A DNA stretch of 64,000 nt from Ahrensia sp. (lineage in GTDB: Bacteria; Pseudomonadota; Alphaproteobacteria; Rhizobiales; Rhizobiaceae): NCBI GenBank assembly GCA_002706335.1, contig PAKZ01000039.1:1-64000 (forward strand), given 5' to 3'. Both the position numbers and the translations under genes were made by a program. The notes under the pieces are model-generated. The model saw only the letters and a list, made by a program, of their open reading frames with translations. It was not told the DNA's origin and ran no database searches. This document shows, piece by piece, positions 1 through 64,000 of the stretch (position 1 is the first letter of the stretch; every line of letters begins with the position of its first letter).

Positions 1-17
1 TCAACAAAACGGGTTAA

Positions 18-34
18 CGCCCGGGTTCTTTGAA
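18..34 (+). repeat. 17-bp direct repeat, copy 1
   Basis: The sequence cgcccgggttctttgaa occurs here and again at 276-292 with no mismatch. The flanks differ, so the shared part is short, and the left copy is cut close to the window edge. Confidence 0.7.
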
Positions 35-123
35 GTCGCTGGATTCAGATTAAAGGCGCGAAGCCGATGACGCGCCTACTCTCTCCCCATCGTGGGGGGG
101 TGAGAAGCGGTCGGCGTAGCCGG

Positions 124-149
124 CCAATCGACAACGATTTGTCGATTGG
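124..149. repeat. perfect 11-bp inverted repeat, 4-nt loop
   Basis: The arm ccaatcgacaa (124-134) is the exact reverse complement of ttgtcgattgg (139-149), separated by cgat. No T-tract follows on either strand, so it is not an intrinsic terminator. It forms part of the repeat-like block at the left end. Confidence 0.8.
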
Positions 150-189
150 AGCGACGAACGCCCGGAGCGAAAGCGGAGGGCCGGCAGAA

Positions 190-231
190 GCAAAAGCTTG
201 GGTTTAGCGCAGCTAAGCCCTTAGCTTTTGC
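190..231. repeat. long near-perfect hairpin (two 9-bp arms)
   Basis: The outer arm gcaaaagct (190-198) pairs with agcttttgc (223-231). The inner arm gggtttagc (200-208) pairs with gctaagccc (212-220) with one G-U wobble. The apical loop is 3 nt, and a 1-by-2-nt internal loop separates the two helices. The symmetry is too long for chance and has no adjacent T-tract, which suggests a repeat-element fold rather than a terminator. Confidence 0.75.
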
Positions 232-275
232 CAGTGAGGGGGCCGCAATGTCAGCCAAAGAGCAATACGGGCCAC

Positions 276-292
276 CGCCCGGGTTCTTTGAA
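276..292 (+). repeat. 17-bp direct repeat, copy 2
   Basis: Exact second copy of the 17-mer at 18-34, about 258 bp downstream. It sits inside the open frame at 146-361, which argues that this frame belongs to a repeat element and not to a conserved gene. Confidence 0.7.
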
Positions 293-425
293 AAGGTAAG
301 TGAGGGGGTCGCGATGCTGAAGGCGTTCCGGAATCTCACCACCGCCAGACCCCCGCCTTGACCCGCATCAACTCGCCGCCGCCGTTTCCGCGATAGGGAA
401 TCGCGAAACATGAAAGGAATGGCAT

Positions 426-770
426 ATGGCCGAGACTGACTGGACCGCTTTCACCGATCAGACCAACAGGCGCATGGCCGAATTGCGCAAGGCGATGCCC
501 AAGCCCGCCAAGGGGTTCGGGGCGCTGGCGCAGTCGGCGATCGCGCCGGGCGTGCTCGATTCGAAGACGAAGGAACTGATCGCGCTCGCCATCGGCATCA
601 CGGCGCGCTGCGACGGCTGCCTCGCTTTTCACGCCAAGGCAGCGAAGAAGCATGGCGCCACCCGCGACGAGGTCATCGAGACGATCGCGGTCGCGCTCTA
701 TATGGGTGGTGGCCCGTCGATGATTTACGGCGCCGAAGCGCTGTCCTGCTTCGACGCCCTGGCCGACTGA
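426..770 (+). CDS. AhpD-like carboxymuconolactone decarboxylase family protein
   Basis: A 114-residue single-domain protein of the CMD/AhpD superfamily, small helical proteins that form oligomers. The redox centre is visible as C62-D-G-C65 followed by H69, the CxxCxxxH arrangement used by AhpD-type alkylhydroperoxidases to pass electrons or reduce peroxides. The C-terminal half (about 79-108) is the conserved helical segment ending in a Gly-rich turn. It is not the protocatechuate-pathway decarboxylase, because no pathway genes are nearby and that enzyme lacks the CxxC. It starts at an ATG just after gaaaggaatggcat. The neighbours are the antisense osmC and then msrA, so the context is oxidative-stress defence. 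The physiological substrate is unknown. Confidence 0.85.
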   Translation: MAETDWTAFTDQTNRRMAELRKAMPKPAKGFGALAQSAIAPGVLDSKTKELIALAIGITARCDGCLAFHAKAAKKHGATRDEVIETIAVALYMGGGPSMIYGAEALSCFDALAD

Positions 771-777
771 CCGGCTG

Positions 778-1203
778 CTAAACCAGTTTTGCGTCCAGCG
801 TGATGGTGATCGCGGAAAGCGCGCCTGAGACCGGGCAGCCTTCCTTCGCCTTCTTGGCGAGTTCCTGGAACGTGTCGTCGTCGATGCCCGGCACCTCGGC
901 CTCCAGCACCAGCGCCGACCCCTTGATACCCTCGCCGGGCTTCACCTCGACGGTCGCCTTCGCGTCCAGCTTGGTTGCCGGCGTGCCGTTCTCGGCGAGG
1001 AAATGAGACAGCTGCATCGCGAAGCAACCCGCATGGGCGGCGGCGATCAGCTCCTCGGGGTTGGTGCCGGCGGTGCCGTCCTCATTTTCGAAGCGGGTGC
1101 GGAAGTCGTAACGCTTTTCGCTGAGCGCGCCGCTTTGCGTGGTGAGGCGGCCCTTGCCCTCCTGCAGGTTGCCTTCCCAGATGGCCGTGGCGTGACGTTT
1201 CAT
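778..1203 (-). CDS. osmC: OsmC family peroxiredoxin
   Basis: A 141-residue OsmC-type thiol peroxidase that reduces organic hydroperoxides in the cytoplasm. The peroxidatic cysteine is C60 in HAGCFAMQLSH, and the resolving cysteine is C123 in EGCPVSGAL. Both positions are right for the OsmC subfamily, as distinct from Ohr. The N-terminal beta-strand ATAIWEGNLQEGKG and the motif NPEELIAAAHAGC are typical. Length matches the family. The gene is convergent with the AhpD-like gene, with only 7 bp between the stops, and divergent from msrA, so a cluster of peroxide and methionine-sulfoxide defence genes is likely. No specific operator was identified in the gap to msrA. Confidence 0.93.
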   Translation of the reverse strand: MKRHATAIWEGNLQEGKGRLTTQSGALSEKRYDFRTRFENEDGTAGTNPEELIAAAHAGCFAMQLSHFLAENGTPATKLDAKATVEVKPGEGIKGSALVLEAEVPGIDDDTFQELAKKAKEGCPVSGALSAITITLDAKLV

Positions 1204-1381
1204 GGTGATTTCCTTGTTCGTTGACGTTTCCCTTGAGCTTAACTGCTGCGCCCAGCGTTTGGTTCAAGCGCCAGCCGAAAATTCTGCTCACGCAAGCGTG
1301 TACAAATCTGATTGGGCGAGGGGCTGTCGGCATGGGATGGATGCGCCATCTGAATGGACAGGGAAAAGACCGGAGGAAAAC

Positions 1382-2029
1382 ATGACCCGGATGAAACGGA
1401 TGATTGCGGCCTTGTCGATGGCCGCCATGGCGCTGACCGCGCTGCCCGCACAGGCGGAAATCAAGTCGCTGGTGGTTGCCGGCGGGTGCTTCTGGTGCGT
1501 GGAGAGTGATTTCGACCATATGGACGGCGTCGTCGCCACCACGTCGGGCTATGCCGGTGGCGAGAAGCAGAATCCGACCTATCGCGATCACGGCCGGCAC
1601 CGTGAAGTGGTCAAGGTCGACTATGACGACACGAAGACCGACTATCGTACGCTGGTGACGCAGTTCCTGCGCACCATCGACGTGACCGATGACGGCGGTC
1701 AGTTCTGCGACCGTGGCCATTCCTACACGACCGCGATCCACGCGGGTAACGATACGGAGGCGAAGGCCGCCCGCGAGGCGATCGCCGAGGCGGAGACATC
1801 ACTGGGAAAGAACATCGTCACGCCGGTCGAGGGGCCCGCGACCTTCTGGAAGGCCGAGGACTACCATCAGGGCTACTATATGAGCGACGTGAAAGTGCTG
1901 ACCCGCTTCGGCCTCGTCAGCCGGGCCGAGGCCTATAAGGGCTATCGGAAGGGCTGCGGCCGCGATGCGCGCGTCCGTGAATTATGGGGCGATCAGGCCT
2001 TTATGGGCATGCACAAGGCCGGCAGCTGA
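1382..2029 (+). CDS. msrA: secreted peptide-methionine (S)-S-oxide reductase MsrA
   Basis: MsrA reduces S-epimer methionine sulfoxide in proteins. The catalytic motif GCFWC (residues 35-39, C36 nucleophile) is followed by the family motifs GYAGG and the late segment FWKAEDYHQGYY. Residues 1-25 form a signal peptide: basic start, hydrophobic core, then LPAQA cleavage. The enzyme therefore probably works in the periplasm. I chose ATG 1382 because it lies directly after the Shine-Dalgarno ccggagg and begins the signal peptide. The frame is open further upstream to 1202, but without signal-like sequence. The protein is 215 residues, about 40 more than the core domain. Extra cysteines at the C-terminus (KGCGRD) could resolve the catalytic thiol. 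Confidence 0.93.
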   Translation: MTRMKRMIAALSMAAMALTALPAQAEIKSLVVAGGCFWCVESDFDHMDGVVATTSGYAGGEKQNPTYRDHGRHREVVKVDYDDTKTDYRTLVTQFLRTIDVTDDGGQFCDRGHSYTTAIHAGNDTEAKAAREAIAEAETSLGKNIVTPVEGPATFWKAEDYHQGYYMSDVKVLTRFGLVSRAEAYKGYRKGCGRDARVRELWGDQAFMGMHKAGS

Positions 2030-2079
2030 CGCCATCCGGGCAGTAAAGCGCCGTTAAAGGCCTATTAAATCTTTGAAAA

Positions 2080-2110
2080 TCACGCTGTGGCATATTATGT
2101 CGCAGCGTGA
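2080..2110. repeat. 14-bp stem hairpin between msrA and the acyltransferase
   Basis: The arm tcacgctgtggcat (2080-2093) pairs with atgtcgcagcgtga (2097-2110) around a 3-nt loop, with two G-U wobbles. It begins 50 bp after the msrA stop. No strong T-tract follows on either side. It could end the msrA transcript in a Rho-assisted way or act on the next gene. Its presence argues against the upstream ATG at 2073 as the start of the next gene. Confidence 0.65.
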
Positions 2111-2189
2111 CGCTTTCCTGTTATGGTTGATGTGTCATACTATCGATACACAAATCGGTGAGAGGACGGCCAGAGCGCCCACCGGACAG

Positions 2190-3095
2190 ATGACCATGGA
2201 ATTCCAGTCAGCATCGTCGACCTTTTCCGATATCGTCACCGGTAGAGCGGAATCTCGCACCCTGAAGAATCATCATATTGTCGATCAGCTCATCGAGGAG
2301 CGGGGCCAGACCCTGGTCAAGCATCCGCTGTGGCCGATCATCCGCCCGATGCTCTACAAGGTGCTGTACTACCGTCAGGCCGTGCGCATGGCCGACGAGG
2401 TCGCCGAGATCAGCGGTATCGAGTGTTTCGAATACATCAGCCGGCTGCTCGAACTCGACGTGAGCGTCGAGGGCAAGGAGAATTTGCCGAAGGACGGCGC
2501 GTTCATCCTGGTGTCCAACCATCCGACCGGCATAGCGGACGGCATCGCCGCTTATGACATGATCAAGGACGTCCGTCCCGATCTCGTCTTCTTCGCCAAT
2601 CGCGACGCCATTCGCGTTTCCCCGCGGCTTGCCGAGATCATCATTCCGGTCGAGTGGCGCACCACGGAAAAGTCTCACGCCAAGAGCCGCGAGACGCTGG
2701 TGCGCACCAGCCGCGCCTTTTCCGACGGCCGGGCCATCATCCTGTTCCCCTCGGGCCGTATCGCCTACTGGGACAAGGGCCGGCTGAACGAGCGCCCCTG
2801 GCAGGCGACCGGAATCCAGATGGCCAAGCGCTACAATGTGCCGGTTATCCCGATGCACATGAACGCCCGCAACTCCAAGCTGTTCTACCTCCTGTCGCAC
2901 CGCACGCCGGAACTGCGCGACATGACGGTGTTCCACGAGCTGCTCAACAAGAAGGGGCAACCCTTCCGCATCACGATCGGCAAGCCGATCGTGCCGGACA
3001 CGCTGGACGGCGATGTGCAGGATCTGACTGTCCGGCTGCAGGACCATTGCGAACACGTTCTGCGCGAACAGCCGAACGCCGTCTTTACGGGCTGA
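2190..3095 (+). CDS. lysophospholipid acyltransferase (PlsC-like)
   Basis: A 301-residue glycerophospholipid acyltransferase of the PlsC/LPLAT superfamily, expected at the inner membrane to acylate lysophospholipid or a related acceptor. Motif I is the variant SNHPTGIADG (H111, with the acid D117), motif III is LFPSGR (185-190), and a hydrophobic segment with a later proline-rich strand VPVIPMH follows. The substrate cannot be told from sequence. The H-x5-D spacing differs from canonical HX4D and defines a rhizobial subgroup rather than true PlsC. An in-frame ATG exists at 2073, but it would place a strong hairpin inside the gene and add an unfamiliar leader. I prefer ATG 2190 or 2196. Confidence 0.8.
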   Translation: MTMEFQSASSTFSDIVTGRAESRTLKNHHIVDQLIEERGQTLVKHPLWPIIRPMLYKVLYYRQAVRMADEVAEISGIECFEYISRLLELDVSVEGKENLPKDGAFILVSNHPTGIADGIAAYDMIKDVRPDLVFFANRDAIRVSPRLAEIIIPVEWRTTEKSHAKSRETLVRTSRAFSDGRAIILFPSGRIAYWDKGRLNERPWQATGIQMAKRYNVPVIPMHMNARNSKLFYLLSHRTPELRDMTVFHELLNKKGQPFRITIGKPIVPDTLDGDVQDLTVRLQDHCEHVLREQPNAVFTG

Positions 3096-3206
3096 TTCGA
3101 GTCTTCCACCCGCCAATGCCCTCCGGGATGTGCCCGCCAGCACAGCCCGGCTGATCGCTCTTCCCTACGCTGGGCCCAAATCCAAGTTCCAGCGGGAGCA
3201 GATCCT

Positions 3207-3728
3207 ATGCATATTCTGGTTTCAATTCTTGGTCTGCTCGGCGCGGGCCTGTTCTGGTGGTATCGCCTGCGAGCGGCCGGCGCAGCGGTCCGTGACGTAG
3301 CCGACATGGCGGGCCGGGCGCGCGGCGCGGTCAAGCGACGCCGGTTCCGCAACCGGGCCGCCGTCAGCCCTTTCGCGGCCATCGACGACCCGGTCGTCGG
3401 CGCCGCGACGGTCATCATAGCAATGGCGCAGGAACAGGGCAGTTTCGACGAAGATGCAGAACGCCGTCTGCGCGATGCACTGTCGCCCGTCGCATCGCGG
3501 CCCGGCCTTGTCGACGAGGCTGTGATTTACGGCAAATGGGCGGCAGGCCAGTGCGCCGAAGCAAGCACGGCGCTGCGCCATGTCGCGCCTTATCTGAGAG
3601 AAACGCTGAGTTCCGCCGAGCGCGGCGAACTACTGGCGATCGCCGAGACCGTCCTCGATCCATCGACTGGCACGCCGGCCCATCGCGAGCAACTCCTGCG
3701 GTCGCTGGTCGCTCGTCTGGAGGTTTGA
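3207..3728 (+). CDS. membrane-anchored TerB-like protein of unknown function
   Basis: A 173-residue protein. Residues 3-20 form one transmembrane helix (ILVSILGLLGAGLFWWY), followed by a basic Arg-rich stretch (about 37-50) that would sit on the cytoplasmic side. The rest is helical: DDPVVGAATVIIAMAQEQG, then an acidic region with FDEDAERRLRDAL, then repeated helices ending LVARLEV. This layout resembles the TerB/DjlA-N helical fold. I infer that by eye and it is not confirmed. The gene stands alone between the acyltransferase and a hairpin shared with the convergent transaldolase gene. Function is unknown. Confidence 0.7.
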   Translation: MHILVSILGLLGAGLFWWYRLRAAGAAVRDVADMAGRARGAVKRRRFRNRAAVSPFAAIDDPVVGAATVIIAMAQEQGSFDEDAERRLRDALSPVASRPGLVDEAVIYGKWAAGQCAEASTALRHVAPYLRETLSSAERGELLAIAETVLDPSTGTPAHREQLLRSLVARLEV

Positions 3729-3736
3729 GGCAAGAA

Positions 3737-3757
3737 GCGGAGGCGTGAAGCCTCCGC
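3737..3757. terminator. bidirectional hairpin between convergent genes
   Basis: gcggaggc (3737-3744) pairs perfectly with gcctccgc (3750-3757) around gtgaa. It lies between the stops of the TerB-like gene (plus) and the transaldolase (minus). T-tracts are weak on both sides, so termination may be partial. Confidence 0.6.
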
Positions 3758-3761
3758 GGCC

Positions 3762-4415
3762 TTAGACGATCTTCTGACCGGTCTTCGCCCAGTCGGCGAG
3801 GAAGGATTCGATACCCTTGTCGGTCAGCGGGTGCTTGACCAGGGCCTTGAGCGTCGCCGGCGGCACAGTCGCCACGTCGGCGCCGATCAGGGCCGCTTCC
3901 CTGACATGGTTCACGGTGCGGATCGAGGCGGCGAGGATCTCGGTCTGGAACCCGTAATTGTTGTAAATCTGCCTGATCTCCGCGATCAGATCCATGCCAT
4001 CGATCGCCATGTCGTCGAGGCGGCCAATGAAGGGAGAGATGAAGGTCGCGCCGGCCTTCGCCGCGAGAAGCGCCTGGTTGGCCGAGAAGCACAGCGTCAC
4101 ATTGACCTTGTGGCCGGCAGTGGTCAGCGCCTTGCAAGCCCGCAGCCCGTCAATCGTCAGCGGCACCTTGATGCAGATATTCTCCGCGATCTTCAAAAGG
4201 ACCTCGGCTTCTTTCATCATGCCGTCGAAATCGAGAGCCGTGACTTCGGCGGAGACGGGACCGTCGACGATTCCGCAAATCTCCTTGGTGACCTCGGTGA
4301 AGTCGCGTCCGGATTTCATGATCAGCGAAGGATTGGTCGTCACGCCATCGAGAAGTCCGATCTCGTTGAGTTCCCGGATTTCGTTCACATCGGCTGTATC
4401 GACAAAGAATTTCAT
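3762..4415 (-). CDS. tal: transaldolase (fructose-6-phosphate aldolase-like, small type)
   Basis: A 217-residue TIM-barrel aldolase of the short transaldolase class (TalC/FSA subfamily) acting in the non-oxidative pentose phosphate pathway. The Schiff-base lysine is K83 in ICIKVPLT. Conserved elements include the N-terminal [13 protein letters not shown], the phosphate-site region TTNPSLI, and [10 protein letters not shown] late in the barrel. Length is exact for this class. It is divergent from priA with about 83 bp between, and ends at the shared hairpin 3737-3757. A tal-priA-atpH neighbourhood is frequent in Hyphomicrobiales. Transaldolase versus F6P aldolase activity cannot be decided from these residues alone. 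Confidence 0.93.
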
Positions 4416-4498
4416 TGTTTCCGCCCTTTATTGTCCCGTTTTCAGCGTTCTTGATCGGGCTTCCGTTTACCCGAAGAAGTAGGCAAGGTCACGCGGTA

Positions 4499-6685
4499 AT
4501 GAGGCAAGATTCGCTGCTCGCTCCCGATACCGTTCCCGTGCTCGTGCCGACTCCGTCGGAGCGGCCCTATACCTATGTGGTGCCAGATGGCATGGTCGTC
4601 AAACCCGGTTCCATCGTCGCGGTGCCACTCGGGCCGCGGCTTGTCGCCGGGGTCGTCTGGGATGCTTCGCAGAAGGACGAGATCGACGCGAAGAAGCTGC
4701 GCGCGATCGAACATGTCTTCGACTGCCTGCCCATGTCCGAGGACATGCGCCGCTTCGTCGACTGGATCGCGCGCTACACACTGTCGCCGCCGGGCATGGT
4801 GGCGCGCATGGTCTTGCGCGTGCCGGCCGCATTCGATCCGGAGCCACCGACGCCGGGTTTGCGACGTACAGACGTCCTGCCGGAGCGGATGACGGCGGCG
4901 CGCGACCGCGTGCTGGAAATGGCTGCCGACGGATTTGCCTGGACGCGCTCGGGGCTCGCTCATGCCGCTGGCGTTTCGCTTTCTGTTGTCGACGGACTGA
5001 CCAAGACGGGATGTTTCGAGGAAATCGAACTGCCGCCGGCCGCGGTCGTCGCCGCACCTGACCCGACTTACAAATCCGCCGATCTGTCCGACGATCAAAA
5101 AGCGGCCGCCGAGGCGCTTGCCGGCACGGTGCGTGAGGACGGCTTCATGGCGACGCTTCTCGAAGGCGTCACCGGGTCTGGCAAGACCGAGGTCTATTTC
5201 GAGGCGATCGCGGCAGCGCTGGAAAAGGGCAAGCAGGTGCTCGTCCTGTTGCCGGAAATCTCGCTGACCCATTCTTTCCTCGAACGGTTCCATGACCGTT
5301 TCGGGGCGCCACCGGCCGAATGGCATTCCGACCTTGCGCCGAAAACGCGCGAACGCGTCTGGCGGCAGGTCGCCGACGGTCGCGTGCGTGTCGTCGCGGG
5401 GGCTCGTTCTGCGCTTTTTCTGCCCTTTTCCGATCTCGGCCTGATCGTTGTCGACGAGGAGCACGACCCGGCCTACAAGCAGGAGGACCGTGTTTTCTAC
5501 CACGCCCGCGATATGGCAGTGGTGCGCGGCCATATCGGTGGCGTGCCAGTCATCCTGTCGAGCGCTACACCGTCGGTCGAAACCCGCTATAATGCCGAGA
5601 CCGGACGCTACCGCCATGTGCGAATGGCGCGGCGCTTCGCGGAAGCTGCCCTGCCGGACCTTCACGCCATCGACATGCGGCGCACGCCTCCATCGCGCGG
5701 CAAATTCCTGTCGCCGCCGCTGGTCAAGGCAATCGGCGAGGCGCTGGAGCGCGAGGAGCAGGCGCTGCTGTTTCTGAACCGTCGCGGCTACGCGCCGCTG
5801 ACGCTCTGCCGGGTGTGCGGTCACCGTTTCCAGTGCCCGGACTGTTCGGCGTGGCTGGTTGAGCACCGTTTCCGCGGCCAGCTTCTCTGCCATCATTGCG
5901 GGCATCACGAGCCGGTGCCGGAAGCCTGTCCGGAGTGCGGAACGCTCGATCACCTCGTAGCCTGCGGACCGGGTATCGAGCGAATTGCGGAAGAGGCCGT
6001 CACGGCCTTTCCCGATGCGCGGACCATCGTCCTCTCGTCGGACATGCTGGGCGGTGTAAAGCGGCTCCGTCTCGAACTTGAGGCAATCGAGAAGGGCGAG
6101 GTCGACATAGTCATCGGCACGCAGCTTGTCGCCAAGGGCCACAATTTCCCGAACATGACGCTGGTCGGCGTGGTCGATGCCGATCTCGGGCTGGCCAATG
6201 GCGATCCGCGGGCTGCCGAGCGGACGTTCCAGCTCCTGAGCCAGGTGACCGGCCGTGCCGGGCGAACAGGCAAGAAAAGTCATGGCCTGATCCAGACGTT
6301 CCAGCCGGAACATCCGGCGATGCGGGCGATCGTCTCGGGCGACGGGGAGGCCTTCTATGAGAACCAGATCGCCGAGCGGGAGCGCGGTCACCTGCCGCCC
6401 TTCGGACGTCTGGCCTCGATCATCATTTCGGCCAACAGCCGCGCCGAGGCCGAAAACCATGGCCGCGCCCTGCGTTCGGCCGCGCCCGCCGGAGAGATCA
6501 TGGTGCTCGGCCCGGCGGAAGCGCCGCTGGCGCTGATCCGCGGTCGCCACCGCTTCCGCATACTAGTGCATGGCCCGGAACGCGCCAATATGCAGGCCTT
6601 CTTGCGCACCATGATCGGCAATGCGCCGCGGCCGCGCGGCTCGGTGCGCGTCAGCGTGGATATCGACCCGCAATCATTCCTTTGA
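4499..6685 (+). CDS. priA: primosomal protein N' / replication restart helicase PriA
   Basis: PriA reloads the replisome at stalled forks as a 3'-5' helicase. The Walker A is GVTGSGKTEVY and the DEXH box is VVDEEHDPAYKQ. Zinc-binding cysteine pairs follow (CRVCGHRFQCPDC, then CHHC and CPEC), and helicase motifs V/VI are IGTQLVAKGHNFPNM and QVTGRAGR. The N-terminal part is the 3' DNA-end-binding domain (VVPDGMVVKPGSIVAVPLG). I chose ATG 4499, which gives 728 residues, the usual length. The frame stays open upstream to 4415 but overlaps the divergent tal promoter. The 3' end overlaps the convergent SRPBCC gene by 12 bp. Confidence 0.95.
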   Translation: MRQDSLLAPDTVPVLVPTPSERPYTYVVPDGMVVKPGSIVAVPLGPRLVAGVVWDASQKDEIDAKKLRAIEHVFDCLPMSEDMRRFVDWIARYTLSPPGMVARMVLRVPAAFDPEPPTPGLRRTDVLPERMTAARDRVLEMAADGFAWTRSGLAHAAGVSLSVVDGLTKTGCFEEIELPPAAVVAAPDPTYKSADLSDDQKAAAEALAGTVREDGFMATLLEGVTGSGKTEVYFEAIAAALEKGKQVLVLLPEISLTHSFLERFHDRFGAPPAEWHSDLAPKTRERVWRQVADGRVRVVAGARSALFLPFSDLGLIVVDEEHDPAYKQEDRVFYHARDMAVVRGHIGGVPVILSSATPSVETRYNAETGRYRHVRMARRFAEAALPDLHAIDMRRTPPSRGKFLSPPLVKAIGEALEREEQALLFLNRRGYAPLTLCRVCGHRFQCPDCSAWLVEHRFRGQLLCHHCGHHEPVPEACPECGTLDHLVACGPGIERIAEEAVTAFPDARTIVLSSDMLGGVKRLRLELEAIEKGEVDIVIGTQLVAKGHNFPNMTLVGVVDADLGLANGDPRAAERTFQLLSQVTGRAGRTGKKSHGLIQTFQPEHPAMRAIVSGDGEAFYENQIAERERGHLPPFGRLASIIISANSRAEAENHGRALRSAAPAGEIMVLGPAEAPLALIRGRHRFRILVHGPERANMQAFLRTMIGNAPRPRGSVRVSVDIDPQSFL

Positions 6686-7558
6686 CGATGCGACGAAGCG
6701 TTCCAGCTTGCCGAGGGTCTGGTAACCCAGCTCCACAGCGCCGAAGCCCTTTGCCTCCTGAAATTCCGCCGCTGTCGAGAAGACCATCCCGAGCGTGACC
6801 TTGGTCGTCCCGTCCACTTCCTCGAACGAGGCCCATGCGTCGGCGTGTTTCGGGCCGTTCTCGCCCCAAAGCAGGGAATAGCCGAACCGCTCCTCGGGAC
6901 GGACGTCATGGTAAAGGTGATGGTTCGGGAAAACTGTCCCGTCGGGCGCGATCATGTCGAACACCCATTCGCCGCCCTCGCGCAGGTCGATGCGCTGGGT
7001 GCGGCAGGAAAAGCCATCCGGGCCCCACCATTGCGGCAATGTCTCGGGGTTCATCCAGGCGCCCCAAACGACCGATCGCGGCGCCCGGATGAGTTTCTGC
7101 AGGATCATGGTCCGCTCGGCCACGCCGACAAGGTTGTCCAGACCGGCATCGAAACCCTCGCGGTAGTCCGCCTCCATGTCACGGGCCAGAGAAGAAAGCT
7201 GTACGGTGACGACCAGCCGGCTGCGGTTCGCTTCGCCGGAAAAATCGGCGGTCACAAGCGCTGCGGACAGCGTTGTGCCTTCGGCCGAGATGACTTCGTA
7301 GTTCACGCTCCGCGCCTCCGGCTCCAGGGCAAGCCAGCCGATCTCGCAGCGGATATCCGGCTCGCCCTCGACCTTGCAGAGCGAAATTTCGCGCCCGCCC
7401 ACGCTCGTGTCGGCCTCCAGATAATCTATCGTGACCGACGGGTATGGCGGCGCCCAGATTCCGCGCGCGGCAGGGGCCGTCCAGGCTTCCCACAACGCAG
7501 ACAATGGCGCAGCCATGTCGCGTTCGAAGGTCAGCGTCGCGAAACCGGTGCGCTTCAC
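6674..7558 (-). CDS. tandem SRPBCC (AHSA1-type) protein
   Basis: A 294-residue protein made of two START/AHSA1-like (SRPBCC) ligand-binding domains in tandem. The first, about 1-140, begins TLTFERDMAAPLSALWEAWTAP. The second, about 150-290, begins TMILQKLIRAPRSVVWGAWMNPETLPQWWGPDGF, the usual AHSA1 opening. Most relatives have only one domain, so this is a fusion or internal duplication. The second domain keeps the family WWGP signature and the first looks diverged. It is the last gene of an ArsR-SRPBCC-SRPBCC operon and overlaps the upstream gene by 4 bp. Such pairs are often annotated as toxin- or solvent-responsive, but no ligand is known. The 3' end overlaps priA by 12 bp. Confidence 0.85.
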   Translation of the reverse strand: MKRTGFATLTFERDMAAPLSALWEAWTAPAARGIWAPPYPSVTIDYLEADTSVGGREISLCKVEGEPDIRCEIGWLALEPEARSVNYEVISAEGTTLSAALVTADFSGEANRSRLVVTVQLSSLARDMEADYREGFDAGLDNLVGVAERTMILQKLIRAPRSVVWGAWMNPETLPQWWGPDGFSCRTQRIDLREGGEWVFDMIAPDGTVFPNHHLYHDVRPEERFGYSLLWGENGPKHADAWASFEEVDGTTKVTLGMVFSTAAEFQEAKGFGAVELGYQTLGKLERFVASSKE

Positions 7559-8028
7559 ATCAGTTCCTTCGCATAGGCTTCGAGCTGGGTCGCCACCGTG
7601 CCCCAGCCATCGAAGAAGCCCATGTCCTCATGGGTTTTGCGGGTGTCCGGGTTGCGGTGCCGCGCAATCGCCGTGTAGCTCGTGCCGCCGCCCGGCGCGT
7701 CCGCCAGGAGCAGGATCGCCGTCATGAACGGATCGGGCGCCGGCTTCCAGCCTTCCGAATATGTATCCGTGAAAACGAGCTTCTCGCCTTCCACCAGCTC
7801 CAGATAGACGCCGTTGTTTTCCATCGCCGTGCCTTCCACCTCGAATGTCGTGTTGAACCGGCCTCCGACCCGAAGGTTGATATCCACGGCGGTCACCTTG
7901 TGCGGGGCAGGGACGAAGAAGTGCGGAATATGCTCGGGCTTCGTCCAGCATTCCCAGATCAGATGTCGCGGGACAGCCAGCGTGCGGGTAAAGCTCAGGT
8001 CGGTTTCCGGGTCGAGATCGGGCATCAT
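7555..8028 (-). CDS. SRPBCC (AHSA1-type) domain protein
   Basis: A 157-residue single-domain SRPBCC/AHSA1 protein: helix-grip fold with a hydrophobic cavity. It opens with LSFTRTLAVPRHLIWECWTKPEHIPHFFVPAP, includes the strand YLELVEGEKLVFTDTY, and ends in the long C-terminal helix HEDMGFFDGWGTVATQLEAYAKEL. It overlaps the ArsR gene upstream by 4 bp and the tandem SRPBCC gene downstream by 4 bp, so the three are translationally coupled. The cellular role is unknown. The fixed pairing with an ArsR regulator suggests the regulator controls the cavity proteins, as is common for this gene pair. Confidence 0.88.
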   Translation of the reverse strand: MMPDLDPETDLSFTRTLAVPRHLIWECWTKPEHIPHFFVPAPHKVTAVDINLRVGGRFNTTFEVEGTAMENNGVYLELVEGEKLVFTDTYSEGWKPAPDPFMTAILLLADAPGGGTSYTAIARHRNPDTRKTHEDMGFFDGWGTVATQLEAYAKELM

Positions 8029-8366
8029 GTTTCGCGTTCCTTCATTAGGGTCATAACGTAAGCATCCAGGCGATCGAGCCGCGCTTCCCAGATGGCCCGT
8101 TGTTCATCGAGCCATGTTCGCACCGGTTCCAGCGCTTCGGGCACGATCGCGCAGGTACGCACCCGCCCGTCCTTCGCCGTTGTGATCAATCCGGCTTCCT
8201 CCAGCACGGATAGATGACGCATCACCGTAGGCAGTCGCAGCCCCGTAGGCTCCGCAAGCTCGGTGACTCGCGCAGGCGCTTCGCCCAGCCGGGCGAGCAT
8301 CGAACGCCGTGTCGGGTCGGCGAGTGCGTGGAAGAGCAGCGAGAGATCGGTATCATGTTTAGCCAT
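8025..8366 (-). CDS. ArsR family transcriptional regulator
   Basis: A 113-residue winged-helix regulator of the ArsR/SmtB type. Residues 8-75 form the DNA-binding domain: LFHALADPTRRSMLARLGEAPARVTELAEPTGLRLPTVMRHLSVLEEAGLI, followed by the wing TTAKDGRVRT. The metal-binding CxC motif of ArsR is absent, so it probably does not sense metals. It belongs to the SRPBCC-associated clade. It is the first gene of the ArsR-SRPBCC-SRPBCC operon and probably autoregulates it. The 80-bp upstream gap contains an imperfect inverted repeat around gcttaagt and acttagc (about 8371-8399), a possible operator. Confidence 0.9.
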   Translation of the reverse strand: MAKHDTDLSLLFHALADPTRRSMLARLGEAPARVTELAEPTGLRLPTVMRHLSVLEEAGLITTAKDGRVRTCAIVPEALEPVRTWLDEQRAIWEARLDRLDAYVMTLMKERET

Positions 8367-8447
8367 GTCGCTAAGTATCAGTGGATTGAGACTTAAGCAA
8401 GAGAAACTTCGTCGATTGACTAAGTTATTGGTCGGACACCTCCGCCC

Positions 8448-8657
8448 TCAGGTCCGCGCCTTGCGCCCCCAGCGGATACGCCCCCAGGCGCGTTCGTGCA
8501 GGATGTAGAATCCGATGCTCGTCAGGCTGGCCGACAGGGCGAGCGAGACCGCGCCGCCGATAGATCCCGTCTGCCAGAACGCGAGTGCGCTCATCGTGAC
8601 GAGGCCGAGGATTTGCCATGTGGTCGCCTTGGCGACGGTTCGGATTTTCGTGTCCAT
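8448..8657 (-). CDS. DUF2061 small membrane protein
   Basis: A 69-residue integral membrane protein. Two hydrophobic helices (about 12-30 and 34-53) are separated by a short turn, giving a small hairpin. The sequence RTVAKATTWQILGLVTM and the later FYILHERAWGRIRWG match the DUF2061 family I know from proteobacteria, where it is often fused to or near sulfate-assimilation genes. None are present here. The C-terminus is basic (RKART). It is preceded by a separate intergenic region and is convergent with nothing obvious, so it is a one-gene unit. Function unknown. Confidence 0.8.
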   Translation of the reverse strand: MDTKIRTVAKATTWQILGLVTMSALAFWQTGSIGGAVSLALSASLTSIGFYILHERAWGRIRWGRKART

Positions 8658-8726
8658 TTCCTGTTGCTTTCGGTTCGGGTTGCAACGCTCACCTAGGCTC
8701 CCGTCGAGATGACGACAATTCGTAAT

Positions 8727-8751
8727 TTTCGAAACATTTTTCCGGAATGTT
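8727..8751. promoter_or_regulatory. overlapping palindromes upstream of the XRE gene
   Basis: An 8-bp perfect palindrome tttcgaaa (8727-8734) overlaps an inverted repeat aacatt (8733-8738) / aatgtt (8746-8751). Both lie 34-58 bp before the XRE start codon, in an AT-rich stretch of otherwise GC-rich DNA. Candidate operator for autoregulation by the downstream gene. No experiment or homologous site supports it here. Confidence 0.4.
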
Positions 8752-8784
8752 GAGAAAAATCACCAAACGAGGTAATAGTTCCGC

Positions 8785-9624
8785 ATGCGCAAGGAAGAGC
8801 GGGCAGAGCTGTTTCGAAAACGCGTCGGCGAACGCATGGCCGCGACCGGTATCTCGCGCAGCGGGCTGGCGCGCAGCTGCCATGTCGACCGGTCGACCGT
8901 CGCGCAGATCCTCAGTGGCGACGATCCGCGTCTCCCCAATGCACATCTCGCGGCGGAGATCGCCTTCGCGCTCGGCGTCAGTGTGGACTGGCTGCTCGGC
9001 CTGACTGAACGGAGCGAAACGGCCGCCGATCTCCTGTCGACGAGCTTCCGCATCGCTGATGCCCAACGCGCCCCGGCCGACGATCAGATCATCGCCTGGC
9101 ACCGGGAAGCCGCCGGACACAAGATCAGGCACGTCTCCGCGACCTTGCCGGACATCCTCAAGACCGAGGATGTGTTGGGCTGGGAATATGCGGCTTTCCT
9201 TTCGAAGACGCCGGAGCAGGCGATGCAGTCGCTGCGCGACACGATCGAGTGGCTGCGCGCACCGGGCAGCGACTACGAGATCTGCGTTTCGCGCGACATG
9301 GTGGAATCGCTGGCCCGCGGCGAAGGCTACTGGAAGGGATTGCCGCGCGAGGTGGCCCGCCGGCAGATCGAGGCGATGGCGGAGAGCTGTGCCCGGCTCT
9401 ATCCGTCGCTGCGGGTCTATCTCTACGACAGCAAGCGCGTCTTCTCCGCGCCGGTCACGGTGTTCGGGCCGCTGCTCGCGGTCGTCTATGTCGGTCAGTT
9501 CTACATGGTGTTTCGCGAGAACCGCCAGGTACGGGCGCTGACCCAGCATTTCGACCAGCTCGTGCGTGAGTCCGATATCGATGCGCGGTCCGTGCCGGAC
9601 GAGATCCTCTCCTATCTCGGATAG
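8785..9624 (+). CDS. XRE family transcriptional regulator
   Basis: A 279-residue regulator. An N-terminal helix-turn-helix (about 10-72: RKRVGERMAATGISRSGLARSCHVDRSTVAQILSG...LGVSVDWLLGL) is of the Cro/CI/XRE type. The C-terminal 200 residues hold a sensor-like domain with the features ICVSRDMVESLARGEGYWKGLPREV and FRENRQVRALTQHFDQLVRESDIDA, which I do not recognise as a named family. The gene is monocistronic and followed after 27 bp by a DMT transporter gene, so it may control that. A palindromic site at 8727-8751 sits just upstream. The start is the first ATG after gaggtaatag. Confidence 0.88.
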   Translation: MRKEERAELFRKRVGERMAATGISRSGLARSCHVDRSTVAQILSGDDPRLPNAHLAAEIAFALGVSVDWLLGLTERSETAADLLSTSFRIADAQRAPADDQIIAWHREAAGHKIRHVSATLPDILKTEDVLGWEYAAFLSKTPEQAMQSLRDTIEWLRAPGSDYEICVSRDMVESLARGEGYWKGLPREVARRQIEAMAESCARLYPSLRVYLYDSKRVFSAPVTVFGPLLAVVYVGQFYMVFRENRQVRALTQHFDQLVRESDIDARSVPDEILSYLG

Positions 9625-9651
9625 GGTTGCCGCGCTTTTTTCTTTGACTTC

Positions 9652-10614
9652 ATGCCACCCTGGGCGCATGCACGCATCGATACGGAAAGTCCCGACTTGT
9701 CTCCGAAACCCATCCGAAAAGATGTCGACACCGAAACGATGCCGCCCGTCGCGCTCGTCCTCGCGCTCGGTATGTTTCTCCTTTTCGCGGCGCTGGATAC
9801 GTCAGGCAAATATCTGATCACGTCGGGTCTGGCGGCGAGCTTCGTCGTCTGGTTCCGCTTTGCCTCGCAAGCGCTGGCGCAGATGCTGATCTCGCGTGCC
9901 TGGTCGAACGCCGAACTCTGGCGGATGAACAATGTCCTCCTCCAGCTTCTGCGCGCGATTACCCTCCCGGCGACGACGCTTTTGAACTTCAAGGCACTGG
10001 AAACCTTGCAGTTGGCGCAGACGGTTTCGGTTTTCCTGTCTGCGCCGATGATGATCACGGCGCTTGCCGGGCCGCTGCTCGGCGAATGGGCCGGTATACG
10101 CCGGTGGTTGGCGATCATGGTCGCTTTCGCGGGCGTTCTGGTCGTCGTGCGTCCGGGTACGGCGATGTTCGACCCGGCGATCCTCTATTCGATCTCGGCC
10201 ACTTTCGTTTATGCGCTGTACGGTATCCTGACCCGCAAGCTCGCCGGCAGCGAGACGGAGGCAAGCCTCGTCTTTTACCCGTCGCTGATCGGCATCCTGC
10301 TGCTCGGCCCCTTCGCCTGGACGAACGCCGAAATGCCGGAAGGCGTCTTCGATACGGCTTTGCTCCTGGGGTTCGGCATTTTCGGGCATACCATGTTCAT
10401 CAAGGCAAGCCGCATCGCCTCGGCGCCGAAGATCGCGCCCTTCGTCTACAGTCAGCTGATCTGGATGACACTGCTCGGCTGGATCGTGTTCGGCGATTTG
10501 CCGGACTGGTGGACGGTCGCGGGTGCTGCCATCATTTGCGCAAGTGGCCTTTATCTGATGTATCGCGAACGTGTGCTGAGGCTGGCGCGTAGCGCGGCGC
10601 AGGTTGAGCGCTGA
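9652..10614 (+). CDS. EamA/DMT family transporter
   Basis: A membrane protein of the drug/metabolite transporter superfamily with two EamA repeats. About ten hydrophobic helices can be counted. The first repeat runs from VALVLALGMFLLFAALD to about AFAGVLVVVRPG, and the second from SISATFVYALYGILTRKLAG to the C-terminal CASGLYLMYRERV. Length is 320 residues from ATG 9652. An in-frame ATG at 9739 (MPPVALVLALG) would give 291 residues, closer to the family norm, and the first 29 residues are unusually polar and charged. The true start may therefore be 9739. The substrate is unknown. The gene lies 27 bp after the XRE regulator gene, which suggests co-transcription. Confidence 0.88.
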   Translation: MPPWAHARIDTESPDLSPKPIRKDVDTETMPPVALVLALGMFLLFAALDTSGKYLITSGLAASFVVWFRFASQALAQMLISRAWSNAELWRMNNVLLQLLRAITLPATTLLNFKALETLQLAQTVSVFLSAPMMITALAGPLLGEWAGIRRWLAIMVAFAGVLVVVRPGTAMFDPAILYSISATFVYALYGILTRKLAGSETEASLVFYPSLIGILLLGPFAWTNAEMPEGVFDTALLLGFGIFGHTMFIKASRIASAPKIAPFVYSQLIWMTLLGWIVFGDLPDWWTVAGAAIICASGLYLMYRERVLRLARSAAQVER

Positions 10615-10640
10615 CGAATGCAAACGGAGCGAACGCACAC

Positions 10641-11033
10641 ATGATTTCCATCATTCCCCCGCAATCAACCGGCGAATGGCTCGCCTGGGCCTCGGCAATC
10701 GTCACGCTGATCTTCGGCCTTTTATGCCTGCTGACGCCGCGGCTTTCGTTGCGCATGCTGCGACTTCGCACCGCGGAGGGTGTGCCGCAGGCCGTCTCCG
10801 AAAGCCGGGCGACGATGGCGGGTTTTTATCTCGGCGTCTCGCTGGTGGCGATTGCCTTCAATCAGCCCTTCATCTGGATGGCGCTTGGCGCTGGCTGGGC
10901 CTTTACGGCGCTCGGCCGGCTCGTCTCGATGGTTTTTGATCGCGGCTTTACCGCGTTCAACGCAGTCTCGATCGTTATCGAAGCGGCGTTGGCGGCCGCG
11001 CCGCTTCTTTTCGCGTTCGGGATCATACGATAA
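10641..11033 (+). CDS. small four-helix membrane protein, unknown function
   Basis: A 130-residue protein with four predicted transmembrane helices (about 13-31, 60-80, 84-100 and 108-126). The loop between the first two carries LTPRLSLRMLRLRTAEGVPQAVSESRATMAGFYLG, where the motif SESRATMAGFYLG resembles the conserved loop of small Agrobacterium-like membrane proteins (DUF4345-like). I cannot assign a function. It starts 26 bp after the EamA gene on the same strand and probably shares its transcript. It is the last gene before the ATP synthase operon. Confidence 0.75.
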   Translation: MISIIPPQSTGEWLAWASAIVTLIFGLLCLLTPRLSLRMLRLRTAEGVPQAVSESRATMAGFYLGVSLVAIAFNQPFIWMALGAGWAFTALGRLVSMVFDRGFTAFNAVSIVIEAALAAAPLLFAFGIIR

Positions 11034-11252
11034 TTGGGCATCCGGCGGGCCGGGATTCGGCCTTTTCTGCGACAAAAGGCGATAGCCGTTGTGTTGCGCG
11101 CGCGAAAAGCATGTGCTAGACGGCTGCAAATTCGCAGGAGAGGTGCGACTAGCGCTTCATGTTGCGATAAAGAAATATCAACAAGTTCAATGCGTTGCGC
11201 ATAGCCGGTCGGCTTCTTCCCGTGTGCGTATTGAAGAGAAACAGAGAAGCGA
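11034..11252 (+). promoter_or_regulatory. upstream region of the F1 ATP synthase operon
   Basis: This 219-bp gap has no gene. It holds a hairpin gcctttt/aaaaggc (11060-11080) and an AT-rich zone at about 11163-11190. A strong constitutive promoter is expected here, because atpHAGDC begins directly downstream. I could not fix a single -35/-10 pair: ttgtgt (11089) and tgctag (11114) are 19 bp apart, which is a poor spacing. Confidence 0.4.
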
Positions 11253-11816
11253 TTGCCTGTGGCTACATCATCTCTCACTTCCGGTGTTGCTTCCCGTTAC
11301 GCACAATCCCTTTTCGACATCGCGCTTGAAGCCAAGGCCGTTGACAAGGTCGAGCAGCAGCTCGGCGATTTCGAGGCTCTCATCGCCGAGAGCGAGGATC
11401 TGCGGCGCCTGATTGGCAGCCCTGTCTTCTCCACCGGCGAACAGGTCCGGGCGATCGCCGCAATCGCCGACAAGGCCGGCCTTGATGGCGTGTTCGGAAA
11501 CTTCCTCAAGGTGGTCGCCTCGAATCGTCGGTTGTTCGCCTTGCCTGGCATGATCAAGGCGTTTCGCGCGATCTCCGCCGCTCACAAGGGTATCGTCACC
11601 GCGCAGGTGGCCAGCGCCTTCAAGCTGACGGCGGCCCAGGAAAAAGAATTGAAGGCGACGTTGAAGGACGTCGCCGGCAAAGACGTGGAAATCGACGTGA
11701 CTGTCGATCCCTCGCTTCTGGGCGGACTGATCGTCAAGATCGGTTCGCGTCAGATCGACACGTCGCTACGCACCAAATTGTCATCAATGAAGCTCGCGCT
11801 TAAAGAGGTCGGCTGA
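11253..11816 (+). CDS. atpH: F1F0 ATP synthase subunit delta
   Basis: Subunit delta links F1 to the peripheral stalk (subunits b) of ATP synthase at the cytoplasmic face of the membrane. The sequence [23 protein letters not shown] at the start and [26 protein letters not shown] at the end are characteristic of rhizobial AtpH, and length is normal (187). There is no ATG at the 5' end. Translation begins at TTG 11253 or GTG 11259, preceded by the Shine-Dalgarno-like gagaag. It is the first gene of the F1 operon, and its last base overlaps the atpA start. Low initiation at a weak codon may help limit subunit dosage, since only one delta is needed per complex. Confidence 0.93.
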
Positions 11817-13345
11817 TGGATATTCGCGCCGCGGAAATTTCCGCAATCCTTAAAGACCAGATCAAGAATTTCGGACAGGAAGCGGAAGTCTCCGAAGTCG
11901 GTTCCGTTCTGTCCGTTGGCGACGGTATTGCCCGCGTCTATGGTCTGGACAACGTGCAGGCCGGCGAGATGGTCGAATTCCCCGGCGGGATTCGCGGAAT
12001 GGCCCTGAACCTCGAAACCGACAATGTCGGCGTGGTTATCTTCGGTACCGACCGCGACATCAAGGAAGGCGACACCGTCAAGCGGACTGGTGCTATCGTT
12101 GATGTGCCCGTAGGCAAGGAACTTCTCGGTCGCGTTGTCGACGCGCTGGGCAATCCGATCGACGGCAAGGGTCCGATCAAGTCGAAAGAGCGCAAGCGCG
12201 TCGATGTGAAGGCGCCCGGCATCATGCCGCGCAAGTCGGTTCATGAGCCGATGTCGACCGGCCTGAAGGCCATCGCCGCCCTGATTCCGGTCGGCCGTGG
12301 TCAGCGCGAACTCGTCATCGGCGACCGCCAGACCGGCAAGACCGCGATCATCCTCGACGCCTTCCTCAACCAGAAGCCGATCCACGATAACGGCCCGGAA
12401 GAGGAAAAACTCTACTGCGTCTACGTCGCCATCGGCCAGAAGCGTTCGACGGTCGCCCAGTTCGTGAAGGTGCTCGAAGAGCGCGGCGCTCTCGAATACT
12501 CCGTCATCGTTGCGGCGACCGCATCGGACCCGGCGCCGATGCAGTACCTTGCACCCTTTGCCGGCTGCACGATCGGTGAATATTTCCGCGACAACGGCAT
12601 GCATGCGCTGATCGGCTATGACGACCTCTCCAAGCAGGCCGTCGCCTACCGCCAGATGTCGCTGCTGCTGCGCCGCCCGCCGGGCCGCGAAGCCTATCCG
12701 GGCGACGTCTTCTACCTGCATTCGCGCCTTCTTGAGCGCGCTGCGAAGCTCAACGAGGACCATGGTGCCGGTTCGCTGACCGCTCTGCCGATCATCGAAA
12801 CCCAGGGTAACGACGTCTCGGCGTTCATTCCGACCAACGTGATCTCGATCACCGATGGCCAGATCTTCCTTGAAACGGACCTGTTCTTCCAAGGCATACG
12901 CCCGGCCGTTAACGTCGGCCTGTCGGTGTCTCGCGTTGGCTCCGCCGCGCAGATCAAGGCGATGAAGCAGGTCGCCGGATCGATCAAAGGCGAGCTCGCG
13001 CAGTACCGCGAGATGGCCGCGTTCGCGCAGTTCGGTTCCGACCTCGACGCTGCGACGCAGCGGCTGCTCAACCGTGGCGCACGCCTGACCGAGCTGCTCA
13101 AGCAGCCGCAGTTCTCGCCGCTCAAGACCGAAGAGCAGGTCGCCGTCATCTACGCCGGCGTGAAGGGCTATCTGGACAAGCTCGCGGTTTCCCAGGTCGG
13201 CAAGTTCGAGCAGGGTCTGCTTGCGCACATGCGCTCGGAGGGCAAGGAAGTGCTCGACGCGATCCGCACCGAGCAGAAGCTGACCGACGAGATCGAGGAC
13301 AAGCTGAAGGCGCAGATCGACGCCTACGCGAAGACTTTCGCGTAA
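11816..13345 (+). CDS. atpA: F1F0 ATP synthase subunit alpha
   Basis: Subunit alpha (509 residues) carries the non-catalytic nucleotide sites of F1. The P-loop is GDRQTGKT (169-176). The beta-barrel N-domain includes [15 protein letters not shown], and the conserved arginine-finger region [27 protein letters not shown] lies downstream. It starts at the ATG overlapping the atpH stop (atga type), so the two are translationally coupled. It is followed after 34 bp by atpG. All residues I can check are normal for an active enzyme. Confidence 0.98.
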
Positions 13346-13379
13346 GGCCGACCGCAACCAGTAAACGGAACGATCTGGC

Positions 13380-15742
<2,363 letters not shown>

Positions 15743-15775
15743 TCCGACGGGTAAGAGGAGACGCCGAAGAACGCC

Positions 15776-15970
15776 ATGAACAGGGTCGTCGTCATAGCGG
15801 AAATTGCTCTGGCCGGCGCCTTGGTCGGGCTGCTGATCGGGCCCGATTCGCTCGATCAGTTCGTCGGTATGACCTACCCCAATAGCGTCGCGGTGAACGT
15901 GATGGCCGGGATCGCGATCGGCGCAATCCTTGGTACCATCGCGACGTTTTTCCAATCACAGTCTGAGTGA
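15776..15970 (+). CDS. 64-residue membrane protein inside the ATP synthase operon
   Basis: Two hydrophobic helices, about 4-22 (VVVIAEIALAGALVGLLIG) and 39-58 (VAVNVMAGIAIGAILGTIAT), are joined by a polar loop DSLDQFVGMTYPNS, giving an alpha-hairpin like a tiny two-helix membrane protein. It lies between atpD and atpC on the same strand, 33 bp after atpD and 8 bp before atpC, so it is surely cotranscribed. I do not recognise a family. It does not resemble subunit c, which lies in a separate F0 operon and has a conserved membrane carboxylate. It may be an assembly or regulatory factor. That is inference from position only. Confidence 0.7.
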   Translation: MNRVVVIAEIALAGALVGLLIGPDSLDQFVGMTYPNSVAVNVMAGIAIGAILGTIATFFQSQSE

Positions 15971-15978
15971 ACGAAACC

Positions 15979-16386
15979 ATGGCTGACGTATTCAAATTCG
16001 AACTTGTCTCGCCGGAGCGGCTTCTTGTCTCCGAGGACGTTCTCGAGGTCGTCGTGCCGGGCCAGGAAGGCTATTTCACCGTCCTGGCGCAGCACGCACC
16101 GGTCATGGCGACGCTGCAGCCGGGAGTGGTCGAGGTAAAGAATGCTTCCGGCGCTGAAGAGCGCTACTGCGTCTTCGGCGGCTTCGTGGACATCGTGCCG
16201 GACTCCTGCACGCTGCTCGCCGAATCGGCTGTCAACGTCAAGGATGTGGACCGTGCCGATGTCGAACAGCGCATCGCCGATGCCCGCGATGACGTCAATG
16301 ATGCCAAGGACGATGATTCGCGCGCCAAAGCGCAAACGTATCTCGATCAGCTGACGACGCTGCAGGGCGCTATCCTGCCGGCGTAA
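15979..16386 (+). CDS. atpC: F1F0 ATP synthase subunit epsilon
   Basis: Subunit epsilon (135 residues), a regulatory and coupling subunit on the central stalk. The N-terminal beta-sandwich FKFELVSPERLLVSEDVLEVVVPGQEGYFTVLAQHAPVMATLQPG is clear. The C-terminal helix is acidic (RADVEQRIADARDDVNDAKDDDSRAKAQ) and about as long as in relatives. ATG 15979 is chosen over GTG 15967 because the family begins MADxFKFELVSPE. It is the last gene of the operon. A strong GC hairpin with a T-tract follows at 16415. Confidence 0.95.
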   Translation: MADVFKFELVSPERLLVSEDVLEVVVPGQEGYFTVLAQHAPVMATLQPGVVEVKNASGAEERYCVFGGFVDIVPDSCTLLAESAVNVKDVDRADVEQRIADARDDVNDAKDDDSRAKAQTYLDQLTTLQGAILPA

Positions 16387-16414
16387 ATTTGGTACCTAAA
16401 ATGGTTATTCCAGT

Positions 16415-16442
16415 CCGGCCCGCTTGCGGGCCGGTTTCGTTT
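16415..16442 (+). terminator. intrinsic terminator after atpC
   Basis: ccggcccgc (16415-16423) and gcgggccgg (16426-16434) form a 9-bp perfect stem around a minimal loop, followed by tttcgttt. It ends the atp operon and overlaps the last bases of the convergent acetyltransferase gene. Confidence 0.85.
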
Positions 16443-16945
16443 CAGACTTGGTCGAACGCGTCGGCATATCGCACCGAGCCCCGATATTCGGCAACCGCGC
16501 CCTGTACCAATTCCAGCGCCTGGAAGGCCGGGCCGGGATAGGGTGTCGTTACATGCCGGGCGAGCTCCGACTTGAAGCCGAAACGCCCGTAATAGACCGG
16601 ATCGCCGAAGACGAAAATCGAATGCCAACCCTCATCGCGGGCCCGGGCAATGGCACGGTTGGTGAGTTCGGTGCCGATCAGGAAATCGCGCCATTCAGGA
16701 TCGACGCCGAGTGGGGCGAGGGCTAGGCTCTTTTGCGGACCCTCCAGTTGCGACAGCAAAATGTGACCGACGATCATACGGTCCAGATCCGCGACCATCG
16801 ATATGGTTGGCAAGGGGCCGCTGATCAGGCTGTCGACCAGCTTGGCCTCCGCCTCTCCGCCAAACGCTCGGCGTTGCACAGCGAGAATGGCGAGGCGGTC
16901 TTCTGGTTCGCTCGGGCGGAACGCGGTCTTTTCAAGTATCATCAC
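16442..16945 (-). CDS. GNAT family N-acetyltransferase
   Basis: A 167-residue single-domain GNAT enzyme that transfers acetyl from acetyl-CoA to an amine. The acceptor is unknown. The N-terminal beta-strand and helix FRPSEPEDRLAILAVQRRAFGG opens the fold. LALAPLGVDPEWRDFLIGTELTNRAIARARDEG is the acetyl-CoA-binding segment, with the Q/RxxGxG/A site replaced by a less standard RDFLIG, so cofactor binding needs checking. SIFVFGDPVYYGRFGFKSE is the YhbS-type late motif. It is convergent with atpC, and is followed downstream only by the shared terminator. Confidence 0.85.
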   Translation of the reverse strand: MMILEKTAFRPSEPEDRLAILAVQRRAFGGEAEAKLVDSLISGPLPTISMVADLDRMIVGHILLSQLEGPQKSLALAPLGVDPEWRDFLIGTELTNRAIARARDEGWHSIFVFGDPVYYGRFGFKSELARHVTTPYPGPAFQALELVQGAVAEYRGSVRYADAFDQV

Positions 16946-16974
16946 TCGTCAGCCTCCTTCACACGAGGTGGGGG

Positions 16975-17691
16975 TCAGTCCCTCAGGCCGATCAGTTCTC
17001 CCTGAAGTGACAAGGCAACCGCTGCGCGGGCATGCAGCGCGGTCGTATCGAACAGCGGAAGCGCGGCCTTGTCGTTGGAGACAAGCATGGAGATCTCCGT
17101 ACAGCCAAGAACCACCGCCTCGCAGCCGGCCCATTTCATATGGTCGATGATCTGCCGGTACCGCGCTGCGGATGTTTCCAGAACGGTGCCATGGCAGAGT
17201 TCCTCGTAAATGATTCGGTGGATATCGGCGCGTTCCTCATCATCGGGAATGGAAATTTCGAGGTGAAATCGGGTTTCCAGGCGCCGGCGATAGAAATGCT
17301 CTTCCATGGTGAAGCGCGTCGCCAGAAGCCCGACTTTCCGGTAACCGGCCTTGACGATCGCCTCGCCGGTCGGGTCCGCAATGTGGAGAACCGGAAGGCC
17401 CGAGCCTTCCTCGATCTCGTCGGCGAGCTTGTGCATCGTGTTGGAGGCAATCACAAGAAACGACGCGCCGCCGGCCTTCAAAGAACGGGCAGCGTCGACG
17501 AGGATGCGGGCGCACTCGCCCCATTTTCCCTCATGCTGGAGCTTCTGGATGCGTTCGAAATCGACCGAATGCATTAGGATGCGCGCCGAATGCAGCCCGC
17601 CGAGGGCCCGGTTCGTGGCGAGGTTCATCTCGCGGTAATAGGTGGCGGTCGACTCCCAGCTCATGCCGCCGAGCAGGCCGATCAGCATCAT
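16975..17691 (-). CDS. aspartate/glutamate racemase family protein (YgeA-type)
   Basis: A 238-residue pseudosymmetric two-domain racemase that interconverts amino acid enantiomers without a cofactor. Canonical enzymes use two cysteines. Here the second is present, C197 in VVLGCTEI, but the first position (residue 83 in VIASNTMHK) is serine. The E. coli broad-spectrum racemase YgeA similarly has Thr83 with Cys197, so this belongs to that subgroup and may be active with a relaxed substrate range. The N-terminal [16 protein letters not shown] is diagnostic. The gene overlaps the rppH stop by 4 bp and is cotranscribed with it. Confidence 0.88.
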
Positions 17692-18218
17692 GACATCTTC
17701 GTCCCCGCGAGGTGGCCGAAAACGCGTACAACTTCGTCATAGACCTTGCGCTTGAAGGGCACGATCAGGTCCGGCAAATCGGCCATGGGCAGCCAGGCCC
17801 ATTCCTCGAATTCGCGCTCATGCCCGTCCGGCGGCGGGTCGATCTGGATCTCGCTCTCGTCGCCGGTGAAGCGGAAGGCGAACCATTTCTGTGTCTGGCC
17901 GCGGAATTTTCCCTTCAATCCGATGCCGATCATATCCTCGGGCAGATCGTAATTGATCCATTCCGGCGCTTCCTCGATCAGTTCGGCCGAGCGAATGCCA
18001 GTTTCCTCGTAAAGCTCGCGCCATGCAGCCGGCTGAGGATCCTCACCCTTGTCTATACCCCCCTGCGGCATCTGCCAGAGCTTGGGGTGGCCGGAATATT
18101 CCGAGTTTCCATCCTTCGCGCGTTTCCCCGCCCAGACGAGGCCGTCGGCGTTCAGAACCATGATGCCGACGCAGGGCCTGTAGGGGAGATCGTCCGCTTT
18201 AATCTTCTTTCGCTTCAT
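17688..18218 (-). CDS. rppH: RNA 5'-pyrophosphohydrolase RppH
   Basis: A 176-residue Nudix hydrolase that removes pyrophosphate from mRNA 5' ends and triggers RNase E-dependent decay. The Nudix box GX5EX7REUXEEXGU is intact at 53-75 (G53, E59, R67, E68, E71, E72, G74). The preceding [21 protein letters not shown] and later [32 protein letters not shown] are the RppH signature. It is 6 bp downstream of the deacetylase gene and overlaps the racemase gene, giving a three-gene minus-strand unit. Confidence 0.95.
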
Positions 18219-18224
18219 CGCCGA

Positions 18225-19448
18225 TTACCGCGCTAGCGCCGATACGCCAACGATTTCAAAGCCTCGCTTCTTGGCCTCGTTCGCCCATGATGCCACCGTA
18301 TCTACGGTGACCTCCAGGGCGGAGCCGGAACCGATCGCATAACCGTTGATGTCGGCGAGCTTTTCAAGCTCCTCCAGACGGTCGCGAATGGCGGCAGGAT
18401 CCTGGGTGCCGTCGATGACGACGTTTCCGGATACGTAGGGGACATTGAGTGCGCTGGCCAGGACACCGAGATTTTCGCCGCCGCCCGTGCCGTCGTTGAA
18501 GTAGAGAAGGCCTCGTTCGCCCACTTCCTTGAGGATCGGCGTCATCGCCTGCGGAGACCGCGCAAGCCGTCCGCCAAGATAATTGACGATGCCGGTATAA
18601 TTGGTGATCTGGCCGAGCGCCCAACGCAGATTGTCGAGATTGGCATCGACACTTGCTTCAACGGTTAGCGTTTGCGGGCCGGGATCATTGTTCGGGTATC
18701 CGAAGGGCTCCATCGGCACCTGAACGAGTAGTTCGTGACCTTCCTTGCGGGCTTGCCGCATCCAGCGCATCAGGCTGTTGCCCCGTGGCGCGAAGGCCAG
18801 CGTTATTTCCGGCGGCAGCGTTTCCAGGGCATGCAGCGTTCCGCTCTGCGAAAGGCCAAGTCCGCCGATCACGACCGCGATGCGCTTGCCGCCGGCGTGC
18901 GACCAGGGGCGCGCATAGATGTCCATCGGCCGGCGACCGTCGGCACTGCGTATCGGAAGCTCGCCCCAGCGGCTCTCCTCCAGGGCGCTGTCATCGGGCA
19001 GATGGGCTACCTGAAGGGGCTGGCCCACGGTCTCCTCGCCCGGATCGCGAATGACGATCACCTTGGGTCCACCCTCCGATGTCCGTCCTTCGGAGATGTT
19101 CTGCTGGTCGCTATCCTGTTCGGGCGCAGGCTCGGCGCCCTTGTCGTCCGAATAGATGATCTGAACGCGGTGGTCGTCCTTCGGCTGCGCTGCGGCCTCG
19201 ACCGAGCCCGTGGTTCGCGCGTCGGCCGGTGGCGGGGTATCGGCAATCGCGATCACGGCTGTCTTGGGAAGTGTGTCGCGCTCGACGAAGGACCACGCGT
19301 TGAGCGCGATCACGGCGGAAAATACGGCGAGAACGGCGACCTGAGTACCGGTTCTGGTGCGGCGCGGCGACTTGTTAGGGGGCGTGCGGCCTTTCGCGCC
19401 GGCAGGTTTTCTGCCGGATTTTCCGAGAGGTGCATTCAAGTCGGACAT
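18225..19448 (-). CDS. divergent polysaccharide deacetylase family protein
   Basis: A 407-residue envelope protein. Residues 1-33 are basic and polar, then a transmembrane helix at about 36-53 (VAVLAVFSAVIALNAWSF) anchors a low-complexity periplasmic linker (to about 150). The C-terminal domain (about 185-405) belongs to the divergent polysaccharide deacetylase (YibQ) family: RIAVVIGGLGLSQSGTLHALETLPPEITLAFAPRG, then LLVQVPMEPFGYPNNDPGPQTL. The metal-binding HxxxH of true NodB enzymes is not evident. The gene sits next to ctpA and envC, the usual context in alphaproteobacteria, which points to envelope or division biology. A terminator precedes it. Confidence 0.9.
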   Translation of the reverse strand: MSDLNAPLGKSGRKPAGAKGRTPPNKSPRRTRTGTQVAVLAVFSAVIALNAWSFVERDTLPKTAVIAIADTPPPADARTTGSVEAAAQPKDDHRVQIIYSDDKGAEPAPEQDSDQQNISEGRTSEGGPKVIVIRDPGEETVGQPLQVAHLPDDSALEESRWGELPIRSADGRRPMDIYARPWSHAGGKRIAVVIGGLGLSQSGTLHALETLPPEITLAFAPRGNSLMRWMRQARKEGHELLVQVPMEPFGYPNNDPGPQTLTVEASVDANLDNLRWALGQITNYTGIVNYLGGRLARSPQAMTPILKEVGERGLLYFNDGTGGGENLGVLASALNVPYVSGNVVIDGTQDPAAIRDRLEELEKLADINGYAIGSGSALEVTVDTVASWANEAKKRGFEIVGVSALAR

Positions 19449-19466
19449 CGTCGGATTCCACCGCGA

Positions 19467-19494
19467 ATCAAAAGGCCACCGGAAACGGTGGCCT
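19467..19494 (-). terminator. intrinsic terminator after ctpA
   Basis: Read on the minus strand, aggccaccg and cggtggcct (19473-19494) form a 9-bp perfect stem around a 4-nt loop, followed by ttttgatt. It lies between the ctpA stop and the deacetylase start, so the deacetylase-rppH-racemase unit depends on its own promoter or on readthrough. Confidence 0.8.
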
Positions 19495-19532
19495 CTTGTA
19501 ACATGGGTTCTTGTTGCTTTGGCAACGCTGCA

Positions 19533-20855
19533 TCAGTTGGGCAGCGCCGTCGCAGGATCCGGCGGGAAGTGCGGGTCTGTCTTCTCGCCGCGGATCAGTT
19601 CGAGCGCATAGGTCAGCTGATCGTCCTTTTCGGGATCCTGCGGTACGTAGGCAATTGAACCGGATCCGTTATCATCCTCTTCGACGCCGGTAATATGGCC
19701 GCGAAGATCCGATTCACCACGCGACAGGTCGCGGCCGAGCAGTTCCTCGGGGATGGTCTGGTCAACCTTGATGTCCGGCGTAATACCCTTGCCCTGGATC
19801 GAGATGCCGGCCGGCGTGTAGTAGAGCGCGGTCGTCAGGCGCAGCGCACCGTTCTCGCCGAGCGGGATGATGGTCTGCACCGATCCCTTGCCGAAGGATT
19901 GTGTCCCTACCACCGTCGCACGGCGGTGATCCTGCAGCGCGCCGGCAACGATCTCGGACGCGCTTGCCGAGCCGCCATTGATCAGGACAACGAGCGGTTT
20001 GTCGTTTATCAGATCGCCGGGGCGGGCCGAATAGCGCCGTGTGTCGCGATCGTCACGACCGCGCGTCGACACGATGAGGCCTTTATCGAGGAAGGCGTCG
20101 GAAACGTTGATCGCCTGATCGAGCAGCCCGCCCGGGTTGAGGCGCAAATCGAGGACGAAACCCTTGAGTTTGTCTTCGCCGATTTCTTCGGTGAGCTTTT
20201 CGATGCCGTCCTGGAGGTTGTCGAATGTCTGTTCGGTGAACGACATAACGCGCAGATAGCCGATGTCGCCCTCGGCCCGGAAGCGCACCGCCTGCACCTT
20301 GATGATATCGCGAACGATCGTGACCTTGATCGGCTTGTCGGCGCCTTCGCGCAGAAGCGTCAGTTCGATCGGCGAGTCGATCGGGCCGCGCATCTTGTCG
20401 ACGGCCTGTTCAAGTGTCAGGCCCCGAACTTCCTCGCCATCGATCTCGGCGATCAGGGCGCCGGCAAGGACGCCCGCCTTTTCGGCCGGCGTGCCAAACA
20501 TCGGCGTGATCACCTTGACCAATTCATCCTCCATGGTGACCTCGATACCAAGGCCGCCGAATTCACCCTTGGTCTGGGTCCGCATGTCGGCCGCATCTTC
20601 GGCGTTCATGTAGGAAGAATGGGGGTCGAGCGAGGTGAGCATGCCATTGATGGCATTCTCGATCAGGTCCTTGTCGTTCGGCTCTTCGACATAGTTGGCG
20701 CGAACGCGCTCGAATATGTCGCCGAAGATGGAAAGCTGCTTGTAGGTGTCACTGCCGGCAGCGTTGGCGGAAATCATTCCATCGCCGGTGAATGCCAGCA
20801 TGGAAGCGGCGCCGATGAGGCCTCCCGCAAACAGCAACGATAACTTTCGCATCAT
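19533..20855 (-). CDS. ctpA: C-terminal processing protease CtpA (S41 family)
   Basis: A 440-residue periplasmic serine protease. A signal peptide or anchor (about 1-33) is followed by the N-terminal helical region (FGDIFERVRANYVEEP), a PDZ domain (about 95-185: FGGLGIEVTMEDELVKVITPMFGTPAEKAGVLAGALIAEIDG) and the S41 core. The Ser-Lys dyad is S298 in NGGSASASEIVAGAL and K323 in SFGKGSVQ, 25 residues apart as in E. coli Prc. It degrades or trims envelope proteins and cell-wall hydrolases. It is 4 bp downstream of the EnvC-like gene, so the two are coupled. A terminator follows. Confidence 0.96.
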   Translation of the reverse strand: MMRKLSLLFAGGLIGAASMLAFTGDGMISANAAGSDTYKQLSIFGDIFERVRANYVEEPNDKDLIENAINGMLTSLDPHSSYMNAEDAADMRTQTKGEFGGLGIEVTMEDELVKVITPMFGTPAEKAGVLAGALIAEIDGEEVRGLTLEQAVDKMRGPIDSPIELTLLREGADKPIKVTIVRDIIKVQAVRFRAEGDIGYLRVMSFTEQTFDNLQDGIEKLTEEIGEDKLKGFVLDLRLNPGGLLDQAINVSDAFLDKGLIVSTRGRDDRDTRRYSARPGDLINDKPLVVLINGGSASASEIVAGALQDHRRATVVGTQSFGKGSVQTIIPLGENGALRLTTALYYTPAGISIQGKGITPDIKVDQTIPEELLGRDLSRGESDLRGHITGVEEDDNGSGSIAYVPQDPEKDDQLTYALELIRGEKTDPHFPPDPATALPN

Positions 20856-20859
20856 GTTC

Positions 20860-22158
20860 TTATGTCCTTCCAGAACCTGTCGTCTCCCACCAGGGATCGG
20901 GGTCGACCGGTTTGCCGTTTAGCCTGAACTCAATATAGAGCGTCGGATTTTCTATTTCAGCAGCCGCTGCAGATATGCTTGCCAAATGAACCTTGCCCAT
21001 TACGCCCACCGGCTCTCCTGCCAGAACGAACTGCCCTTGATCGACATCGATGCGCTCCATCCCGGCAAGCACCACATGATAGTCGTCTCCGACATTCAGG
21101 ATCAAGAGTTGTCCATAGGATCGGAATGGTCCCGCATAGAGCACCCAGCCGTCGGACGGGGCGGTTACATAGGCGCCCGGCTTGACCTCTATAGTGTCGC
21201 CCTGCGCCCTGCCTCCAAGACCGTCATTGTCGCCAAATGCGGTAATTGTGCGACCGGCGGCGGGCTTGGCAAGCTTGCCGGTCAGATCGGAAAAGGCATA
21301 GGCGGGTGCGATCCTGGCGCTGGAAAGCGCTTGGTTTTCAGCACGTTCACGGCCCTCTTCCAGCCTGCGCTGAGCTTCCATACGGGCAGCTTCAGCAGCC
21401 TCGCGGGCCGACTGGATTTCCTTTTCAATGGAGGCGATCAGCTCCTGCAACGTGGATGCCTGTTCGGCCAGCTCCGCGGCACGGGCCCGCTCTGCGGCCA
21501 GGTCTTTTTCCGCGCGGTTTTCCAGCGCCTTTTTCTCCTCAAGTAAAAGTGAAAGGCGGACCTGCTCCTCTTTCTGCTCGGAAAGCGTGTCGCGAAGCTG
21601 ATCGCGCTCGGCGCCATAGGTCGCGGTGAGTCGGCTCAGTTCTTTCAAGTCAGCGATGAGAATCAGCGTTTCGTCGCGCATGTCGGGCACAACGGCGCTG
21701 AGGAGAATGGAACTCCTGACCGAAGACAGCGCGTCTTCTGGCGTCACGAGGATAGCCGGCGGCGGGTTGAGCCCCATTCGCTGCAATGCCGCGAGCACTT
21801 CCGCGAGAAGCGCCTTTCGCTCGCGGAGGCTGGCGCGCACCTTGTCTGCCTCGCGCCCCGTGGCGGTCAGCCGTTCCTCGAGGTCGAGCACATCGGCTGC
21901 CAGCTTTTTCTCGGTCTTCGCTGCCTGGATGATCGCCGTGTTGAGCGAGGCGCGATCCTTTCGGATCCGGTCGACTTCCTGCTGCAATTCCTCGCTGCGT
22001 TTCGCCGAGACTGCGTGTTCGCGCAGGACGCCGCTCAGTTGTTCGGCATTCTTCTCGAGGCTGATTGCCAAATTGTCAGCAGCACCTTCCTGCCCAAGCG
22101 CCGGTCCGCCCGCAAGGAGCGCGATTAGCAGGGCTGCAAAAGAAAGGGAAAGGCGCAT
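20860..22158 (-). CDS. EnvC-like murein hydrolase activator (degenerate M23)
   Basis: A 432-residue periplasmic protein: signal peptide 1-22 (LSFAALLIALLAGGPALG), a long coiled-coil (about 30-285) and a C-terminal LytM/M23 fold (about 300-425). The active M23 residues are not all present. The GxxHxxxD metal site reads GGRAQGDTIE, and the usual HxH is reduced to a single H in DYHVVLAGM. It should therefore activate an amidase instead of cutting peptidoglycan itself, as EnvC and its homologues do at the septum. It sits between rlmH and ctpA, and the ctpA start follows after 4 bp. The start ATG is consistent with the signal peptide. Confidence 0.92.
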   Translation of the reverse strand: MRLSLSFAALLIALLAGGPALGQEGAADNLAISLEKNAEQLSGVLREHAVSAKRSEELQQEVDRIRKDRASLNTAIIQAAKTEKKLAADVLDLEERLTATGREADKVRASLRERKALLAEVLAALQRMGLNPPPAILVTPEDALSSVRSSILLSAVVPDMRDETLILIADLKELSRLTATYGAERDQLRDTLSEQKEEQVRLSLLLEEKKALENRAEKDLAAERARAAELAEQASTLQELIASIEKEIQSAREAAEAARMEAQRRLEEGRERAENQALSSARIAPAYAFSDLTGKLAKPAAGRTITAFGDNDGLGGRAQGDTIEVKPGAYVTAPSDGWVLYAGPFRSYGQLLILNVGDDYHVVLAGMERIDVDQGQFVLAGEPVGVMGKVHLASISAAAAEIENPTLYIEFRLNGKPVDPDPWWETTGSGRT

Positions 22159-22250
22159 CGGGCGTCGTTTCGACGAATCGTTGGCTGTGTGTCAGTCGGA
22201 CTCTATCCAAGCTGGCCCGCAATGGAACCGGCGATCACGGCAAGAACATG

Positions 22251-22736
22251 TCAGTCGCGGTGGTAAGGGTGGCCGGACAGGATCGTCACGGCCCTGTAAA
22301 GCTGTTCCGCCAGCATAATGCGGGCAAGCTGGTGCGGCCAGGTCTGGCTTCCGAAGGAGAGGACGAGATCGGCACGCTCGCGCAGGGCCGGATCGTGACC
22401 GTCAGGTCCGCCAATGCCGAAGACCGCGCGCGCGGTTCCGTTGTCGCGCCACGTGGCGATCCTGTCTGCAAATTGTCGGGATGAGGGGGATTTGCCGCGT
22501 TCGTCGAGAAGGATCAGGACCGTCGAGGCCTCGCGCGCCAAAGCGGCGCATTTATCGCTTTCCTCGGATTTTCGCTGCGCGGCGGTCTGCGCACGGCTTT
22601 CGGGTATCTCCGTCAAGCCGTCGAATTCCAGGCCGAGCGCCTTTCCGGCTTTCGCGAGCCGGTCGGTGTAGCGCGACACAAGTTCGGTCTCGGGGCCGGA
22701 TTTCATGCGGCCCACCGCAAAAATGGTCAATCGCAT
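22251..22736 (-). CDS. rlmH: 23S rRNA (pseudouridine1915-N3)-methyltransferase RlmH
   Basis: A 161-residue SPOUT methyltransferase that methylates pseudouridine 1915 in helix 69 of 23S rRNA on assembled 70S ribosomes. The trefoil-knot SAM site includes FGIGGPDGHDPAL and LSFGSQTWPHQLARIMLAEQLYRA. The C-terminal HPYHRD is the signature ending. Length is normal. It lies 34 bp downstream of rsfS, in the conserved nadD-rsfS-rlmH cluster, and shares its transcript. Confidence 0.95.
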   Translation of the reverse strand: MRLTIFAVGRMKSGPETELVSRYTDRLAKAGKALGLEFDGLTEIPESRAQTAAQRKSEESDKCAALAREASTVLILLDERGKSPSSRQFADRIATWRDNGTARAVFGIGGPDGHDPALRERADLVLSFGSQTWPHQLARIMLAEQLYRAVTILSGHPYHRD

Positions 22737-22770
22737 CGCGCTTCAGGAGAAGTCGGTTCTTCCCGGCGCC

Positions 22771-23181
22771 CTAGTGAAGGGTGCCGGCCGGTTCCTCGGG
22801 CTCCTGCCACATTTTCTCGAGCGCGTAGAAGTCGCGAACTTCCGGGCGGAAGACATGGATAATCACGTCGTCGGCATCGATCAGAACCCAGTCCGCAGCG
22901 GACAGGCCTTCGACCTTCGCGGTGCCATGACCGGCCTCCTTCAATGCCCGCAGCAAATGGTCCGCTACCGCGCCCACATGACGGTGGGAACGGCCGGACG
23001 CGATTACCATGTAATCGGCCATCGCGGATTTGCCCTGGATATTGATGGAAACGATGTCTTCGGCCTTGGAGTCGTCGAGACTTTCCATGACCAGTTCAAG
23101 AACCCGCTTCGCGGCGTCGGTGTCGCCGATATCGGGTGTCGAAGGCGCAAGGTCGTCCTTCTTGAGTGTCGTTGTCCTCAA
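22771..23181 (-). CDS. rsfS: ribosome silencing factor RsfS
   Basis: RsfS binds ribosomal protein L14 and blocks 30S-50S joining when nutrients are scarce. The core (about 24-125) has LVMESLDDSKAEDIVSINIQGKSAMADYMVIASGRSHRHVGAVADHLLRAL and VIIHVFRPEVRDFYALEKMWQ. I chose TTG 23181 because it follows the Shine-Dalgarno aaaggaaa with suitable spacing. The frame also contains a GTG at 23250 without a good ribosome site. The product from TTG is 136 residues. The gene lies between nadD and rlmH on the minus strand. Confidence 0.85.
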   Translation of the reverse strand: MRTTTLKKDDLAPSTPDIGDTDAAKRVLELVMESLDDSKAEDIVSINIQGKSAMADYMVIASGRSHRHVGAVADHLLRALKEAGHGTAKVEGLSAADWVLIDADDVIIHVFRPEVRDFYALEKMWQEPEEPAGTLH

Positions 23182-23280
23182 AGGTTTCCTTTCAGCTCGG
23201 AACAAACGATCGGGAGAGTGATTCGCTCTTCCACCCGTAAAGATAGTCACGAGGCGTTAACAGTTTCAAGACAGGCCGGT

Positions 23281-23934
23281 TCAACCTTTCTTAACGCCCC
23301 GGTTGTCGCCATTGCGGATGGCGGTCGAGGAGACCGGCGAACGAGGGCCGTGGAGGAAGGTCCAGGCAGGGGCAGGAAGCGTCGGCAGGAGGGCGGCGTC
23401 GGTTTCGTCGATGCGGGCGTAGTCGAACGTCTTGGCCATTTTCGACGACAGGTAGGACAGGGTCGAACCGGGACGGTCGACGATCGCGACGGGAAAGGTC
23501 AGCGCGATATCGCGCCAGTTCTGCCAACGATGGAAGGTGGCGAGATTATCGGCGCCCATGATCCAGACGAAGCGCACACCCGGATTGTAGCGCTTTACGA
23601 CGGCGAGTGTATCGGCGGTGAAACGCACGTCATGGCTTGCCTCGAAGGCCGTGACCTTGACGCGCGGGTCCTGGTTGATCGCCTCGGACCAGGCGATACG
23701 GTCGGCGAGCGGCGGCAGGCCTGACGTATCCTTCAGCGGATTGCCGGGCGTGACAATCCACCAGAGCTGGTCCAGCTTCAACCGGCGGATGGCGATCTCT
23801 GTAACGAGTTGATGGCCTTCATGCGGCGGATTGAATGAACCGCCGAAAAGCCCGACCACCATTCCCGGCTCGACATGCGGCATGCGCAGATATTTGCGGG
23901 CGACGCCCGGATACAGCTTCGCCGGCTCCGTCAT
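23281..23934 (-). CDS. nadD: nicotinate-mononucleotide adenylyltransferase
   Basis: NadD adenylates nicotinate mononucleotide to deamido-NAD in NAD biosynthesis. The nucleotidyltransferase signature is GLFGGSFNPPHEGH at 28-41 (the HxGH-type ATP site), with WWIVTPGNPLKD (substrate site) and a C-terminal SSTAIRNG, the ISSTxIR motif. Length 217. An internal ATG at residue 18 could also serve as start. It lies 7 bp after proA and 100 bp before rsfS, in the proB-proA-nadD-rsfS-rlmH order seen in rhizobia. Confidence 0.95.
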   Translation of the reverse strand: MTEPAKLYPGVARKYLRMPHVEPGMVVGLFGGSFNPPHEGHQLVTEIAIRRLKLDQLWWIVTPGNPLKDTSGLPPLADRIAWSEAINQDPRVKVTAFEASHDVRFTADTLAVVKRYNPGVRFVWIMGADNLATFHRWQNWRDIALTFPVAIVDRPGSTLSYLSSKMAKTFDYARIDETDAALLPTLPAPAWTFLHGPRSPVSSTAIRNGDNRGVKKG

Positions 23935-23941
23935 TGCCGGT

Positions 23942-25228
23942 CTATGGCCTGATCTGTCCGCTGCCGCGCACGCGGTATTTGAAGGATGTCAGCTGTTCGA
24001 CGCCGACGGGGCCGCGCGCGTGCATCTTACCCGTGGCGATGCCGATCTCGGCGCCCATGCCGAATTCGCCGCCGTCTGCGAATTGCGTCGAGGCGTTGTG
24101 CAGGAGAATGGCGCTGTCGACCTCGTTGAAGAATTTCTCGACGACCGCCTCGTCTTCCGCGATCACCGCCTCGGTGTGGTTGGAAGAGTAGGTGGCGATA
24201 TGCTCGATCGCTCCCTCTATGCCATCGACCAGTCCTACCGTGATCAGCGGGCCGAGATATTCCGTCAGCCAGTCAGCCTCGTTGGCCGCATCCGCCTTCG
24301 GCCACATGGCGCAAACGTCTTCGTCGCCACGGATGGTGCAGCCGGCGGCATCGAGCGCGTCGAGGATCGGTGCAAGATGAGTGCCCGCGACACTACGGTC
24401 GACCAGAAGGGTTTCCGCCGCGCCGCAGATGCCCGTCCGGCGCATCTTGGCGTTGACCGCGATGGACGTCGCCATTTCCAGGTCTGCGGACTTGTCGACA
24501 TAGACGTGGCAGAGGCCTTCCAGATGCGAGAAGACCGGCACTCGGGCGTCGGTCTGGACACGTTCGACAAGGCTGCGTCCGCCGCGGGGCACGATCACGT
24601 CTATCGTGCCGTCCAGTCCGGTGAGGAGTTCGCCGACGGCGGCGCGGTCGGTAACCGGGACGAGCTGGATGGCGTCGGTCGGCAGGCCGGCGGTCTCCAG
24701 ACCGTCGACGAGGCAGGCATGGATAGCACGCGACGAATGGGCCGAGTCTGAGCCGCCGCGCAGGATCACGGCGTTACCGGCTTTCAGGCAGAGCGCGCCG
24801 GCATCCGCCGTCACGTTCGGGCGGCTCTCGTAGATCACGCCGATGACGCCCAGAGGCGTGCGCACACGCTCGATCTTCAGCCCGTTCGGGCGGTCCCAGG
24901 CGGCGATGATCGAGCCGACCGGATCGGCAAGGCCGGCAATGGCGCGGATACCGTCGGCCATCGCCTGCACGCGATCCGTGGTCAGCTTCAACCGGTCCAT
25001 GAAAGACGGTGCTAGGTCGGCCTTTTCGGCGCGCTGCATGTCGATCTCATTGGCGGCGAGAATCTCGTCGCTTCCGGCCTCGATGGCGTCGGCCATCGCG
25101 GCGAGCGCGGCGTTTTTCTGCTCGGTCGTCGCGATCGCCAGTGGCCGGCTCGCAGCACGGGCGCGTGCGCCCATATCCGCCATCAAGGCGGGGATGTCCT
25201 GCGAGTTGATTTCGGCCCTGGTGAGCAT
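23942..25228 (-). CDS. proA: gamma-glutamyl phosphate reductase
   Basis: ProA reduces gamma-glutamyl phosphate to glutamate-5-semialdehyde, the second step of proline synthesis, in an aldehyde-dehydrogenase fold. The catalytic cysteine is in [16 protein letters not shown], and the NADPH-binding region includes [33 protein letters not shown]. From ATG 25228 the product is 428 residues, the family norm. The longer frame to 25300 lacks a good ribosome site. It lies 85 bp downstream of proB and 7 bp before nadD. Confidence 0.96.
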
Positions 25229-25312
25229 TTTTCCAATCCTGTGTCCGGAATTCGCCTGTTTAACGCCCAAAGCGGCGAAGGGCAATGCGCCCCTCATCAC
25301 CGAAGCGATGCG

Positions 25313-26431
25313 TTAGGGCTTCACGACCATGTCGTCGCGGTGGATCATCGCGGCACGAGGCGCATAGCCGAGTATCGCCTCGATTTCGGATGTCTTGCGG
25401 CCAGCGATGCGGATCGCCTCGCCGGAATCGTATCCGGCGAGCCCCCGGCCGATCTCGGCACCGGTTCCCTCCATTACGATCGCCAGCGTATCGCCGCGCT
25501 GGAAGGTGCCTTGGACAGTCCTGACACCGGCGGCGAGCAGGCTCTTGCCCGATCTCAGCGCTCTTGCGGCTCCTTCATCGACGACGACGCGTCCCTGCGG
25601 CTCCAATTGTCCGGCAATCCAGCTTTTCCAGGCCGAGACCGGCGCTGATTGCGGCTGGAACAGCGTGCAGCGGTCTCCGCTGTCGAGCGCCTTGAGCGGG
25701 TGATCGACGCCGCCAAGCGTGATGATCATCGCCGTGCCCGCATGGGTTGCGATCTTTCCCGCCTCGATTTTCGTGCGCATGCCGCCACGCGATAGCTCGG
25801 ATGCTGCTCCGCCGGCCATGGCCTCGATTTCGGGTGTGATCGCCGCGACCTCCGCCAGATGCTTCGCGTCAGGATCGATCGCGGGGGAGGCGGTGTAGAG
25901 CCCGTCGACATCGGAGAGGATGATCAGCAGGTCGGCGTTCATCATCGTCGCCACGCGGGCGGCGAGCCTATCGTTGTCGCCGTACCGGATTTCGGAGGTC
26001 GCGACGGTATCGTTCTCGTTAATGACCGGCACCGCGCCCATCCGCAGCAGCGCGCCGATCGTCGCCCGGGCATTGAGGTAGCGCCGCCTTGCCTCTGTGT
26101 CGTCTATGGTTACGAGAACCTGGCCGGTGGTTATGCCCTCGGCATCCAGCGCTTCGGCCCATGCTCGTGCCAGCGCGATCTGCCCGACGGCGGCGGCGGC
26201 CTGGCTTTCTTCCAGTTTGAGCGAGCCGGAGCGCATGTCGAGCACGGTACGGCCCATCGCGATGGCGCCCGACGAAACGACAAGGACTTCATGGCCTTCG
26301 TGGCGCAGTTCGGCGATGTCGCGCGCGAGGCTCTTAAGCCAGTCCTGTTTCAGGCCTCTTTTGCGGTCGACCAGCAGGGCAGAGCCGATCTTGACGACGA
26401 TGCGCCGATAGGACGAGAGCCGGCCATTCAT
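25313..26431 (-). CDS. proB: glutamate 5-kinase
   Basis: ProB phosphorylates glutamate, the first and feedback-inhibited step of proline synthesis. The amino-acid-kinase domain (about 1-260) opens with [14 protein letters not shown] and contains [18 protein letters not shown] and [14 protein letters not shown]. The C-terminal PUA domain (about 285-365: [35 protein letters not shown]) is present, so this is the long form. It is downstream of obgE with 5 bp between and upstream of proA, giving a tight minus-strand operon. Confidence 0.96.
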
Positions 26432-26436
26432 CGTCT

Positions 26437-27552
<1,116 letters not shown>

Positions 27553-27554
27553 TC

Positions 27555-28379
27555 ATGGCCTTCAAGGTTGTAACTTACAATATTCAGTACGGAATAGGGC
27601 TCGACGGGGCCTATGATCTGGAGCGTATCGTTGATGTCGTGAAGGACGCTGACGTCATCGCCCTGCAGGAAGTGACGCGCGGCTTCATGCGCAACCAGGG
27701 TCGCGACATGGTCGCCGAGATAGAAGCTATGCTGCCGGACCGCTTCGCGGTCAGCCACATGCCGTCCGATGTCGATTTCGGTAGCAGCGTTGCGGACGGA
27801 AAGGCGGTGCAAAAGCGCTTCCAGTTCGGCAATATGATCCTTTCGCGCTGGCCAATCCTGTCCGCGAGGGGACATCTGCTTCCGCGCTCCATGCGTACCG
27901 CCTCGCTCAACCTTCAGCGCGGTGCGCTGGAAGCGCTGATCGAGACGCCTGACGGGCCTTTCCGATTCTATTCCGTCCATCTCGACCACATCGATCCGCA
28001 GGAGCGGATTTCCCAGATCCTGGCGCTCAAGGAAATTGCCTTTTCGGCGCCGCATACCGGCCTGGCCGTCACCGGATTGTCCGAATACGGTTTCCCCGAA
28101 CTGCCGAAGGCGGAAGACTTCATCCTGCTTGGCGACTTTAATTTCGAGCCGGATCTCGCCGAATATCGCGATATGCTGGCGGAAAACGGCACTTTGACCG
28201 ATGCGTCAGCCGGCGATTCAAGCTGGAGCTGGACCGATCCGGAAAACCGCGATCACGTCAAAAGGCTGGATTACGGTTTCGCCACGCCGGGTTTTGCCGA
28301 ACGTGTCGCCGGGGCCCATGTGGACCAGAGCGCGGAAGGCTCGGACCACATGCCCGTCTGGCTTCATTTCGGCGACTGA
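27555..28379 (+). CDS. endonuclease/exonuclease/phosphatase family protein
   Basis: A 274-residue enzyme of the EEP (DNase I-like) superfamily, Mg-dependent phosphodiester or phosphomonoester hydrolases. Conserved features are N9 in VVTYNIQYGIG, the metal glutamate in VIALQEVTRGF, FILLGDFNFEPD (the DxN site), and the catalytic EGSDHMPVWLHF (SDH) at the end. There is no signal peptide. DNA, RNA or lipid headgroup could be the substrate. ATG 27555 begins the strand MAFKVVTYNIQ, and the longer frame to 27498 adds an unrelated leader. Divergent from obgE. Confidence 0.88.
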   Translation: MAFKVVTYNIQYGIGLDGAYDLERIVDVVKDADVIALQEVTRGFMRNQGRDMVAEIEAMLPDRFAVSHMPSDVDFGSSVADGKAVQKRFQFGNMILSRWPILSARGHLLPRSMRTASLNLQRGALEALIETPDGPFRFYSVHLDHIDPQERISQILALKEIAFSAPHTGLAVTGLSEYGFPELPKAEDFILLGDFNFEPDLAEYRDMLAENGTLTDASAGDSSWSWTDPENRDHVKRLDYGFATPGFAERVAGAHVDQSAEGSDHMPVWLHFGD

Positions 28380-28388
28380 GCCGCTCCG

Positions 28389-28982
28389 TCAGCGTTCCTT
28401 CCGGGTAAGCCATGCCGCCCGGTCGAGCGAATAACGCTCCACTGGAACCCGCCCGGCCGCAATCGTGTCGATCTCGTCAAGCCCGATGAAGGCGAACCCG
28501 CACTTTGCGATGACGTTGCGCGAGCGCGCATTGACCGTCCGACAGACCGCATGGATGCGTTCGGCGTCGGTCGACCGGAATGCCTGGTCGATGAGCGCGC
28601 TTGCGGCTTCCGTTGCGTATCCCGAGCCCCAATGGGGTTCGCCCAGCCAGAAGCCCAGTTCGAAGCCTCCGCTGCGTTCGCGCAGTTCGAGTCCGGCAAA
28701 ACCGATCAGATGGCCGGTGTCGGCCAGGGTGATGGCGTAGATATAGCCTTCATGCTCGCCGGCAAGGCAGCCTTCGAGAAAGCTATGCGCGTCGCTGAGA
28801 TTGTAGGGAAACGGCATACGCGAGGTCATTTCGGCGATCTGCCGGTTATTGGCGATCGCCGCTAGGTCCACCGCGTCGTCCGCGTGCGGAGGGCGCAGCA
28901 CCAGACGCTCCGTCACGAGGACGGGCGTGTCGTAGCTCAGGTCCCGCGGTGCGGGGTAGGCCTGCTGTGCTGTCTGGATCAT
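28389..28982 (-). CDS. GNAT family N-acetyltransferase (RimJ/RimL type)
   Basis: A 197-residue GNAT of the RimJ/RimL/Ard1-like class. It opens with VLVTERLVLRPPHADDAVDLAAIANNRQIAEM and contains the strand ELGFWLGEPHWGSGYATEAASALIDQAF. The acetyl-CoA site reads GSGYATE, the QxxGxG/A variant, and the late NARSRNVIAKCGF is typical. The acceptor amine is not predictable. I favour ATG 28982. TTG 29003 would start inside the rpmA terminator. It is convergent with the EEP gene. Confidence 0.88.
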   Translation of the reverse strand: MIQTAQQAYPAPRDLSYDTPVLVTERLVLRPPHADDAVDLAAIANNRQIAEMTSRMPFPYNLSDAHSFLEGCLAGEHEGYIYAITLADTGHLIGFAGLELRERSGGFELGFWLGEPHWGSGYATEAASALIDQAFRSTDAERIHAVCRTVNARSRNVIAKCGFAFIGLDEIDTIAAGRVPVERYSLDRAAWLTRKER

Positions 28983-29001
28983 TTGCTCGCTGCCTTGAAT
29001 C

Positions 29002-29033
29002 AAAAAGGGAGATGGTGCGCCCCATCTCCCTTT
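29002..29033 (-). terminator. intrinsic terminator after rpmA
   Basis: aaagggagatgg (29004-29015) and ccatctcccttt (29022-29033) are exact reverse complements, a 12-bp stem with a 6-nt loop. On the minus strand it is followed by T residues (29006-29002) and then gatt. It ends the rplU-rpmA transcript and separates it from the acetyltransferase gene. Confidence 0.9.
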
Positions 29034-29090
29034 CTTTCGCGATCGTGGCCAAATCCGGGTTCTGAGACGCCGGATTTTGCTTTTACCGGC

Positions 29091-29360
29091 TTATTCCGCT
29101 GCGTCCTGCAAGGGCATGACGGATACGTAGGTTCGGCCATTGGCCTTCGCCTTGAATTCCACCGCGCCTTCGGCCTTGGCAAAAAGCGTGTGGTCCTTGC
29201 CGATACCGACATTGACGCCCGGATGCCATTTAGTGCCGCGCTGACGCACGAGGATGTTGCCCGGGATAACTTTCTCGCCGCCGAATTTCTTCACGCCAAG
29301 ACGTTTGGATTCCGAATCGCGACCGTTACGCGACGAACCGCCAGCTTTCTTGTGTGCCAT
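29091..29360 (-). CDS. rpmA: 50S ribosomal protein L27
   Basis: L27 (89 residues) reaches the peptidyl-transferase centre with its N-terminal tail [31 protein letters not shown], which is complete. There is no cleavable N-terminal extension of the Firmicutes type. The core is [30 protein letters not shown]. It is 86 bp downstream of rplU in the conserved rplU-rpmA pair and has the strong terminator at 29002. Confidence 0.98.
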
Positions 29361-29446
29361 TTTCTATCTCCTGCCGCGCGCTTGGGCGCGATTTTCTGTC
29401 CTTATGGTGGGTTGGGGCCTGTTTTACAAGCCTTAGTCACCGGAAA

Positions 29447-30100
29447 TTACTTCGCGATCAGGGCCTTGGCCTGTTCTTGCCAGTCCTTGATCTGGTCGGC
29501 GCTGAACGGCATGTTCTCGTCGACCTTGACGATCTCTTCTTCGGTCAACGCCGCGATCTGGGCATAGGTGGTGATGCCCTGCTCGTTGAGCTGCTTTTCG
29601 GCGACCGGGCCGATACCCTTGATCTTGGTCAGCTTGTCGGCCTCGCCGGCAGGCGCGGAAAAGAGCGGCGCGGCGGCGGCTGGAGCGGCCTCAGCCTTAG
29701 CAGCGGCCTTCGGGGCTTCAGCCTTGGGGGCTTCTTCCTTCGCCGGGGCCGGCTTCTTGGCGGCGGCCTTCTTCGACGGCTTGGCGCCACCGGTCAGGAT
29801 CTCGGAGATCTTCACGGTGGTCAGGTGCTGGCGATGGCCGCGGGTGCGCTTGGAATTCTGGCGGCGGCGCTTCTTGAAGGCGATGACCTTGCGGGCGCGG
29901 CCCTGCTCGACCACTTCGGCGGTCACGAGCGCGCCATCGACAAAGGGTGCGCCAACGCTGGCGTCAGCGCCTTCGCCGACCATGAGCACTTCGTTGAACT
30001 CCACGATATCGCCGGCTTCAGCGTCCAGCTTCTCGATTTTCAGAACATCTTCGGCGGCAACGCGGTACTGCTTGCCACCGGTCTTGATGACTGCGAACAT
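29447..30100 (-). CDS. rplU: 50S ribosomal protein L21 with C-terminal HhH extension
   Basis: The first 104 residues are a complete L21 ([18 protein letters not shown] to [14 protein letters not shown]). This is followed by a low-complexity Ala/Lys/Pro linker (about 105-156) and a domain of about 60 residues: [34 protein letters not shown], a helix-hairpin-helix-like fold seen in DUF4332-like proteins. Plain L21 is about 103 residues, so this one is twice as long at 217. Such an extended L21 occurs in other Hyphomicrobiales. The extension could bind nucleic acid or an assembly factor. The start is ATG 30100, after the Shine-Dalgarno ggaaggaaaaaag. Confidence 0.94.
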
Positions 30101-30260
30101 CTTTTTTCCTTCCGTGTTCGGTCCGGCTCTCGCCACTCCGCACGGGGCGGAAAGGCAGGCCGTCTTTTTGGTCAGTCTTGACGGTTTCGGTTCGGTTTGC
30201 GTGTCCGTTCAGGCCGGACATAAAGCAAAGCGGCGCGGATACGCCCGCGCCAGCGGCACC

Positions 30261-30289
30261 CCTATGATGCGGACCTCGCGAAAAGTCAA
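30261..30289 (-). promoter_or_regulatory. putative rplU promoter
   Basis: On the minus strand, TTGACT (30289-30284) and CATAGG (30266-30261) are separated by 17 bp. This is a good -35 and spacing with a weak -10, placed about 160 bp before the rplU start. The -35 overlaps a 7-bp hairpin cgaaaag (30279-30285) / cttttcg (30291-30297). A GC hairpin ggcgcgg/ccgcgcc (about 30232-30251) lies in the leader. Confidence 0.45.
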
Positions 30290-30362
30290 GCTTTTCGATG
30301 GCGGGAGGCTTGTTTTCGCCGCCATTGGCGGCTATTCAGCGGCCCGCTCGACGAAGCGCCGC

Positions 30363-30452
30363 GGAGAGGTGGCAGAGTGGTCGAATGCACCGCACTCGAA
30401 ATGCGGCATACGGGTGACCGTATCGGGGGTTCGAATCCCCCCCTCTCCGCCA
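30363..30452 (+). tRNA. tRNA-Ser (anticodon CGA)
   Basis: The acceptor stem GGAGAGG (30363-30369) pairs with CCTCTCC (30442-30448), followed by the discriminator G and an encoded CCA (30450-30452). The anticodon stem is ccgca/tgcgg with loop ctCGAaa, anticodon CGA at 30397-30399. A long variable arm (catacgggtgaccgtatc) marks it as a class II serine tRNA, and the T-arm GGGGGTTCGAATCCCCC is regular. It reads UCG. No integrase or repeated 3' end was seen nearby, so it is not obviously an integration site. Confidence 0.97.
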
Positions 30453-30716
30453 CTGTTCTTTAATAGACATCCGTTTTTACAAACTGCCGCATCGCTGGCT
30501 GGTGCGGTCGACGGCTTTCGGTTCTGCGGTCACGCCACGGTGTGTTCCAGCGCCGAGCCGGTCTCCGTGTTTTCCATGCCGCTCTGGAGCGCATGCGCAA
30601 TTGGCACATGCTACATGGCAGTCTACACTCCAGGCCGCCAATCACTCGCCTCGGCTTGACCAGGGACAATCTATTGAGGCACCGCAATCCGGCACTCCAG
30701 TACGGCATATCCATTC

Positions 30717-32324
30717 ATGACCAGGTTACAATCGACGGTATCGACTTCCTCTCCGGACTTCGCGGCCAATGTTGCAGCGATGTCCGCGCACTACGAAACG
30801 ATTTCGGCAGAGGCGGCTCGTGTGATGCAGGGCGGTTCTGCTTCGTCTCGCGAGCGGCATGTGAAGCGCGGCAAATTGCTGCCGCGCGACCGGATCGCGG
30901 GGCTGCTGGATCCCGGATCGCCGTTCTTGGAGATAGGGCTGTTTGCCGCCTCGGGCGTCTATGAGGACGATATTCCCTCAGCAGGGGCGATCGCCGGGAT
31001 CGGGCGGGTCTCGGGACGTGACTGCATGGTCCTGTGCAACGACGCGACGGTAAAGGGCGGGACCTATTATCCGCTGACGGTCAAGAAACATCTGCGCGCC
31101 CAGGAGATCGCTGAAGAGAACCGGCTACCCTGCATCTATCTGGTCGATTCGGGCGGCGCGAACCTTCCGAACCAGGACGAGGTGTTTCCCGACAAGGAGC
31201 ATTTCGGGCGGATCTTCTTCAATCAGGCGCGCATGTCGGCGAAGGGCATCGCCCAGATCGCCGTGGTGATGGGATCCTGCACGGCGGGCGGTGCCTATGT
31301 TCCGGCGATGAGCGACCAGACGATCATCGTCAAGAACCAGGGCACGATCTTTCTCGCCGGCCCGCCTCTGGTGAAGGAAGCGACTGGCGAAGTTGTTGAT
31401 GCGGAGACGCTGGGCGGCGGCGACACGCATACGCGGCTGTCCGGCGTCGCCGACTACCTGGCCGACAATGACGATCACGCGCTGGCGCTCGCCCGCGAAA
31501 TCGTTCACCACCTGGGACCGGCGCCCGCGCCCAATATCGCGCTCGCAGAACCGCGCGCGCCGCTCTATCCGGCAGACGACATCATGGGTATCGTTCCGGC
31601 CGACACGAAGACGCCTTACGACGTGCGCGAGGTGATCGCGCGCATCGTCGACGGCTCGGATTTTGCCGAATTCAAGCCGCGCTACGGCACGACGCTGGTC
31701 TGCGGCTTCGCCCATGTCGACGGCGTGCCCGTCGGCATCCTCGCCAACAATGGCGTCCTGTTCTCGGAGAGCTCGCTTAAGGGCGCGCATTTCATCGAAT
31801 TGTGTTGCCAGCGGAAGATCCCGCTTCTCTTCCTGCAGAACATCACCGGCTTCATGGTCGGCTCCAAATACGAGGCAGGCGGCATCGCACGGGACGGGGC
31901 GAAGCTGGTGACGGCGGTGTCGACCGCCGCCATGCCGAAGGTGACCGTGATCATCGGCGGCTCCTACGGCGCCGGCAATTACGGCATGTGCGGGCGGGCC
32001 TATTCGCCGCGCTTCCTGTGGATGTGGCCGAATGCGCGCATCTCCGTGATGGGCGGGGCGCAGGCGGCCGGCGTGCTCGCCAATGTGCGGCGCGCCGGCA
32101 TCGAGGCGAAGGGCGGTACTTGGTCGGCCGAGGAAGAAGCCGAGTTCAAGCGGCCGACGCTGGAGATGTTCGAGCGCCAGTCGCAGCCGCTCTATGCCTC
32201 GGCGCGTCTGTGGGACGACGGCATCATCGACCCGCGCAAGACCCGCGACGTGGTGGCGCTGAGCCTCAAGGCTGCGCTCAACGCGCCCGTCGAGGAGACG
32301 AAATTCGGCGTGTTCAGGATGTGA
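30717..32324 (+). CDS. methylcrotonyl-CoA carboxylase, beta (carboxyltransferase) subunit
   Basis: A 535-residue acyl-CoA carboxyltransferase beta subunit that moves CO2 from biotin to 3-methylcrotonyl-CoA in leucine breakdown. Features include [31 protein letters not shown], the CoA-binding [25 protein letters not shown], and [33 protein letters not shown], which is diagnostic for methylcrotonyl- rather than propionyl-CoA carboxylase. It is the first gene of a five-gene plus-strand operon, 265 bp after tRNA-Ser. The usual upstream isovaleryl-CoA dehydrogenase gene is missing. The stop is 2 bp before the next start. Confidence 0.95.
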
Positions 32325-32326
32325 CG

Positions 32327-34315
32327 ATGACTCCGCCCTTCAGCAAACTCCTGATTGCCAATCGCGGCGAGATCGCGTGCAGGATCATCCGCACGGCGAA
32401 ACGCATGGGCGTGAAGACGGTTGCGGTCTACTCGGACGCGGACCGTAATGCGCTGCATGTGGAAATGGCCGACGAGGCTGTGCATATCGGCCCGTCGGCG
32501 CCGGCCGAGAGCTATCTCGACGGGGCGAAGATCATCGCGGCGGCGCAGGCGACCGGGGCGCAGGCAATCCATCCCGGCTATGGTTTCCTGTCGGAGAACC
32601 CGGACTTCGTCGAGGCGGTGGAGAAGGCGGGGCTGACATTCGTCGGGCCGTCCTCTTCGGCGATCCGCGCGATGGGGCTGAAGGACGCGGCCAAGCGGCT
32701 GATGGAGCAGGCCGGCGTGCCGGTGGTGCCGGGCTATCACGGGGAGGCGCAGGAAGTTGTCGTGCTGGCGGCGAAAGCCAACGAGATCGGCTATCCCGTG
32801 CTGATAAAGGCGCGCGCCGGCGGCGGCGGCAAGGGCATGCGCAAGGTCGACACCGCAAAGGAATTCAAGGATGCGCTCGCGGCGGCCAAGCGGGAGGCGA
32901 AGTCGGCCTTCGGCGACGACAAGGTGCTGGTCGAGAAGTTCATCGCCTCACCCCGCCACATCGAGGTGCAGGTGTTTGGCGACAGCCAAGGCAATGTCGT
33001 GCATCTGTTCGAACGCGATTGCTCGCTGCAGCGCCGTCACCAGAAGGTGATCGAGGAAGCGCCCGCGCCTGGAATGACCGAGGAGGTCCGCGCGGCGATG
33101 ACGGAGGCCGCGGTCAGGGCGGCACAGGCGATAGACTACTCGGGCGCCGGGACGATCGAGTTCATCGCCGACGGGTCGGGCCCGCTTCGGCCCGACGGCT
33201 TCTGGTTCATGGAGATGAACACGCGGCTGCAGGTCGAGCATCCGGTGACCGAGGCGATCACAGGTCAGGATCTGGTCGAATGGCAGCTCAGGGTGGCGGC
33301 GGGGGGAGCCCTTCCGCTATCGCAGGAACAGCTCTCCATCTCCGGCCACGCCTTCGAGGCGCGGCTTTATGCCGAGGATCCGGCCAACGGCTTCCTGCCG
33401 GCGACCGGCAAGCTGCATCATCTCGCCTTCAGCGAGGCGGCCCGCAACGACGCCGGGGTGCGATCAGGCGACGCGATCACGCCCTTCTACGATCCGATGA
33501 TCGCCAAGGTGATCACGCAAGGCGAAACGCGGCAGGAAGCGCTCGGCAGGTTGGCAACCGCACTGAGACAGACCCATGTCGCCGGCACGGTCACCAATGC
33601 CGCTTTCCTCGCGGCGCTGGCTGAGCATGAGGGCTTCGCAAATGGCGATGTCGACACCGGGCTGATCGACCGCGAGATCGGATCTCTCATCGAAAGCGCA
33701 ACACTCCCCGAAACGGCCATCGCATTGGCCGCGGTCATCGTGCTCGGCATCGATCCCGCTGCGCGGCTTGCGGGCTGGCGGCTCTGGGGCCCTGCGAGCC
33801 AAAAGGTCCGGTTCGTCCATGAGGGCGAGGTGCTGGACCGGCAGTTTGTACTTCCGGGTGACGGGTCGGTCTTGCTGGAAGGCGGGGCGGTGCCAGTCCG
33901 AATGCGCGATATTGTTCGCGATGGCGCGCGAGTCTCGGCGCGCATCGGCGCAGGCGGCGAGCGTGTCACGGCAGATATAGCTGCATGGTCGGGTGTCGAG
34001 GGCACGGCGGTATCGGTCCTGAGCGAGGGCGCGGCGCATCAATTGCTTCTGCCCGACCCGCTGGCGGTCGCCGCCCATCACGGTGAACATGGCGACGCGA
34101 TCCTGGCGCCGATGACCGGTATCGTCCGCGCTGTCACCGCCCGCGCGGGCGCTGCCGTCGACAAGGGCGAGAAGCTGATCGTCCTGGAGGCGATGAAGAT
34201 GGAAACGAGCCTGACAGCGCCGCGCGCCGGTCTCGTTGCCGAGATCTTCTGCGCCGAGGGCGAGACTGTAGAGGGCGGCGCGATCCTCATCCGCTTCGAG
34301 GAGGCGGGGGAGTGA
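32327..34315 (+). CDS. methylcrotonyl-CoA carboxylase, alpha (biotin) subunit
   Basis: A 662-residue biotin-containing subunit. The biotin carboxylase part (about 1-450) has KLLIANRGEIACRIIRTAKRMGVKTVAVYSDAD, the ATP-grasp AGGGGKGMR, and EMNTRLQVEHPVTEAITGQDLVEWQLRVAAG. The C-terminal biotin carrier has VLEAMKMETSL with the biotinyl lysine K624. Together with the beta subunit it carboxylates 3-methylcrotonyl-CoA. ATG 32327 lies 2 bp after the beta stop. The frame is also open upstream, but that part is out of the real gene. The GST start codon overlaps the stop. Confidence 0.95.
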   Translation: MTPPFSKLLIANRGEIACRIIRTAKRMGVKTVAVYSDADRNALHVEMADEAVHIGPSAPAESYLDGAKIIAAAQATGAQAIHPGYGFLSENPDFVEAVEKAGLTFVGPSSSAIRAMGLKDAAKRLMEQAGVPVVPGYHGEAQEVVVLAAKANEIGYPVLIKARAGGGGKGMRKVDTAKEFKDALAAAKREAKSAFGDDKVLVEKFIASPRHIEVQVFGDSQGNVVHLFERDCSLQRRHQKVIEEAPAPGMTEEVRAAMTEAAVRAAQAIDYSGAGTIEFIADGSGPLRPDGFWFMEMNTRLQVEHPVTEAITGQDLVEWQLRVAAGGALPLSQEQLSISGHAFEARLYAEDPANGFLPATGKLHHLAFSEAARNDAGVRSGDAITPFYDPMIAKVITQGETRQEALGRLATALRQTHVAGTVTNAAFLAALAEHEGFANGDVDTGLIDREIGSLIESATLPETAIALAAVIVLGIDPAARLAGWRLWGPASQKVRFVHEGEVLDRQFVLPGDGSVLLEGGAVPVRMRDIVRDGARVSARIGAGGERVTADIAAWSGVEGTAVSVLSEGAAHQLLLPDPLAVAAHHGEHGDAILAPMTGIVRAVTARAGAAVDKGEKLIVLEAMKMETSLTAPRAGLVAEIFCAEGETVEGGAILIRFEEAGE

Positions 34316-34986
34316 TCCGGCTGCATCATTGCCACGAAACCCGTTCGATGCGTGTCTTGTGGCTGCTGCATGAGCTGAACGTGCCCTTCGAGCTCGTCGT
34401 CCATGCTTTCGGCAAGAACTTGCGCAGCGACGACTATCTGGCGCTGTCGCCGGCGGGCCGCGTTCCGGCGCTCGAGATCGACGGCATGACGATGTTCGAG
34501 AGCGGTGCGATGATCGAATATCTGTGCGAACTGTTCCCCGATGCCGGCCTCAGCCGACTGACCGGCGACCCGGAGCGGGCGGAATGGCTGACCTGGCTGC
34601 ATTTTGCCGAGACGGTGAGCCAGCACACCGCCGCGCTGACGCAGCAGCATGTGGCGCTTTACGAAGACAGCATGCGCTCGCCGATCGTCATGAAACTGGA
34701 GGCGGCGCGGTTGAAGAAATGCTTCGCCGCCATCGAGGCACGGCTTGCGGGGCAGGAAAAGGCGAGGGACTATCTCATCGACACCGGCTTCACGGCGGCC
34801 GACATCGCTGTCGGGCAGGCGGTCTACATGGCGACGCACTTCGCCACGCTCGACGACTTTCCCGCCACGGCGGGTTGGTTTTCGCGAATCACCGCCCGGC
34901 CTGGCTTTGCGGCCTCGCTTCCCGGCCCTGACGATCCGAAACTCTATGACCGCGACTTCTACCCTGCGTGGGAGATGTCGGTATGA
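34312..34986 (+). CDS. glutathione S-transferase family protein
   Basis: A 224-residue cytosolic GST. The thioredoxin-like N-domain (IRLHHCHETRSMRVLWLLHELNVPFELVVHAFGKN, then LSPAGRVPALEIDGMTMFESGAMIEYL with the ES glutathione contact) and the helical C-domain with GFTAADIAVGQAV are both present. It begins at GTG 34312, which overlaps the alpha stop (gtga), preceded by gaggcggggg. It overlaps the HMG-CoA lyase start by 4 bp. A GST in a leucine-degradation operon is unusual and may detoxify a reactive acyl-CoA or enal. Confidence 0.9.
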   Translation: MIRLHHCHETRSMRVLWLLHELNVPFELVVHAFGKNLRSDDYLALSPAGRVPALEIDGMTMFESGAMIEYLCELFPDAGLSRLTGDPERAEWLTWLHFAETVSQHTAALTQQHVALYEDSMRSPIVMKLEAARLKKCFAAIEARLAGQEKARDYLIDTGFTAADIAVGQAVYMATHFATLDDFPATAGWFSRITARPGFAASLPGPDDPKLYDRDFYPAWEMSV

Positions 34987-35849
34987 GAGGCGTGCGCATC
35001 TACGAAGTCGGCCCACGGGACGGCTTGCAGAATGAGAAGGCGATCATCCCGACCGAAAAGAAGATCGCGCTGATCGACCTCCTGTCCGTCATCGGCTTTG
35101 ACCATATCGAGGCGACAAGCTTTGTCTCGCCGAAATGGGTGCCGCAACTGGCCGATGCCGAAGACGTGCTGGCGGGAATCAAACGAAAGCCCGGCGTGAC
35201 CTATGCGGCATTGACGCCGAACCTGAAGGGGTTCGAGCGGGCGCTCGCTGCAAAGGCCGATGAGGTGGCGATCTTCGGCGCGGCGTCGGAGAGCTTCAGC
35301 CAGAAGAACATCAACTGCTCGATCGCCGAAAGTCTCGAACGCTTCGCCCCGGTCGCGGAGGCCGCGAGGCACGCGGGCATTCCGGTGCGCGGCTATGTCT
35401 CCTGCGTCGTCGCCTGTCCCTATGAAGGGGCGATTGCGCCGCAACCGGTAGCGGATGTAACGGCAAAACTGATCGAGATGGGCTGCTATGAGGTGTCGCT
35501 CGGCGATACGATCGGCCATGGTACGCCGGAAACGGTGACTGCAATGCTGGAGAGCGTGCTCAAAGTGGTGCCGGCCGGAAAGCTCGCCGGCCATTACCAC
35601 GATACGAACAATCGGGCGCTCGACAATGTCCGCGCCAGTCTCGATCTCGGTCTCAGAACCTTCGACAGCGCGGTCGGCGGGCTCGGCGGCTGTCCCTATG
35701 CGCCGGGCGCGAAGGGGAACGTGTCGACGACCGCGCTGGCGAAGATGCTTGCAGCCGAAGGCTGGGAGACCGGCATCGACATGGAAAGACTGGCGGCGGC
35801 CGAAGCCTATCTCGCCAGCGAGATCGCCACGGTTCCGGCGGGAGCATGA
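34983..35849 (+). CDS. hydroxymethylglutaryl-CoA lyase
   Basis: A 288-residue DRE-TIM metalloenzyme that cleaves HMG-CoA to acetyl-CoA and acetoacetate, the last step of leucine degradation. The N-terminal VRIYEVGPRDGLQNE carries the catalytic arginine (R12) and metal aspartate (D13). The metal histidines are H204 and H206 in AGHYHDTNN, and the catalytic C237 is in GGLGGCPYAPGAKGN. The start ATG 34983 overlaps the GST stop (atga). It is followed after 4 bp by the enoyl-CoA hydratase gene. The mvaB name is possible. Confidence 0.96.
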   Translation: MRGVRIYEVGPRDGLQNEKAIIPTEKKIALIDLLSVIGFDHIEATSFVSPKWVPQLADAEDVLAGIKRKPGVTYAALTPNLKGFERALAAKADEVAIFGAASESFSQKNINCSIAESLERFAPVAEAARHAGIPVRGYVSCVVACPYEGAIAPQPVADVTAKLIEMGCYEVSLGDTIGHGTPETVTAMLESVLKVVPAGKLAGHYHDTNNRALDNVRASLDLGLRTFDSAVGGLGGCPYAPGAKGNVSTTALAKMLAAEGWETGIDMERLAAAEAYLASEIATVPAGA

Positions 35850-35853
35850 TCTG

Positions 35854-36642
35854 ATGAGCTACGAAACGATCCGCCTCGATATCGATCCGCGCGGCATCGC
35901 CACCGTGACGCTTGCGCGCGCCGACAAGCACAATGCGATGAATGCGCTGATGATCCGCGAACTCAGAGAGGCCGCGGAAAGGTTGGGCAACGACGCGCAT
36001 GTGCGCGCGGTGATCCTCGCCGCGGAGGGCAAGACGTTCTGCGCCGGCGGCGATCTCGGCTGGATGCGCGAGCAGGCCGACAAGGACCGCGCCGGCAAGA
36101 TGGAGGAAGCTGGCGCGCTGGCCGGCATGCTCGGTGCTTGGAACGCTTTGCCGAAGCCGGTGATAGCGCGCGTACAGGGGGCCGCCTATGGCGGCGGGCT
36201 CGGGCTGATGGCGGTCGCCGACATCGTTATCGCGGCCGACACTGCAAAGTTCGCGCTCACCGAAACGCGGCTCGGGCTGATCCCGGCCACTATCGGTCCC
36301 TTAGTTGTCGCAAAGCTCGGCCCGGCCTTTGCCCGGCAGGTGTTCTTCAACGCCAAACCCTTCGGCGCGGAATTCGCGCTGCGCTCCGGCCTCGTCGCCC
36401 GCATCGAGGCCTCGGATGGCCTCACTGCCGCCGTCGAAGAGGAAGCGGCCGCCTTTCTCGATTGCGCCCCCGGCGCCGTCGCCGCCGCCAAGGCGCTTGC
36501 GCGCAAGCTCGCCGGATCCGATCCGGCCGACCTCGCCACAATGACCGCTAACGCACTCGCCGACCGATGGGAAACAACTGAAGCCCAGGCCGGCATCGCT
36601 GCATTCTTTGCGAAAGAGAGCCCTCCGTGGCGGAAGGGCTAA
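35854..36642 (+). CDS. enoyl-CoA hydratase, probably methylglutaconyl-CoA hydratase
   Basis: A 262-residue crotonase-fold enzyme. HNAMNALMIRELREAAERL opens the domain, LAAEGKTFCAGGDLGWM forms the oxyanion-hole loop, and VQGAAYGGGLGLMAVADIVIAADTAKFALTETRLGLIPA carries the active-site region. Gene position after HMG-CoA lyase and MCC fits the hydration of 3-methylglutaconyl-CoA to HMG-CoA, which completes the pathway. That assignment comes from context, since the fold alone cannot fix the substrate. The start is ATG 35854, and the stop is 72 bp before a convergent metallophosphoesterase gene. Confidence 0.92.
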   Translation: MSYETIRLDIDPRGIATVTLARADKHNAMNALMIRELREAAERLGNDAHVRAVILAAEGKTFCAGGDLGWMREQADKDRAGKMEEAGALAGMLGAWNALPKPVIARVQGAAYGGGLGLMAVADIVIAADTAKFALTETRLGLIPATIGPLVVAKLGPAFARQVFFNAKPFGAEFALRSGLVARIEASDGLTAAVEEEAAAFLDCAPGAVAAAKALARKLAGSDPADLATMTANALADRWETTEAQAGIAAFFAKESPPWRKG

Positions 36643-36714
36643 ATCAGACGGGCGCTCTGGCGTCCGAAGTTGAAAACTCTCATCCCTTCAACGGGGCGGC
36701 GATCCGGTTCGCAC

Positions 36715-37578
36715 TCATCTCGTTGGCACCCTCGGCTCGGTGTCCGGGCCTTCGGGGATCCAGCCTTCCTCGGTCGTTTCCTCCCATCGGACCTTGTCGG
36801 CGTCCAGGAAGTCGATCGCATGGACGATGACGTCGTCCGCGCCGAGAAAGCAGACATTGTAGTTCGGCTGTAATGCGCCATGCCCCATGCGAAGCGGATT
36901 GCCGGAAAAATCCGGCCAGCACGGGTGGTTGGTCGAGCGAGGCGCGGAAAACGGAATGCCTGTAACCGTGCCGCTCAGCGAGAAGTGACAGTGGCCGAAA
37001 AAAATGTGGCGCACCGTTTCACGATAGCGTGCCAGGAGCGCTTTCAGTTCAGTCTCGTCGCGGATGCCGATCTGATCGGCATTGGCGACATGCACCGTCG
37101 TCGGATTGTGATGCATGAACAGAAAGGCGGGCTTGCCTTCGCGCCGCGCATCGTCGAGCTCGCCTCCCAGCCAGCCGCGCCGCTTCTCGCAGTAGGCGCC
37201 TGCATGGGTGCCCGGCTCCACCGTGTCCATGTAGATGAAAACGCCTGCCGGGGTTTCCTCGCTCCACTGGATGAAGCCGTCCCGATCGCGCTTCGCGTCC
37301 GGGAAGGCTGCGGCAAAGGTCTCGCGCCTGTCGTGGTTGCCGATCAGCAGACGCGGGGCGCGGTCTCCGGTCAGCGAAGTCCCGGCGAGCATTTCCTTCA
37401 GCAGGCGATAGCTTTCGGCAAGCCCGTGATGGGTCAGGTCGCCGGTGATGACGATACGGTCGGCGTCGGGCTGATATTCCTCGACATGGGCCAGGCATTT
37501 GCGGAAATTCTCGACCGGGTCGAGATCGAGAATGGGCTCGGCGTTGATATGGATGTCGGAGATATGAACGATCTTCAT
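36715..37578 (-). CDS. metallophosphoesterase (CpdA-like phosphodiesterase)
   Basis: A 287-residue calcineurin-like phosphoesterase. The metal motifs are in order: D8-x-H10 in VHISDIHIN, GDLTHHG, GNHD in LLIGNHDRRE, FMHHNPTTVH and GHCHFSLSG. The set matches the class III cyclic-nucleotide/phosphodiester hydrolase group (CpdA/GpdQ). The substrate is not known. ATG 37578 begins the strand MKIVHISDIHI, and the frame extends to 37620 without reason. It is convergent with the hydratase gene and divergent from the FAH-family gene. Confidence 0.9.
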   Translation of the reverse strand: MKIVHISDIHINAEPILDLDPVENFRKCLAHVEEYQPDADRIVITGDLTHHGLAESYRLLKEMLAGTSLTGDRAPRLLIGNHDRRETFAAAFPDAKRDRDGFIQWSEETPAGVFIYMDTVEPGTHAGAYCEKRRGWLGGELDDARREGKPAFLFMHHNPTTVHVANADQIGIRDETELKALLARYRETVRHIFFGHCHFSLSGTVTGIPFSAPRSTNHPCWPDFSGNPLRMGHGALQPNYNVCFLGADDVIVHAIDFLDADKVRWEETTEEGWIPEGPDTEPRVPTR

Positions 37579-37771
37579 GGGGCGACACGGTTCAAGGGTT
37601 TTGCGTTGCATAGACCGCACGGATATCAGTTCCGTGACGGGCGGTGGAATTGTCTCGGCAATTTCCGGATAGAGGGATAAAACTGTCGATCAGACAAGCG
37701 GGAGACATTCGAATGGACAAGCGGGCGCATATGGCCAGTGGCCTCAACTTGAAATGCAGCGAGTGCGGTCG

Positions 37772-38470
37772 ATGAGCGATTATCTGTTCGAAGCGCCCGT
37801 GATCCCGGCGCTCCCGGTTCGTGGCGAACGCAGCGTCTATCCTGTACGGCGCATCTTCTGCGTCGGGCGAAACTATGCGGCCCATGCCGCCGAGATGGGT
37901 GTCGAGGTCGACCGGGAAGCGCCGTTCTACTTCACCAAGTCGGCTTTCATGGCGCAGCCGAGCGGATCCACGATCCCCTATCCGCCAGGGACGCAGAATT
38001 TTCACTACGAAATGGAACTGGTGCTGGCGCTCGGAAAGCCTGTTTTCAAGGCGAAGCGCGACGAGGCCATGGCGGCGATCTACGGTTACGCCTGTGGTCT
38101 CGACATGACGCGGCGCGACCTGCAGATCGCCGAACGGTCCAAACAACGCCCTTGGGATCTCGGCAAGGATGTCGAGCATTCGGCGGTTCTTGCCCCGATC
38201 AGCAAGACCGCCGATTTCGGCGCTGTTGCCGACCAGCGGATCCATCTGGAAGTCAATGGCAAGTCCAGGCAGGACTCGCATCTCTCCGACATGATCTGGA
38301 AGGTCGACGAGATCATCAGCCATCTCTCCGGCTTCTATCATCTCGGACCGGGCGATCTGATCATGACCGGCACGCCGGCCGGCGTTGGCCCCGTGGTCGA
38401 AGGCGATGTCATCACTGGAGGGATCGATGGTCTCGACCCCATCGGCCTGACGATCGGCCCTGCGGAGTAG
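37772..38470 (+). CDS. fumarylacetoacetate hydrolase family protein
   Basis: A 232-residue FAH-fold enzyme that hydrolyses or isomerises beta-diketo acids, typically fumarylpyruvate or a related ring-cleavage product. The N-terminal VRRIFCVGRNYAAHAAEMG, the metal-binding HYEMELVLALGKPV and DLIMTGTPAGVGPV are diagnostic. It is divergent from the metallophosphoesterase gene with a 193-bp gap. The TRAP transporter genes follow after 131 bp, which raises the possibility of a shared aromatic or organic-acid pathway. ATG 37772 or 37754 can both be the start. I prefer 37772 because the family starts close to its first strand. Confidence 0.9.
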   Translation: MSDYLFEAPVIPALPVRGERSVYPVRRIFCVGRNYAAHAAEMGVEVDREAPFYFTKSAFMAQPSGSTIPYPPGTQNFHYEMELVLALGKPVFKAKRDEAMAAIYGYACGLDMTRRDLQIAERSKQRPWDLGKDVEHSAVLAPISKTADFGAVADQRIHLEVNGKSRQDSHLSDMIWKVDEIISHLSGFYHLGPGDLIMTGTPAGVGPVVEGDVITGGIDGLDPIGLTIGPAE

Positions 38471-38524
38471 CCGGTCGAGCGGCATTGCCGTTTGCCTCGT
38501 TATGTTACGAAAAATACCCCGATT

Positions 38525-38569
38525 GGCAAAAAAATTGTAGCACTTTGCCGTGAAACCCGGTTAAACCGG
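38525..38569. promoter_or_regulatory. two inverted repeats upstream of the TRAP operon
   Basis: ggcaaa (38525-38530) / tttgcc (38544-38549), spaced by 13 nt, and the near-adjacent perfect palindrome ccggtt-a-aaccgg (38557-38569) lie 33-77 bp before the dctP start, immediately before an A-rich Shine-Dalgarno. They are candidate operators. No matching regulator gene was seen next to them. Confidence 0.4.
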
Positions 38570-38601
38570 CCTTCGGCTTCTAAAGGAGGAGGAGAAACCC
38601 C

Positions 38602-39648
38602 ATGAAGTTTATGCGTAGAAACCTGTTGGCTCTCGCAGGCGCGGCCGCGCTCGCAGCCGGCTTCAGCGCGGCTCCCGCGACGGCACAGGAAGTGACGCTT
38701 CGCCTGCATCAGTTTCTGCCGGCGCAGGCCAACGTCCCGAAATACGTCCTCGACGTCTGGGCCGACAAGGTCGAGGCCGAATCCGACGGCCGCATCAAGA
38801 TCCAGCGTTTCCCGTCCATGCAGCTCGGCGGTACGCCGCCGGAACTGATCGACCAGGCCATTGATGGCATCGCCGACATCATCTGGACGGTCGCCGGTTA
38901 CACGCCAGGCCGGTTCCCGCGCGCGGAAGTGTTCGAACTGCCATTCATGATGACGAATGCCGAGGCGACGTCGAAGGCCTATTGGGATATTGCCTCCAAA
39001 TACATGCTCGACGACGACTTCAAGGACTTTCACACGATCGGCGTGTGGGTCCACGGCCCGGGCATCATCCACTCGAAAGAGCCCATCAAGACCGTCGCAG
39101 ATCTGAACGGCGTCAAGCTGCGCGCGCCGACCCGCGTGACCAACATGATGTTCTCGTCCATGGGCGCCACGCCGGTCGGCATGCCGGTTCCGGCGATCCC
39201 GGAAGCGCTGTCGAAGGGCGTGGTCGACGCCACGGTCATTCCGTGGGAAGTCGCCGGTATTCTCAAGGTGCCGGAACTGGTCTCCAATCACACCGAGTTC
39301 GGCGATGCGTCGCTCTACACGACGTCCTTCATCTTCGCGATGAACAAGGATCGCTACGAAAGCCTTCCGGACGATCTGAAAAAGGTCATCGACGACAATT
39401 CCGGTCTGGAATTCTCCGCCTTTGCCGGCAAGACGATGGCTGCCTATGACGCGCCTATTCGCAAGATCGCGGAAGATCGCGGCAACAACATCATGGTGCT
39501 GACGCCGGACGAGGTCCAGGAATGGCGTGACGCATCGGCGCCGACGATCGACGCCTGGGTCAAGGAAATGGATGAAAAAGGCCTCGACGGCACCGGACTG
39601 CTCGAGGAAGCCAAAGCGCTGATTGCCAAGTATACTGACGGCAACTAA
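38602..39648 (+). CDS. dctP: TRAP transporter substrate-binding protein (DctP family)
   Basis: The 348-residue periplasmic binding protein of a TRAP transporter. A clear signal peptide (1-28, ending PATA) precedes the mature domain TLRLHQFLPAQANVPKYVLDVWADKVEAESDGRI. The arginine region KLRAPTRVTNMMFSSMGATPVGMP binds the carboxylate of the ligand in this family. The ligand is probably an organic acid, but the exact one cannot be read from sequence. It has a strong Shine-Dalgarno (aaaggaggaggag) and is followed by a perfect hairpin (39657-39684) before the small permease gene, typical of highly expressed binding proteins. Confidence 0.95.
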   Translation: MKFMRRNLLALAGAAALAAGFSAAPATAQEVTLRLHQFLPAQANVPKYVLDVWADKVEAESDGRIKIQRFPSMQLGGTPPELIDQAIDGIADIIWTVAGYTPGRFPRAEVFELPFMMTNAEATSKAYWDIASKYMLDDDFKDFHTIGVWVHGPGIIHSKEPIKTVADLNGVKLRAPTRVTNMMFSSMGATPVGMPVPAIPEALSKGVVDATVIPWEVAGILKVPELVSNHTEFGDASLYTTSFIFAMNKDRYESLPDDLKKVIDDNSGLEFSAFAGKTMAAYDAPIRKIAEDRGNNIMVLTPDEVQEWRDASAPTIDAWVKEMDEKGLDGTGLLEEAKALIAKYTDGN

Positions 39649-39656
39649 GGCTGTGG

Positions 39657-39684
39657 CCGCCCCGAAGCGGACACTTCGGGGCGG
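39657..39684 (+). terminator. intercistronic hairpin between dctP and dctQ
   Basis: ccgccccgaag (39657-39667) and cttcggggcgg (39674-39684) are perfect complements around a 6-nt loop. No long T-tract follows, so it is more likely a stability element or partial terminator that lets the binding protein be made in excess over the membrane subunits. Confidence 0.75.
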
Positions 39685-39717
39685 TTGCCAAATGCCGGAA
39701 CGCTTGGGGGAGAGGCT

Positions 39718-40299
39718 TTGATTATCAAGACGATGGAGTGGCTGGCCCGCATGATGGCGCTTGCCGGCGGGCTCGTCCTGACCGCGCTGGTCGTGCTGGT
39801 TTGCGTCAGTGTTGCCGGTCGCGGGTTGAACACGCTCGGTCACTCCGATTTCGTTACGGCTTTCGCCCCGGCCGTCGCCGACATGCTGAAGAATTTCGGC
39901 CCGGTGAAAGGCGATTTCGAGATGGTCGAGGCCGGCATCGCTTTCTCGATTTTCGCTTTCCTGCCGATCTGCCAGCTGCATGGCGGCCATGCGACGGTGG
40001 ACATCTTCACCAATCTGGTACCGAAAACGGCCAATCGGGCCATCGTCGCCTTCTGGGAAGTCGTTCTCGCCGGCCTGCTCGTACTGATCAGCTGGCGGCT
40101 CTATGAGGGGCTTCTCTCCAAAATGAACAATGGCGAGACGACCTTCCTGCTGCAGTTTCCGATCTGGTGGGCCTATCTGGCCAGTTTCATCGGCTCGGTC
40201 GCCGCAGCCATCGTTGGCGTTTATTGCGCCATCGCCCGCATACTCATGCTGGTTACCGGCAGGAGCCATATGCCGCGGACGGAAGGAGCGGTGCATTGA
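39718..40299 (+). CDS. dctQ: TRAP transporter small permease (DctQ family)
   Basis: The small membrane subunit of the TRAP transporter. The product from TTG 39718 is 193 residues with four hydrophobic helices (about 12-32, 68-87, 105-124 and 145-167), normal for DctQ. TTG 39718 follows ggggagagg; ATG 39733 is the other candidate and would miss the strong Shine-Dalgarno. QLHGGHATVDIFTN is the conserved DctQ loop motif. The stop overlaps the region of the DctM start, and the three genes form one operon. Confidence 0.88.
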   Translation: MIIKTMEWLARMMALAGGLVLTALVVLVCVSVAGRGLNTLGHSDFVTAFAPAVADMLKNFGPVKGDFEMVEAGIAFSIFAFLPICQLHGGHATVDIFTNLVPKTANRAIVAFWEVVLAGLLVLISWRLYEGLLSKMNNGETTFLLQFPIWWAYLASFIGSVAAAIVGVYCAIARILMLVTGRSHMPRTEGAVH

Positions 40300-40301
40300 G
40301 C

Positions 40302-41612
40302 ATGCTCGAACTGGGATACCTGTCCTTCCCCGTCCTGCTTGTCCTGATCTTCCTGCGCGCGCCCATCGGGCTCGCGATGATGCTCTGCGGAATTGGCGGT
40401 CTCTATTTCGCCATGGGCGGCTCGGCCATGTTCATGGCGAAGCTGAAGACGGAGACCTACACGACATTTTCGAGCTACTCGCTGTCGATCATTCCGATGT
40501 TTCTTCTCATGGGCCAGTTCGCGACGCTGTCGGGCATGTCGCAAGCCCTGTTCAAGGCGGCGGAAAGCTGGCTAGGCCATCGCCGTGGCGGCGTCGCCAT
40601 GGCCGCCGTTGGCGCCTGCGCGGGCTTCGGCGCGATCTGCGGCTCTTCGCTCGCCACTGCGGCGACGATGAGCCGGGTGGCTCTGCCGGAGCTACGGCGC
40701 TACGGCTACTCGGGCGGATTCTCGACCGCGACGCTCGCGGCCGGCGGCACGCTCGGCATCCTGATCCCGCCTTCCGTCATCCTGGTGATCTACGCGATAC
40801 TGACCGAACAGAACATCGCCAAACTGTTCCTCGCGGCCTTCGTGCCAGGCGTGCTCGCGGCAATCGGTTACATGATCACGATCTCGATCTATGTCCGGCT
40901 CTATCCCGATGCGGCCGGTACGCGTGAGCGCCAGCCCTATTCGGAGCGTTTCAAGGCGCTGATCGATGTGTGGCCGGTGCTGATCGTCTTCCTCGTCGTG
41001 GTCGGCGGCATCTATCTCGGCTGGTTCACCCCGACCGAAGGGGCCGCGGTCGGTGCGGCCGGCACGGGATTGATCGCGCTCGTCTCCGGCAATCTCAACT
41101 GGAAGGTCTTCAGCGACAGCATCATCTCGACGGCGATGTCGACCGCGATGATCTTCTTCATCGTACTCGGCGCCGGCTTCTACAATTCCTTCCTGGCGCT
41201 CAGCCAGGTGCCGCAGGAATTGTCGAGCTTCGTCGTCAGCCAGGGCTTTAGCCCGTGGTTCGTGCTGGTGCTGATCCTGGTCTTCTACCTGATCTTCGGC
41301 TGCCTGATGGATTCCCTGTCGATGATCCTGCTGACGATCCCGATCTTCTTTCCGGTGATCAGCGCGCTCGATTTCGGCATGACACATGACCATCTGGCGA
41401 TCTGGTTCGGCATCCTCGTGCTGATTGTCGTGGAGGTCGGATTGATCACGCCGCCGGTCGGCATGAACCTGTTCATCATCAATGCGATGGATCGGGAGAC
41501 GCCGATAACCCAGACCTACAAGAGCGTCATGTTCTTCGTCGGGTCGGACATCGTGCGCGTCGCCATCCTGGTGCTTTTCCCCGCTATTACCCTGTTTCTG
41601 ATCCCGGCCTGA
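40302..41612 (+). CDS. dctM: TRAP transporter large permease (DctM family)
   Basis: The transport channel of the TRAP system: 436 residues with about twelve hydrophobic helices. Family motifs are YSLSIIPMFLLMGQFA, GAICGSSLATAATMSRVALPELRRYGYSGGFSTATLAAGGTLGILIPPSVILVIYAI and ITPPVGMNLFIINA. ATG 40302 follows the DctQ stop by 2 bp. A TTG at 40296 overlapping the DctQ stop is another possible start, suggesting translational coupling. Together with DctP and DctQ it forms a complete Na+/H+-driven carboxylate uptake system. Confidence 0.95.
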   Translation: MLELGYLSFPVLLVLIFLRAPIGLAMMLCGIGGLYFAMGGSAMFMAKLKTETYTTFSSYSLSIIPMFLLMGQFATLSGMSQALFKAAESWLGHRRGGVAMAAVGACAGFGAICGSSLATAATMSRVALPELRRYGYSGGFSTATLAAGGTLGILIPPSVILVIYAILTEQNIAKLFLAAFVPGVLAAIGYMITISIYVRLYPDAAGTRERQPYSERFKALIDVWPVLIVFLVVVGGIYLGWFTPTEGAAVGAAGTGLIALVSGNLNWKVFSDSIISTAMSTAMIFFIVLGAGFYNSFLALSQVPQELSSFVVSQGFSPWFVLVLILVFYLIFGCLMDSLSMILLTIPIFFPVISALDFGMTHDHLAIWFGILVLIVVEVGLITPPVGMNLFIINAMDRETPITQTYKSVMFFVGSDIVRVAILVLFPAITLFLIPA

Positions 41613-41651
41613 GGCGGTCCGGCCTCCGGGCATGCCGACTTTCGTCCATCC

Positions 41652-41676
41652 TAATTGTTATTGCTTATAACAATTA
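41652..41676. promoter_or_regulatory. palindromic operator candidate upstream of the MarR gene
   Basis: taattgttat (41652-41661) and ataacaatta (41667-41676) are perfect 10-bp inverted arms around tgctt. The site is in the only strongly AT-rich zone of this area, 34-58 bp before the MarR start codon, where it would block the promoter. MarR dimers commonly bind such 20-25-bp palindromes. It is the best operator candidate in the window. Confidence 0.7.
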
Positions 41677-41709
41677 TACATAGTATCGGACTGCCGGGAG
41701 ATTTTCGAC

Positions 41710-42201
41710 GTGACAAAAACGAGTGCAGCCGCGGCAGTCCATTCCGGCGCTTCCGAGTCCATATCCGACGAGTCACTGCGGTCCTTTGCCGGTTACTCGA
41801 TGAAACGCACCTTCAATGTGGTGAAGGCCGATCTTGCGCGGGTTCTCGAACCCTACGGCCTGCGCATGATGACGTTCACGGCGCTTATTCTCATAGTCGA
41901 CAATCCCGATCTCAGCCAGACGCAGCTTGCCGGCGCGCTCGCAATCGAGCGGTCGAACCTGGTGACTATCATCGACGACCTGGAAAAGAACGGCTGGATC
42001 GCCCGCAATCCCGCGCCGAACGATCGGCGCACCCACGCGCTCCGCGCGACACGTGCGGGGCGGGAACTGCTGGAGAAGGCTTTCGCCGCGGCGCGGGCGC
42101 ATGAGGAGACGCTTCTTGCCGGCCTCGACGACAGTGAAAAGTCGACGCTGTTTTCGGCTCTGCGAAAGATAGAACGCAGTGCACTGGGAGGAGCGCGATG
42201 A
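41710..42201 (+). CDS. MarR family transcriptional regulator
   Basis: A 163-residue winged-helix repressor. The DNA-binding part (about 52-118) reads LILIVDNPDLSQTQLAGALAIERSNLVTIIDDLEKNGWIARNPAPNDRRTHALRATRAG, with the wing NDRRTHAL. The N-terminal 25 residues are polar and unusual for the family. It starts at GTG 41710. The gene lies 97 bp after the TRAP permease gene and 37 bp before an acyl-CoA dehydrogenase gene, and has its own palindromic site just upstream. It probably senses an organic acid or acyl-CoA and controls itself and its neighbours. Confidence 0.92.
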   Translation: MTKTSAAAAVHSGASESISDESLRSFAGYSMKRTFNVVKADLARVLEPYGLRMMTFTALILIVDNPDLSQTQLAGALAIERSNLVTIIDDLEKNGWIARNPAPNDRRTHALRATRAGRELLEKAFAAARAHEETLLAGLDDSEKSTLFSALRKIERSALGGAR

Positions 42202-42238
42202 CCCGCACTGGCAAAGATCCATATTTGAGGACCTGTGT

Positions 42239-43840
42239 ATGAAACCCTTTGAAGCGCCGATTGACGACATTCTCTTCTCGCTCGACGAAATCGCCGGAGC
42301 GAAGCGCATCGCGGATTGGGACGCGGATTTCGCCCGCGAGATCGCCGGTCATTTCGCGGCTTTCGCGGAAGGCGAGATCGCGCCGCTGGACGAGCTCGGC
42401 GATATCCAGGGCGCGCGGCTCGAGAATGGCCGCGTGCGCCTTCCGGACGGTTTCGTCGATGCCTACAAGGCTTATGTCGCACAGGGATGGCCGGGCCTGA
42501 CCGCGCCGGAGGAATTCGGCGGACAGGCGATCGGTGGAGCGATCGCCGGCATCGTCAGCGAGATCTTTTCCGGCGCCTGCCATTCCATGCAGATGGTCGC
42601 TGGCCTCGTGCCGGGCGCAATCCGCACTATTCTCGCCTTCGGCACTGAAGACCAGAAGGCGAAAATGATCCCGCCGCTGGCGGCCGGCGACTGGCTGGCG
42701 ACGATGTGCCTGACCGAGCCGGGCGCCGGCTCCGACCTTTCGCGCATCCGCTGCCGTGCCGTCGAGGCCGGCGATGGGTGGCGCATCGACGGCGAGAAGA
42801 TCTTCATTTCCGGCGGCGACCAGGACGCCAGCGCGGGGATCCTGCATCTCGTCCTGGCGAGAACCTCCGACGACGGCATCAAGGGGCTGTCGTTGTTCCT
42901 GTGCCCCTCCGAGAAGGCGGATGGAACGCGTAATGGCGTTTCTGTCGCGCGCATCGAGGAGAAGATGGGGCTTCATGCCTCGCCGACCTGCCAGATGGTA
43001 TTTGACGGCGCCGAGGCGGAGCTGATCGGCAAGGCGGGCGAGGGGCTGAAGGCGATGTTCACCCTGATGAATCATGCCCGTCTCGACGTGTCGCTGCAGG
43101 GCGCGGCGCATGCCTCGCGCGCCTTTGATATCGCCCGCGCCTATGCAGCGGAACGTGTGCAGGGACGTCTGGCGGACGGATGGCCGGTAAAGATCGAGGA
43201 CCACGCGGATGTTCGCCGCATGCTCGATGAGATGGATTCGCTCGGGCTGGGCGCGCGTGCGATCGCCCATCTCGCGCTGGTCTATCTGGAAACCGGAGAA
43301 AACCGGGATCTGGTCGAATTCCTGACGCCGGTCGCCAAGGTTTTCTGCACCGAAGCCGCCATGCGTTCGGCGGAGCTCGGCGCGCAGGTGCTCGGCGGTT
43401 ACGGCTTCCTGCGCGAATACAGGGTCGAGCAGACCTATCGAGACGCTCGCATCACGGCGATCTACGAAGGCACCAACGGTATTCATGCCGGCGCGCTGGC
43501 CGGCCGGGGGCTGCGAGTCGGCGGCGGCGCGATGGCCTTCGAGAAGCTGATTGCGCAAATCGCCGACGAGACCGGCTCGGACACCGTCCGCGCGGCTGGC
43601 GATCTCTGGGTGCAGGCGCGCCACATGGTTCGCGAGGCCGCGAACTTCGCTCCGTTGGCGTATGATTTCATGGATCTGACGGGCCAGGTGCTCTTCCTCG
43701 CTGTCTGGGCTCGGATCGGCGCGAAGGCCGATATCGCGCCGGATCCGGAACGCTACGCGCGGGTCGCGGCCTTCGTCGCCCGTCGCGCGCCGCATGGCAT
43801 TCGGGCCTCCTTCGGGCGGCTGTTGGCCGAGGCCGGCTGA
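42239..43840 (+). CDS. acyl-CoA dehydrogenase family protein (DmdC-like)
   Basis: A 533-residue flavin acyl-CoA dehydrogenase of the long type with a C-terminal extension, related to 3-methylmercaptopropionyl-CoA dehydrogenase (DmdC). Motifs are GWPGLTAPEEFGGQAIG, MCLTEPGAGSDLSRI, and the C-terminal VEQTYRDARITAIYEGTNGIHAGAL, where the glutamate of IYEGTNGI is the conserved catalytic site region in this group. ATG 42239 has the Shine-Dalgarno ttgagg. It is coupled to the MarR gene. DmdC function would need DmdB/DmdD partners, which are not in the window, so a general acyl-CoA substrate is also possible. Confidence 0.88.
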   Translation: MKPFEAPIDDILFSLDEIAGAKRIADWDADFAREIAGHFAAFAEGEIAPLDELGDIQGARLENGRVRLPDGFVDAYKAYVAQGWPGLTAPEEFGGQAIGGAIAGIVSEIFSGACHSMQMVAGLVPGAIRTILAFGTEDQKAKMIPPLAAGDWLATMCLTEPGAGSDLSRIRCRAVEAGDGWRIDGEKIFISGGDQDASAGILHLVLARTSDDGIKGLSLFLCPSEKADGTRNGVSVARIEEKMGLHASPTCQMVFDGAEAELIGKAGEGLKAMFTLMNHARLDVSLQGAAHASRAFDIARAYAAERVQGRLADGWPVKIEDHADVRRMLDEMDSLGLGARAIAHLALVYLETGENRDLVEFLTPVAKVFCTEAAMRSAELGAQVLGGYGFLREYRVEQTYRDARITAIYEGTNGIHAGALAGRGLRVGGGAMAFEKLIAQIADETGSDTVRAAGDLWVQARHMVREAANFAPLAYDFMDLTGQVLFLAVWARIGAKADIAPDPERYARVAAFVARRAPHGIRASFGRLLAEAG

Positions 43841-43926
43841 CCCTGGGTACAGAGTCTCGTTTGCGCTGCACAATAATTGAGGCTAAAGATTCCGTCTGAC
43901 CTCCACGCCAGACCGGGGTAGAATCC

Positions 43927-46900
43927 TTGGCCATCAAGAAAATTCTCGTCGCCAACCGTTCGGAAATCGCTATTCGCGTGTTTCGCGCGGCCAATGAACT
44001 TGGAATAAAAACTGTCGCCATCTGGGCCGAGGAAGATAAATACTCGCTGCACCGGTTCAAGGCGGACGAAAGTTATCAGGTCGGCCGCGGCCCGCATCTC
44101 GACCGCGATCTGGGGCCGATCGAGAGCTACCTGTCGATCGAGGAGGTGCTCCGCGTCGCGCGCATCTCCGGCGCCGACGCGATCCATCCGGGTTACGGTC
44201 TCCTGTCGGAAAGCCCGGAATTCGTCGAAGCCTGCGCCGAGGCCGGCGTCACCTTCATCGGGCCGAAACCGGAAACGATGCGGTCGCTCGGCAACAAGGT
44301 CGCGGCGCGCAATCTCGCTGTTTCGGCGGGCGTGCCGGTCGTCCCGGCGACCGAGCCGCTGCCCGACGACATGGCCGTCGTGAAGAAGATGGCGCTGGAA
44401 GTCGGCTATCCGGTGATGCTGAAGGCATCCTGGGGCGGCGGCGGGCGCGGCATGCGCGTGATCCGTTCCGAGAGTGAGATCGAGCGCGAAGTGACGGAAG
44501 CCAAGCGCGAGGCACGGGCCGCCTTTGGCAAGGACGAAGTCTATCTGGAGAAGCTGGTCGAGAATGCGCGCCATGTGGAAAGCCAGATTCTTGGCGACAC
44601 GCATGGCAACGCCGTTCACCTGTTCGAGCGCGATTGCTCGATCCAGCGGCGCAACCAGAAGGTCGTGGAACGCGCGCCGGCGCCTTATCTGACCGCCGAG
44701 CAGCGTGCCGAACTGGCCGGTTATTCGCTGCGTATAGCCAATGCGACGAGCTATATCGGCGCGGGTACCGTCGAGTATTTGATGGATGCCGACACAGGCA
44801 AATTCTATTTCATCGAGGTCAATCCGCGCATCCAGGTCGAGCACACGGTGACCGAGGAAGTCACCGGCATCGACATCGTCAAGGCGCAGATCCACATCCT
44901 CGAAGGCGCGGCCATCGGGACGCCGGAATCCGGCGTTCCGGCGCAGGAGGACATCAAGCTCAACGGCCATGCCCTGCAGTGCCGCATTACCACCGAGGAT
45001 CCGGAGCAGAACTTCATCCCGGATTACGGTCGCATCACCGCCTATCGCGGAGCGACCGGCTTCGGCATTCGTCTCGATGGCGGCACCGCCTATTCGGGCG
45101 CGGTGATCACCCGCTTCTACGACCCGTTGCTCGAAAAGGTCACTGCCTGGGCGCCGACGCCGCAGGAAGCAATCCTGCGCATGGACCGCGCGCTGCGGGA
45201 GTTCCGTATCCGCGGCGTTGCGACGAACCTGACCTTCCTCGAGGCGATCATCGGCCACGAGAAATTCCGCAACAACACCTATACGACGAAGTTCATCGAC
45301 ACGACGCCGGAACTGTTCGAGCAGGTTAAGCGCGCCGACCGCGCGACGAAGATCCTGACCTATCTGGCCGATGTAACGGTCAACGGGCATCCGGAAACCA
45401 AGGGCCGGCCGTCGCCGCCAGCAGACGCCGCGCCGCCAATCGTGCCCTGGCCGGGCATCAAGATCCCGGAAGGCGGCACCAAGCGCAAGCTCGACGAGCT
45501 CGGACCAGAGGGTTTCGCCAAATGGCTGCGCGCCGAAAACCAGGTCTATCTGACCGATACCACCATGCGCGACGGCCACCAGAGCCTGCTCGCGACGCGC
45601 ATGCGCACTGAAGATATCGTCAAGATTTCCGGTTGCTATGCGCGCGTCCTGCCGCAGCTTCTGTCGCTGGAATGCTGGGGCGGCGCTACCTTCGACGTCG
45701 CGATGCGCTTCCTCACCGAGGACCCGTGGGAGCGGCTCGAAAAAATCCGCGAGCAGGTTCCGAACCTGCTCCTGCAGATGCTGCTGCGCGGAGCCAACGG
45801 CGTCGGCTACACCAATTATCCGGACAATGTGGTCAAGCATTTCGTGCGTCAGGCCGCGGCCGGCGGTATCGACCTGTTCCGCGTCTTCGACTGCCTGAAC
45901 TGGGTCGACAATATGCGCGTCTCGATGGAGGCGGTCGCCGAGGAGAACAAGATCTGCGAAGCCGCGATCTGCTACACCGGCGATATCCTCAACTCGGCGC
46001 GGCCCAAATACGACCTGAAATACTATGTCGACCTCGCCGGGGAATTGGAAAAAGCCGGCGCGCACATGCTGGCGGTCAAGGACATGGCGGGCCTTCTGAA
46101 GCCGGCGGCGGCACGCGTGCTGTTCAAGGCCCTGCGCGAAGCGACCGACCTGCCGATCCATTTCCATACCCACGACACGTCGGGCATTGCGGCGGCCACC
46201 GTGCTGGCCGCTGTGGAAAGCGGCGTCGACGCGGGCGACGCGGCGATGGATTCGCTGTCCGGCAACACGTCGCAGCCCTGCCTCGGTTCAATCGTCGAAG
46301 CGCTGAAGGGAACGGAGCGCGATCCGGAGCTCGATTCCGAATGGATCCGCAAGATTTCCTACTACTGGGAAGCCGTGCGCGCCCAATACGCGGCCTTCGA
46401 GAACATCTCGCAGTCTCCGGCTTCGGAGGTCTATCTGCACGAGATGCCCGGCGGGCAGTTCACCAATCTCAAGGAGCAGGCGCGTTCGCTGGGGCTTGAA
46501 ACCCGCTGGCACGAGGTGGCGCGCGCCTATCACGACGTCAACATGATGTTCGGCGATATCGTCAAGGTGACGCCTTCATCTAAGGTCGTGGGCGACATGG
46601 CGCTGATGATGGTCAGCCAGGACATGACCGTCGAAGACGTCACCAATCCGGACAAGGATATCGCCTTCCCGGATTCGGTCGTCTCGATGATGCGCGGCGA
46701 CCTCGGGCAGCCGCCGTCGGGCTGGCCGGAGGGTATCCAGAAGAAAGTTCTGAAGGGCGAGAAACCCTATACGGAGGTTCCCGGCTCGCTGCTGCCGCCG
46801 GCCGATCTCGATGCGATGCGCAGGCAAATCGAGGAGAAGCTTGAACGCGAACTGACCGAGTTCGAATTCGCCTCATACCTCATGTATCCGAAGGTCTTTA

Positions 46901-47388
46901 CCGACTTCGCGCATGCGCAGGAGCTTTACGGTCCTGTCTCGTCGCTGCCGACGCCGGTCTATTTCTACGGGCTGGGCAGCGAGGAGGAGGTTTTCGCCGA
47001 GATCGAGAAGGGCAAGACGCTGGTCATTCGCTGCCTTGCTGTCGGTGAGACGGACGAGAAGGGCATGGTCACCGTGTTCTTCGAGCTCAACGGTCAGCCG
47101 AGGCGCATCAAGGTTCCCGACCGGGCGCATGGCGCGGGCGGCGCCGCGATCCGGCGCAAGGCCGATCCGGGGGACGACAACCATGTCGGTGCGCCGATGC
47201 CGGGCGTGATCTCGACGATCGGCGTGTCCGCCGGTCAGGAGATCAAGGCAGGAGACGTGCTGGTCTCGATCGAAGCGATGAAGATGGAAACCGCCATCCA
47301 TGCCGAGCGCGACGGCACGATTGCCGAAGTCCTCGTCAAGGCCGGCGACCAGATCGACGCGAAGGACCTGCTGGTGGTTTACGGATAG
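43927..47388 (+). CDS. pyc: pyruvate carboxylase
   Basis: A 1153-residue biotin enzyme that makes oxaloacetate from pyruvate, the main anaplerotic step in rhizobia. Domains in order: biotin carboxylase (about 1-490, KILVANRSEIAIRVFRAANELGIKTVAIWAEEDKYSLHRFKADESYQVG), carboxyltransferase (about 530-810, LTDTTMRDGHQSLLATRMRTEDI, with catalytic metal site later), allosteric/tetramerisation region, and the biotin carrier (about 1085-1153) with EAMKMETAIHAERDG, biotinyl lysine K1119. This numbering equals the R. etli enzyme. It starts at TTG 43927 (no ATG precedes it in frame), and is followed by a strong terminator. Confidence 0.98.
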   Translation: MAIKKILVANRSEIAIRVFRAANELGIKTVAIWAEEDKYSLHRFKADESYQVGRGPHLDRDLGPIESYLSIEEVLRVARISGADAIHPGYGLLSESPEFVEACAEAGVTFIGPKPETMRSLGNKVAARNLAVSAGVPVVPATEPLPDDMAVVKKMALEVGYPVMLKASWGGGGRGMRVIRSESEIEREVTEAKREARAAFGKDEVYLEKLVENARHVESQILGDTHGNAVHLFERDCSIQRRNQKVVERAPAPYLTAEQRAELAGYSLRIANATSYIGAGTVEYLMDADTGKFYFIEVNPRIQVEHTVTEEVTGIDIVKAQIHILEGAAIGTPESGVPAQEDIKLNGHALQCRITTEDPEQNFIPDYGRITAYRGATGFGIRLDGGTAYSGAVITRFYDPLLEKVTAWAPTPQEAILRMDRALREFRIRGVATNLTFLEAIIGHEKFRNNTYTTKFIDTTPELFEQVKRADRATKILTYLADVTVNGHPETKGRPSPPADAAPPIVPWPGIKIPEGGTKRKLDELGPEGFAKWLRAENQVYLTDTTMRDGHQSLLATRMRTEDIVKISGCYARVLPQLLSLECWGGATFDVAMRFLTEDPWERLEKIREQVPNLLLQMLLRGANGVGYTNYPDNVVKHFVRQAAAGGIDLFRVFDCLNWVDNMRVSMEAVAEENKICEAAICYTGDILNSARPKYDLKYYVDLAGELEKAGAHMLAVKDMAGLLKPAAARVLFKALREATDLPIHFHTHDTSGIAAATVLAAVESGVDAGDAAMDSLSGNTSQPCLGSIVEALKGTERDPELDSEWIRKISYYWEAVRAQYAAFENISQSPASEVYLHEMPGGQFTNLKEQARSLGLETRWHEVARAYHDVNMMFGDIVKVTPSSKVVGDMALMMVSQDMTVEDVTNPDKDIAFPDSVVSMMRGDLGQPPSGWPEGIQKKVLKGEKPYTEVPGSLLPPADLDAMRRQIEEKLERELTEFEFASYLMYPKVFTDFAHAQELYGPVSSLPTPVYFYGLGSEEEVFAEIEKGKTLVIRCLAVGETDEKGMVTVFFELNGQPRRIKVPDRAHGAGGAAIRRKADPGDDNHVGAPMPGVISTIGVSAGQEIKAGDVLVSIEAMKMETAIHAERDGTIAEVLVKAGDQIDAKDLLVVYG

Positions 47389-47409
47389 GAATCCCCAAAA
47401 GCGGTTCAG

Positions 47410-47445
47410 AAAAACGGCCAGTCGGAACTCCGGCTGGCCGTTTTT
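47410..47445. terminator. bidirectional terminator between pyc and DUF3309
   Basis: aaaaacggccagtcgg (47410-47425) and ccggctggccgttttt (47430-47445) form a 16-bp stem with one G-U wobble and a 4-nt loop. A-rich and T-rich sides give a poly-U tail in both directions, so it ends pyc on plus and DUF3309 on minus. Confidence 0.92.
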
Positions 47446-47452
47446 CAATCGG

Positions 47453-47602
47453 TCAGATTTGCCCCAGCAGCATCAGGATAAGGACGATCACCAGGATCGT
47501 GCCGATGATGCCCATCGGCGCGTTACCGAAGCGGGCGCGGGTGGGGATTGCGCCGATCAGAAGCAGGATCAGGATAATCAGAAGAATTGTGCCGACAGAC
47601 AT
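47453..47602 (-). CDS. DUF3309 small hydrophobic protein
   Basis: A 49-residue protein, too short for a simple ORF scan at a 60-residue threshold. It reads MSVGTILLIILILLLIG, then a short polar turn (PTRARFGNAPMG), then a second hydrophobic stretch (IIGTILVIVLILMLLGQI). The two-helix hairpin with a basic-aromatic middle is the DUF3309 pattern I know from Alpha- and Betaproteobacteria. It stands alone, convergent with pyc and divergent from the DeoR gene. The function is unknown, probably an envelope-associated small protein. Confidence 0.75.
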   Translation of the reverse strand: MSVGTILLIILILLLIGAIPTRARFGNAPMGIIGTILVIVLILMLLGQI

Positions 47603-47724
47603 GGGCGTTCCTTTCGCTCTGTTTGCATCGACAACGCCGCAGTGATCGCCAGGTTCCCGGCGGCCGGTTCGAGCCCCGCCGCGAACTGAAGACGCAGAAA
47701 CGATTGACTCCGCGTTTTTGCCGA

Positions 47725-47747
47725 ATTATGCACGATTATGCACGATT
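47725..47747. promoter_or_regulatory. tandem 10-bp repeat upstream of the DeoR gene
   Basis: attatgcacg occurs twice in direct tandem (47725-47734 and 47735-47744), followed by att (47745-47747), giving 2.3 units. It lies just before the DeoR start (47760). Direct repeats of about 10 bp are typical DeoR/GlpR operators, so this is a likely autoregulatory site. Confidence 0.55.
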
Positions 47748-47759
47748 GAGGATTTGCAT

Positions 47760-48530
47760 ATGACGATGCTTCCGGGCGAAAGGCTCGATCTCATCTCCAG
47801 CCGACTTCAGGACACCGGAAAGGTGATCGCGGCCGATCTGGCGCGCGAGCTCGGCGTTTCCGAAGACACGATTCGGCGTGACCTGCGCGATCTTTCGGCC
47901 CGCGGCGTCTGCGAGCGCGTCTATGGCGGCGCGTTGCGATTGCCTGCCTCCGCCGCGACGACCCTGTCGAAACGCGCCGGGCAATCGGTTGAGGCGAAGG
48001 CGGCGTTGGCCCGCGAGGCGGTGAAATGGGTTGACGAGGGCGCTTGCGTCTTTCTCGATGCGGCCTCCACCAATCTCGCCATTGCCGATGCGCTGCCGCG
48101 CGATTTCGGCATTACCTGCATCACCAATGCGCCGCAGATCGCCAGCGCGCTGACGTTGCGCGGCGATTGCGATGTCGTCGTTCTGGGCGGGCTGGTTAAT
48201 CGGACGGTTGGCGCGGCCATCGGGGCGGAGGCCATGCAGGCGGCGCGGAATGTCCGGCCCGATATCTGCTTTCTCGGCGCCTGCGGCGCGGATGCGCAAG
48301 CCGGGATCACCGCGTTCCATGCGGAAGACGCCAGTTTCAAACGTGCCATTTCGGAGGTGAGCGCTATCACCATCGCGCCTGTGACAACGGAGAAGATCAT
48401 GACGGCAGCGCCATTCAAAGTCATGGAACTTGCCGACTGCACGGCGGTTCTCGTCGAGGCGGATACCCCCGAAAATGCGGTCGCGGCCTTCCGCAAGGCG
48501 GGCGCAGATGTCAGGCGGTGCGCACAATGA
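47760..48530 (+). CDS. DeoR/GlpR family transcriptional regulator
   Basis: A regulator of sugar or polyol metabolism, 256 residues from ATG 47760. The N-terminal HTH (about 6-60) is ERLDLISSRLQDTGKVIAADLARELGVSEDTIRRDLRDLSARGVCERVYGGA. The C-terminal phosphosugar-sensor (DeoRC) domain has VFLDAASTNLAIADALP, CITNAPQIASAL and the late VTTEKIMTAAPFKVMELAD. A frame to 47718 exists, but the DeoR fold begins at the later ATG. It is coupled to the MFS gene (atga overlap), which may carry its inducer or substrate. A direct repeat at 47725 is the likely operator. Confidence 0.92.
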   Translation: MTMLPGERLDLISSRLQDTGKVIAADLARELGVSEDTIRRDLRDLSARGVCERVYGGALRLPASAATTLSKRAGQSVEAKAALAREAVKWVDEGACVFLDAASTNLAIADALPRDFGITCITNAPQIASALTLRGDCDVVVLGGLVNRTVGAAIGAEAMQAARNVRPDICFLGACGADAQAGITAFHAEDASFKRAISEVSAITIAPVTTEKIMTAAPFKVMELADCTAVLVEADTPENAVAAFRKAGADVRRCAQ

Positions 48531-49750
48531 GCGATACGCAGCTTCTCGGTCCGCTTCCCGGCGGCATGGCGACGGGCCCGCGTTACCGGACATCCTCCCG
48601 CTGGGCGGTGTCGGCGGCCTTTTACGCCAACGGCTTCGTGGTCGGGCATTGGGCGCCGAAGATCCCGGTGCTGGCAGAACGGCTGGCGATTTCGGAATCG
48701 GTGCTGGGCGCGCTGGTCATCATGTTCGGCCTCGGTGCGCTGGTCGCGCTTCTGACAGGGGCGGTGCTGACGACGCGTTACGGTTCCGCCTCGGTGGTGC
48801 GCTGGACCTCTTATATGCTGGCGCCGGGTCTGCTGTTCATTTCGCTGTCGCCCAATCTCTTTGCGACCGCGCTATCCATGCTGTGGCTCGGCGTCTTTAT
48901 GGGCGCGATGGACGGAGCCATGAATGCCAACGCCGTCAGCGTCGAAAAGGCGCGCGGCACCGCCATCATGTCGTCCTGCCACGGGTTCTGGAGCCTGGGC
49001 GGGCTGACCGGCGCGCCGCTCGGCGGATGGATGCTGGCGCGCTACGGCGAACTCGGCCACTCGCTCGGCGTGCTCGTCCTGACCGGCATCCTCGTTATCG
49101 TGGCGCAGTTCTATTACATGGACGACCGCAAGCTCCTCGCTGTCGATAATGGCGGGGACAGCGATCGCCCGAAATCCGGACGGCTGGTCGCCATGATCCC
49201 GACGGGCATCGGCATCTACATGCTCGGCCTGTGCGCCTTCCTCTCCTTCGTGCCGGAAGGTGCGATCCTCGACTGGAGCGCGCTCTATCTCGCCAAGGAT
49301 CATGCGGCGCCTGTCGCGGTCGCGGGCTATGCTTTCGCGGCCTTTTCGGCGACCATGGCACTGATGCGCTTTTTCGGCGATGCGCTGCGCAACCGGCTTG
49401 GCGATGGCAAAACCTTCTTTATCTCGGCACTGGTGGCCTCGGCAGGTTTCGCGGTTGCCGGTCTTGCCCCGGGCCTTCCGATGGTGATCGCGGGTTTCCT
49501 GGTTTGCGGCCTCGGGCTCGCCAATATGGTTCCGATCATCTTTTCCGCCGGCGGACGCTTTCCCGGGGTCGAGCCGGCGATCGGGATCGGCGTCGTCACG
49601 GCGTTCGGCTATTCGGGCGCGCTGACCGCGCCGGCGGTGCTGGGTTTTATCGCCGAACACACCGGACTGGGGACGATTTTCGCCGGCTTCTCGGCGGTGC
49701 TTGTGCTGACCGCGCTTCTTTCCCTGTCCCTGCGCGCGCTTCGTCCCTAA
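48527..49750 (+). CDS. MFS transporter (YbjJ-like)
   Basis: A 407-residue major facilitator transporter with twelve predicted helices in two six-helix halves. VGHWAPKIPVLAERLAISESVLGALVIMFGLGALVA is the first-half motif, and ALDWSALYL-type text appears as EGAILDWSALYLAKDHAAPVAVAGYAFAAFSATMALMRFFGD, a feature of the YbjJ/sugar-efflux group. The substrate is unknown. The start ATG 48527 overlaps the DeoR stop, so expression is coupled. The 3' end overlaps the LysR gene convergently by 4 bp. Confidence 0.9.
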   Translation: MSDTQLLGPLPGGMATGPRYRTSSRWAVSAAFYANGFVVGHWAPKIPVLAERLAISESVLGALVIMFGLGALVALLTGAVLTTRYGSASVVRWTSYMLAPGLLFISLSPNLFATALSMLWLGVFMGAMDGAMNANAVSVEKARGTAIMSSCHGFWSLGGLTGAPLGGWMLARYGELGHSLGVLVLTGILVIVAQFYYMDDRKLLAVDNGGDSDRPKSGRLVAMIPTGIGIYMLGLCAFLSFVPEGAILDWSALYLAKDHAAPVAVAGYAFAAFSATMALMRFFGDALRNRLGDGKTFFISALVASAGFAVAGLAPGLPMVIAGFLVCGLGLANMVPIIFSAGGRFPGVEPAIGIGVVTAFGYSGALTAPAVLGFIAEHTGLGTIFAGFSAVLVLTALLSLSLRALRP

Positions 49751-50640
49751 CCGAGCGGCAGCGCTGCGAGCCGTTCGGCAAGGAAATCATAGACGCGTCG
49801 GACCTTGGCGCTGTGGCGCAGTTCGCGGTGCGAGCAGAGCCAGTAGGGCAGCGGCTCTATGTGCAGTCCCGGCAGGATGCGCACGAGTTCGGGCGCGCGG
49901 GCGGCGATCGCGACCTGCGCGAACCCGATCCCGGCGCCGGCTCGCAGCAATTCCCATGAGGCGATCGGATGGTCGGTCCTGAACGCAAAAGCCGCGCGTT
50001 CGCTGGATACGCCGAGCGCCGCCATGCCGCGCAGGATCAGGTCGCCCCTGTCCTGCCCGATGACGCGATGGGAAAAGACGTCTTCGAGCGCGGTCGGCGT
50101 ACCGTGTTTTTCCAGGTAGTCGCGATGGGCGAACGCGCCCATCGCGGCGTCATTCACCTTGCGGACGATCAGGTCGTTCTGCACCGGACGGACCATGCGT
50201 ACGGCGATGTCGGCGTCCCGGGCGAGCAGGTTCTGCACGGAATCGCTGGCGACGAGTTCGATCTCCAGCGCGGGTTCCTCTTCCGCGAGCGCGACAAGGA
50301 TTTCCGGTAGCAGAAAGGTCGAGACGACTTCGGAAGCGGTGATCCGGATCGTGCCTTCGACTGCCGTTTCCCGGCCCGCAGCGGCCATCGCTAGGCAGTC
50401 TGCGCCGGCCTGCATGGCGCGCGCTTCCTCGGCGAGCGCCAGCGCATTCTGCGTCGGCTTCATGCCGGAGCGGCCGCGCTCGAACAGCACCAGCCCGGTC
50501 AACGCCTCGAACTCGTCGATGTGGCGGCCGAGCGTCGGTTGCGAAGTGCCCGTAGCGACAGCTGCGCCGGACAGCGTGCCGGCGTCGAGTACGGCGAGGA
50601 AACTCTTGATCAGGTTCCAGTCGAAGCGGCGATTATCCAT
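49747..50640 (-). CDS. LysR family transcriptional regulator
   Basis: A 297-residue LysR-type activator. The HTH (about 6-63: FDWNLIKSFLAVLDAGTLSGAAVATGTSQPTLGRHIDEFEALTGLVLFERG) is clear, and the substrate-binding domain (about 90-290) contains FAFRTDHPIASWELLRAGAGIGFAQVAIAARAP. It is divergent from the NAD-binding gene at 50737, the usual LTTR arrangement, with 96 bp between starts. An 18-bp palindrome in that gap is the likely operator. Confidence 0.94.
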   Translation of the reverse strand: MDNRRFDWNLIKSFLAVLDAGTLSGAAVATGTSQPTLGRHIDEFEALTGLVLFERGRSGMKPTQNALALAEEARAMQAGADCLAMAAAGRETAVEGTIRITASEVVSTFLLPEILVALAEEEPALEIELVASDSVQNLLARDADIAVRMVRPVQNDLIVRKVNDAAMGAFAHRDYLEKHGTPTALEDVFSHRVIGQDRGDLILRGMAALGVSSERAAFAFRTDHPIASWELLRAGAGIGFAQVAIAARAPELVRILPGLHIEPLPYWLCSHRELRHSAKVRRVYDFLAERLAALPLG

Positions 50641-50675
50641 TCATAATTGAATAGCATGTCTCCGATCTCCTTCAT

Positions 50676-50693
50676 ATTCATTTGGAAACGAAT
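50676..50693. promoter_or_regulatory. LysR-type operator candidate (divergent promoter)
   Basis: attcatttggaaacgaat (50676-50693) is an imperfect palindrome: ATTC at one end and GAAT at the other, with near-symmetric AT-rich interior. It fits the T-N11-A form of LTTR boxes and lies between the divergent LysR and NAD-binding genes. A second short palindrome ttcataattgaa (50640-50651) overlaps the LysR start. Confidence 0.6.
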
Positions 50694-50736
50694 TTCCTAT
50701 TTCGTCTGCATCCAATTCAGACGAAGGAGTAAGATC

Positions 50737-51720
50737 ATGCAGACAGTCGCTATTCTCGGAGCCGCCGGACGCAACGGCGATGCGGTGGCGAGAGCGTTTC
50801 TCAAGGCCGGTTGGCGGGTGAAGGGCGTCGCGCGCGGGGCCAAGGTGCGTACGCTCGCGCCCGGCATCGAACCTGTCGAGGCGGACGCTTACGATCGCGC
50901 CGCACTAACCTCAGCCTGCGCCGGTGCAGATGTCATCGTGCATACGCTCAACCCGGCTTATAACGACTGGTCAAACACGGTGCTGCCGCTTGCCGAAAAC
51001 GTTCTCGCTGCGGCCGAGGCCGCGGGCGCGACGGTGATGATCCCCGGCAATGTCTACAACTACGGCTATGGGATCCGTCCGGATACGGACGAGAATGCGC
51101 CGATGAGCGGCGATACCGAAAAGGCGCGGCTGCGCATTGCCATGGAAGCGCTCTATGAGCGCGCGGCGTTAGAAAAGGGCGTTCGGACGATTGTCATCCG
51201 GGCAGGAGATTTTTTCGGTGGGGGTCGTCCGGAAACCTGGCTCGATCTGATGATCCTGAAGGATCTGAAGAAGGACAGGTTCACATGGCCGGGAGGATGG
51301 CGGACTGTGCACGCCTTCGCCTATCTGCCTGACTTGGGCGAAACCTTCGCGCGCGTCGCCGCGAAACGTGAGGAGCTTTCGCCGTTCACGACGCTGCACT
51401 TCCGCGGCCATGCGGTAACCGGCGACGAATTCCACGCCGCGGCGGAAAAGGCGGTCGGCCGCCGGCTGAAACGCTCGACTGTGCCTTGGACCGTGATGCG
51501 CATCGTCGGGCTGTTCAATCCGGTCCTGCGCGAAGTCGTGAAGATGTCCTATCTGTGGCGCGTTCCGCATTCGCTTGCCAATGATCGGCTCGAAGCGCTG
51601 ATCGGTCCGGAGCCGCATACGAGGCTGGACTTGGCGCTCACGGAGGCGATCGCAGACATGAAGCTCGACAGGCCGGCGGCGGCGCGCAAAGCCGACACTC
51701 GGTCGGCGCTCGCCGCCTGA
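50737..51720 (+). CDS. NAD(P)-dependent epimerase/dehydratase-like protein (atypical SDR)
   Basis: A 327-residue extended SDR-type protein. The dinucleotide-binding Rossmann start is VAILGAAGRNGDAVARAFLKAGW (GxxGxxG). The middle carries VIVHTLNPAYNDWSNTVLPLAENVLAAAEAAGATVMIPGNVYNYGYG, and the usual YxxxK catalytic motif is replaced by YERAAL, so classical dehydrogenase activity is uncertain. Relatives include NmrA/atypical SDR proteins. ATG 50737 has a good Shine-Dalgarno (aaggagtaagatc). The divergent LysR regulator probably controls it. Confidence 0.85.
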   Translation: MQTVAILGAAGRNGDAVARAFLKAGWRVKGVARGAKVRTLAPGIEPVEADAYDRAALTSACAGADVIVHTLNPAYNDWSNTVLPLAENVLAAAEAAGATVMIPGNVYNYGYGIRPDTDENAPMSGDTEKARLRIAMEALYERAALEKGVRTIVIRAGDFFGGGRPETWLDLMILKDLKKDRFTWPGGWRTVHAFAYLPDLGETFARVAAKREELSPFTTLHFRGHAVTGDEFHAAAEKAVGRRLKRSTVPWTVMRIVGLFNPVLREVVKMSYLWRVPHSLANDRLEALIGPEPHTRLDLALTEAIADMKLDRPAAARKADTRSALAA

Positions 51721-51765
51721 CCCGAGATCCCCGCGGGTTCGTCGGGGAATGTCGGATTGCGACAA

Positions 51766-51796
51766 CGCATCGCGGGAAAGACCCGCGGTGCGTTTT
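51766..51796 (+). terminator. intrinsic terminator after the NAD-binding gene
   Basis: cgcatcgcggg (51766-51776) pairs with cccgcggtgcg (51782-51792) with one G-U wobble and a 5-nt loop, followed by tttt. It separates the SDR-like gene from acs. Confidence 0.82.
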
Positions 51797-51961
51797 GTCG
51801 CGGGCGCGCTGGGGCCGGCCGGGCGATCAGCGCCGTTGGTCTAATTTACCTATGGACTTACACGTTATAAACCGCACACATTATGCGCATTCGGGCATGG
51901 AGGAGGCGTATTTCGTGCCACGCGCGCCACAGACAATTTGACGAATTCCGGGAGGGTTTGA

Positions 51962-53914
<1,953 letters not shown>

Positions 53915-53952
53915 GTACAGCCTGTCATCGTTCTTTGAGCGGTGTGACCTGT

Positions 53953-53990
53953 GGCACAGGCGGCCTTTGTCGCCCGTGCCATTTTCTTTT
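53953..53990 (+). terminator. intrinsic terminator after acs
   Basis: ggcacaggcg (53953-53962) and cgcccgtgcc (53971-53980) form a stem with one mismatch around an 8-nt loop, followed by attttctttt. It ends acs before the secreted-protein gene. Confidence 0.8.
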
Positions 53991-54045
53991 CCAAAGAGAA
54001 ACATGCCTCCCGGCCGAGCCGGAGACATACTTGATGGAGAAAGAC

Positions 54046-54450
54046 ATGAAACGCATTCTTCTTGCCCTGATCGCCGCCGCGACCGCAACAAGCGCCATGG
54101 CCGGTATCGGCGATATACAGAGTGGCGGCGGAACCGGTCCGCTCAAGGTGAAATCCGCGATGGTCGCGATCAAGTCGCCCACCGGCGTCTGCCCGGCGCA
54201 AGCCAAGCTGAAGGCCTGGATCTACACGAACAAGGCCGGCCCGGTTACTTACATGATGATCCGGCACGGCCAGGGCGCCAGCGTTCCGCAGGTGGTCAAC
54301 ACGAAGAAGGTCAATGGCCTCTACGTGGCCGAGATCTCCCAGAACATGGTCATCGTCAACGCGATCGACACGCAGTATCGCATCGCGGCCAAGGGCGCAG
54401 GAAACTACACGCTGTCGAACTGGGCGCCGCTCAAGGCGAATTGCGTCTAA
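54046..54450 (+). CDS. secreted protein of unknown function
   Basis: A 134-residue protein with a signal peptide (about 1-19, RILLALIAAATATSAMA). The mature part starts GIGDIQSGGGTGP and contains two cysteines, one in TGVCPAQAKLKAW (about 48) and one three residues from the end (NCV), which may form a disulfide in the periplasm. The rest is beta-rich with VTYMMIRHGQGA and LYVAEISQNMVIVNAIDTQYRIAAKG. I recognise no family. ATG 54046 has the Shine-Dalgarno ggagaaag. ATG 54034 is also in frame. It is flanked by acs and the structured RNA. Confidence 0.7.
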   Translation: MKRILLALIAAATATSAMAGIGDIQSGGGTGPLKVKSAMVAIKSPTGVCPAQAKLKAWIYTNKAGPVTYMMIRHGQGASVPQVVNTKKVNGLYVAEISQNMVIVNAIDTQYRIAAKGAGNYTLSNWAPLKANCV

Positions 54451-54556
54451 TCCGGTAACGCGCGAAAGGCGGTGGCATTTTTGCGCCGCCCCTTGCGCTC
54501 GAGCGGATAGCGTTCCACATTGTTGGTGTCTTCAACAATTGAAAGGAGGTGATCCG

Positions 54557-54622
54557 ATGTCGAGTGATTCTATGGTTCCGGGACGGTCTATGCGGGTCTT
54601 ACTCCGTCGGAGCAGCCTCTGA
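54557..54622 (+). CDS. 21-residue micro-ORF in the structured RNA
   Basis: It reads MSSDSMVPGRSMRVLLRR and then SSL: basic and hydrophobic at its end, with five arginines. It has a near-consensus Shine-Dalgarno ending 2 nt before the ATG (aaaggaggtgatc complements the 16S 3' end closely). Its stop codon is in the 3' arm of the 54603-54626 hairpin. It may encode a peptide, or it may act as a leader whose translation changes the downstream fold. Too short for family assignment. Confidence 0.6.
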   Translation: MSSDSMVPGRSMRVLLRRSSL

Positions 54623-54697
54623 CGGACAGTTACCCCTTGCAACCGGATTGACGCCGAGGCGTCACGGTCCGACGACCGTCCGGTTCCCGGAATTGCG

Positions 54698-54724
54698 AAG
54701 GCCGCCCGAAAGGGCGGCCTTTTC
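54698..54724 (+). terminator. intrinsic terminator with GAAA tetraloop
   Basis: aaggccgccc (54698-54707) and gggcggcctt (54712-54721) pair perfectly around GAAA, followed by ttc. On the minus strand no T-tract follows, so it serves the plus-strand RNA rather than the VWA gene. Confidence 0.9.
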
Positions 54725-54748
54725 ATATTGCGGGTTTTTTCCAGTCGG

Positions 54749-56059
54749 TCAGTTGACCAGTCTGAGCCCCTTGATGTCCCGTGCGATTTCGAGGAACGCG
54801 GCTTTGAGATCCGCTTCATCAGTGGCGTTGTAGTAGAGTTTCTCGCCGGCCGACGTGGAAGCGCATTTCTTCATCAGAGCTTCCGCATCCGAGCCGGCAG
54901 CGAAGGCGATGGAGTAGATCTTGATTCCGCTGTTCTTCATCGCCGAACAGAGGTTTTCGGCATAGGTCTCCGACCAGTTCGCACCGGAATTTGAGCAGGA
55001 ATAGCCGCCGGTCTCGAATGTGTTGAATTCGCCGTCGGTCATGATGATCGCATATTTGCTGACGCCGGGCTTGTCATAGGCTTCCGGGTCGGAGCCTTCC
55101 GGCCATGCCGCTGCCCACTTGGGCGACAGCATGTAGTAGGACCAGGCAACAGCGAGATGACCTGCTGTGCAGCCACCGGCGCCGAAAGCGTCGATCTCGG
55201 ATTTCAGCGTAGCTTTGTTCATCGTGAGCGGTACGATTTTCGCGCTCGGGCAGTTGTAGTCCGAGGAGGTGATCTTGGCCGCGCTGGTCGCGAAAGCGTC
55301 GGTGTATTTTTCGGTCCCGGTCCTTTCGGCCACGCAATCCGGATAGGTGGTCTCCGTTTTACACTTCTTGCCGTTTTTGTTGCAGGTGGTCTTGGTGAGC
55401 CCGGTCGTCTTGATCGCGTCGATCACCGGCGCGGCGTTCACTGCTTCCGAATAGGGGACCAGCCCGACGCGGATGCGGTCGCCCACGCTGGCGCCGTCGA
55501 ACAGCGTGTTCAGGCCGAGATTAGCCGCGTCCTGGAGCGCCGAAAGCTTTGTCGGCGTGCCCCCCCCGCCGATCCTGTTGCCCATCGAACCGGTGATATC
55601 GAGCGCCATGACAACCTCGATCTCGGTGTTGGAGAATTTGGCCTTCGATTCGGCGTCGATGCGATGATTGTTGTAACCGACAATGCCCGCAAACGTCATC
55701 GGCATCAGCGTATGCGCCTTGATGTCGACCGACCGGTTGACCTTGTCCACGGTGATCGAATCGACCGTCACCGTGTCGGCTGTCAGGTTTCGATTGTCGA
55801 GATTGGCGTCGAGATACTTGCGCACCGTCACCTCGGCATCGGCGATCGAGACCACCCCGAGCGTCAGATCCTGGGTCGTGGCGAGCGCCGCGGCATCGAC
55901 GGCGGATGTCAGCTTGTTGTGCACGGCGAACATGCGGGCGACGTCGATCGCCAGCGCCGAGCCCATGAGAAGCGTCGTTCCCAGCACCGCGAACATGATA
56001 CCGAAATTGCCGCGGCGGTCGCTGGCGAAATCCTTGATACGGTCTAACACGATACGCAC
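54749..56059 (-). CDS. TadE/TadG-like VWA-domain protein
   Basis: A 436-residue protein. Residues 1-20 are basic, followed by a transmembrane helix (about 19-40: FGIMFAVLGTTLLMGSALAIDVARMF), the Tad pilus N-terminal (TadG-type) region, and a von Willebrand A domain (about 148-430) with the MIDAS motif DITGSMGNRIGGG and later IIMTDGEFNTFE. The insert between these holds at least six cysteines (TTCNKNGKKCK, YPDC, DYNCPS, GGCTAGH). I chose GTG 56059 because it has the Shine-Dalgarno aaggag. No other tad genes are in the window, so it may be a single outlying pseudopilin-associated gene. Confidence 0.85.
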   Translation of the reverse strand: MRIVLDRIKDFASDRRGNFGIMFAVLGTTLLMGSALAIDVARMFAVHNKLTSAVDAAALATTQDLTLGVVSIADAEVTVRKYLDANLDNRNLTADTVTVDSITVDKVNRSVDIKAHTLMPMTFAGIVGYNNHRIDAESKAKFSNTEIEVVMALDITGSMGNRIGGGGTPTKLSALQDAANLGLNTLFDGASVGDRIRVGLVPYSEAVNAAPVIDAIKTTGLTKTTCNKNGKKCKTETTYPDCVAERTGTEKYTDAFATSAAKITSSDYNCPSAKIVPLTMNKATLKSEIDAFGAGGCTAGHLAVAWSYYMLSPKWAAAWPEGSDPEAYDKPGVSKYAIIMTDGEFNTFETGGYSCSNSGANWSETYAENLCSAMKNSGIKIYSIAFAAGSDAEALMKKCASTSAGEKLYYNATDEADLKAAFLEIARDIKGLRLVN

Positions 56060-56322
56060 GGTCACACTCCTTCTGGCGCGATCATGCCGGTCGACCGGCA
56101 TATGGCGTGCCACGCGGATGCGGAGATTAGTGCGTCATCCTTGTCGGATAGCTAATTTCGGGCGTTCCGCGCTCCGGATCGCGAAACGAGATGAACGGCC
56201 GGTTAATGCGGTTCGGCAATTTTGGCTCAGCCCGTAAGCATGAACGCAAGCTCTTCCGGACAGCGCGCCGAAACGGGACAGGAAAGGCGGTCGGCGTGCC
56301 GTTTCGGTACGGCGACATGGAG
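56060..56322. other. intergenic region, nothing identified
   Basis: These 263 bp hold no gene I can support. Both flanking genes (the VWA gene and the DUF1674 gene) are on the minus strand, so the VWA promoter should lie in the part closer to 56060. I saw no clear promoter, terminator or repeat. Confidence 0.5.
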
Positions 56323-56538
56323 CTAGAAATCGACCGCGATGCCTTTGACTTCCCAGTCGCCGTAGCGGGCGGGATCCTTCCCGCCGCGTCCGCCGAGCTC
56401 CCGCTGCCGTTTTCTATCTGCTTCGGCCAGCTCGTCGCGTCGCGCCTCGGCTTCGGCCAGCGCGCGCTCGGCCGCAGGGGAGAGCTGTTTCGGTTTCGAA
56501 CCGGTGTCCGGTTCCGGCGTTTCACTCGGGTCGCTCAT
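56323..56538 (-). CDS. DUF1674 protein (SdhAF4-like assembly factor)
   Basis: A 71-residue protein from ATG 56538. The polar N-terminal part (PETPDTGSKP-like) is followed by the diagnostic C-terminal motif GGKDPARYGDWEVKGIAVDF, the DUF1674 signature that in mitochondria defines Sdh8/SDHAF4, a chaperone for succinate dehydrogenase flavoprotein assembly. The bacterial role is probably the same but is not proven. A longer reading frame goes to 56598. It is divergent from htpX with 119 bp between starts. Confidence 0.85.
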   Translation of the reverse strand: MSDPSETPEPDTGSKPKQLSPAAERALAEAEARRDELAEADRKRQRELGGRGGKDPARYGDWEVKGIAVDF

Positions 56539-56657
56539 CGTTTTCCGTCTTTGCCGCCGGTTCGGCGTTCTTGGTTGAAAACAGGCTTGCGCGCACACAC
56601 TATTATAGATCGGACGCGCCGGAATCCAGCGTGGCGCCCCTTTTGGAGTGACTGTCG

Positions 56658-57674
56658 ATGAACATGATAAAAACGGCCATGCTCATTGCCGCCATGACCG
56701 CCCTTTTCATGGGGATCGGCTACATGATCGGCGGCAGCGGCGGCATGATGATCGCCCTCGTAATCGCGCTTGCGATGAACGCGTTCTCCTACTGGAATTC
56801 CGACAAGATGGTTTTGCGCATGTACAATGCCGTCGAAGTCGATCGGGCAAATGCGCCGGAATATTACGGTATCGTCGAATCGCTCGCGGAGCGCGCCAAT
56901 CTGCCGATGCCGAAAGTCTATCTGATCAAGAACGACCAGCCGAACGCCTTTGCGACCGGGCGCAATCCGGAAAATGCCGCCGTCGCGGCGACCACCGGAC
57001 TGCTGGAAAGGATGAGCCGCGAGGAGGTTGCCGGTGTGATGGCGCATGAGCTGGCTCATATCCAGCATCGCGATACGCTGACCATGACGATCACGGCGAC
57101 GCTCGCCGGCGCGATCTCCATGCTTGGCAATTTCGCCTTCTTCTTCGGCGGGTCGCGCGACAACAACAATCCGTTCGGCTTCATTGGCGTGCTCGCCGCG
57201 ATGATCGTTGCCCCGCTTGCGGCGATGATCGTGCAGATGGCGATCAGCCGGACGCGTGAATACTCGGCGGACAGGCGCGGCGCCGAGATCTGCGGCAATC
57301 CGGAATGGCTGGCAAGCGCGCTCGGCAAGCTCGCCGCCGCCGCAGGCCGCACGGTCAATGTGCAAGCGGAGCGCAATCCGGCAACCGCGCATATGTTCAT
57401 CATCAATCCGCTCAACGGCCAGCGCGCCGACAACCTCTTTTCCACTCACCCGGACACGGAAAACCGCATTCGCGCTCTGATGGCGATGGCGGCCGAAATG
57501 GACCGGCCGGCCCGGATGGAGACGCAGGCGCATGAGCGGCCGGCATCGTCGCCTGAACCGGTGGAAGCACCTCTCTCCCGCCCGGCGAAAACCGGCTCGT
57601 CGGGGATCCCGAAAACCGGTCAGACCCGATGGGGACGCGACGGCGGCGGCGGCAAGAAGGGGCCGTGGGGTTGA
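56658..57674 (+). CDS. htpX: protease HtpX (M48)
   Basis: A 338-residue membrane zinc protease for membrane quality control. Helices at about 4-24 and 30-42 precede the catalytic domain. The zinc site is HELAH (H130, H134) with the third ligand glutamate E200 in [14 protein letters not shown], and two more hydrophobic helices lie at about 143-163 and 173-193. The C-terminus (about 291-338) is longer than in E. coli and is rich in Pro/Gly/Lys ([28 protein letters not shown]), probably disordered and cytoplasmic. It overlaps the rsmB start. Confidence 0.95.
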
Positions 57675-59077
57675 ACGTTCCGCATCGCAAGCGGGGACCG
57701 GACAAACGCCGCAGACCTGACGCCTCCGCTTCTGCCGCCGACAAGCCGGGCCTGGCCGCGCGGCAGGCGGCGCACCGCATTCTTGGCGCGATTCTCGATG
57801 CCAAATCCTCCATGGACGGGCTCACCGACGAGGCCCACGGCCATCCGCAATATCTGGCGCTGGAGCCTCGTGACCGCGCGCTTGTGCGCGCGATCCTGCT
57901 CACGGCGCTTCGCAACCTTGGTGAACTCGACGCGACGGTTTCCCGGTTCACCGAAAAGCCGCTTCCGGCCGGCGCGACGGGTCTGCGCAATATCCTCCTG
58001 GCGGGCCTTGCCCAGATCCTGTTCCTCGATGTGCCCGATCACAGCGCCGTCGACCTCGCCGTTACATCCGCGCAGGCTGATCCGCGCTCGCGGCGTTTCG
58101 CCAGTCTCGTCAACGCATTGCTCAGGCGCGCGACCCGCGAAAAGGACGCGTTGCTGGCGGAGTTTGCCCAGCATCCCGTTCGTTCGCCGCAATGGTTCGC
58201 CGATCGACTGGATGCGATTTACGGCCCGGAAACAGCTGCCGCCATCGATGCCTGCCACCGGCTGGAAGCGCCGATCGATCTGACATTGAAGGCCGACGAA
58301 GCGGCGAAAGCCGACGAATGGGCGGAAAAGCTCGGGGCCGTCGTCCTGTCGACGGGCTCGCTTCGCCTCACCGGACCGTCGCGCGACATCGCTGAATTGC
58401 CCGGCTTTGCCGACGGTATCTGGTGGGTTCAGGACGCCGCCGCCGCGATGCCGGCGCGCCTGTTCGGAGAGCTCGCGGGCAAAACCGCCCTCGATTGCTG
58501 CGCCGCGCCCGGCGGCAAGACCGCGCAGCTTGCCGATGCCGGCGCCAGGGTCACCGCGCTCGACCTCTCTGCCAACCGGCTGAAGCGTCTCGCGGGTAAT
58601 CTCGAACGGCTGGGCCTGTCGGACGCCTGCCAGACGATCGCGACCGACCTGTTCAAGTTCGCGCCGGAAGAGAGCTTCGACGCGGTGTTGCTGGATGCGC
58701 CCTGTTCCTCGACCGGGACCGTGCGCAGGCATCCCGACGTTCCCTACGCAAAGTCGGCGGCCGATATCGAAAAACTCGCCGGCCTTCAGGCGCGGATGCT
58801 CGACAAGGCGTCTCAGTGGGTTCGGGTCGGCGGCGTGCTGGTCTTCTCAAACTGTTCCCTCGATCCGGTCGAAGGCGAGGCGGTCGCGCGGCATTTCGCC
58901 GCCGCGCATCCGGATTTCGCGATTGTGCCGGTAACGCTCGACGAGGCGCGCGGTTTCGGCGATGCGATCACCGCGGAGGGGTTCCTGCGACTAACTCCCG
59001 CGCATATCGATCTCGGCGATCCGGCCATCAGCGGCGTCGACGGTTTCTTTGCCGCCCGTTTTCATCGGCTTGCCTAG
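57671..59077 (+). CDS. rsmB: 16S rRNA m5C967 methyltransferase RsmB (Fmu/Sun)
   Basis: A 468-residue enzyme. The N-terminal NusB-like RNA-binding domain (about 25-160: [23 protein letters not shown]...[22 protein letters not shown]) is followed by the methyltransferase domain. The SAM site is [31 protein letters not shown], and the catalytic cysteines are in [16 protein letters not shown] and [13 protein letters not shown]. The start is not an ATG. TTG 57671 overlaps the htpX stop (ttga) and has an aagggg Shine-Dalgarno; GTG 57665 is a second choice. It is followed by a heparinase-like gene, the usual order in this clade. Confidence 0.93.
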
Positions 59078-59158
59078 TGGGCGAAAGCCGTCTCTGATTG
59101 TAAAGCGGGTGCGAATCAATATCCTTCGATTCGTAATGACCGGCGGGATGGAGAACAT

Positions 59159-60853
59159 TTGGGCCGACCCACATTTATGAACGACCCGGCTTATTGGGCG
59201 TCGGGCGTTCGAATATTCTGGTCCGGGCTGCGCCGACGCGTACAAAAAGGGCCGGTATTCGCCTGGCGGTTCATCGGACCGGTGCCGGAACGCCTCGTCA
59301 TGGTCCCGCCGGACCTCCGCCCGAACGATCCGCTCGTCGCCCGCGATATCTACGAGGGCCGTTACTCCTTCGCCGGACGCGTTATCGATACGGCTGGCGC
59401 GTCGCCCTTTTCCGTCGTTCCGCCGTCTCCCGCCTGGGAGGACGCGCTGAACCGGTTCCGCTGGCTGCGCCACATGAAGGGGGCCGGGAGCGATCTTGCT
59501 TCCACCAATGCGCGCGCGCTGGTCAATGACTGGATCCTGAGCCATGGGCGCAATCTCAAAGGCAATCCATGGAAGATGGAGGTCACGGCGGCTCGGGTCA
59601 TCGCCTGGATGCAGTATTCGCGGCTGCTGCTGATCGATAGCGACCCGATTTTCTACCGGCGCTTCATGGGATCGCTGGCGCGCCAGGTGCGCTACCTGCG
59701 CGGCCTCGCGAGCTCGATGAGCGACGATCTCGACGCGCTGAATGTGCGAATAGCGCTGGCCTATGCATCGCAGGTCTTGCCGACGTCGCAGCGTTTCGAG
59801 AAATCCGCCGTCAAGAACCTCGAGTATCAGCTGAAGACGCAGATTCTGCCCGATGGCGGCCATGCCAGCCGCTGCCCTGACGTGCTGCCGGGTCTGCTCG
59901 CTGATCTCTTGCCGCTGGCGCAATGCTACGTCTCCGCCTCCAAGCCGGTGCCGCAGGAGCTCGTGCATGCCGTCGACCGGATGTTCCCGTCCTTGCGCTT
60001 CTTTCGCCATGTCGACGGCCATATCGCCCTCTTCCACGGGGCAGGAAGCGGCAATCTCTACCTGACGGCGGCGGTGCTGCGGCACGACCAGAACGGCGCG
60101 CGGCCTCTCGGTCACATGCCGCATTCCGGCTATCAGCGCCTGGCGCGGGGCGGGACTGTGCTGCTCGCCGATACCGGGGTTGCGCCGGGCGGTCCGCATG
60201 GCTTCACAGGCCATGCTTCCTGCCTCGCCTTCGAGATGTCGAGCGGACGACAGCGCCTGATCGTCAATTCCGGCGTCGACGGCCTTTATCGCGAGAGTTA
60301 CCGCGAGATGGCGCGGCTGACCGCGGCTCATTCGACACTGGTCGTCGACGACACGTCGTCTGCACGTTTCGCCGGCTTTGGCTCGGCCTCGCACGCCAAT
60401 CGGCAGAGGATCATGCCGGGGCCGTCAAAAGTGCGCATCGAGCGCCGCGACAGCGAATCCGCGCCGGGCTTTGTCGCCCAACATGACGGTTATGCGCGTC
60501 AGTTCGGCCTGTGGCACGAGCGCGCGATCTCGTTGCATGACGAAGGCACGCGCATTGAGGGCCGCGACCGACTGGTGCGCAATGGCAAGTCCGGCAACCC
60601 GCCGCAACGGCAGTTCGACATCCGCTTCCATCTGCACCCTGTCGTGCGCGCGACGCGTGAGGACCATCGCTCGATCCATCTTGCCACCGACCAGGGCGAG
60701 AGCTGGTTGTTCACGGCGAACCGGGGCGATGTCTTACTCGAGGACTCCATCCATTTCGCCGGCATTGCCGGTCCGGTCCGTTCGCACCAGATCGTAATCT
60801 CTGCCTTGTGGCCAGAGATCGACCGGGTCGAGTGGGTCATTCGCAAGACCTGA
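59159..60853 (+). CDS. heparinase II/III family protein
   Basis: A 564-residue protein. The N-terminal alpha-toroid (about 70-300: NRFRWLRHMKGAGSDLASTNARALVNDWILSH...GLASSMSDDLDALNVRIALAYASQ) and the C-terminal beta-sheet domain (about 320-560: LADTGVAPGGPHGFTGHASCLAFEMSSGRQRLIVNSGVDGL...ARLTAAHSTLVVDD) match heparinase II/III-like and alginate-lyase-type proteins. It has no signal peptide, so it may be a cytoplasmic or regulatory relative. It starts at TTG 59159 with ggagaacat upstream. ATG 59177 has no ribosome site. It is between rsmB and purH, as in many Hyphomicrobiales. Confidence 0.88.
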   Translation: MGRPTFMNDPAYWASGVRIFWSGLRRRVQKGPVFAWRFIGPVPERLVMVPPDLRPNDPLVARDIYEGRYSFAGRVIDTAGASPFSVVPPSPAWEDALNRFRWLRHMKGAGSDLASTNARALVNDWILSHGRNLKGNPWKMEVTAARVIAWMQYSRLLLIDSDPIFYRRFMGSLARQVRYLRGLASSMSDDLDALNVRIALAYASQVLPTSQRFEKSAVKNLEYQLKTQILPDGGHASRCPDVLPGLLADLLPLAQCYVSASKPVPQELVHAVDRMFPSLRFFRHVDGHIALFHGAGSGNLYLTAAVLRHDQNGARPLGHMPHSGYQRLARGGTVLLADTGVAPGGPHGFTGHASCLAFEMSSGRQRLIVNSGVDGLYRESYREMARLTAAHSTLVVDDTSSARFAGFGSASHANRQRIMPGPSKVRIERRDSESAPGFVAQHDGYARQFGLWHERAISLHDEGTRIEGRDRLVRNGKSGNPPQRQFDIRFHLHPVVRATREDHRSIHLATDQGESWLFTANRGDVLLEDSIHFAGIAGPVRSHQIVISALWPEIDRVEWVIRKT

Positions 60854-60959
60854 GCGAGACCATCTTTCGTTGCAAAAACGGCTCGCGCCGATAGGCAAGC
60901 GACGGTCGGCATGCTAGCAGCGGCCCGATCCCCTTATTCATGTAGCGAGAGATCGGCTT

Positions 60960-62576
60960 ATGGCTGTCGTTTCCAAGAAAATTCCCGCGCCCGACCGGGT
61001 CGCGATCCGCCGGGCGTTGCTGTCCGTCTCCGACAAGACGGGTCTGCTGGACCTCGCGCGCGAATTGGCGCAGCGCAATGTCCAGATGGTGTCGACGGGA
61101 GGCACCAAGAAGGCGATCGCTGAGGCGGGTCTGCCGGTGATCGATGTCGCCGACGTGACCGGTTTTCCGGAAATCATGGACGGGCGCGTCAAGACGCTGC
61201 ATCCGTCGGTTCATGGCGGCCTGCTCGCCGTGCGGGACGATCCGGACCATGTGGCGGCGATGGAGGCGAACGCGATCGAGCCCTTCGACCTCGTCGTCAT
61301 CAATCTCTATCCGTTCGAGCAGGTAGTTGCCGCCGATTCCGATTATCCGACCACGATCGAGAATATCGATATCGGCGGACCGGCGATGGTGCGCGCCTCG
61401 GCGAAGAACCATGCCTATGTCACCATTGTGACCGATCCGGCGGACTACCCGGAAGTGCTGGAGATGATGGCGGAGAACGAGAGCTGCTCGACGCTCGAAA
61501 AGCGCAAGGTCTTCGCCGGGCGCGCCTTCCAGCGCACCGCGAGCTACGACGCGATGATCTCGTCTTACATGGCGGAGCAATTGTCGCTGCCGCCGGTAAG
61601 CCGGAATCACGCCACCGGCGGCTCGCTGTCGCTTGCCATGCGCTATGGCGAGAACCCGCATCAGGCGGCCGGTCTTTACCTCACCGGCGAGAAGCGCCCC
61701 GGCGTCGCAACCGCCACGCTGCTGCAGGGCAAGGCGCTCTCCTACAACAACATCAACGACACCGACGCAGCCTACGAACTCGTCAGCGAGTTCGACCCTT
61801 CGAAGCCGGCCGTCGCCATCATCAAGCACGCCAATCCCTGCGGCGTCGCGACCGGCCAGTCGCTTGCGGACGCTTATCGCAAGGCGTTTTCCTGTGACCA
61901 GACCTCGGCTTTCGGGGGCATCGTCGCGTTGAACGGCACGCTCGATGCGGAAGCGGCGGAGGAGATCGTGAAGATCTTCACCGAGGTGATCATCGCGCCA
62001 TCGGTCACCGAGGAGGCGGCGGCGATCGTCGCGGCGAAGAAGAATTTGCGGCTGCTGACGGCGGGCACGCTCGCCGATCCTCGCGCCCGGGGCATCCTGG
62101 TCAAGTCCGTCGCCGGCGGTTTCCTGAAGCAGGAGCGCGACAACGCCGTGGTCGACGATCTGGATCTGAAATGCGTCACGAAGCGCCAGCCGAGCGAGGC
62201 GGAGCTCGCTGACATGAAATTCGCCTTCCGCGTCGCCAAGCATGTCAAGTCGAACGCCATCGTCTATGTCCGCGACGGTGCGACGGTCGGCGTCGGCGCC
62301 GGTCAGATGAGCCGAGTCGATTCCGCTCGCATCGCCGCCCGCAAGGCGGAGGACGCGGCCGAGGCGCTCGGTCTCGCCGAACCGCTGACCAAGGGCTGTG
62401 TGGTGGCGTCGGACGCGTTCTTCCCCTTCGCAGACGGGCTTCTCTCAGCCGTGGAAGCGGGCGCGAAAGCGGTGATCCAGCCCGGCGGCTCGATGCGTGA
62501 TGACGAGGTGATCGCGGCTGCCGACGAGCACGGCATCGCCATGGTCTTCACCGGGGTTCGGCACTTCCGGCACTAG
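60960..62576 (+). CDS. purH: bifunctional AICAR formyltransferase/IMP cyclohydrolase PurH
   Basis: A 538-residue enzyme for the last two steps of IMP synthesis. The N-terminal cyclohydrolase (about 15-210: [73 protein letters not shown]) is followed by the formyltransferase (about 220-538), with [12 protein letters not shown] and late [10 protein letters not shown]. Length is normal. The gene lies 106 bp after the heparinase-like gene and is followed by an inverted-repeat region and a convergent transporter gene. Confidence 0.97.
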
Positions 62577-62683
62577 TGCAATTCAGGTTTCGGTTGAAAC
62601 ATCTGCAACGGAATGCGCGTTCGAGCCAAGGGCGAGAGGCAGCGCATTTCGATTCCGCTGCAACCTGAAATGCATAGCGCCGG
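62577..62683. repeat. imperfect inverted repeat in the purH-transporter gap
   Basis: aattcaggtt (62580-62589) is almost the reverse complement of aacctgaaat (62662-62671). Inside lie tgcaacggaatgcgc (62604-62618) and gcgcatttcgattccgctgca (62642-62662), complementary apart from a short insert and wobbles. The whole gives an imperfect hairpin of about 90 nt. It could be a bidirectional transcription end or a small repeat element between convergent genes. Confidence 0.55.
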
Positions 62684-64000
62684 TCAGGTTCTTGATCTTA
62701 CCGGGATCAGGAACAGCATGCCGATGACGAACAGGGCGAGGATCGGCGTGATGCCGATGCGCTGGCTGTCGAAAGCGACCGTAACCACGCCGATCGCCCA
62801 GGGCGCCAGAAACGCCGTGGCGCGCCCGGACAGTGCGTATAGGCCGAAGGCCTCCCCGACCCGTTCGGGCGTCGACTGGTCGACCAAAAGAGGGCGGGAG
62901 GACGATTGCAGCCCGCCGCCGGCTGCGCCGATCAGCGCGCCCGCGAGATAAAAGGCGATGTCGGGAAGACTTGAACCTTCCCCGACCGGCAGGAACAGCA
63001 CCTGCGTTTCCGAGATCGAAATGACCAGTGCGCTGGCGAAGATCAGCACGAGGATATTGGCGACAACGACGGTCTTGGTGCCGATACGCGTATCCAGCCA
63101 GCCGGAGAGGATGCTGCCGCCGATGCCGGTAATGCTCGCGAGAATTCCGAAGACGCCCAGTTGCAGCGTCGTCCAGCCGATCACGCCGACCGCATAGATG
63201 CCGCCGAATGTGTAGAGGCCGTTCAGCGCATCGCGATAAATCATGCTCGAGACCAGGAAGGAAAACAGACTCCGTTCCTTCGAAATGTTGCGGATGGTCT
63301 GCCACAGGTCGACCAGGCCCTTCCGGAGCGCACCGGATATGCGTTCGCGCCGCGGCGCGTCCGGTGTGAACAGAAACAGCGGAATAATGAAGACGATGTA
63401 CCAAATGGCCGTGAGTGGGCCGGATGCCCTGTCGCCCTCGAATTGCGCGGGGTCTAGACCCAAGATCGGAGTGATACCGATCAGTGTCTTGCCGGCCTCC
63501 GGATCGGCGACCATCAGCAGCAGCATGGCGATGAGGCAGATAAGCCCGCCGGCGTAACCCAGCGCCCAGGCGTTGCCCGAAAGGCTGCCGAGCTTTTCGC
63601 GGCTGACGAGGCCAGGCATCATGGCATTGTTGAAGACGGCGGCGAATTCGAAGCCGATCAGGGCTACGACGAAAGCGGTGAGCCCGAAGATGATCGTCGC
63701 CTGATCCGCCGCCGGCGGCACATACCAGAGCGCAAAGATACCGACTACGGCCAGGACGGAAAAGCCAAAGATCCACGGCTTGCGGGGACCGGTCGCGTCC
63801 GAGATAGCGCCGAGGACGGGCGACAGGACCGCGATGATGAGCCCGCCGAGCCCGGCCGCGAAACCCCAGACCGCCTGGCCGTCCGTCGGATTGGCCGCGA
63901 CCTGTCCGGCGAAATAGGGCGCGAAAATGAAGGTGATGATGAGGGTATGGAAGGGTTGTGCCGCCCAGTCGAAGAACATCCAGCCCAGAATGCCCTTGCG
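62684..64000 (-). CDS. MFS transporter of the UMF1/Atg22 type (partial, 5' end outside)
   Basis: A membrane protein with at least twelve hydrophobic helices. The visible N-terminal text, read from the right edge, is RKGILGWMFFDWAAQPFHTLIITFIFAPYFAGQVAANPTDGQAVWGFAAG, the diagnostic opening of the UMF1 (vacuole effluxer Atg22-like) group. The C-terminal helices end LFVIGMLFLIPVRSRT. In-frame ATG 63979 is not the real start, because the conserved GWMFFDWA segment begins before it, so the gene runs past 64000. The substrate is unknown. It is convergent with purH. Confidence 0.88.
   Translation of the reverse strand, partial: RKGILGWMFFDWAAQPFHTLIITFIFAPYFAGQVAANPTDGQAVWGFAAGLGGLIIAVLSPVLGAISDATGPRKPWIFGFSVLAVVGIFALWYVPPAADQATIIFGLTAFVVALIGFEFAAVFNNAMMPGLVSREKLGSLSGNAWALGYAGGLICLIAMLLLMVADPEAGKTLIGITPILGLDPAQFEGDRASGPLTAIWYIVFIIPLFLFTPDAPRRERISGALRKGLVDLWQTIRNISKERSLFSFLVSSMIYRDALNGLYTFGGIYAVGVIGWTTLQLGVFGILASITGIGGSILSGWLDTRIGTKTVVVANILVLIFASALVISISETQVLFLPVGEGSSLPDIAFYLAGALIGAAGGGLQSSSRPLLVDQSTPERVGEAFGLYALSGRATAFLAPWAIGVVTVAFDSQRIGITPILALFVIGMLFLIPVRSRT

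Follow-up and report, generated by a model that had tools for sequence, protein, structure and literature searches.

A structured RNA with a conserved micro-ORF in Ahrensia sp. that looks like a free-standing RNA gene common to many alphaproteobacteria

The window analysed here is the whole 64,000 nucleotide stretch of contig PAKZ01000039.1 from Ahrensia sp. (positions 1 to 64,000). A compact RNA carrying a micro-ORF and several helices had been proposed in it from the letters of the sequence. The locus is organised as follows:

51962-53914, plus strand: acetyl-CoA synthetase-like gene (AMP-binding, ACAS_N), upstream of the RNA
54049-54451, plus strand: small protein whose start resembles, by eye, a signal peptide; no Pfam match; directly upstream of the promoter-like sequence
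54492-54521, plus strand: promoter-like pair, CTTGCG (54492-54497) and CACATT (54516-54521), of the CTTG-n-CCAYATT pattern, upstream of the RNA
54528-54726, plus strand: whole RNA, about 199 nt; match to model R1 of 112 bits, 2.1e-29, the window sequence being itself in the model
54541-54555, plus strand: extended Shine-Dalgarno (SD) block GAAAGGAGGTGATCC, complementary to what we take to be the 3′ end of 16S rRNA
54557-54622, plus strand: micro-ORF, ATG to TGA, 21 codons, MSSDSMVPGRSMRVLLRRSSL; frame open in 70 distinct model hits
54697-54724, plus strand: intrinsic terminator with a GAAA loop, read from the sequence
54749-56113, minus strand: Tad (PF13400) and VWA (PF00092) gene, converging on the RNA and ending 25 bases past the terminator

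The element looks like a free-standing structured RNA gene of about 200 bases, common to many alphaproteobacteria. Its transcription start is estimated to lie near 54528, from the spacing of the promoter-like pair. The CTTG-n-CCAYATT pattern is prominent among 163 distinct upstream sequences of homologues, and absent from some. A 5′ hairpin had been drawn at 54519-54539; it straddles the −10 box of this conserved pair, so that its 5′ part is probably not transcribed. The GAAA-looped terminator, placed before at 54698-54724, is indeed present, one base longer at its 5′ side. Its helix is paired in 92.7% of cells of alignment A1 (see below), and a terminator was called in 151 of 174 homologous loci.

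Neighbouring genes were compared in these 174 loci with a crude ORF caller. The next downstream gene lies on the opposite strand in 103 loci and on the same strand in 51, none being called in 20. Same-strand downstream genes form clusters of at most 5 members; the largest neighbour clusters are a convergent one that includes the Tad/VWA gene, with 34 members, and an upstream one that includes the acetyl-CoA synthetase-like gene of the window, with 27. It had been suggested that the RNA might be a leader separated from its target gene. No consistent same-strand gene was found downstream in the 174 loci, which makes a leader function unlikely.

With BLAST, 35 of 61 family relatives gave a match at E<=0.001, a few of them through the terminator alone. 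With model R1, whose tallies include the window's own genome and other genomes used for the model, 49 of the 61 family genomes were matched at E<=0.01, each by one match at 2.6e-14 or better. In the class, 91 of 240 genomes were matched at E<=0.01 and 57 of 240 at E<=1e-5, three of these 57 matches (G116, G162 and G268) covering only ∼46 bases of the 5′ block. In the phylum, 37 of 200 genomes were matched at E<=1e-4; all but one, G484, belong to the class. The G484 match (L249, 3950-4300) is the sole one among 59 genomes of its order, and by inspection it has an SD, an 18-codon frame MSRVKVFGQAAMSEGRSS and a terminator. Genomes usually carry one strong copy; G072 has two. Some loci among the matches listed are titled Gammaproteobacteria; the title of an assembled genome is weak evidence, however. 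Part of the loci listed come from pattern searches in which the SD and some start positions were prescribed, and their conservation there partly reflects this choice. The recurrence of homologues in family and class, together with a covarying stop-codon hairpin, speaks for an element beyond chance.

A relation to a known family was also found. In a search of 1.2 kb, Rfam RF01867 (CC2171, a Caulobacter sRNA) matched 54533-54720 with 39.2 bits, for a cutoff of 75 (E 1.7e-6), and the alignment covers model positions 1-159 of 159, i.e. the full length, with a shared 5′ block. Because the whole model is matched, yet below cutoff, we regard the window RNA as homologous to CC2171 yet beyond the limits that Rfam sets for the family. 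CC2171 reportedly stems from the work of Landt in 2008. Relatives of the window RNA score best at ∼70-91 (90.7 at the top), the remainder being graded down to ∼29; the cutoff was exceeded by 3 of 20 loci in one set, by none of 20 from the family and by 3 of 20 from the class. Common to CC2171 and the window RNA are the 5′ block CAACAAU-GAAAGGAGGUGAUCC, followed by the start triplet and UC, the terminator, and a helix between a segment close to the start and the strand that precedes the terminator (P1 in the window, see below). They differ in that CC2171-like rows have a CUGGAUC-type segment where the window type has GGAGCAGCC.

Rfam 15 records an improved structure for RF01867, the gain being one covarying pair (PMC11701678). 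In Mesorhizobium huakuii, the candidate MH_s33 is annotated as CC2171/RF01867, is intergenic, and gives an RNA-seq product of 215 nt (PMC5596092), near the length of the window RNA. The two are likened by annotation and length, and the accessible part of that report mentions no ORF for MH_s33. As far as the texts available to us go, our literature search found no account of this RNA beyond these two papers. Discovery of an Rfam leader with a clear role would have changed the picture; what was matched is RF01867, below cutoff, and it carries no stated role in the accessible parts of these sources.

We then considered the micro-ORF and its ribosome binding site. A perfect SD, expected at 54542-54554, was found at 54541-54555, and the block GAAAGGAGGTGATCC has a single exact copy in the window's assembly. 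When a 16S rRNA gene was looked for, 0 of 2 genomes gave a match, and none was matched in the window's assembly. The SD core is invariant in alignment A1, the rows of which were picked by that motif. The 21-codon ORF was read directly as it had been proposed, from its ATG to the TGA at 54620-54622, but with four arginine codons, not five. Homologous ORFs have 18-30 codons. Their frames were counted in 70 distinct hits out of 71 loci, with an NTG triplet required after the SD and with an overlap with the model-building sequences; in another set, 58 of 59 loci were mapped. All 70 ORFs had ended by codon 30. A stop within the first 20 codons was present in 2 of the 70 hits for frame 0 (both 18-codon frames), 38 for frame +1 and 57 for frame +2. 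For codons 7-20 alone, the hits with a stop were 2, 36 and 16, respectively. The first base of the start triplet, under the NTG requirement, was A in 53 hits, G in 13, T in 3 and C in 1.

The peptide behaves differently from the frame. Among 81 equal-length ORF pairs, any ORF being allowed in two pairs, 131 synonymous single changes were counted, vs 123.1 expected, and 336 non-synonymous ones, and changes are distributed 329/336/303 over the three codon positions. By this synonymous-change count, no amino-acid selection on the peptide was detected in the 81 pairs. The RGCARYC element, present in 130 of 174 loci and not found in 44, is read in three frames (71, 14 and 6 of 91 distinct contexts), and lies 3′ of the stop codon in L050 and L079. 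Peptides of L104 (Oricola nitratireducens) and L108 (Oricola indica) are the same as those of the same-genus loci L002 and L003, and Oricola is probably the genus of the window. The reading frame thus appears to be conserved, and the peptide sequence not. Recurrent MSS and EQP residues are probably an RNA-level by-product of P1 and of the element. A frame kept open over a seemingly neutral peptide suggests that what matters is ribosomes on the RNA, not the peptide, and the micro-ORF is probably translated, to judge from its evolution.

The helices considered, besides the terminator, are:

54564-54571, plus strand: P1, 5′ strand GTGATTCT, codons 3-5, pairing with 54689-54696
54581-54588, plus strand: P1b, 5′ strand GGACGGTC, codons 9-11, pairing with 54674-54681
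54603-54626, plus strand: P2, hairpin of 10 bp containing the GGAGCAGCC element and the stop codon; covariation
54641-54685, plus strand: local three-way junction made of a closing stem and two arms, in competition with P1b; partly kept in 11 near relatives
54674-54681, plus strand: P1b, 3′ strand GACCGTCC, shared in part with the three-way junction
54689-54696, plus strand: P1, 3′ strand GGAATTGC, immediately before the terminator; in 11 near relatives, 83 of 88 cells are paired

Alignment A1 has 57 sequences, chosen by hand from a list of 96 that had been thinned from 141; L005, absent from the list, was added. With pairs chosen after inspection of the same rows, double changes were counted in A1 at 7 of 7 modelled pairs of P1 (84.1% of cells paired) and at 6 of 7 modelled pairs of P2. 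Five CC2171-like rows have gaps at P1 because MAFFT did not align that strand. The covariation score of the hand-named structure in A1 was 0.354, compared to 0.191 when shuffled and at most 0.147 when slid. RNAalifold, run on the 57 rows, predicted the terminator and a 3-bp SD hairpin only, P1 and P2 not being predicted.

Because the inside of the ORF does not align, we turned to permutation and sister-pair tests. For P1, the score with own partners was 13.73, vs 12.10 with permuted ones (z 6.1, 0 of 500 permutations, 82 sequences), and z was 6.9 on a larger set of 119; both sets, 119 then 82, were drawn from the 151 of 174 loci with a called terminator. P1b, tested as approximately codons 6-12 against the strand immediately before the P1 3′ strand, gave 18.62 vs 14.70 (z 14.2, 0 of 500, 100 sequences after thinning). 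Two control pairings in the same test gave z 1.1 and −1.8, and a local hairpin upstream of the P1 3′ strand gave z 1.7, with 20 of 500 permutations as high. The 11 near relatives have 73 of 87 P1b cells paired. The sister-pair test used 65 pairs from 131 distinct sequences, some of which are not close (similarity down to 0.02). Upon partner swap, it gave 35 v 10 with 9 ties for P1b, 21 v 2 with 4 ties for the lower stem of P2, and a weak 16 v 8 with 21 ties (p 0.076) for P1; a control region gave 23 v 15. Compensatory changes across relatives were seen for P1b and P2, and the hairpin predicted to enclose the stop codon, visible in the sequence, is one that covaries. Support is good for P1b, for P2 and for the open frame, and weaker for P1 and the S1 pairing described below.

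The original prediction had centred on a tight three-way junction and a competing helix. The junction, with its stem 54641-54647/54679-54685 and two arms, can pair, but it is local and only partly kept: in 11 near relatives, paired cells are 56 of 76 for the closing stem, 38 of 61 for arm A and 48 of 55 for arm B. Both halves of the competing helix are complementary. The first, ttccggg/cccggaa, is paired in 56 of 77 cells of these relatives and overlaps the P1 3′ strand; the second, acggtc/gaccgt, is not a helix of its own but part of the family-wide P1b. P1b is nested within the closing helix P1 (54564-54571 with 54689-54696), which was absent from the earlier list. Mutually exclusive helices are supported by the sequence, and junction and P1b compete within the genus. 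Across the family, the best-supported rival pairing is with an anti-SD segment internal to the ORF, not with the junction. The strands of this pairing, S1, are:

54545-54550, plus strand: S1i, 5′ strand GGAGGT, which can pair with GCCTCT at 54615-54620; predicted in the RNA ended at +75
54551-54556, plus strand: S1ii, 5′ strand GATCCG, before the start codon, which can pair with CGGGTC at 54593-54598
54593-54598, plus strand: S1ii, 3′ strand CGGGTC, anti-SD/start segment inside the ORF (swap test, sister pairs, folding)

These ORF segments resemble the presumed 16S 3′ end and are able to pair with the region of the SD and the start. S1i is untestable by covariation because the SD hardly varies. 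Bases of the S1 segment track bases −1 and +1, with scores of 13.05 v 12.32 (z 7.8, 0 of 1000) in 113 sequences, left after thinning the 191 of 195 that have one of the three main start contexts (the other 4 were omitted), and with permutations that ignore relatedness. The own start context was strictly best in 74 of 92 GA-type and 13 of 19 AG-type members, and in 27 of 80 AA-type members; AA-type starts showed no preference in this swap test (own 12.21 v 12.40 and 12.21). Sister pairs differing at S1ii gave 10 v 2, with 4 ties. In folding, RNAs ended at +75 had an SD-ORF pairing probability >0.5 in 77 of 96 cases, vs 92 of 288 with shuffled ORFs. At +95 the SD was paired with the ORF in 46 of 96 RNAs; of the 96 full-length RNAs, 9 showed this pairing and 61 had P1 above 0.5. 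Anti-SD segments may mask the SD in the nascent RNA. In the window RNA, however, the SD core no longer pairs with the ORF at +95 (0.02; 0.50 for GATCCR), when the P1 3′ strand does not yet exist, which speaks against a simple switch.

Rhizobium-type sequences depart from this scheme. Their S1 score, 9-11 in 5 rows, is at background (shuffled baseline 10.65), and in the 8 sequences folded, a CCTTCC-type segment 3′ of the stop offers a partner for the changed SD AAGGAAGG, even at full length. Such full-length pairing, if it forms, speaks against a simple switch that is off when nascent and open when complete. Masking of the SD by some internal segment is predicted to recur, with a geometry that depends on the group. 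In Rhizobium-type loci such as L193, L195 and L205, the masking segment looks as if it had changed along with the SD AAGGAAGG.

We think it somewhat probable that the element is a free-standing, translation-gated regulatory RNA, a distant homologue of CC2171, with a micro-ORF that is translated and a peptide that is dispensable. In the nascent RNA, the anti-SD segments of the ORF would mask the SD. P2 would form later, then P1 and P1b once the 3′ end is made, leaving the SD and AUG in a single-stranded tail. Ribosomes loading at the SD would have to melt P1 and P1b in order to translate, so that ribosome traffic would set the fold, and hence the activity or stability of the RNA. The conserved frame, the neutral amino acids, the promoter-like pair, the terminator and the P1b and P2 helices all come from sequence comparison; the order of folding is a prediction. 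A related proposal, possible but tentative, is that translation itself is the function. The 5′ tail, nearly fully complementary to the 16S 3′ end, would capture 30S subunits beside the long helix, which has to be melted, and a sequence-neutral ORF of 18-30 codons would free the ribosome. This ancient RNA would then serve as a self-releasing trap for ribosomes, or sense the capacity for initiation, its built-in mimic of the 16S tail being the off state.

The main rival, rather unlikely in our opinion, is a trans-acting sRNA of the CC2171 kind, where the SD-like block and the frame are incidental, or the block is kept for 16S pairing, and the ORF is hardly translated. RF01867 is filed in Rfam as an sRNA and the peptide is apparently neutral, as this would predict. 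In addition, ribosome profiling in Caulobacter, in the part of the report available, describes intergenic ncRNA regions as not translated (PMC4117421), which also counts against the preferred reading. Still, the absence of frame-0 stops from the first 20 codons of 68 of 70 hits, the end of the frame by codon 30 in all 70, and the first bases of the start triplets (A 53, G 13, T 3, C 1, within the required NTG) are hard to explain without translation. Should the peptide be the product, with structures that merely tune its expression, the strong SD and the narrow range of ORF lengths would be accounted for. Such a micro-peptide gene is improbable: there is no clear synonymous excess, changes spread over the codon positions as given above, the conserved element is read in three frames, and the recurrence of MSS and EQP would be expected at the RNA level. 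This substitution pattern and the frame-switching element led us to disfavour the peptide as product.

Type I toxin mRNAs such as hok have a short ORF, long-range pairing of 5′ and 3′ ends and a masked ribosome binding site. The long-range P1/P1b helices and the predicted masking of the nascent SD recall them; the window RNA differs by the lack of a conserved peptide, the one it encodes being apparently neutral and, by inspection, not hydrophobic, so that kinship with these mRNAs is the least credible of the readings. A leader or attenuator of the following gene, lost or separated here, is very improbable as well. A micro-ORF, alternative helices and a terminator do follow the logic of a leader, but the inconsistency of same-strand downstream genes given above led us to rule out, on context, the leader of a lost gene. 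A comparison can be made with rnTrpL of Sinorhizobium meliloti, described in the accessible text as a dual-function attenuator sRNA derived from the trp attenuator and encoding a functional peptide (PMC10117765). Both are small RNAs bearing a short ORF, which is translated in rnTrpL; in the window RNA, by contrast, the downstream gene is not consistent and the peptide appears to be neutral.

A named but unexplained sRNA family appears to extend well beyond its Rfam model and to carry a conserved reading frame with a seemingly neutral peptide. Were translation itself the function, we would have here an unusual example of an RNA controlled directly by ribosomes or acting directly on them. The RNA is carried by relatives of tractable laboratory bacteria, and the readings give simple, testable predictions.

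Other Rfam families were rejected as relatives. BSR0602 (RF02609) scored 17.2 bits (E 0.35) for a gathering cutoff of 191, with no match at E<=0.1 in 20 loci, and RNAI, BjrC1505, RcsR1 and STnc320 scored far below their cutoffs. At L183, an ar14 sRNA (RF02344, 61.7 bits, above cutoff) lies near the RNA on the other strand (1742-1863, minus). In the window, the sole Rfam match above cutoff is a tRNA at 30363-30449, on the plus strand.
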